Under the pieces are notes generated by a model. The model saw only the letters and a program-made list of their open reading frames with translations, was not told the DNA's origin and ran no database searches. A stretch of 25,814 bases of DNA from a virus. Location: positions 1-25,814 of the IMG/VR virus record IMGVR_UViG_3300048015_000078. One strand, written 5' to 3'. Made by a program: the position numbers and the translations under genes. Shown here one piece after another: positions 1-25,814 of the stretch (the stretch's first letter is position 1; every line of letters starts with the position of its first letter).

Positions 1-44
1 GGTACTGTCGCCGGCCCGGAACGCGGAATGAACCCGAGGGAAAG

Positions 45-761
45 ATGGCTGTCACCATCGAATCGATCAAGGCCCGCCTGTACTTCGCCGGCAGCACCTA
101 CCCGATCAAGGACCGGCTCCGGTCGCTCGGCGCGCACTGGGACGGCGACCGCAAGCAGTGGTGGATCGGCGCCGCCAAGCGGGCCGACGCGGAGGCCCTG
201 GTCGCGTCCCTGTCGGCTCCGGTGATGACCGCGACCGCGGCCAGCGCCCGGCTCGCCGGGTCGGTCGGGCTGACGGCCGACGCCCCGGCCGGGGTCGTCG
301 CCGACAAGCTCCGCGACGCCGGCCGCGACGCCGAGGCGGACGCGGCGGCGAAGCCGGCCGAGGACGTGTCCGGGTGCCGCGTGTACGCGGCCGTGACCTA
401 CCGCGGCCGGCGGATGTACGTCATCGCCGAGCAGCGCGACCCGCAGACCCACCAGCCGGTGCGGTGCCGGCTGACGACGCTCGACGGGGCCGCGCCGGTG
501 TGGGCCGACTGCTCGGCGTGCGAGCTGGTGCGGACCTACCAGGGGCGCGAGAAGTGGGACGGCCGCCGCTACAGCGGCAAGACGGTCACGGTGTACCCGA
601 CGGTCGAGAGTCTCCGCGAATTCCGCGCCGACCGGCGCCGGGGCGAGCGGGCCGGCACGCCGCAGTGTGCGGCGTGCGGCAAGCGGAGCGAGGGCCTCGT
701 CCGCGACATGGAGGACGGGCTCCCGAAGTGCCGCGCGTGCTGCGACATGCCCGCGGACTGA
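45..761 (+). CDS. DUF5710-like protein with C-terminal zinc ribbon
   Basis: A 238-residue protein. Residues about 9-50 contain a pattern (RLYF…IKDRLRSLGAHWD…QWWIG) that resembles the DUF5710 family, a small domain often found in phage and plasmid replication or primase-associated proteins. The middle (about 110-190) has a run of short beta-like segments with several aromatic residues. The C-terminus has C208-x2-C211 and C229-x2-C232, a plausible structural zinc ribbon. The ATG at 45 follows GAGG with a spacer of five bases, so the start is well supported. It is the first complete gene in the window and reads in the same direction as everything after it. A nucleic-acid-related role is an inference from the domain resemblance only; no catalytic residues can be named. 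Confidence 0.7.
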   Translation: MAVTIESIKARLYFAGSTYPIKDRLRSLGAHWDGDRKQWWIGAAKRADAEALVASLSAPVMTATAASARLAGSVGLTADAPAGVVADKLRDAGRDAEADAAAKPAEDVSGCRVYAAVTYRGRRMYVIAEQRDPQTHQPVRCRLTTLDGAAPVWADCSACELVRTYQGREKWDGRRYSGKTVTVYPTVESLREFRADRRRGERAGTPQCAACGKRSEGLVRDMEDGLPKCRACCDMPAD

Positions 762-781
762 CGGCCCGGCCCCTCCTGCTT

Positions 782-802
782 CCCCGCGGCCGGTGCGCGG
801 GG
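782..802. repeat. 7-bp inverted repeat (hairpin) after first gene
   Basis: CCCCGCG and CGCGGGG are separated by a 7-base loop, 20 bases after the stop of the 45-761 gene. There is no T-tract, so a classical intrinsic terminator is not supported. In DNA this GC-rich a short hairpin may arise by chance. Confidence 0.35.
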
Positions 803-839
803 AGCCGGGAGCGGCCGGGAGGTCCGGGCGCAAACGAGT

Positions 840-872
840 GGTCCCCGCGCGTGCTGTCACACGCCGGGGACC
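840..872. repeat. Strong inverted repeat before the 903 gene
   Basis: GGTCCCCG (840-847) pairs with CGGGGACC (865-872). After a one-base bulge the stem continues with GCGTG/CACGC, leaving a six-base loop. It lies about 30 bases upstream of the ATG at 903. No T-tract follows. It could be an RNA structure in the leader of the next gene or an operator; the sequence does not decide. Confidence 0.45.
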
Positions 873-902
873 GTGGGCAACTCCACTGTCATGGAGTCAC
901 CG

Positions 903-1409
903 ATGGCGACTGTATCCGCCCCCCGCAAGGGGGTCAATATCCACACGTGTCGGTTCCCGGCCGACGAGACGGCCGCGGCCCTGCGGGCGGCGCTGGCCGC
1001 GGCCCCGGGCGACGCCGCGGCGGCGGCGGCGCTGGGCGACCGGTACCGCGAGCTGGGGTACGCGGACCGCACGGCCGACGCGTGGGTGCGGCGGACGGTG
1101 CGGTTCGCCGAGCTGGCCGCGCTCCTGGCCGGCTCCGGCGCGAAGAGCGGGCGGCTCCGGAGCTACCTCCGCGGCCGGTGCGGGGTGCGGTCCTGCCCGG
1201 TGGCGCTGGTCGGCTACGAGCGCCGCGACCAGGCCCCGACCGTGACGGGCGAGCCGCCCCGCCACGAGTTCCGCGGCGGGGGCGAGTGCAAGTACCCCGG
1301 CGCCGCGATGCGGGCCGGGTACAAGGTCGATTACGTCGCCGACACCCGGGCCGTCACGGTCGGGGTGAAGTGGCTGGCGGACCGGCTGGAGGAGGCGTGC
1401 CGTGGCTGA
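903..1409 (+). CDS. Protein with degenerate TIGR02996-like segment
   Basis: The start at 903 is chosen because a GGAG precedes it by six bases; in-frame alternatives exist at 873 and 891. The product is 168 residues. Residues about 18-58 (ALRAALAAAPGD…LGDRYRELGYADRTADAW) have the spacing of the TIGR02996 repeat-companion domain but lack its usual YADWL core, so this is a diverged copy. The rest has one CGVRSC pair and a C-terminal amphipathic helix and matches nothing I recognise. The next gene overlaps its end by eight bases, suggesting translational coupling. TIGR02996 has no established biochemical function. Confidence 0.65.
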   Translation: MATVSAPRKGVNIHTCRFPADETAAALRAALAAAPGDAAAAAALGDRYRELGYADRTADAWVRRTVRFAELAALLAGSGAKSGRLRSYLRGRCGVRSCPVALVGYERRDQAPTVTGEPPRHEFRGGGECKYPGAAMRAGYKVDYVADTRAVTVGVKWLADRLEEACRG

Positions 1410-1887
1410 TCGCGTCCACCACTACACCGACCGGCTGAGCGCGGCCGACGTCGTCCGCGCCGGGCTGATCCGGGCGCACCCGCTGACGCTGCACCGCGAC
1501 ATCTTCGCGCGCGACGCGGGGCTCGATACGGTCCCCGTCGTGTGGTTCACCGCGGCCCCGGACCCGGAGCCGACGGTGCTCCTCAAGCTGGCCGCGTGCG
1601 GCTGGCCGATGCCGCCGGTCGGCGACCTGTACCGGTTCGCACTGCCGGCGGATCACCCGTCGGTCCGCCCGTTCCCGCGCCCCGAGGGCGACCCCATCGC
1701 CGGCGCGGACTGCGTCTGGTGGCAGTGGGCGCTGGCGACGGCGCACGCGGCCGGGAGCCGGTGGGAGGACTGGCGGCTGGTGACGGACCACGTCCCGCTC
1801 GCCCACGTCGTCGCGGTCGAGCGTCTGGCCGCGGCCGGCGCGTCGCCGGCCGAGTGCCGGTGGGAGGGGGTGTGGCCGTGGCTCTGA
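1402..1887 (+). CDS. Hypothetical protein, possible ADP-ribosyltransferase-like fold
   Basis: A 161-residue protein from a GTG at 1402, six bases after a perfect GGAGG, overlapping the previous gene. The N-terminus reads HHYTDRLSAADVVRAGLI, followed near residue 46 by PVVWFT. An H-Y-T block, a helix with I/L…G, and then a P-V-W-F-T/S strand recur in phage and bacterial proteins that some authors relate to the ADP-ribosyltransferase or RNA 2'-phosphotransferase fold. I cannot identify a full set of catalytic residues, so enzymatic activity is only a suggestion. The C-terminal half is Trp-rich (five Trp in the last 60 residues). Confidence 0.6.
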   Translation: MADRVHHYTDRLSAADVVRAGLIRAHPLTLHRDIFARDAGLDTVPVVWFTAAPDPEPTVLLKLAACGWPMPPVGDLYRFALPADHPSVRPFPRPEGDPIAGADCVWWQWALATAHAAGSRWEDWRLVTDHVPLAHVVAVERLAAAGASPAECRWEGVWPWL

Positions 1888-2084
1888 CGCCCCGCGAGAT
1901 CGACGCCGAGATCGCCCGCCACGTCGCGGTCCTCGACCTGGTGCGAATGCTGGCCCGCGACATGGACCCGGACGATTCCCGGCCGGGCGTGTCCGCGCTG
2001 CGGCTGGCGATCGTCCGCGAGCTGATCGAGCTCGCCGACCGCGTGCTCGGCGCGTGGCGGCTCGACCGGGAGGGCCGCCTGTGA
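1878..2084 (+). CDS. Small hypothetical protein
   Basis: A 68-residue, charged, predominantly helical protein (alternating Leu, Ile, Val, Arg and Glu). It starts at the GTG at 1878, or at 1872 two codons earlier, both downstream of a GGGAGGGGG run. It overlaps the upstream gene by ten bases, and its TGA overlaps the GTG of the recombinase (GTGA at 2081-2084). That places it in a tightly coupled set with the recombinase. No family is recognised. Confidence 0.55.
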   Translation: MALTPREIDAEIARHVAVLDLVRMLARDMDPDDSRPGVSALRLAIVRELIELADRVLGAWRLDREGRL

Positions 2085-2790
2085 GCACCCGACCCGCGGG
2101 CCGCGAGCTGATCGCGTACTACCGCGTCTCGACGCAGATGCAGGGGGCGGACGGGCTGGGCATGGACGCCCAGCGCGGCGCCGTCCGCGACCACGCCGCC
2201 CGGGTCGGGGCGGCGGTCGCGGCCGAGTACACCGAGGTCGAGTCGGGGCGCAACTGCTCGCGCCCCGAACTGGCCGCGGGGGGGGGCCGCGCGCCGGCCC
2301 CCCCCCCGCGACGCTGGTCGTCGCCAAGCTCGACCGCCTCGCCCGCGACGTGCGATTCATCCTGGAGATCGCCGACACCGGGGTGGATTTCCTCTGCCTC
2401 GACCTGCCGGACATCGACCCGACCACGTCGGCCGGGCGGATGCTGCTGATCGGGCTGGCGAATTTCGCCGAGTTCGAGTCGCGCCGGATCGGCGAGCGGA
2501 TCCGCGCGGCGATGGCCGCGTGGCGCGCGCGCATGGTCGCCGCCGGCCGGGGCGACGAGTACCGGGCGCTCCAGCGGGCCAAGGCGGACCGCGGGCGGGC
2601 GGCGTTCGTCGCCGCGGCCCGGGCGCGGCGCGAGCGGGTGTACCCGGTCGCGGCCGCGCTCCGCGCGCTGCCGATGACCTACGAGGCCGTGGCCACCAGG
2701 ATGAACGCGCGGCGCATCCCGACGCCGCGCGGCAAGCGGTGGACGGCCGGCCTCGTCCACCACCTGCTGACCAAACACCAGGGAGCATAG
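2081..2790 (+). pseudogene. Small serine recombinase, interrupted by a frameshift
   Basis: The N-terminal part (2081 to about 2280) has the resolvase/invertase catalytic signature YYRVST with nucleophile Ser17 and Arg15, then QGADGLGMDAQR and the DVESGR-like block EVESGR. The remainder (from about 2309, in the frame one base earlier) holds ATLVVAKLDRLARDVRFI, with the conserved arginines, the long E helix (GLANFAEFESRRIGERI), and a C-terminal helix-turn-helix (YEAVATRMNARRIPTPRGKRW). Together they make a complete recombinase of about 237 residues. The frame is lost in a tract of nine G, eleven mixed G/C bases and ten C; one added base restores it. The GTG start follows GGGAGGG. It could mediate phage integration or invert or resolve a DNA segment. 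Pseudogene, phase-variable gene and sequencing error cannot be separated here. Confidence 0.85.
2278..2307. repeat. G9/C10 homopolymer inverted repeat inside recombinase
   Basis: Nine consecutive G (2278-2286) and ten consecutive C (2298-2307) flank eleven G/C bases and can pair with each other. The recombinase reading frame is lost exactly here. Such tracts slip during replication and are also the most error-prone context in sequencing. Confidence 0.9.
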
Positions 2791-2797
2791 GGCGGGG

Positions 2798-2847
2798 ACG
2801 GGTGACGACTCGCGTTCGTCCTCGAGTAACGCCCCCGACGAACCCGT
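2798..2847. repeat. Bulged inverted repeat downstream of recombinase
   Basis: The 3' arm GACGAACCCGT (2837-2847) is complementary to two 5' segments, ACGGGT (2798-2803) and GTTCGTC (2814-2820). It lies in the 175-base gap between the recombinase stop and the ParB-like gene. It could be a terminator-like structure or part of a recombination site; there is no T-tract, and no crossover core can be identified. Confidence 0.3.
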
Positions 2848-2965
2848 GACCAGGGCGCGCAGCCGCAAGGGACGCATCGGACGCGGACCCCTCCTGCGCG
2901 GCCGACAAAGCCGCGGGACGGCCGGGAGAGACCGGCGCCGTACACACACGCACGAGGTACACGCG

Positions 2966-4468
2966 ATGGCGAAGCAGAACGACGGCGGTCCGGCCTTTCC
3001 CCGAACCGGCTTTTACCTCCCGACCGGGGACACGGCGCTCGCCGCGACCGGAGTTCCGGGCCGGGCCGCGGTGATTCGCCAGACGCTCCCGGTCGAATCG
3101 CTGTCGCTCCACCCCGAGGCGCACCGCGTCCCGGAGATGCCGCCCGACCAGTACGCCGCGTTCGCGGCGGACGTGAAGGTCCGCGGCGTGCTACAGCCGC
3201 TCAAGCTCAAGCCCGGCACTCGGCTGATCCTCGACGGCCGCACCCGGCTCCGCGCGGCCAAAGAAGCAGGTCTGGCGTCCGTACCGGTCGAAGAGGTCGT
3301 GCTCGACGTGGAGGACGCCGACGGCCTGCTCTACATGCTCCGCGCGGAGTTGAGTCGTCGCCACCTGACGCGCGACCAGCGGGCCGCACTCGCCGCCGAT
3401 CTCGAAGAGCAGTTCGCACGCGCGGCCAAGTCCCGTCAGAAAGACGCCGGGGCCAAAGGCGGTCACACGGCCGGGCGCGGCCGACCCAAAGAAAGGGGTG
3501 TGGCGGAAGCGCCACACCCCAACCCGGTACCGGCGCCTAAGTCGCGCGAACTGGCCGCGAAGGTCACCGGCGCCAACCCGCGGGCCGTGTCGGACGCGAA
3601 GCTCGTCAAGGCGAATGCTCCCCACCTGCACCTGCGCGTGAAGGACGGCAGCATGAAGCTGGCCCACGCGACCCGGCAGGTGAAGGCCGCGGCCGAGCCG
3701 AAGCCGGCCCGCGGGGGGGCCGGCACCGAGGCGGTCAAAGCCGTCGAGGTCGTGCCGGCCGCGGCCGAGCCGAAGCCGCCCGTCGGCAGTGTGGTCGTCG
3801 TGCCGGTCGAGCCGGGATCGATGTCCCCGTGTCCGTTCTGCGGCTGCGTTCGGATCGCTCACCGCGTGCTCGTCGGGGGCATGCGGGCCTTCACCTGCGA
3901 GGACTGCCAGGCGCGCGGCCCGTCCCACGCCGAAGCCGAGGTCGCCCGCACCGCCTGGAACAAGCGGGCCCCGCCGCCGCCGCCGAAGCCGGAGCGGGCC
4001 GACCCGACCTCGGCCGCGCTGCGCGAGCTGGGCGGGTTTCCCGCCGCGCTCGCCACCGCCTGCAACCGTCACGGGTACACGACCGTGGGCGAGGTGCTGC
4101 GCGCCGCCGACGGGCTCGACGCGAGGCTGACCGAACCGGTGCGGATCTACGGCGTCCTGCGGCGCGTGCGCGGCACGTCGCCCGCGGTCGCCCTCAAGGC
4201 GACGAACGCGGTACTCGGCGCGTCGGGCCGCATGCACACCCGCCTCACGCGCACCGAGCTTGAGCGGGCCGCGTTCCCGGCTTCGGTGTACGGCTGGTCG
4301 ATCACGTACACGACCAATCGCGGCGACGAGCGCGACTGCCACTTCGTGGGCACCGAGGCCGTGGCCCGCAAGAAGGCCGCGCTCAAGACCGGGTTCGAGG
4401 CGGTGGTGAAGGCCGACCCGCTCACCGAGCGGCAGTACGTCGCCGCCTACGGCAAGGGGCGGATGTGA
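2966..4468 (+). CDS. ParB-like nuclease/CTPase-domain protein fused to Lar-type zinc ribbon
   Basis: A 500-residue protein, starting at ATG 2966 eight bases after GAGG; an upstream in-frame ATG at 2846 lacks support. Residues 7-11 contain GGPAF, a motif common near the N-terminus of small phage proteins. Residues about 41-112 form a ParB/Srx-type domain (SLSLHPEAHR…GVLQPLKLK…LILDGRTRLRAAKEAG). Residues about 286-335 match the Lar/restriction-alleviation zinc ribbon: C289PFC292G, C311-x2-C314, and a terminal TAWNKRA. Basic, Pro/Ala-rich linkers separate the parts. Residues about 350-420 are helical and resemble nothing I can name. Lar of the Rac prophage relieves type I restriction; ParB-like domains bind DNA and CTP. 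DNA binding is likely, but the exact role is unknown. Confidence 0.8.
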   Translation: MAKQNDGGPAFPRTGFYLPTGDTALAATGVPGRAAVIRQTLPVESLSLHPEAHRVPEMPPDQYAAFAADVKVRGVLQPLKLKPGTRLILDGRTRLRAAKEAGLASVPVEEVVLDVEDADGLLYMLRAELSRRHLTRDQRAALAADLEEQFARAAKSRQKDAGAKGGHTAGRGRPKERGVAEAPHPNPVPAPKSRELAAKVTGANPRAVSDAKLVKANAPHLHLRVKDGSMKLAHATRQVKAAAEPKPARGGAGTEAVKAVEVVPAAAEPKPPVGSVVVVPVEPGSMSPCPFCGCVRIAHRVLVGGMRAFTCEDCQARGPSHAEAEVARTAWNKRAPPPPPKPERADPTSAALRELGGFPAALATACNRHGYTTVGEVLRAADGLDARLTEPVRIYGVLRRVRGTSPAVALKATNAVLGASGRMHTRLTRTELERAAFPASVYGWSITYTTNRGDERDCHFVGTEAVARKKAALKTGFEAVVKADPLTERQYVAAYGKGRM

Positions 4469-4671
4469 CCGCGGACACGACCCCCGAGCTGTTGCGTGCG
4501 GCCAACAGGCTCCTGCGACATTACTCGGCGCGTTGCGACGGCAAGGATCCGTACCGTCAGGCGACGCCTCACGATCCATCGACGTCGCACCTTTTCGACC
4601 ACGACCGGTTTCAGGACGACGTGCGGCTCGTGGCCTCATTCGTCCTGGCCACTATCCCGCGCGAACCGTGA
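4465..4671 (+). CDS. Small hypothetical protein
   Basis: 68 residues from a GTG whose GTGA overlaps the stop of the ParB-like gene. The sequence is mixed-charge and His/Asp-rich (TSHLFDHDRFQDDV) with a hydrophobic C-terminal helix (VRLVASFVLATI). No family is recognised. Its stop codon also overlaps a GTG that could start the next ORF. Confidence 0.5.
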   Translation: MTADTTPELLRAANRLLRHYSARCDGKDPYRQATPHDPSTSHLFDHDRFQDDVRLVASFVLATIPREP

Positions 4672-5015
4672 AAGCGAACCCTGTCTCGGACGGCAAGCTC
4701 CGGCGGATGCAGCGGACCTACTTCCGCCTGTGGTGCGACATGAGCATCTGCGAGTGGTTCGACCCGTGGCGGGCCGAGCCGCCCGGAAGCGTGCCCCATG
4801 AACCCGACCGAACGAGACGCCGTGCGATTCTTTCCCGGGCAGCGGGTCCGCATGTCGCCCAAGGGCATCAAAACCTTCCCCGAGCTTCGCGCCCGCCTGG
4901 GCATGGTGCGGGTCGTCATCCCGGTGCCGTACCAGGATTCGGCCGTGCTCCGCCAGGTACTGCTCCACATCTTCCGCGGCCATTCGGGCCGTCTGGAGCA
5001 GTTGGGCTGCGATGA
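4668..5015 (+). CDS. Possible small ORF overlapping the next gene
   Basis: A GTG at 4668 (GTGA overlap) opens a 115-codon frame. The first 45 or so residues look protein-like (LRRMQRTYFRLWCDMSICEW). After about 4800 the composition becomes the Arg/Pro/Gly/His mix typical of an out-of-frame shadow of the 4798-5136 gene. Either the true product is short and broken, or the long overlap is genuine. Low confidence. Confidence 0.3.
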   Translation: MKANPVSDGKLRRMQRTYFRLWCDMSICEWFDPWRAEPPGSVPHEPDRTRRRAILSRAAGPHVAQGHQNLPRASRPPGHGAGRHPGAVPGFGRAPPGTAPHLPRPFGPSGAVGLR

Positions 5016-5136
5016 AACGGCCGTGGCCCTCGCGTACGAGGTCCTGCGCGGCAACACCGTCGCCGCCGTGCTCCTCGCCGACCGCGTCATGGAGCTGTAC
5101 GGCGCCACCCCCACCCCCACCCGGAGCAGCTCGTGA
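4798..5136 (+). CDS. Hypothetical protein
   Basis: 112 residues from ATG 4798. The first half has a beta-rich, SH3-like pattern (VRFFPGQRVRMSPKGIKTF…MVRVVIPVPYQ), suggesting a small barrel. The second half is helical (LEQLGCDETAVALAYEVLRG…VMELYG). The stop overlaps the GTG of the next gene by four bases. Function is unknown. Confidence 0.6.
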   Translation: MNPTERDAVRFFPGQRVRMSPKGIKTFPELRARLGMVRVVIPVPYQDSAVLRQVLLHIFRGHSGRLEQLGCDETAVALAYEVLRGNTVAAVLLADRVMELYGATPTPTRSSS

Positions 5137-5834
5137 ACACCCCCGACGACTTCACCTTCCCGCACCACCTGGCGGACCACGAGGCCGCCGCCGACGAGCG
5201 GCTTCTTCGAAACCGTCCCGCGCCGCCCCCGCAAGCCGCGGCCGACGTCGCCCCCACGGAAGAAGCCATGACCGAGCGCGAGCAGCTCTTACACGCCATC
5301 CGCGTCGAGCCGCTGGAGGACACGCCGCGGCTGGCGTACGCCGACTGGCTGGACGAGCACGGCGACGCCACCGACCGCGACCGCGCCCGCGAAATCCGCG
5401 ATAGCATCCTCTGCCCGGACAGGTGCCCTGGTGTAATCGTGGTGCCGATCGCCGGCGACGGCGTCGCTACGGTCCGCAGGGGGTTCACGGATTCGGTGCG
5501 TCTGACCACCGTACGGTTCCTGCAGTACGCCGAGCGGCTGTTCGCGGCCGACCCGATCGTGGCCGTGCAGTTCACCGACAAGGCGCCGTGCTTCAGCTCC
5601 GAGGGGCCGTGGGTGTGGGAGTACGGCAGCCTCGTTCGGGCGTCCAGCCGCAGCTTCACGGTGCCGGTGTACCACGACCTCCGCGACCGCATGATGGCGC
5701 ACCCGCTGCGGACTCAATTCAAGGGCTTCGGCCGCCACGATCACGCCCTCCTGGCCCTCTCCGAGTGCCTGGTGGCGATCTGCCGCAAGCAGGCCCGGCT
5801 GCCGCCGCTGCCGCTCACGTCGCCCGGCGGTTAA
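5133..5834 (+). CDS. TIGR02996 repeat-companion domain protein
   Basis: 233 residues from GTG 5133, six bases after GGAG and coupled by GTGA to the upstream gene. Residues about 46-90 are a clear TIGR02996 domain (TEREQLLHAIR…DTPRLAYADWLDEHGDA…RAREIRDSI). The family is expanded in Gemmata-like Planctomycetes and in some Myxococcota, commonly next to leucine-rich-repeat regions. The C-terminal 140 residues contain paired beta/alpha segments (VRRGFTDSVRLTT, PIVAVQFTDK) that may be a shortened LRR-like region. An internal ATG at 5268, just before the domain and with a GGAAG ahead of it, is an alternative start. The biochemical role is unknown. Confidence 0.75.
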   Translation: MNTPDDFTFPHHLADHEAAADERLLRNRPAPPPQAAADVAPTEEAMTEREQLLHAIRVEPLEDTPRLAYADWLDEHGDATDRDRAREIRDSILCPDRCPGVIVVPIAGDGVATVRRGFTDSVRLTTVRFLQYAERLFAADPIVAVQFTDKAPCFSSEGPWVWEYGSLVRASSRSFTVPVYHDLRDRMMAHPLRTQFKGFGRHDHALLALSECLVAICRKQARLPPLPLTSPGG

Positions 5835-5871
5835 ACTGACGCCGTCGCCCGTCGAGGTGTGTGGGGGATCA

Positions 5872-6099
5872 ATGACCGACATCGATGCGTGCGCGGCGGA
5901 CCTGGTGCGGCGGCTGACCGAGCGGGGCTGGAAGGTGCAGTTCGTGGCGGACCCGGACGGCTGCGGGTGGGAGTGTTCGAAGCTGGTGCGGGTGCCCGGC
6001 CTCGGCCAGTTCTGGCGGATCGGCTACGCCGCGGACGCGGCGGGCCTGTGCCGGTGGGCCGACGCGCACGAGCCGGCCGCCCGGCCGCTCTCCGCCTGA
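5872..6099 (+). CDS. Small hypothetical protein
   Basis: 75 residues from ATG 5872, preceded closely by GGGGGA; a GTG at 5857 is an in-frame alternative. The protein has an alpha-beta-beta look (DLVRRLTERGWKVQFVADPDG…FWRIGYAADAAGLCRWAD), like a small modified-nucleotide or ligand-binding fold, but no family can be assigned. It stands between short gaps of 37 and 56 bases. Confidence 0.55.
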   Translation: MTDIDACAADLVRRLTERGWKVQFVADPDGCGWECSKLVRVPGLGQFWRIGYAADAAGLCRWADAHEPAARPLSA

Positions 6100-6155
6100 C
6101 GCGGCATCCGGGGTAGGATGGCGGTGCCCGACACCCTCCGACCCGGACACCGCCC

Positions 6156-6737
6156 ATGTCCCCCGCGATCGCCGACCCGCCGGCCGACCAGGCCGAGACG
6201 TACCACCTCGAACTCAAGCCCGCCGGCGACCCGCTGTACCGCCGCACCGGGCACAGCCGGGCGCCGCTGTACCGGCTGCGGCTGCTCCTGAAACACGCCG
6301 GCCGCGAGTGCGGCTTTCGGATCCGCTGGGGCCGCGCCTCACCCCCGGTCGAGCCGCTCGACCGCGAGCACCTGGAGCACGCCATGATCCGCCTCACCGA
6401 CGGCCCCGCGGCCGGTCAGACGCTGCTGCTCCGCCGCGCCCCGCTCTACCTCCGCGTCGTTTTCAATCTCGCCACCCGCAAGTGGGACGGCCTCGACCAG
6501 CTCGGCGACACGCCGCAGCCCGGGGAACTGATCTATGCTTACCGGCGTGTGGCCAAGCCCGGCTCGTGCATGCTCGACTGGACCGAGAAGGGCCGCCGCC
6601 GCGGCGGCTGCTTCGCGGTGGCCTCGTACGCGGTCGTCGCGGATCCGCCGGACGAAGCCACCTTGCGCGCCACCGAGGCGTGGCGACAATGGTGTTGGGA
6701 CCAGGTCGGCAAACCCCGAGGGACGGACGCGCCATGA
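6156..6737 (+). CDS. Hypothetical protein
   Basis: 193 residues from ATG 6156. The first 60 residues (YHLELKPAG…LYRLRLLLKHAGRECGFRIRW) look like a short compact domain. Residues about 75-165 carry a second unit (MIRLTDGPAAGQTLLLRRAPLYLRVV…LDQLGDTPQPGELIYAYRRV). The two may be independent domains joined in one polypeptide. It ends with an ATGA overlap into the next gene. Function is unknown. Confidence 0.6.
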   Translation: MSPAIADPPADQAETYHLELKPAGDPLYRRTGHSRAPLYRLRLLLKHAGRECGFRIRWGRASPPVEPLDREHLEHAMIRLTDGPAAGQTLLLRRAPLYLRVVFNLATRKWDGLDQLGDTPQPGELIYAYRRVAKPGSCMLDWTEKGRRRGGCFAVASYAVVADPPDEATLRATEAWRQWCWDQVGKPRGTDAP

Positions 6738-7246
6738 CCGCGATCGACGGCATCAAGGGCCGACGGGCCTGGCGGGCCGAGCGGCCGCCGGCCGCCGACC
6801 GGCCGAACCCGGACACCGTCGCCAGCCTGCCGCGCTGGCACCTGGAGATGCCGGGGCTGCACCCGGTGTGGGACCGCTGGGTGATCCTGTCCTGCTCGCT
6901 CGCCGACTTCCCCGGCGTGCCGCCCGCGAAGAAGCACTTCGCCGAAGCCACCCACGAGCTGAGCGTCTGGGCGATCAACCCGGGCTTCCCGGCCGCGGCC
7001 TGGCGGGCCGGCGGCGTGCAACTCCTGACGCCGGTGAACCACGTGGTGCAGTACGTCGCCGCGAGTGACGCGGTGGCCGAGCACGTCGCCCACCGCGCGG
7101 CGGAGCTGCTCGTGTACGGCCTCGCTCTGGTCGAGCCGCAGGGCGTCCACGGCGCCCGCGAGCACTTCGCGGAGTGCGTGCGGCGGTTCGCCGTCGAGTA
7201 CACCCAGCAGCCCCCCACGGAGCCGGTGCCATGCCCGACCGCGTGA
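6734..7246 (+). CDS. Hypothetical protein
   Basis: 170 residues from ATG 6734, overlapping the previous stop. There is a Trp-rich N-terminal half (two W in RAWRAERP…LPRWHL, then DRWVILSCSLADFPG) and a helical C-terminal half (HVVQYVAASDAVAEHVAHRAAELL). Nothing known is recognised. The next gene begins 16 bases inside its end. Confidence 0.55.
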   Translation: MTAIDGIKGRRAWRAERPPAADRPNPDTVASLPRWHLEMPGLHPVWDRWVILSCSLADFPGVPPAKKHFAEATHELSVWAINPGFPAAAWRAGGVQLLTPVNHVVQYVAASDAVAEHVAHRAAELLVYGLALVEPQGVHGAREHFAECVRRFAVEYTQQPPTEPVPCPTA

Positions 7247-7425
7247 TCCGCTGTGTCGAGTGCTCCGCGCGTCACGCGGTGGGGATCGAGTGCCCCGGGT
7301 CCCGCGACGGCCGGACGTCGGCCGCTGCGGTGGTGATGTGGGCCAACGTGGTGCTCGCCGGGCTGGCCGTGGCGACGTGGGCCGCGATCCTCGCGCGGCT
7401 GGTGCTGATCGCGGACGGCCGCTGA
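7231..7425 (+). CDS. Small zinc-ribbon and single-pass membrane protein
   Basis: 64 residues from ATG 7231, eight bases after GGAG; the longer in-frame start at 7174 is unlikely. The N-terminus has a CVEC…H…C arrangement (Cys8, Cys11, Cys20 with His15), possibly metal binding. Residues about 31-60 form one hydrophobic segment (AAVVMWANVVLAGLAVATWA) ending in a positively charged tail. Such a protein sits in the inner membrane. Its place at the end of the accessory block might suit a superinfection or lysis accessory, but no holin-type pairing with an endolysin is visible. Confidence 0.55.
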   Translation: MPDRVIRCVECSARHAVGIECPGSRDGRTSAAAVVMWANVVLAGLAVATWAAILARLVLIADGR

Positions 7426-7490
7426 CCGGGCGGGGGCGAGCGGCCGACCGACCCCCACCCCCTTCGCGGGTCCTTCCCGCGCCGCGCCCC

Positions 7491-7509
7491 GTTCCCCCTC
7501 ACAGGGAAC
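7491..7509. repeat. Inverted repeat ahead of the packaging block
   Basis: GTTCCC and GGGAAC are separated by seven bases within the 124-base gap 7426-7549, followed by a locally AT-richer stretch (7519-7538) before the next ribosome binding site. This is the best candidate in the window for a control region of the late genes. No convincing -35/-10 pair can be named. Confidence 0.35.
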
Positions 7510-7549
7510 AATCGCGCGTTACGACACAGTTTGTTTCGGGAGGTCCGCC

Positions 7550-7687
7550 GTGCTCGACGACGCGCTGCCGATCTGGGTCGGCGACTTGGTCGATCGCACG
7601 TTGCCGCGGGTCATCACCGCGAGTCTCACCGAGTGGCAGTGGCGCATGATCCGCTTCGCGCTCGAACGGGCGGGGGAGTCGATATGA
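7550..7687 (+). CDS. 45-residue hypothetical protein before the packaging genes
   Basis: A short ORF from GTG 7550, preceded by GGGAGGT at a spacing of about five bases, one of the better ribosome binding sites in the window. The product begins MLDDALPIWVGDLVDRTL and ends WQWRMIRFALERAGESI. It may be one or two amphipathic helices. Its TGA overlaps the ATG of the next gene (ATGA). It occupies the position where a small terminase subunit or regulator might be expected but is much shorter than known small subunits; no function is assigned. Confidence 0.55.
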   Translation: MLDDALPIWVGDLVDRTLPRVITASLTEWQWRMIRFALERAGESI

Positions 7688-7944
7688 GCGAGTTCGCCGA
7701 CGCCCGCTGCCCGCGGTGCGGCTCGACGCTCATCACCAACGGCGCCCGCGTGTGGTGCTCGTTCGTCGGCGGGCGCGGGCCGAACGCCGAGCGGCCGTGT
7801 CAGTTCGGCCTCGACCGCGCGGTTCGGCCGGACGAACTCGGCGCCGCGCCCGCCGCCGCCGTCCCGTCGCCGGACCCGCTCGGCGCGACCGAGCTGATCC
7901 CGCCCGGCGCGCTCGACCTCGCGGCCGACCCGCCGGCGCGGTAA
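7684..7944 (+). CDS. Small zinc-ribbon protein
   Basis: 86 residues from ATG 7684, overlapping the previous gene by four bases and preceded by GGGGGAG. CPRCG near residues 9-13, then C25 and C38, suggest a treble-clef or zinc-ribbon finger. The C-terminal half is an Ala/Pro-rich low-complexity tail. It sits just upstream of the large terminase. A DNA-binding packaging accessory is conceivable, but nothing beyond the finger supports it. Confidence 0.55.
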   Translation: MSEFADARCPRCGSTLITNGARVWCSFVGGRGPNAERPCQFGLDRAVRPDELGAAPAAAVPSPDPLGATELIPPGALDLAADPPAR

Positions 7945-7972
7945 GATTGCTCCGCACACCCCGGAGCCGCGC

Positions 7973-10294
7973 GTGACCACCAAGGGCAAGCCCAAGCCCC
8001 CCGCCCGCAAGTCCACGCCCAAAACCGCCCCTGCGCGGAAGGCAGCCCCCGCCAAGACGGCGAGCCGGTCCAAGGCACCGCCACGCGCCGCCCCCAAGCC
8101 GAAGTCCGCACCCCAATCGCCGCCCGCACCCCCGCCCACACCCCCGCCCGCCGAGTACGCCGCCCACCGGGACGCGATGGCCGCGGCCTCGCGCGCCCGC
8201 TCGCAGAAGGGCCGTGAGATCGGGGCCATTCCCGAGATCGCCGACCCGGACCGCCGCGAGCGGTGCGCGAAGTCGCTCAGGCTGTTCTGCGAGAGCTACA
8301 ACCCCGAGGCGTTCTCGCTGGGGTGGAGTGACGACCACCTGCGGGCGATCGACCGCATCCAGGAGGCCGCCACGCTCGGCGCGCTGTTCGCGTTCGCGAT
8401 GGCCCGCGGGTCCGGCAAGACGACGCTCTGCCGGACCGCCGCGCTCTGGGCCTCACTCAACGCCCTCTGCCGGTACGTGTTCGTGATCGGGGCCAACTCG
8501 ACCAAGGCGGAGGACACGCTCGACAGCCTCAAGACGATGCTCCGCTACTGCGACACGTTGGCGAGCGACTACCCGGAGGTGTCGTGGCCCGCGCGGTGCT
8601 TGCAGGGCATCGCCAACCGCGCCACCGGCCAGACGTGTCAGGGCGAATCCACGCTGATCGACTGGTCCTCCGACCTGGTCGTGTACCCGACCGTCCCGCC
8701 GCCGGCGAACTGGCCGCGGCACTGGCCGCTCCGCGCCGACGGGAAGGTGCCCACCAGCGGCGGGATCATCTCCACATCCGGCCTCACCGGCGAGGGCCTC
8801 CGCGGCTCGCTCAAGACGCTCACCACCGGCGAGATGATCCGCCCCGACTTCGTGCTCCTGGACGATCCCCAGACGCCCGAGAGCGCGCGGAGCGTGGTGC
8901 AGAACCAGGTGCGCGAGCAGCTCGTCAGCGCCGACGTGCTCGGCATGGCCGGGCCGGGGAAGCGGATCGCCGCCGTGATGCCGTGCACGGTGATCGAACC
9001 CGGGGACATGATCGACCGCATCCTCGACCGCGCCAAACACCCGCTGTGGCGCGGCGAGCGGAGCGGCATCCTCAAGAGCCTGCCCAGCAACCTGCCGGCG
9101 TGGGACGCGTACTACGACGAGTACCGCCGCTGCTCGCAGTTGGAGCCGCCGGACTTCGACGACTCGAACGCCTACTACCGCGCCCACCGCCGCGAGCTGG
9201 AGGCCGGGGCCGAAGCCAGTTGGGAGGACCGCAGGCTCCCCGAGGAGGTGAGCGCGATCCAGCACGCCATGCACCTGCGGTTCCGCGACCCGTTCGCGTT
9301 CGCCGCGGAGTACATGAACCAGCCCCAGCCGCTCCACGCGATCGCCGCGAGCGTGCTCGATCCCGAGGCCCTGGCCGCGAAGGTCACCAACCTGCCGCGG
9401 CTGACCGTGCCGCGGAGCTGCACGCGGCTGACGGCCATGATCGACGTAGGCGCGCACGTCCTGTGGTACGCCGTGGTCGCGTGGGACGAGCGGTTCGGCG
9501 GGAGCGTGATCGACTACGGCCCGTACCCCGATCAGGGGCGGATCTACTTCGCCGCGGCCGACGCGCGGCCGACCCTCGCCGACCTGCCGGCCGCCAAGGG
9601 CAAGCCGCAGGAGGCCGCGATCTACGCCGGCCTGGCCGCCGTCGCCGCCCGGATCCACGACCGCGGGTACGTGCAGGAGGAGACGCACGCCGAGCTGCGG
9701 GTCGAGCGGTGCAACGTCGATGCCAACTGGGGGCCGGGCACCGACCTGGTGTACGAGTTCTGCCGCCGCGACCCGCACGCCCCGACGCTGCTCGCCAGTC
9801 ACGGGAAGTTCATCGGCGCGTCCTCGCTCCCCATGAGTAACTGGCAGCCGCGCGAGGGGGAGCGACCGGGGCCGGGGTGGCGGATCGCCGCGGGCGCGGC
9901 CAGGCGCGGCCGGCACGTGACGTTCGACACCAACCGCTGGAAGAGCTTCGTCGCCGAGCGGCTCCGCACGCCGCCGGGCGCGCCGGGCTGCCTGACCCTC
10001 TTCGCGGCCAGCCCCGCTCAGCACCAGATGTATGCGGACCACTGCACCGCGGAGTACCCGGTCGCCGTCCAGCGGCAGTCGGGCGGCGCGCGGGTGGACG
10101 AGTGGAAGGACCGCCCCGGCCGCGACAACCACCTGTGGGACTGCCTGGTCGGCGCCGCCGTCGCCGTGTCGGTGCAGGGGCTGCGGTGGGACGCCGGCAC
10201 CGCGGCCGGGGCCGAGCCGGTCGCGAAGAAGCCGAAGAAGCTGATAGACGTCGAAGCGCTGTACCGCGCGGCCAACCCGGGAGAGAAGTGGTGA
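7973..10294 (+). CDS. terL: Phage terminase large subunit
   Basis: 773 residues from GTG 7973, six bases after GGAG. It is the ATP-driven motor and nuclease that packages DNA into the prohead through the portal. The Walker A motif is ARGSGKTT (residues 144-151) and Walker B is FVLLDD (293-298), with LTTGEMIRPD just before it. The nuclease half opens with the acidic strand MIDVGAHVLWY (Asp491), and a later RDNHLWDC (Asp718, Asp723) matches the end of GpA-type terminases. Residues 1-60 are a Lys/Pro/Ala/Arg-rich, probably disordered extension not typical of the family, explaining the larger than usual size. The next gene overlaps by GTGA. No small subunit is recognised nearby. Confidence 0.93.
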   Translation: MTTKGKPKPPARKSTPKTAPARKAAPAKTASRSKAPPRAAPKPKSAPQSPPAPPPTPPPAEYAAHRDAMAAASRARSQKGREIGAIPEIADPDRRERCAKSLRLFCESYNPEAFSLGWSDDHLRAIDRIQEAATLGALFAFAMARGSGKTTLCRTAALWASLNALCRYVFVIGANSTKAEDTLDSLKTMLRYCDTLASDYPEVSWPARCLQGIANRATGQTCQGESTLIDWSSDLVVYPTVPPPANWPRHWPLRADGKVPTSGGIISTSGLTGEGLRGSLKTLTTGEMIRPDFVLLDDPQTPESARSVVQNQVREQLVSADVLGMAGPGKRIAAVMPCTVIEPGDMIDRILDRAKHPLWRGERSGILKSLPSNLPAWDAYYDEYRRCSQLEPPDFDDSNAYYRAHRRELEAGAEASWEDRRLPEEVSAIQHAMHLRFRDPFAFAAEYMNQPQPLHAIAASVLDPEALAAKVTNLPRLTVPRSCTRLTAMIDVGAHVLWYAVVAWDERFGGSVIDYGPYPDQGRIYFAAADARPTLADLPAAKGKPQEAAIYAGLAAVAARIHDRGYVQEETHAELRVERCNVDANWGPGTDLVYEFCRRDPHAPTLLASHGKFIGASSLPMSNWQPREGERPGPGWRIAAGAARRGRHVTFDTNRWKSFVAERLRTPPGAPGCLTLFAASPAQHQMYADHCTAEYPVAVQRQSGGARVDEWKDRPGRDNHLWDCLVGAAVAVSVQGLRWDAGTAAGAEPVAKKPKKLIDVEALYRAANPGEKW

Positions 10295-11093
10295 GCGACT
10301 TAGACGCATCGGCGCAGGCCGTGCCGCGCCCCGCGCACCCGGAGGAGGCGGCGTTCGTGGCCGCGATCCGCCGCGCGCCGGGCGACCGCACCGCGCGGCT
10401 GGTGTACGCCGACTGGCTCCAGGAGCGCGGCGAGGCGTTCCGCGCCGAACACCTCCGCGCCGCGGTCGCCGGGACGGACGGCCTGTGCTCGCACCCGCCC
10501 GGCCGGCCCGCGCTGGCCGAGCGGCCCGGCCAGCACCCGTGGTACGCGCGGCTCGTCCTGCTCGCCGAGGCGATTCGGGATCTCGGCTACGGCGTCCGCT
10601 GGGGGCTCGTCGAGCGGGTCACCTGCCCCGGGGACGTGTGGGTGGGGTACGCCGAGCACCTGCTCGCCCGCCACCCGGTCCGCGAGGTGGTGCTCACGAC
10701 CACGCCGCGGATCGAGCGGCTGCGGCCGTGGAACCCGGAGAGCGGCTGGGCTGCGTACAGCTTCGCCCGGCTAACGCGGTGGGTTCCGGTCGCGCCGGGA
10801 AGCCACATCCCGAGCGCCATCGTGGGCATGGTGTGGCCCGACGTGTCGTTCACCTTCCGCCGGCCCTCGACGAGCTGCTCGCCGCGCTCGTGCCGCCGCT
10901 CACCGACACCGCGCGCGACATGCTCGCCGCGGTCGAGCGCGACTCGAACGACGACACCGTCCGGCTGGCGTGCATCGACGCGCTGGACGAGTGCGGCGCG
11001 CACTATCTGGCCCAGACGCTGCGGGTGGAACTGATCCGCCGCCAGTTCGGCCGGGAGATCATCGACCTGCTCCTCAGCGGGGGTTTGTTGTGA
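10291..11093 (+). pseudogene. TIGR02996 protein with two domain copies, frameshifted
   Basis: GTG 10291 overlaps the terminase stop and follows GGGAG. Residues about 18-58 are a clear TIGR02996 domain (EEAAFVAAIRRAPGD…LVYADWLQERGEA). The frame stays protein-like to about 10862 (GMVWPDVSFTFRR) and then turns into low-quality sequence that stops at 11034. From the same point the frame one base earlier reads ALDELLAALVPPL and a second, diverged TIGR02996-like unit (MLAAVERDSNDDTVRLACIDAL), ending at 11093. Adding one G near 10862-10866 joins them. It may be one gene with a real or artefactual deletion, or two genes with the second starting at GTG 10890 or ATG 10920. Confidence 0.65.
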
Positions 11094-11305
11094 CCGACGC
11101 GCCCGTCGCCCACGCGCCCGACACGGCCGAGTTCCGCCCCGGCCTGGTGTGCCGCGGGTGCGGCGGCGTGACGTGGCACGTCACCCGCACCCGCCTCGGC
11201 CCGGCGTGCGTCCGCCGGTGGCGCACCTGCGCCGCGTGCGACCACGAGGTGCGCACCGCCGAGCGGATCGAGTCCGACGCGCACCCCGAGCACGACGCCG
11301 CCTGA
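11090..11305 (+). CDS. Small NrdR-like zinc-ribbon protein
   Basis: 71 residues from a GTG whose GTGA overlaps the previous stop. Residues about 20-58 (CRGCGG…VTRTR…CVRRWRTCAACDHEVRTAERI) show the Cys-x2-Cys / Cys-x2-Cys zinc ribbon with R…RRW…C spacing seen in NrdR and in small phage regulators. The ATP-cone domain of real NrdR is absent, so it is not NrdR. A DNA- or RNA-binding role is the natural guess. It lies between the packaging and portal genes. Confidence 0.6.
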   Translation: MTDAPVAHAPDTAEFRPGLVCRGCGGVTWHVTRTRLGPACVRRWRTCAACDHEVRTAERIESDAHPEHDAA

Positions 11306-11509
11306 GCGTCCATTCCTGGACCCGCCCGACCCCCCGCGTCCACTAATGCCACTTCCCGGCGCATTCCGCGCCGCGGGTCCACTTCCGCCCTCCGCGCCGC
11401 CTGCCCGCCGCGTCACAGTGGGGGTGTGAATCGCGCGTTCATCCGCGGCGGGCGCATCGCCCAGCGCCCGCCCGGTGAACCCGCCCGTCTCGACCCGCGG
11501 AGCGCCCCC

Positions 11510-11770
11510 GTGGAACCCACCGACCTGACCGGGGACATCGCGCAGCAGGCCGTCGAGCCGGTGGCGAGCACCGCCGACGGGCAATCCAACACCGGCCGCG
11601 CGGTCGGCGAGCTCATCAAGGCCCAGCAGTTCCTCGACGCCAAGGCGGCGCTCGCCAACCGCCGCCGCGGGCTCACCTACACCCGCCTCGTCACCCCCGG
11701 CGCGCTTGACGACTGCGGCCGCGCGGTCGGCGGCAACTTCGACAACACGTTCTTCGGGGGCTTCTGCTGA
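11510..11770 (+). CDS. Small head protein, positional analogue of a gpW-type connector
   Basis: 86 residues from GTG 11510, seven bases after GGAG; GTG 11426 gives a longer 114-residue product whose first 28 residues look unlike coding sequence. The sequence has a helix (IAQQAVEPVAST), ADGQSN, a helix (VGELIKAQQFLDAKAALANR), and RRGLTYTRLVTPGAL. This helix / 'DGQ' / helix / beta pattern is the one seen in small proteins between terminase and portal genes in lambda-like phages, where gpW plugs the portal. The assignment is by position and size, not by clear homology. The 120 bases before the upstream GTG hold no gene. Confidence 0.55.
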   Translation: MEPTDLTGDIAQQAVEPVASTADGQSNTGRAVGELIKAQQFLDAKAALANRRRGLTYTRLVTPGALDDCGRAVGGNFDNTFFGGFC

Positions 11771-11774
11771 CACC

Positions 11775-13256
11775 GTGTTCCAGTGGCTGCGATCACTGGT
11801 CGGCTTCGGCCGCGGCGCACCCGCACGCGGCGGGCACATCGCCGCGCGCTACGACAACGCGCTCACCACGCCCGAGAACGTGCGCAACTGGTGGGGTGCG
11901 GACTGGATGTCCGCGAAGTCCGCGAACAACTACAACGTGCGGCGCCAGCTCCGCATCCGCTCCCGATACGAGGTGTCGAACAACCCGTACCTGTTCGGCG
12001 TCGCCAACGGCAACGCCGACGACTTCGTCGGGGTCGGCGGCCCGACGCTCCAGATCAAGACCCCCGACGCCCCCTACAACCGGGCCGTCGAGGAGTCCTG
12101 GAACGAGTGGTGCGGCGAGATCGACCTGTGCGACAAGCTCCGCACCCTGAAGCTCGCGAAGACGATCGACGGCGAAGGGTTCCTGGTTTTGAAGACCGCC
12201 AACCTCGACCACCCGGTGAAGCTGTACCCGGTGGACGTCGAGGCCGACCAGGTCACCACGCCGGCGCCCCGGGACCTCGGCGAGCTGTGGGTGGACGGGC
12301 TGGTGCTGGACCCGGTCACGGGGCTGCCCGTGGCCTACGACGTGCTCAAGCACCACCCGGGCGATTACTACTTCCCGGACTTCCACCCGCTGGCCGTCGA
12401 GCGGATCTCGGCCCGGTACGTGGTCCAGTGGTTCCCCAAGTTCCGCCCGGGGCAGGTGCGCGGGGTGCCGGTCTTCACCCCGAGCCTGGACCTGTTCGCC
12501 GAGCTGCGGGCGTTCCGCCGCGCGACCCTCGGGGCCGCGGAGATCGCCGCCGACTACGCCGCGGTGGCCCAGCAGGACCGCGAGACCGGCGCGTACGAGC
12601 CGGACGCGGACACGGGCCAGGAGTACCAGCCGTTCAGTCGCGTCCCGCTCGTGCGGAAGATGATGACCGTGCTTCCGCCCGGGATGACGCTCAACCAGCT
12701 CAAGAGCGAGCACCCGACGACCACCTACGAGATGTTCAGCACGGTGTGCCTGGGCGAGGCGATCCGGCCCCTGTCGTACCCGCTCAACCTGGCGCTGGGC
12801 ACGTCGCAGAAGTTCAACTTCTCGTCCGCCAAGCTGGACCACATCAACTACCGGAACTCGCTCACGATCGAGCGGAACCAGTGCAACCGCGGGCCGCTCG
12901 ATCGGATCTTCCGCGCGTGGCACGAGGAGGCGGTGCTGTGCGGCGCGATCCCGGTGGGCCGCGGGCTGACCCCGCCGCCCCGGGCGTGGCACTGGCCCGG
13001 GTACGAGAGCATCGACCCGCTCGTGGACACCCAGGCCGCGACCCAGCAGATCGCCGGCGGGATCCTCACCCTGCGCGACTTCTGGGGCCGCCGCGGCGAG
13101 GACTGGCGGGCGGTGCTCGGCCAGCTCGCCGCCGAGAAGCGCGAGCTGGAGCGGCTCGGGCTGACCTTCGGCGACGTGGTCACCCGGTCCCTCACCAAGA
13201 CCGACAGCCTGACGGAGACCGAGGAAGCGACCGGGGAGCCCGCCCATGCCGCGTGA
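11775..13256 (+). CDS. Phage portal protein, lambda family
   Basis: 493 residues from GTG 11775 (MFQWLRSLVGFGRG); an ATG at 11706 would lie inside the preceding gene. Portal proteins form the dodecameric ring through which DNA enters and leaves the head. The N-terminal half has RYDNALTTPENVRNWWGAD and the repeated aromatic/charged blocks of lambda gpB-like portals. The middle has DGEGFLVLK, then VQWFPKFRPGQVRGVPVF, matching the family's conserved 'F…R.GQ.RG.P…' block, and later SSAKLDHINYRNSLTIERNQ. The size and position between packaging genes and the protease/capsid gene agree. The stop overlaps the next gene by eleven bases. Confidence 0.9.
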   Translation: MFQWLRSLVGFGRGAPARGGHIAARYDNALTTPENVRNWWGADWMSAKSANNYNVRRQLRIRSRYEVSNNPYLFGVANGNADDFVGVGGPTLQIKTPDAPYNRAVEESWNEWCGEIDLCDKLRTLKLAKTIDGEGFLVLKTANLDHPVKLYPVDVEADQVTTPAPRDLGELWVDGLVLDPVTGLPVAYDVLKHHPGDYYFPDFHPLAVERISARYVVQWFPKFRPGQVRGVPVFTPSLDLFAELRAFRRATLGAAEIAADYAAVAQQDRETGAYEPDADTGQEYQPFSRVPLVRKMMTVLPPGMTLNQLKSEHPTTTYEMFSTVCLGEAIRPLSYPLNLALGTSQKFNFSSAKLDHINYRNSLTIERNQCNRGPLDRIFRAWHEEAVLCGAIPVGRGLTPPPRAWHWPGYESIDPLVDTQAATQQIAGGILTLRDFWGRRGEDWRAVLGQLAAEKRELERLGLTFGDVVTRSLTKTDSLTETEEATGEPAHAA

Positions 13257-15687
13257 CGCCGACGACAAGCCGCTGCGGATCACCGGCGCGGCCGCGGCCG
13301 GCCCGGTGGCGATCCGCGCCGCCGCCGGCACCGACGCCGACGGCCGGCCGAAGCTCCCGACGTTCGACATGCTCGCCTACACCGGCGCGCCCATGCACCC
13401 GGACGGGTGGTGGGACCTGGTCGTGATCGACCTCACCGGGGTGAAGATCCCGAGCCAGCACCGGCCGATCCTGCGCCAGCACGACCACACACGGATCGTC
13501 GGTCACTCGACCGCGATCACCGTGAGCGACAAGGGGATCGAGGCGAGCGGGGTGCTGTCGGGCGCCGGCCCGGACGCCAAGGAAGTGGCCGAACTGGCCC
13601 GCAACGGGTTCCAGTGGCAGGCCAGTGTCGGCGCCAACCCGATCCGCCGCGAGTACCTGGAGAGCGGCGAGACCGCGACCGTCAACGGCCGCGAGGTGAC
13701 CGGCCCGATGGTGATCAGCCGCGAGACCGTACTCGGAGAGATTTCGTTCGTCCCGCTGGGCGCTGACGGAGCCACCTCCGCCACCGTCAGCGCTTCACGA
13801 GGTGGTTCGCCCATGAACGAGAAGATGCTCATCAAGGGGATGAAGGTTCACGGCCACATCCGCGCCGGGAAGTACTCCGACGAGGCCATCGACAAGATGA
13901 CCGACGACGAGGCGAAGGCGGCCCTCAAGGAGTGCATGAAGGGCGCGGACGACGAGGAGATGGACGCCGAGGACGACGAGGAGATGGACGCCGAGGACGA
14001 CGAGGAGGTGCCCACGGCGAAGGCCGGCAAGCGGACCGGTATCAAGGGCAAGGGCAAGGTGAAGGCCGCGGGCAAGAAGGCCGCGAAGGCGTCCCTGAAC
14101 GAACTGCTGCGGGAGAGCGTCGGGGACATCCGCGCCGCCGCCGCCGCCGAGATCCGCCGCCAGGAGGCGATCAAGGCCCGCGCCGCGAAGCACGACGTGA
14201 CGCACGTCACGCTCGACACCGGCGAGCGCGTCAACCTGGTCGCGCACGCGATCGACAAGAACTGGACCGCGGACCAGGCCGAGCTGTACGCGCTCCGGGC
14301 CGGGCGTCCGGCCGCCGACGTGGGCGGCCCGCTCGCGTACGTGACGAACAAGCCCGACCTGAACGAGGCCGTGCTCGAAGCGGCCGTGTTCCACGCGGCG
14401 CGGCACCAGTTCAGGCTCGACGACGACTCGTTCTACGTGGACTCGACGCCGGACGGCAAGGGCACGATCCGCCGCGTCCCGCTGCACCTCCAGCGCGAGG
14501 CCCAGGACGGGTTCAGGAGCCGGTACTCGGACCAGGTGCAGCAGGCCGCGCACACCCTGTTCAAGGGCCGCATCGGGCCGAAGCAGATCCTCCACGCGGC
14601 GTTCGGCCAGTGGGGCAAGCGGCACTCGCTCGACCTGTCCGGCGAGCACGGCGTCCGCGACGCGCTGAAGGCGTGGGAGTTCAACGAGAACCCCGCGATC
14701 CGCGCCGAAGGCACGTCGCAGATGTCGATCTCGAACATCCTCGCGAACGTGCTCAACAAGTTCGCGCTCCAGGGCTACCTGTTCATCGAACAGGCGTGGC
14801 GCGAGGTCTGCGCGATCCGCCCAGTGAACGACTTCAAGCCGACCAAGAGCATCAACCTGCTCGGCGACGTCATGTACAAGCAGCTCGGGCCGGCGTCCGA
14901 GCTGGTGAACGCGAGCCTCGGGGACCAGGCGTTCGCCAACCAGGCGAACCCGTATGGCCGCATCCTGACGATCCCGTGGACGCACATCGTCAACGACGAC
15001 CTGGGCATGCTCACCGGCGCGCCGATGAAGATCGGCCAGGGGGCCGGCCTGGCGCTCAACGACAACATCTGGACCCTGTGGGCGGCGATGGCCGCGGGCA
15101 CCGTCAACGGGGACGACGGGAACCCGTTCTGGCGGACCACCAGCTCGACCACGGCCGCGGCCATCAAGGCCGGGACCGCGTACAAGCCGAACAAGACGAG
15201 CGGGGGCACGTCGGTCCTGGCGCCGGCAGGGATGCAGGTCGTGAAGGCCCTGTTCGACAACCAGATCGACCCGAACGGAAACCCGCTCGGGTTCAACGGG
15301 CTCAAGCCGGTGCTCCTGTTCGGGCCGTCGAACTGGCAGAACGCGATGCAGGTCCTGTACGCCAGCTCGCTGGTTTACGGGGGCTCGACCGCGGCCGCGG
15401 CCGCGCCCAACTTCAACGCCTTCCAAGGGTTCTTCAACCCGGTCATGAGCCGGTACGTGGAGAGCCCGACCTACGTGAACTCGACCACCGCGTGGTGGAT
15501 GCTGTTCAACCCGATTGCGCTGGCGGCGATCGAGGTGTGCTTCCTCAACGGCGTGGACACGCCCGCGGTGCTCCAGGCCGGCCCGGAGTTCCAGTTCGAC
15601 CGGCTCGGGATCTCGATCCGCGGGACCATGCCGTTCGGCTCGAACCAGCAGAACTTCCGCGGCGGCGTGTACGCCGTCGGCGCCTGA
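13246..15687 (+). CDS. Prohead protease/major capsid fusion protein
   Basis: 813 residues from ATG 13246, seven bases after GGGGAG. Residues 1 to about 185 are an HK97-type (S78-like) maturation protease: His79 in RQHDH, Ser127 in WQASVGA, and Glu165 in LGEISFVPLGA match the H/S/E triad of HK97 gp4 in order and spacing. A strongly acidic then strongly basic linker follows (about 235-285), then a helical delta- or scaffold-like part (about 285-490). The major capsid domain fills 490-813 (NILANVLNKFALQGYLFIEQ … PYGRILTIPWTHIVNDD … RGTMPFG). The protease is expected to cleave itself and the scaffold-like region during assembly. Met190 follows a GAGG and could start a shorter product. Confidence 0.9.
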   Translation: MPRDADDKPLRITGAAAAGPVAIRAAAGTDADGRPKLPTFDMLAYTGAPMHPDGWWDLVVIDLTGVKIPSQHRPILRQHDHTRIVGHSTAITVSDKGIEASGVLSGAGPDAKEVAELARNGFQWQASVGANPIRREYLESGETATVNGREVTGPMVISRETVLGEISFVPLGADGATSATVSASRGGSPMNEKMLIKGMKVHGHIRAGKYSDEAIDKMTDDEAKAALKECMKGADDEEMDAEDDEEMDAEDDEEVPTAKAGKRTGIKGKGKVKAAGKKAAKASLNELLRESVGDIRAAAAAEIRRQEAIKARAAKHDVTHVTLDTGERVNLVAHAIDKNWTADQAELYALRAGRPAADVGGPLAYVTNKPDLNEAVLEAAVFHAARHQFRLDDDSFYVDSTPDGKGTIRRVPLHLQREAQDGFRSRYSDQVQQAAHTLFKGRIGPKQILHAAFGQWGKRHSLDLSGEHGVRDALKAWEFNENPAIRAEGTSQMSISNILANVLNKFALQGYLFIEQAWREVCAIRPVNDFKPTKSINLLGDVMYKQLGPASELVNASLGDQAFANQANPYGRILTIPWTHIVNDDLGMLTGAPMKIGQGAGLALNDNIWTLWAAMAAGTVNGDDGNPFWRTTSSTTAAAIKAGTAYKPNKTSGGTSVLAPAGMQVVKALFDNQIDPNGNPLGFNGLKPVLLFGPSNWQNAMQVLYASSLVYGGSTAAAAAPNFNAFQGFFNPVMSRYVESPTYVNSTTAWWMLFNPIALAAIEVCFLNGVDTPAVLQAGPEFQFDRLGISIRGTMPFGSNQQNFRGGVYAVGA
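13799..13815 (+). promoter_or_regulatory. Candidate internal ribosome binding site in protease/capsid gene
   Basis: GAGG at 13799-13802 lies ten bases before an in-frame ATG at 13813 (Met190), precisely at the end of the protease domain. Initiation there would yield a 624-residue scaffold/capsid protein without protease, as lambda C/Nu3 do by nested starts. The sequence supports the possibility only. Confidence 0.4.
13948..14007 (+). repeat. Acidic 8-residue tandem repeat in capsid fusion linker
   Basis: A 24-base unit encoding DDEEMDAE is present twice, followed by a third DDEE (residues 235-254). It lies between protease and capsid parts and is followed at once by a Lys/Gly-rich basic stretch. 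Confidence 0.9.
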
Positions 15688-15713
15688 GGACGGCCCGCGT
15701 TTCGTGTCCCAGA

Positions 15714-15740
15714 GTTCCGGCAGGGATCTGGGGCCGGAAC
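15714..15740. repeat. 8-bp inverted repeat directly after capsid gene
   Basis: GTTCCGGC (15714-15721) and GCCGGAAC (15733-15740) are perfect complements with an 11-base loop, in the 73-base gap between the capsid stop and the first glycosyltransferase-like gene. There is no T-tract. It could be a partial terminator or an RNA stabiliser setting high capsid expression relative to downstream genes. Confidence 0.5.
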
Positions 15741-15760
15741 CGCGAACCGGGAACTGCGAC

Positions 15761-16534
15761 ATGAGCGGCCGCAAGAAGATCGTGTGCCTGGGCATGCCGA
15801 GCTACGGCGACCTGAGTGCCGGCGCGGCGCTGGCGTTCTTCTGCGCTTCGCGGGACCCGGGGCTCACGGTCCACCGGCGGCACGACGCGAGCTCGCTGCT
15901 CGCGCACAATTTCAACCGCCTGTGGTGCTGGGGGCTGAACGAGGCACGGCACGGGGGCGGGTGCGATTACTTCGCCATGCTCCACGCGGACGTGGAGCCG
16001 GGGCCGGGCTGGCTCGACGCGCTGGTCGCCGAACTGGACGCCACCGGGCTCGACGTGCTCGGGGTCCCGGTGCCGATCAAGGACGGCCGCGGGCTCACGA
16101 GCACCGCCCTGGCCCGGGACGACGGCTCGACGTGGCGGGTCCACTCGCGGCTCACGCTGGCCGAGGTGACCGCGCTGCCGGAGACGTTCACCGCGGCCGA
16201 CCTGGGCGGCCGGCCGCTGCTCCTGAACACGGGCTGTTGGGTGTGCCGGTTCGATCCGGGGTGGGCCGAGCAGGTGTACTTCACCATCAACGACCGGATC
16301 GTGGTCGGCCCGGACGGCCGGTACGCGCCCGAGGTCGAGCCCGAGGACTGGTTCTTCTCGCGGCTGCTGCACGAGCGCGGGCTGGCGGTCGGCTGCACCC
16401 GCAAGGTGCGGCTGACGCACCGCGGGGCCGCGGCGTTCGCGAACGACCGCGTCTGGGGCACCAACCCGATCGACCACGAGTACGTGACCGAGAGCCCCCT
16501 CCGCACGGCGGGCGCGGTCCCAACCGAGGGCTGA
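15761..16534 (+). CDS. Glycosyltransferase-like protein in head module, copy 1
   Basis: 257 residues from ATG 15761, seven bases after GGGAA. The pattern is that of a GT-A (family 2-like) glycosyltransferase: an N-terminal beta strand and helix (KIVCLGMPSYGDLS), HNFNRLWCWGLNEAR, then FAMLHADVEPGPGW with a DxD-like HAD (residues 75-77), and a PEDWFFSRLL acceptor-side block (Glu195, Asp196). Close to the end come THRG (His220) and NDRVWGT. No signal peptide or membrane segment is seen, so it acts in the cytoplasm. It is clearly paralogous to the 16918-17670 product. Placed between capsid and decoration genes, it may modify virion proteins; sugar donor and acceptor are unknown. Confidence 0.75.
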   Translation: MSGRKKIVCLGMPSYGDLSAGAALAFFCASRDPGLTVHRRHDASSLLAHNFNRLWCWGLNEARHGGGCDYFAMLHADVEPGPGWLDALVAELDATGLDVLGVPVPIKDGRGLTSTALARDDGSTWRVHSRLTLAEVTALPETFTAADLGGRPLLLNTGCWVCRFDPGWAEQVYFTINDRIVVGPDGRYAPEVEPEDWFFSRLLHERGLAVGCTRKVRLTHRGAAAFANDRVWGTNPIDHEYVTESPLRTAGAVPTEG

Positions 16535-16537
16535 CCG

Positions 16538-16891
16538 ATGGCGATGGTTTACTTCCGCACCGGCAAGCCGATCACCGTCGCGTACACGCCCGCGGGCGGG
16601 AACGTGAACGCCGGCGACGTCGTGGTCCTGGGCAACACGGCCGGGCTCGGGCTCGGCGTCGCGCCGCTCGACATCCCCAACGGGACGCTCGGCGACCTGA
16701 CGATCTTCGGCGGCATCTACGACGTGGTGAACGAGTCGAACGCGGCCAACTGGGCGAAGGTGTACTGGGACGCCACGAACTCGAAGGTCACCACCACGAG
16801 CACGAACAACGCGCTGTTCGGGTACGTCGTGTCGGGCGGCGGCGGCGGGGCGAACACGACCGCGCAGGCGTTCCTCGACCCGACGCAGTGA
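16538..16891 (+). CDS. Capsid decoration/stabilising protein, DUF2190-like
   Basis: 117 residues from ATG 16538, seven bases after GAGGG and four bases past the previous stop. The sequence FRTGKPITVAYTPAGGNVNAGDVVVLGN…GVAPLDIPNGTLGDLTIFGGIYDV is the pattern of DUF2190 phage proteins: small beta-rich proteins that follow the capsid gene and decorate or stabilise the head. The C-terminus has a Thr/Ser/Asn-rich stretch (TTTSTNNALFGYV) and a Gly run, which would offer hydroxyl groups to a glycosyltransferase. Its position between two glycosyltransferase-like genes is unusual. Confidence 0.8.
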   Translation: MAMVYFRTGKPITVAYTPAGGNVNAGDVVVLGNTAGLGLGVAPLDIPNGTLGDLTIFGGIYDVVNESNAANWAKVYWDATNSKVTTTSTNNALFGYVVSGGGGGANTTAQAFLDPTQ

Positions 16892-16917
16892 CCGCACACC
16901 ACCCGAGGCCCCGCGTG

Positions 16918-17670
16918 ATGTCCGATCCCGTGCTGTTCCTCGCGCTCCCCGCCCGCCCGGTCGCGACCGCGCCGGGCACGACGATCGTCGTGCCCGCGCC
17001 GACCCGGCACCCGTACAAGGCGCGGCGCCGGCCGGGATCGCTGCTCAACCTGAACTTCAACCAGTTGTGGGCGGACGCGCTGAACGACCGGGCCGAGGTG
17101 CCGAGCCTGCGGTACTTCGCGATGTGCCACGACGACATCGAGCCGGTCCCCGGGTGGGCGGACCTGCTCGTCGAGGACCTGGAGCGGCTCCCGGCCGACG
17201 TCGTCAGCTCGGTGATCCCGCTCAAGGACGACCGCGGGCTGACCTCCACCGGCGTCTGGCAGCGCGAGACCGGCGGCGTCCGGCGGCTCACCATGACCGA
17301 GGTCATGAGCCTGCCGGAGACGTTCGGCCTCGTCCACCTGATCGGCGCCGGGCTGGCCGAGGCCGGCGACGTGCTCGCGATCAACACCGGGCTGTGGGTG
17401 TGCCGGCTCGACGCCGGCTGGGCCGAGCGGTTCCCGGGGTTCCGCAACGGGTGCGACGCCGTGGTGCGCGACGACACCGGCCGCTACCACGGCGTGTGCC
17501 TGTCCGAGGACTGGACCTTCGCGCTGTGGTGCGCGCAGGTCGGGCTGGCGGTGTACGCCACCCGCCGCGCGTCGGCCGCCCACGTGGCCGCCGACCGCAG
17601 CTACCCGAACGACCGCGCCTGGGGCACGTGGGTGACCGACCGGGGCGACCAAGAGGAGCCGCAATCGTGA
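16918..17670 (+). CDS. Glycosyltransferase-like protein in head module, copy 2
   Basis: 250 residues from ATG 16918; the adjacent GTG at 16915 is six bases from GAGG and equally possible. It shares a chain of blocks with the 15761 product: LNFNQLWADALNDR, YFAMCHDDIEPVPGW with HDD at 71-73 (a better metal-binding DxD-like site), KDDRGLTSTG, MSLPETF, INTGLWVCRLDAGWAER, LSEDWTF (Glu197, Asp198) and NDRAWGTW. The N-terminal 35 residues differ, lacking the KIVCLGMPSYG strand and starting instead with FLALPARPVATAPG. It appears to be a diverged duplicate, perhaps with another donor or acceptor. Its stop overlaps the next gene by GTGA. Confidence 0.75.
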   Translation: MSDPVLFLALPARPVATAPGTTIVVPAPTRHPYKARRRPGSLLNLNFNQLWADALNDRAEVPSLRYFAMCHDDIEPVPGWADLLVEDLERLPADVVSSVIPLKDDRGLTSTGVWQRETGGVRRLTMTEVMSLPETFGLVHLIGAGLAEAGDVLAINTGLWVCRLDAGWAERFPGFRNGCDAVVRDDTGRYHGVCLSEDWTFALWCAQVGLAVYATRRASAAHVAADRSYPNDRAWGTWVTDRGDQEEPQS

Positions 17671-17972
17671 GCGACCCGAACACGACCGCCGCGCCCGTCG
17701 CGCCGAGCGGGGCCGAGCCGACCGACCTCCAGCGGGCCGCCGCGCACCTGCGCGAGCGGCTCGGCGCGAAGGCGGGCAAGGAGCTGGTGCTGATCGACCA
17801 CGACGCGCTCGAAGCGGTGACCGCGGCGATCCCCGAGGACCGGCACACGTACGCGACCCGGGCGCAGCGGGCCGGGTCGCACCGCGCCGTTCCGCGGTCC
17901 GCCGACCGCACCTGCTGGGTCCAGGCGCAGTGCCTGGCCGAAGTGCTGAAGGTCGCCAATGTCCCAGCTTAG
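17667..17972 (+). CDS. Small hypothetical protein in neck region
   Basis: 101 residues from GTG 17667, GTGA-coupled to the second glycosyltransferase-like gene and preceded by GAGGAG. It is helical, with an N-terminal Ala/Pro-rich stretch, then LQRAAAHLRERLGAKAGKELVLIDHDAL and a C-terminal CWVQAQCLAEVLKVA. A head-to-tail adaptor is possible by position. The next gene starts 14 bases before its end. Confidence 0.5.
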   Translation: MSDPNTTAAPVAPSGAEPTDLQRAAAHLRERLGAKAGKELVLIDHDALEAVTAAIPEDRHTYATRAQRAGSHRAVPRSADRTCWVQAQCLAEVLKVANVPA

Positions 17973-18339
17973 TTTGGGCCGGCGCGGGACCGCCGCCCGG
18001 GTCCGCCGGCAGAAGCTCGCGTCCGGGGTGGGCGTCACGTACACGCGGCTGTCCGGCGCGGTCCTGACGCTCACGGCCGTCCCGGCGCTGAGCGCGTTCC
18101 GCAGCGAGACGCTGCCCGGGCGGGTGGAGATCGCCGAGCGCGACTACATGGTCGCGGTGACCGACCTGGCCGCCGCCGGCGCCGAGCAGGTGCCCCAGAT
18201 CGGCGACCGGATCGCCGAGACGATCGACGGCACGGCGTGCACCTTCGAGGTCATGACCCCGACCAACGGCGAGCCGGCCTGGCGGTACGACGCGCAGGAC
18301 CGCGGGTTCTACCGGATCCACACCCAGCGGGTGGCCTGA
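17959..18339 (+). CDS. Putative head-tail joining (head-closure) protein
   Basis: 126 residues from ATG 17959, preceded by AAGG. A basic N-terminus (GRRGTAARVRRQKLASGVGVTYTR) leads into beta strands (LSGAVLTLTAVPA…RVEIAERDYMVAVTDLA) and ends with IGDRIAETIDGTACTFEVM…WRYDAQDRGFYRIHT. The 'gDRI…G…yeV…' beta pattern is that of small stopper/head-closure proteins such as lambda gpFII or SPP1 gp16. The assignment rests on this pattern and on position. Confidence 0.55.
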   Translation: MSQLSLGRRGTAARVRRQKLASGVGVTYTRLSGAVLTLTAVPALSAFRSETLPGRVEIAERDYMVAVTDLAAAGAEQVPQIGDRIAETIDGTACTFEVMTPTNGEPAWRYDAQDRGFYRIHTQRVA

Positions 18340-18340
18340 C

Positions 18341-18844
18341 GTGCCGTACGCCGCGACGACGCCGAGCCTCGTGCTGTGCGCGAACCTCGCGGCGTACGTG
18401 CAGGCGCAGTGGGGGCCGACGAGCCCGGACGGCGTGAGCTGGGACAAGTTCACGCGGTTCGCCGGTCCGGACGACCCGAACCTGAAGCTGGTCGGCCGGC
18501 AGGTGGAGTTCTACCCGACTCAGGATTACGAGTGGCAGCCGCTCACCCGCAAGGAGTCGCTGTACACGCACCGCGTGTCGTGCCTGGTGGTCGAGCGGTA
18601 CATCGCCGCCGGCGACGTGACCCGCGACTGGTGGGCGCAGCGGGTCGACTTCGTCCACGACCAGGTCGTGACGGGCCTGCGGTTCAACGCCCACGGCCCC
18701 GCGCCGTTTAACGCGGCGCTGAAGACGCTCCGCGGCCGGGTCGAGGTGTGCGATCTCGAAAAGTTGCTGAGCCGGAACAAGCTGTTTTACGCCTACGTGG
18801 AACTCGACTTCGAAGAGGTCGTGACGCTCCCGAGCAGTCCCTAA
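18341..18844 (+). CDS. Putative tail terminator/completion protein
   Basis: 167 residues from GTG 18341, one base after the previous stop. The order after head-closure and before the tail tube fits a tail terminator that caps the tube. Visible features are an N-terminal helix (LVLCANLAAYVQAQWG), a middle beta region (LKLVGRQVEFYPTQ, HRVSCLVVERYI) and a helix (WWAQRVDFVHDQVV). The GTG is weakly served by GGTGG six bases ahead. The product is unlike anything I recognise with certainty. Confidence 0.45.
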   Translation: MPYAATTPSLVLCANLAAYVQAQWGPTSPDGVSWDKFTRFAGPDDPNLKLVGRQVEFYPTQDYEWQPLTRKESLYTHRVSCLVVERYIAAGDVTRDWWAQRVDFVHDQVVTGLRFNAHGPAPFNAALKTLRGRVEVCDLEKLLSRNKLFYAYVELDFEEVVTLPSSP

Positions 18845-18869
18845 CCGACCAACGTGAAAGGGCTCGCCC

Positions 18870-19412
18870 ATGCCCGTCAACCTCGCCGGCGGCGCCGCCG
18901 GGATCTACTGGAACTCCGGCACGTACCTGTCCCCCACCTGGGTCGAGCAGACGCAGGTGAAGGACGTCTCGCCGAAGTTCCCGTGGAAGATGCCGGACGC
19001 GAGCGCCCGCTCGTCGGCCGTGGCGCTCGTCGTGAAGGCCAACATGGACCTCGAAGTCGAGGTGACGATGCGGGCCGACCCGCTGGAGCCGCAGTACGTG
19101 ACCGCGCCCACCGCCACCGGCCCGACCGCCGGGTGGACGAACAACGCCTACAGCCGCACCGCGAACGTGGACATGCTGATCCTGAACGCCAAGCTCAGCG
19201 TCGTCGGGGCCGCGGGCGTGCGCGCGAATTTCCTCATCTCCGAGGACCAGGAGCCGCAGGAGATCGAGGGCGCGGTGATCGCCACGTTCAAGCTCAAGCC
19301 GACGCTGAGCTTCTACACGGCCAACAGCAACACGTTCAACATCTACCCGAACTGGGCGTACGTGAGCACCGCCAACACCCCCACCTACACCCCGATCACC
19401 TTCGCGACGTGA
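18870..19412 (+). CDS. Putative major tail tube protein
   Basis: 180 residues from ATG 18870, seven bases after AAAGGG. It is beta-rich and almost Cys-free: WVEQTQVKDVS…WKMPDASARSS, ALVVKANMDLEVEVTMRADPLEPQ, ANVDMLILNAKLSV, and GAVIATFKLKPTLS near the end. The arrangement of a short N-terminal region, a charged loop and long strands, the size and the position before the chaperones suit a siphovirus tail tube subunit. Homology is not proven by eye. Confidence 0.6.
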   Translation: MPVNLAGGAAGIYWNSGTYLSPTWVEQTQVKDVSPKFPWKMPDASARSSAVALVVKANMDLEVEVTMRADPLEPQYVTAPTATGPTAGWTNNAYSRTANVDMLILNAKLSVVGAAGVRANFLISEDQEPQEIEGAVIATFKLKPTLSFYTANSNTFNIYPNWAYVSTANTPTYTPITFAT

Positions 19413-19416
19413 GCGC

Positions 19417-19908
19417 ATGGGCGGGTTTATTCCGAAGGCGAAGTTCGACGCCGGGTTCTTCCGCGCGAAGCCGGTGGCGGACGCCGCAGCCCGCGCGAAC
19501 GAGCGGGTGCAATCGAAGTTCGGCGCGTTCACCCGCCGGACCATGAAGAGTTCGATCCGGTACAAGACGGGCGTCGCGCCGGCCGGGAGCCCGCCGTACG
19601 CGCACCGGTCCGAGAGCTTCACCCGCACGAAGCGGAACGCGAAGACGGGTGCAACGACGCGACAGGCTCAAAGCCCGCTCCGGGAGCTGATCTTCTTCGC
19701 GCTGGACCGCGCGACGAGCAGCGTGGTGATCGGGCCGGTGCGGTTCGGCGCGGGTGGAGCGCACGCGCTCGAATTCGGCGGCACGACCGCGGTCCGCCGC
19801 GCGGGGCGGACGAGGAGCGTGCGGATCGCCCCGCACCCGTTCGCGCGGCCCGCCGGCGCGGCCGAGGCGAAGAACCTGCCCGAACTGTTGCGCTCCTCCG
19901 TGAGGTGA
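19417..19908 (+). CDS. HK97 gp10-like neck/tail completion protein
   Basis: 163 residues from ATG 19417, four bases after the previous stop. It has the family's typical course: a basic helical N-terminus (FTRRTMKSSIRYK), AGSPPYAHR, SVVIGPVRFG, HALEFGGTT, and a closing APHPFARPA. These are the RSIRY / G.PP / vGP / EFGgT / RPF blocks of HK97 gp10-like and virion morphogenesis proteins. In most relatives this gene precedes the tube gene; here it follows it, a modest rearrangement. Confidence 0.65.
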   Translation: MGGFIPKAKFDAGFFRAKPVADAAARANERVQSKFGAFTRRTMKSSIRYKTGVAPAGSPPYAHRSESFTRTKRNAKTGATTRQAQSPLRELIFFALDRATSSVVIGPVRFGAGGAHALEFGGTTAVRRAGRTRSVRIAPHPFARPAGAAEAKNLPELLRSSVR

Positions 19909-19912
19909 CGAC

Positions 19913-20395
19913 GTGCCGACGTTCAGCGACAAGGCGGGCCGGGAGTGGGTGCTCGACCTCGACGTGACCGCCCTCGAACAGGTGGAGAGCCGCACCGAGG
20001 TGAGGTTAGACCAGCTCCTGGCCGACGGCGCGGCCGGCCTCCAGACGCTGTTCGCGCAGCCGCGGAAGCTCGTCCGCGTGCTGTGGGTGCTGATCGAGGA
20101 GCGGGCCGCGAAGGTCGGGCTCACCCCGGAGCAGTTCGGCCGCTCGTTCGACGGGGACGCGCTCGAACGGGCCGCCGACGCGCTCCTGAGGGCCGTCGCG
20201 GATTTTACCCCGAGCCGCCGGCGGCCGGTGCTGCTGGCGGCGATCGCCAAGGCGCAGGAGCTGGAGGCGAAGGCGGTGGAGATCGCCCTGGCGAAGATCG
20301 CCCGAACCAATCTCGCGGACCTCGCCCCCGACTCCTCGACACCTGCTACCGGCTCTGCGGCATCCTCGGCCTCGACCCCGGCGGCCGACGCCTGA
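19913..20395 (+). CDS. Tail assembly chaperone (lambda gpG-like)
   Basis: 160 residues from GTG 19913, seven bases after GAGG. The protein is short and acidic-helical: FSDKAGREWVLDLDVTALEQV and LDQLLADGAAGLQTLFAQPRKLVRVLWVLIEE form the usual front half of G-type chaperones, ending in an Ala/Ser/Thr-rich tail that looks like readthrough filler. A C5 run near its end (20325-20329) permits a -1 shift into the frame ending at 20658, giving a G-T fusion. Chaperone G and G-T proteins bring the tape measure and tube together during tail assembly. Confidence 0.65.
   Translation: MPTFSDKAGREWVLDLDVTALEQVESRTEVRLDQLLADGAAGLQTLFAQPRKLVRVLWVLIEERAAKVGLTPEQFGRSFDGDALERAADALLRAVADFTPSRRRPVLLAAIAKAQELEAKAVEIALAKIARTNLADLAPDSSTPATGSAASSASTPAADA
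20324..20330 (+). other. Candidate -1 ribosomal slippage site
   Basis: In the G frame the codons are GCC CCC GAC. Stepping back one base on the C5 run re-pairs CCC with CCC and continues as CGA CTC CTC GAC ACC. It is not a canonical X-XXY-YYZ heptamer, since the GCC codon would re-pair as CGC. A missing base in the sequence would give the same picture. Confidence 0.45.
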
Positions 20396-20658
20396 CGCTG
20401 CGGAAGCTGGTGGCGATGGCGAAGGCGCGGCAGGAGTACCAAGGGCTCCTGTCCGCGTGGCACGCGGCGGCGGTGATCGCGCACCTGCCGTTCACCGCGG
20501 CCCGGCTGAGCCCGCGGGCGATCAACCCGTTCGGCGCGCCGGCGGTCGCGTCCGAGGCCCTGCAACAGGTCCGCGAGGCCCGCGCCCGAACGATGATGGC
20601 GGTGGCGGCGATCGAGGGGTTCAGGATGGCCGGAAAGGAGCTGCCCGGTGTCCAGTAG
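20329..20658 (+). CDS. Tail assembly chaperone extension (lambda gpT-like), reached by -1 frameshift
   Basis: About 109 residues in the frame one base behind the G-like gene: LLDTCYRLCGILGLDPGGRRLTLRK…MAKARQEYQG and a Phe/Ile/Pro-rich middle (AHLPFTAARLSPRAINPFGAP) ending in a helix. LCG…GLDPG followed by LTLR-LV-MAKAR resembles the tail of G-T type fusions, where this domain contacts the tape measure. No ATG or GTG with a ribosome binding site precedes the meaningful part; in-frame GTG and ATG occur only after it has begun (about 20410-20416). Frameshifting is therefore the simplest expression route. The tape measure gene overlaps the end by 11 bases. Confidence 0.6.
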   Translation, partial: RLLDTCYRLCGILGLDPGGRRLTLRKLVAMAKARQEYQGLLSAWHAAAVIAHLPFTAARLSPRAINPFGAPAVASEALQQVREARARTMMAVAAIEGFRMAGKELPGVQ

Positions 20659-22960
20659 TGCGAGCGACGTCCGCGCCGGCGGCGCCTTCTACGAGTTGTA
20701 CGCGCGGGACGAGCTGTCCGCGGCGCTCGCGCGCGTGCAGGCCCGGGTGCGGGCCGTCGGGCGGTTCCTCAGCGCATTCGACCCCGGGGCCGGCGGTGCG
20801 GCCGGCGGCACCGCCGGCGCGTTCAACCGGCTGGTCTTCGGCGACGTGGACATCGACGCCAAAAGCGGGGAGTACCTGGGCCGCGTCGGCGGGCTGGTGG
20901 GACCGCTCCGCGCGCTGCTCGGGGCCGGCGGGGCCGCGGCCGGACTGGTCAACGACCTGCTGTTCGGCGCGAAGCGTACGGACGCCGCCGGCGCGTACCT
21001 CGGCCGCGTCGGCGGGCTGATCGGCCCGGTCCGCGACGCGCTGTCCCCCGGCGCATCCGGCCAGGGGCTGGTCAACGACCTGCTGTTCGGCGCGAAGCGA
21101 ACGGACGCCGCCGGCGCGTACCTCGGCCGCGCCGGCGGGCTCGTCGCCCCGCTCCGGACCCTGTTCCGCGCCGGCGCGACCGGGACCGGGCTGGTCGGCC
21201 AGCTCCTGTTCGGGTCGAAGGGGGCGGGGGCGGGCGCCGAGGCGGAGCGCCGGTACGGCGGGCTCGCCGGGGCGATCGCCCGCACCCTCAACCCCGGTGC
21301 GGGCGGCAGCGGGATCGTCAACCGGCTGCTCTTCGGCGACAAGAAAGAGGACGCGGCGGGCGCCTACGCCGGCCGGATCGGCGGGCTGTTCGGCGCGGTC
21401 CGGGCCGGGGCCGGTGTGGCGGCCGGCGCGTTCGCCGCCGTCAACCGCGAGGTGAGCCGGTTCGTCGCCGGGCTGTCCGCGGCCGGAACCAAGCTGGCCC
21501 TCGTCGGCGGCGCGACCGCGGCGCCGCTGCTGGCCGCGTTCAAGGCCGCCACCGACCGCGGCGCGGACCTGGTGCGGCGGTCCCGCGAGCTCGGCGTGCC
21601 GATCGAGCTGCTCAACAAATTCCAGTACGCCGCGGAGCGGGCCGGCGTCTCGCTGGACGAGGTGATGCAGGACCGCCAGGGCCGGTACACGGACCTGATC
21701 GCGGCCGCGCCGTCGATCGACGTGACCGCCGCGGTCCGGGCCGAGCAGGCGCAGCGGGACCTGGCGGACGCGACCCGCGCCCTGCAAGACGCGCTCGCGC
21801 CGTTCGTGGCGGTCGTGGGCCGGGTCGCGGCCTGGTTCGGCGAGTGGGCGAAGGAGAACGGGGAGCTCGTCGCCACCGTGTTCGTGGTGACGACGGGCGT
21901 GCTCGGGCTGGGGCTCGCCCTGGCCGCCGTGGGCACCGCGGTGACCGCGTTCGCCTCGCTGGCGTCCGGCGCGTTCGCGGCGGTCGGGGCCGTGATCGGG
22001 GCCGTGCTCTCGCCTGTCGGGCTCGTCGTCGCCGCGGTCGGCGGGCTGGTGTACCTGCTCGGCAACCTGAGCGGCCTCAACCAGCGGGTCGCCGGCGACT
22101 TCAAGAAGGTGTTCAGCCCGGAGTGGGCGGCGTTCGCCGACCGCGCCAAACAGAGCTGGGCGACGCTCGTCAACTTCGTCAAGAAGGGCGATCTGGAGTC
22201 GGCCTTCGCCACGATCACGACCTCCCTGGAACTGCTCTGGAACGGCGCCTGCCGCAAGCTCACCGAGAGCTGGATCGGCTTCGAGGAGCCGTTCATTGAA
22301 GGCTGGCAGGACACCGTCGTCGAGTTCGCGCTCGCCTTCATCCGCGCCGGCGCGCGGCTGGAGAAGGCGTGGATCACGATCGGCGGCAACCTCGAGAACG
22401 CCTTCAAGGCGGTGGCCCGGACGGTGTCGGACGCGGCGATCGGCGCCGCCGAGGTCGCGGCCCGGCTCGACCCGACCGACGCCTTGGACAAGAAGATCGC
22501 CGCGGCCAAAGCGCTCAACGACCGGGTGATCGGCAAGAGCCGCGACCTGCCCGCCGAGCGGCAGAAGGTCGAGGACGACAAGGACCGCGCGGTCAACGAC
22601 GTGATCGCCGACGCGCGGCGCGACAAGGACCGCGGCCGGGTCGAGCGCCGCGCCGGTCTGGAGGAGTTGAACCGCGAGAAGGCGCAGCTCGAGGCCGAAC
22701 TCGACCGCCTCAAGAAGCTGTCGGAGGAGCCGGACGCGGCGCTGCGGCCCGGGGTGACGCCGCTCAAACCCGGACTGCTCCAGGCCGACAAGGTCGCCGG
22801 CGGGTTCTCGGGTGCGGCGCTCGACCAGCAGTTCGGGTACGGGTCCGAAGTGCAGAAGCAGACCGAGCTGCTCAAGGCGCTGGTGACCGCCACGCAGGCG
22901 ACCCCCGGGGCCATCGTCACCGGCCTGAAGCCGCTCGTCGCGCCCGCGGCGGTGAGGTAG
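20648..22960 (+). CDS. Tail tape measure protein with N-terminal tandem repeats
   Basis: 770 residues from GTG 20648. It sets tail length and is expelled at infection. Residues about 57-259 are five tandem units of about 41 residues (G-L-V-N-D-L-L-F-G…AGAYLGR-GGL). Residues about 260-400 carry the usual helical tape-measure core (AAGTKLALVGGATAAPLLAAF, then RSRELGVPIELLNKFQYAAERAGVSLDEV). A hydrophobic stretch of about 80 residues (about 415-480) probably inserts into the membrane. Charged coiled-coil-like regions (LERAEL-type heptads, ERQKVEDDKDRAVN; ELNREKAQLEAELDRLKKL) fill 630-700. Position after the chaperones and size fit the family. Confidence 0.85.
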   Translation: MSSSASDVRAGGAFYELYARDELSAALARVQARVRAVGRFLSAFDPGAGGAAGGTAGAFNRLVFGDVDIDAKSGEYLGRVGGLVGPLRALLGAGGAAAGLVNDLLFGAKRTDAAGAYLGRVGGLIGPVRDALSPGASGQGLVNDLLFGAKRTDAAGAYLGRAGGLVAPLRTLFRAGATGTGLVGQLLFGSKGAGAGAEAERRYGGLAGAIARTLNPGAGGSGIVNRLLFGDKKEDAAGAYAGRIGGLFGAVRAGAGVAAGAFAAVNREVSRFVAGLSAAGTKLALVGGATAAPLLAAFKAATDRGADLVRRSRELGVPIELLNKFQYAAERAGVSLDEVMQDRQGRYTDLIAAAPSIDVTAAVRAEQAQRDLADATRALQDALAPFVAVVGRVAAWFGEWAKENGELVATVFVVTTGVLGLGLALAAVGTAVTAFASLASGAFAAVGAVIGAVLSPVGLVVAAVGGLVYLLGNLSGLNQRVAGDFKKVFSPEWAAFADRAKQSWATLVNFVKKGDLESAFATITTSLELLWNGACRKLTESWIGFEEPFIEGWQDTVVEFALAFIRAGARLEKAWITIGGNLENAFKAVARTVSDAAIGAAEVAARLDPTDALDKKIAAAKALNDRVIGKSRDLPAERQKVEDDKDRAVNDVIADARRDKDRGRVERRAGLEELNREKAQLEAELDRLKKLSEEPDAALRPGVTPLKPGLLQADKVAGGFSGAALDQQFGYGSEVQKQTELLKALVTATQATPGAIVTGLKPLVAPAAVR
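20816..21424 (+). repeat. Five tandem 123-bp units in tape measure gene
   Basis: Units begin at 20816, 20942, 21065, 21188 and 21311, with lengths of 126, 123, 123, 123 and 114 bases. Units 2 and 3 are nearly identical at DNA level over their first 70 or so bases; the outer ones are more diverged. All keep the reading frame. Confidence 0.85.
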
Positions 22961-22963
22961 CCC

Positions 22964-24358
22964 ATGCCGACCCCCCAGTGCTACGAGACGCCGCACTCGC
23001 AGGAGGGCTCGCAGGAGCTGGCCGGCGCGAGCTTCACGCGCGAGTTCTTCGTCCTCTACCAGAGCGACAGCACGGCGGCGCTCGCGCTGGTCGAGGCCGT
23101 CGCCCCGCAGACGTGGGCGACCTCCAACGGCAACCTGGACCGCAAGTCGATCGCGTTCCGCAACCTCGGCGCGCCGGACTGCTGGCTCGCCACCGTCACC
23201 TACGGCTCGTCGGCCGCGGCCGGGTACTTCGACCCCGAGCGGGTCCAGTTCCGCGTCACCACCGCGACCGTCCGGATCACCCAGTCGAAGCAGACGCTGG
23301 CGCGGCTCCAGCTCGCGGACATGAGCTTCGCCGGGTCGAACCTGACGGTGGACGCGACCGACAACAGGGTCGTGTCGCCCGACGGGTACACGCCGACGCT
23401 GGCCGACGTCGGCCGCCCGATCACCGTCACCGGCGGCTCCGGGTGGACGGTCGGCCTGTACACGATCACCGGCCTTCAGGCCGGGTCGGTCACCACCGGC
23501 GGCACGCCGGTCGTCGCCACCGTCGTGCCGACCAAATGGGTCCTCAGCGCCAGCCCGGCCGCGGCCGGCACCGCCGGCGGGGGGTGGACCAAGGCCGGCA
23601 CGGCGCCGGCCGCGCGCGGCGCCAACCTGACCGCCAACGCCACCACCCCGACGTGGGTCTCGCCGGCCGGCCCGGACACGTTCCTGCCGACCGCGGCCGA
23701 CGTCGGCCAGACGCTCGTCGTCACCGGCGGCACCGGCTGGGCGGTCGGCAATTACCCGATCGTCGGGTTCGACGCCGGCACCGACAGTTGGGTCCTCGCC
23801 GCCGGCCCGGCCGCGGCCGGCACCGCCGGCGGCGCGTGGCAGCTCTCCGGGACCGCGCCCGACTTCGCCGGCGCGATCGGCCAGTCGCTCGACACGATCC
23901 AGGGGTGCGAGATCGTCGTGCCGCGGTTCGAGCTGACGGTGATGCAGAGCTACGCGAGCCTGAGCGCCGCCGACCTGATCGCCTTCCGCGCGCTGGTCGG
24001 CCGGACCAACGCCGCGGCCTTCCTCGGCTTCCCCGCGGGTCAGCTCCTGTACCTCGGGTGCGATCCGACCTCCGGCCGCGGCACGCTCCCGACCGGCCAG
24101 GCGTTCCAATTCTGGAATTTGGCGCACCAGTTCATGTACGAGCCGGACGTGAGCGGCGCGCAAATCGGCGGGCTGACGGTGCCGAGCAAACCGGGGCACG
24201 CCTACCTGTGGGTGCGGTTCGCGCCGGGCCTGCCCGCGGCCAGTCCGCTGCCGGCGTGGACGACCGCGCCGAACTACCTGGCGCAGCGGCCGCAGGCGGT
24301 GTACGTCGAGCGCGTGTACGACCCGGGCGACTTCTCGGCGCTGGGGGTGAGCCTGTGA
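22964..24358 (+). CDS. Tail protein with duplicated internal domain
   Basis: 464 residues from ATG 22964, six bases after GAGG. The outer parts (1-122 and about 300-464) form one probable structural protein: ASFTREFFVLYQSDS, FRNLGAPDCWLATVTYG at the front; LTVMQSYASLSAADLIAFRALVGRTN, FQFWNLAHQFMYEPDVSG at the end. Between them lie two related units of roughly 80-90 residues (about 124-215 and 219-297), each with DVG…VTGG.GW.VG.Y.I.G…WVL…PAAAGTAGG.W. This location after the tape measure is that of a distal tail or tail-hub component, but homology is not evident. Confidence 0.6.
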   Translation: MPTPQCYETPHSQEGSQELAGASFTREFFVLYQSDSTAALALVEAVAPQTWATSNGNLDRKSIAFRNLGAPDCWLATVTYGSSAAAGYFDPERVQFRVTTATVRITQSKQTLARLQLADMSFAGSNLTVDATDNRVVSPDGYTPTLADVGRPITVTGGSGWTVGLYTITGLQAGSVTTGGTPVVATVVPTKWVLSASPAAAGTAGGGWTKAGTAPAARGANLTANATTPTWVSPAGPDTFLPTAADVGQTLVVTGGTGWAVGNYPIVGFDAGTDSWVLAAGPAAAGTAGGAWQLSGTAPDFAGAIGQSLDTIQGCEIVVPRFELTVMQSYASLSAADLIAFRALVGRTNAAAFLGFPAGQLLYLGCDPTSGRGTLPTGQAFQFWNLAHQFMYEPDVSGAQIGGLTVPSKPGHAYLWVRFAPGLPAASPLPAWTTAPNYLAQRPQAVYVERVYDPGDFSALGVSL

Positions 24359-25814
24359 GCGGCACCCTCGCCAGACTCGGACCCGGCGACCCGCTCCCCA
24401 CCGGGCGGGCGGACTGGGAGCTGTTCCGCCTCGCCGCCATCGACGCGGCCCGCGACCAGGGCGGGCCGGGCGCGGCCGATCCGCTGCCGACCAACGCCCG
24501 CCCGCAGCTCGAAATCTGGGTGCGCAACGACCTCGGCGCGTTCCTCCCGGCGTTCTCCGTCGTCGGCCTGGTCGGCCCGGCCGTGTCACCGGGGACCGCG
24601 CCGCACGAGGCCCGGCGGCTGCCCGCGTTCGGCACCAGCTCGCCCACGTCCAACGGCGCGTTCGGGATCCTCTCGGAGCCGTGCGGCCCCGGCTGCTGGG
24701 CGCGGGCCGTGGTGCTCGGCGCGACGCCCGCCGTCGTCCAGTTCGACGCCACGACCGACACGTTCGCCAACCCCGCCGGCGGCACGCCCGCGTACCTGGC
24801 GAGCGGGACGAGCGGCCCGGCGCAGATCCTCTGGCCGCTGTCGCCCACGCCGGCGGCGATCGCCGCCGGGCCGCTGTGGGCGATGGTCCTCCTGACCGGC
24901 TCGGCCGGCGGCGGGTCGGGCGCGGCGCTCGCCGTCGAGACCGACAACGCCTCGACCGTCGTCAGCCCGACGACGACGCTCCAGTTCGACCACGCCGCCT
25001 TCACCGTGTCGGAGCCGGCCGCCGGCACCGCGCTCGTAGGGCTGCTGAGCGCGGCCCCGACCGGCACGCCGAACACGGCCGCCGGCTACAACGGCTCGGG
25101 CACGCTCACCAGCTTCCCGCAGTACCTGACGACCAGCGGCGCCGTCACGACCTACCAGCTCCTGCCGACGGTCGGCGCGAACACCCCGACCAGCCCGTTC
25201 ATCCAGTTTCAGTTGGACACCTCGGGTACGGGCACAATCAAGCAGTACCAACTGGTGGCCGGCACCGGCAGCACCAACGGGGTGTACCGGACGCTCACCG
25301 TCTCGCAGGTGCAAGACACCTACGGCGTCGGCGGCTACCAGGGGTCGCTGACGGTCACCCAGACCGGCGGGGTGCTCCAGTTCGCGCTCGCGAACGCCGT
25401 GCTCGTCGGGTACGCCACCCAGACCTACGTCGCCGGCCAACTGGCGTCGTACCTGCTGTCGTCGGTGGCGGCTTCGACCTACATCCCGCAGAGCCAATTA
25501 GGCGCGAACTCGGGCGTCGCGCAACTCAACTCCTCCGGCTACCTGACGACGAGCCAGATCCCCCCGTCGCTGGCCACCCAGTCGTACGTCTCGTCGGCGC
25601 TGGTGCCGTACCTGACCAGCGCCGCGGCGGCATCGACGTACGTCGCGCAATCGCAACTCGGGGCCGTCGGGGGCGTAGCGACGCTCGCGAGCAGCGGCTA
25701 CCTCACGACATCGCAGATTCCACCGTCGCTGGCCACCCAGTCGTACGTCTCGTCGGCGCTGGTGCCGTACCTGACCAGCGCCGCGGCGGCATCGACGTAC
25801 GTCGCGCAATCGCA
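24355..25814 (+). CDS. Tail fibre-like protein (incomplete at window end)
   Basis: At least 486 residues from GTG 24355 (GTGA overlap), with no stop before the window ends. The N-terminal region (about 1-65: LARLGPGDPLPTGRADWELFRLAAIDAARDQG…LEIWVRNDLGAF) probably anchors it to the tail. A Gly/Ser/Thr-rich beta region follows. From about residue 354 the sequence becomes repeats of 53 residues (ATQ.YV…YL…AA.STY…QSQLG…GVA.L.SSGYLTTSQIP.SL). Repeats of the type 'LG…GVA.L…G….QIP' are common in long phage fibre shafts. A receptor-binding tip and possible chaperone would lie beyond the window. Confidence 0.75.
   Translation, partial: MSGTLARLGPGDPLPTGRADWELFRLAAIDAARDQGGPGAADPLPTNARPQLEIWVRNDLGAFLPAFSVVGLVGPAVSPGTAPHEARRLPAFGTSSPTSNGAFGILSEPCGPGCWARAVVLGATPAVVQFDATTDTFANPAGGTPAYLASGTSGPAQILWPLSPTPAAIAAGPLWAMVLLTGSAGGGSGAALAVETDNASTVVSPTTTLQFDHAAFTVSEPAAGTALVGLLSAAPTGTPNTAAGYNGSGTLTSFPQYLTTSGAVTTYQLLPTVGANTPTSPFIQFQLDTSGTGTIKQYQLVAGTGSTNGVYRTLTVSQVQDTYGVGGYQGSLTVTQTGGVLQFALANAVLVGYATQTYVAGQLASYLLSSVAASTYIPQSQLGANSGVAQLNSSGYLTTSQIPPSLATQSYVSSALVPYLTSAAAASTYVAQSQLGAVGGVATLASSGYLTTSQIPPSLATQSYVSSALVPYLTSAAAASTYVAQS
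25414..25814 (+). repeat. 159-bp tandem repeats in fibre gene
   Basis: Units begin at 25414, 25573 and 25732, with the third cut by the window edge. The first is diverged. The 92 bases 25564-25655 and 25723-25814 are identical by eye, meaning a recent duplication or ongoing gene conversion. Confidence 0.9.

Follow-up and report, generated by a model that had tools for sequence, protein, structure and literature searches.

Predicted GT-A glycosyltransferases on both sides of a decoration gene as candidate virion-glycosylation modules in phage head operons

The locus raises the question of why two glycosyltransferase-like genes, here named GT1 and GT2, lie within a phage head operon on either side of a capsid decoration gene, and which molecule their products would modify. 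The window, i.e. the whole stretch of DNA analysed, is a viral contig of 25.8 kb which may be a fragment, so that further genes are possible elsewhere in the genome. Glycosylated virions are on record for a small number of mycobacteriophages, in which the modification blunts recognition by antibodies.

Head gene content of the window

The head operon of the window consists of the genes for portal protein, protease-capsid fusion, GT1, decoration protein and GT2, a short possible ORF, and the gene for the head-tail joining protein, in this order (Table 1). The coordinates of GT1, the decoration gene and GT2 as given in an earlier, sequence-only reading were correct, and its description of a DUF2190-like decoration gene flanked by the GT pair after the capsid gene was borne out by the profile matches (56.1 bits for Phage_cement_2/DUF2190, above the Pfam cut-off of 24). 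GT1 is separated from the decoration gene by 3 nt and the decoration gene from GT2 by 26 nt, and there is an overlap of 4 nt between GT2 and the next possible start; on account of this tight spacing, the three genes are probably co-expressed.

The protease and the major capsid protein are seemingly fused into one protein. A single protein encoded in another part of the window (2846-4468) has both a region like the ParB N-terminus and a Lar restriction-alleviation domain (Pfam 2.2e-8).

Table 1. Positions of the head-operon genes in the window and the evidence for their annotation.
Feature	Position	Strand	Evidence
Portal protein (lambda family)	11706..13256	+	Pfam PF05136, E 7.8e-39
Head-maturation protease and major capsid protein fusion, 813 aa	13246..15687	+	Phage_capsid_4, 2.4e-19; head-protease PHROGs
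GT1, predicted soluble GT-A glycosyltransferase, 257 aa	15761..16534	+	AlphaFold2 model, PDB matches, motifs, gene order
Decoration (cement) protein, DUF2190/Phage_cement_2, 117 aa	16538..16891	+	Pfam, 5.2e-15; PHROG head-decoration family, 5.4e-11
GT2, predicted GT-A glycosyltransferase, 250 aa	16918..17670	+	AlphaFold2 model, tree, position in relatives
Head-tail joining protein (borders the decoration-GT2 segment downstream)	17959..18339	+	Pfam PF25138, 1.9e-19

Two homologous subfamilies

GT1 and GT2 are homologous, with 45% identity within the record (E 3.8e-42) and 43% over 206 aa by BLASTP (E 3e-43), E values at which the resemblance is not due to chance; the sequence blocks previously listed as shared were found in both proteins. 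In a tree of 71 relatives, GT1 was placed in a 48-member clade (support 100/99), with L003 as its nearest member at 67%, and GT2 in another clade together with L079, L081, L084, L085, L088, L089 and L093 (95/95). A recent local duplication was not supported, given this separate, supported placement of GT2. The term paralogues, as applied to the pair earlier, is thereby loose: the genes are homologous but not a single duplicated pair, as they belong to two subfamilies, each of which recurs at a position of its own.

The Pfam family PF00535 (Glycos_transf_2) was matched by GT1 at 19.3 bits and by GT2 at 16.0 bits, below the curated cut-off of 23.3, and 18 of the 71 family members matched it at E values up to 0.01 (best 4e-5). 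Neither protein had a match among the PHROG families or, by sequence, among PDB chains, and the NCBIfam and PADLOC searches of the GTs returned nothing useful. A profile match to the PDB prenyltransferase 3npk (E 0.82) was dismissed as chance. Relatives of GT1 and of the decoration protein were not found in 50,697 phage records, in which fused GT-methyltransferase forms gave only weak matches, to their methyltransferase part. A pattern search with the single GT2 sequence retrieved no relatives; the family alignment did retrieve them.

Structural models and catalytic residues

Models, folded by AlphaFold2, and motif counts were based on 71 related sequences. The models of GT1 (pLDDT 95.8, pTM 0.91) and GT2 (pLDDT 91.8, pTM 0.89) shared the same best PDB match, STIV A197 (2c0n; Z 16.8 and 15.7, respectively), and both matched LH3 (Z 16.5 and 15.5), COLGALT1 (Z 15.0 and 14.0) and the chondroitin polymerase K4CP (Z 13.9 and 13.4), and numerous catalytic GT-A enzymes were matched at Z 12-15. 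A GT-A fold, which the sequence-only reading had suggested, is confidently predicted for both proteins from these models and matches. The A197 protein is an archaeal virus GT-A, aligned over 173 residues with an rmsd of 2.7 but at 16% identity and from another virus group and context. COLGALT1 and LH3 are collagen glycosyltransferases and thus protein-modifying, at Z 15.0 to 16.5 but 8-13% identity, and shared specificity is not claimed. The LH3 match spans its residues 293-519, which we take to be a non-catalytic accessory domain; as the match is apparently outside the catalytic domain, this neighbour says nothing on function.

The GT-A active site is defined by the DxD motif, the G-loop glycine, the xED motif and a C-terminal His (PMC7185993). 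The motif residues of GT1 are H75-x-D77, N156-T-G158, E195-D196-W197 and H220, where G158 was called the G-loop Gly by order and conservation. After the core strand 70-74, HxD takes the place of DxD, and variants of DxD such as DxH occur in GT27 (PMC7185993). Both H75 and D77 were present in all 71 sequences, which provides an invariant metal-site-like motif; G158 was likewise present in 71/71, the xED Asp in 68/69 and H220 in 69/69. In the alignment with K4CP, the last pair is model residue 224 and chain residue 390; if ungapped, this alignment would place H220 on the C-terminal His of K4CP, H386. GT2 retains every listed active-site residue. In comparison to the GT2-like GT-A group of PF00535, the fold, xED, G-loop and C-terminal His are common, whereas HxD instead of DxD and the scores below the cut-off set the proteins apart. 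We infer that GT1 and GT2 are both active enzymes, with a probably inverting mechanism as the xED Asp is retained.

A GT-A fold could also have been kept for a non-catalytic role, as a structural or chaperone part of the head. Catalytically dead GT-A proteins exist, e.g. COSMC (PMC7185993), and the genes are placed among structural genes; nevertheless, the metal-site, base and G-loop residues are near-invariant in 71 divergent sequences, and fusion to a methyltransferase domain has occurred repeatedly, both of which make this role very improbable compared with enzymatic activity.

Gene order and partner enzymes in relatives

Scans with the GT alignments returned over 130 contigs of viruses together with five metagenome bins of bacteria (L022 and L023 are from gammaproteobacterial bins), and removal of duplicates among the fetched loci left 108 non-redundant contigs, the window included. 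The order capsid-GT-decoration, which is the position of GT1, recurred in 45 of the 108, consistent with the conserved order anticipated for relatives. The order decoration-GT-connector, the position of GT2, was found in four (L102, L104, L120 and L128), and the order portal-GT-capsid in another four, while 12 gave partial views; the window has both the GT1 and the GT2 type. Of the remaining 43 contigs, 16 had their neighbouring genes tested, and in 13 of these a capsid gene of another type (phrog_10/617 or Phage_capsid) was upstream of the GT (L082, L020, L094, L019, and nine out of ten in a further set). The non-capsid neighbours were a tail-fibre match in L117 and an exonuclease in L087, with nothing recognisable in the gene tested in L096. 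The GT gene therefore adjoins different kinds of capsid gene.

Some loci had peculiarities of their own. Tandem genes that both matched phrog_10 (major head protein) were located upstream of the GT-methyltransferase fusion in L082:2975-5751 and L094:3559-6209. In L075:7001-7804, the GT was matched in two pieces about 100 bases apart, which suggests an insertion or a frame problem. One GT relative was on a long bacterial contig (L026, Planctomycetota, 444 kb).

Of the 45 capsid-GT-decoration contigs, 35 had a Methyltransf_24-like domain after the GT (E down to 1e-24); in the loci read by eye GT and methyltransferase were in one reading frame, with the exception of L003. In some loci of the decoration-GT-connector type (L024, L128, L104) the methyltransferase came before the GT, and a further methyltransferase-like ORF was seen by eye in L102. 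In one locus, a sulfotransferase-like gene (L022:8302-8889, PF13469 2.4e-7) was located between the GT-methyltransferase gene and the decoration gene. By profile, no methyltransferase was detected in the window. The methyltransferase and sulfotransferase partners suggest glycan tailoring. The fused methyltransferase domain of L006:4910-5380 matched PADLOC mad2 (E 1.8e-11), probably owing to general methyltransferase similarity only.

The cassette closest in kind is that of cluster O mycobacteriophages, in which genes for an O-methyltransferase (OMT) and three glycosyltransferases lie between those for portal and protease (PMC4351075); the order was read as portal - OMT - GT - GT - GT - protease - capsid in Firecracker and Catdawg. 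Thus it is no rule that phage glycosyltransferases are outside the morphogenesis block, where they had been said usually to be. The Corndog-type cassette (Corndog, Catdawg, Firecracker) resembles the window in having its GT genes within the head operon, but it includes an OMT, which the window lacks although 35 of 45 contigs of the same order have a methyltransferase. Furthermore, the cluster O enzymes are encoded by separate genes in the portal-protease position, in contrast to the GT-methyltransferase fusions beside the decoration gene in the relatives described here. A test for homology with the Corndog-type GTs gave nothing meaningful: hhalign of the 71-sequence GT profile against Catdawg gp34, gp35 and gp36 returned probabilities of 0.9, 1.0 and 5.9, and the enzymes are not recognisably related.

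The genomic context also bears on targets other than the virion. Phage glycosyltransferases can glycosylate modified DNA bases, according to publications cited in PMC12619734, and one gene of the window encodes a Lar restriction-alleviation domain, so modification of phage DNA (hypermodified bases) as an escape from restriction was considered. Among the tested genes of the window, which is a contig fragment, there was no base-modifying gene, and both the head-operon position across capsid types and the O-methyltransferase-like nature of the fused domains speak for another target; DNA is accordingly an improbable one. Alteration of the host surface, for seroconversion or superinfection exclusion, appears slightly less probable still. 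Temperate phages do carry surface-modifying glycosyltransferases (likewise cited in PMC12619734), but the models here are soluble and single-domain with no obvious membrane segment, no flippase-like partner was recognised beside the GTs, and the genes are within the late head operon, closely packed with the decoration gene. A target on the virion itself is the preferred reading.

Joint inheritance of GT1 and the decoration gene

A capsid-centred scan, independent of the GT, gave 79 new loci, of which only L163 represented a GT in a new contig (L171, L179 and L073 repeat earlier contigs); as some contigs are incomplete, the rate of GT presence counted here is a minimum. On this evidence, the GT is an accessory insert in the head operon.

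The portal (54-62%) and capsid (63-71%) of the window were closest to those of L172, L120, L162, L102, L163 and L164, hereafter the backbone group, in which no GT is located between capsid and decoration. Counted from the HMM start, the decoration proteins of the backbone group are 233-490 aa long and that of the window 116 aa, and all 47 GT1-adjacent decoration proteins are short like the latter (median 116). The window decoration protein had 50-65% identity to GT1-adjacent ones among the best matches, versus 36-43% to the backbone relatives, and shares with the GT1-adjacent ones a four-residue insertion and the segment TTTSTNNA. The strict motif STNNA was present in 37/47 GT1-adjacent, 0/54 GT-less and 0/8 backbone decoration proteins, a difference that follows clade boundaries and is therefore equivalent to one or few evolutionary events. 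Long Gly/Ala/Thr/Ser-rich repeat tails were observed after the DUF2190-like part of decoration-like proteins in L093:5752-6981, L165:6139-7437, L167:6064-7404 and L128:5176-6177.

The capsid tree placed the window within the backbone clade, and its relocation to the GT1 group was rejected (p 4e-81). The decoration tree placed the window outside the backbone clade; since forcing it in was not rejected by the AU test (p 0.31), a joint transfer of GT1 and the decoration gene is likely, not proven. From these comparisons, it is likely that GT1 and the short decoration gene came together from another lineage.

Among 35 non-redundant GT1-type phages, GT distances followed decoration distances when capsid was accounted for (partial r 0.41, p 0.001) but not capsid distances when decoration was accounted for (partial r 0.12, p 0.18), even though the GT adjoins the capsid gene too; partial Mantel tests such as these can yield false positives. 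We read the result as GT1 and the decoration protein having been inherited together, and linked inheritance need not equal enzyme-substrate pairing. On account of this joint inheritance, which is a correlation, the decoration protein is the likeliest acceptor of GT1.

With virion proteins glycosylated all the same, the main acceptor could instead be the major capsid protein or the tail tube, as in Corndog. The cluster O enzymes are reported to modify both capsid and tail tube (PMC11600133, citing Freeman et al. 2023); the GT1-type gene is directly 3′ of the capsid gene in 45 contigs, and in L093 the GT adjoins the connector gene. With regard to the capsid, however, GT divergence does not track it once decoration is accounted for, and in the window a GT1 from one lineage stands beside a capsid whose closest relatives are devoid of GT1. 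We consider such an acceptor unlikely, though it is the strongest of the alternatives. Of the earlier proposal that the GTs glycosylate decoration or capsid protein, the decoration half is supported by joint inheritance.

Proposed role of the modules

Our main reading, to which we assign a probability of about 0.6, is that these are accessory virion-glycosylation modules, in which GT1 and GT2 are active GT-A glycosyltransferases of the head operon and the decoration protein is the likeliest acceptor of GT1. Both enzymes would be expressed along with the head operon as soluble GT-A glycosyltransferases, most likely with host nucleotide sugars as donors for glycosylation of the phage head on its exposed surface. 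The GT1 unit would most likely modify Ser/Thr residues of the neighbouring decoration protein, and the O-methyltransferase domain, present after the GT in most relatives, would cap the added sugar. GT2 would represent the resident glycosyltransferase type of the capsid lineage of the window, while GT1 apparently arrived with the short decoration gene from another lineage. The presumed benefit is a virion shielded from binding or degradation, or an altered attachment. The earlier description of the cassette as self-contained was not supported, as no sugar-nucleotide synthesis gene was present in the checked parts of the window.

More tentatively, and at somewhat less than even odds, the decoration protein with its dedicated GT-methyltransferase may constitute exchangeable "glycan coat" modules, which are inserted at either of two fixed sites in head operons that are otherwise colinear, across several capsid types, and provide uncultured phages with swappable and chemically varied surfaces, methylated and in some cases sulfated; in that case the window would be a hybrid with two modules.

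If the main reading is true, virion glycosylation would be widespread in uncultured phages, linked to decoration proteins, and gained and lost as a module. Both acceptor and function would then be directly testable in close phage relatives with and without the module.
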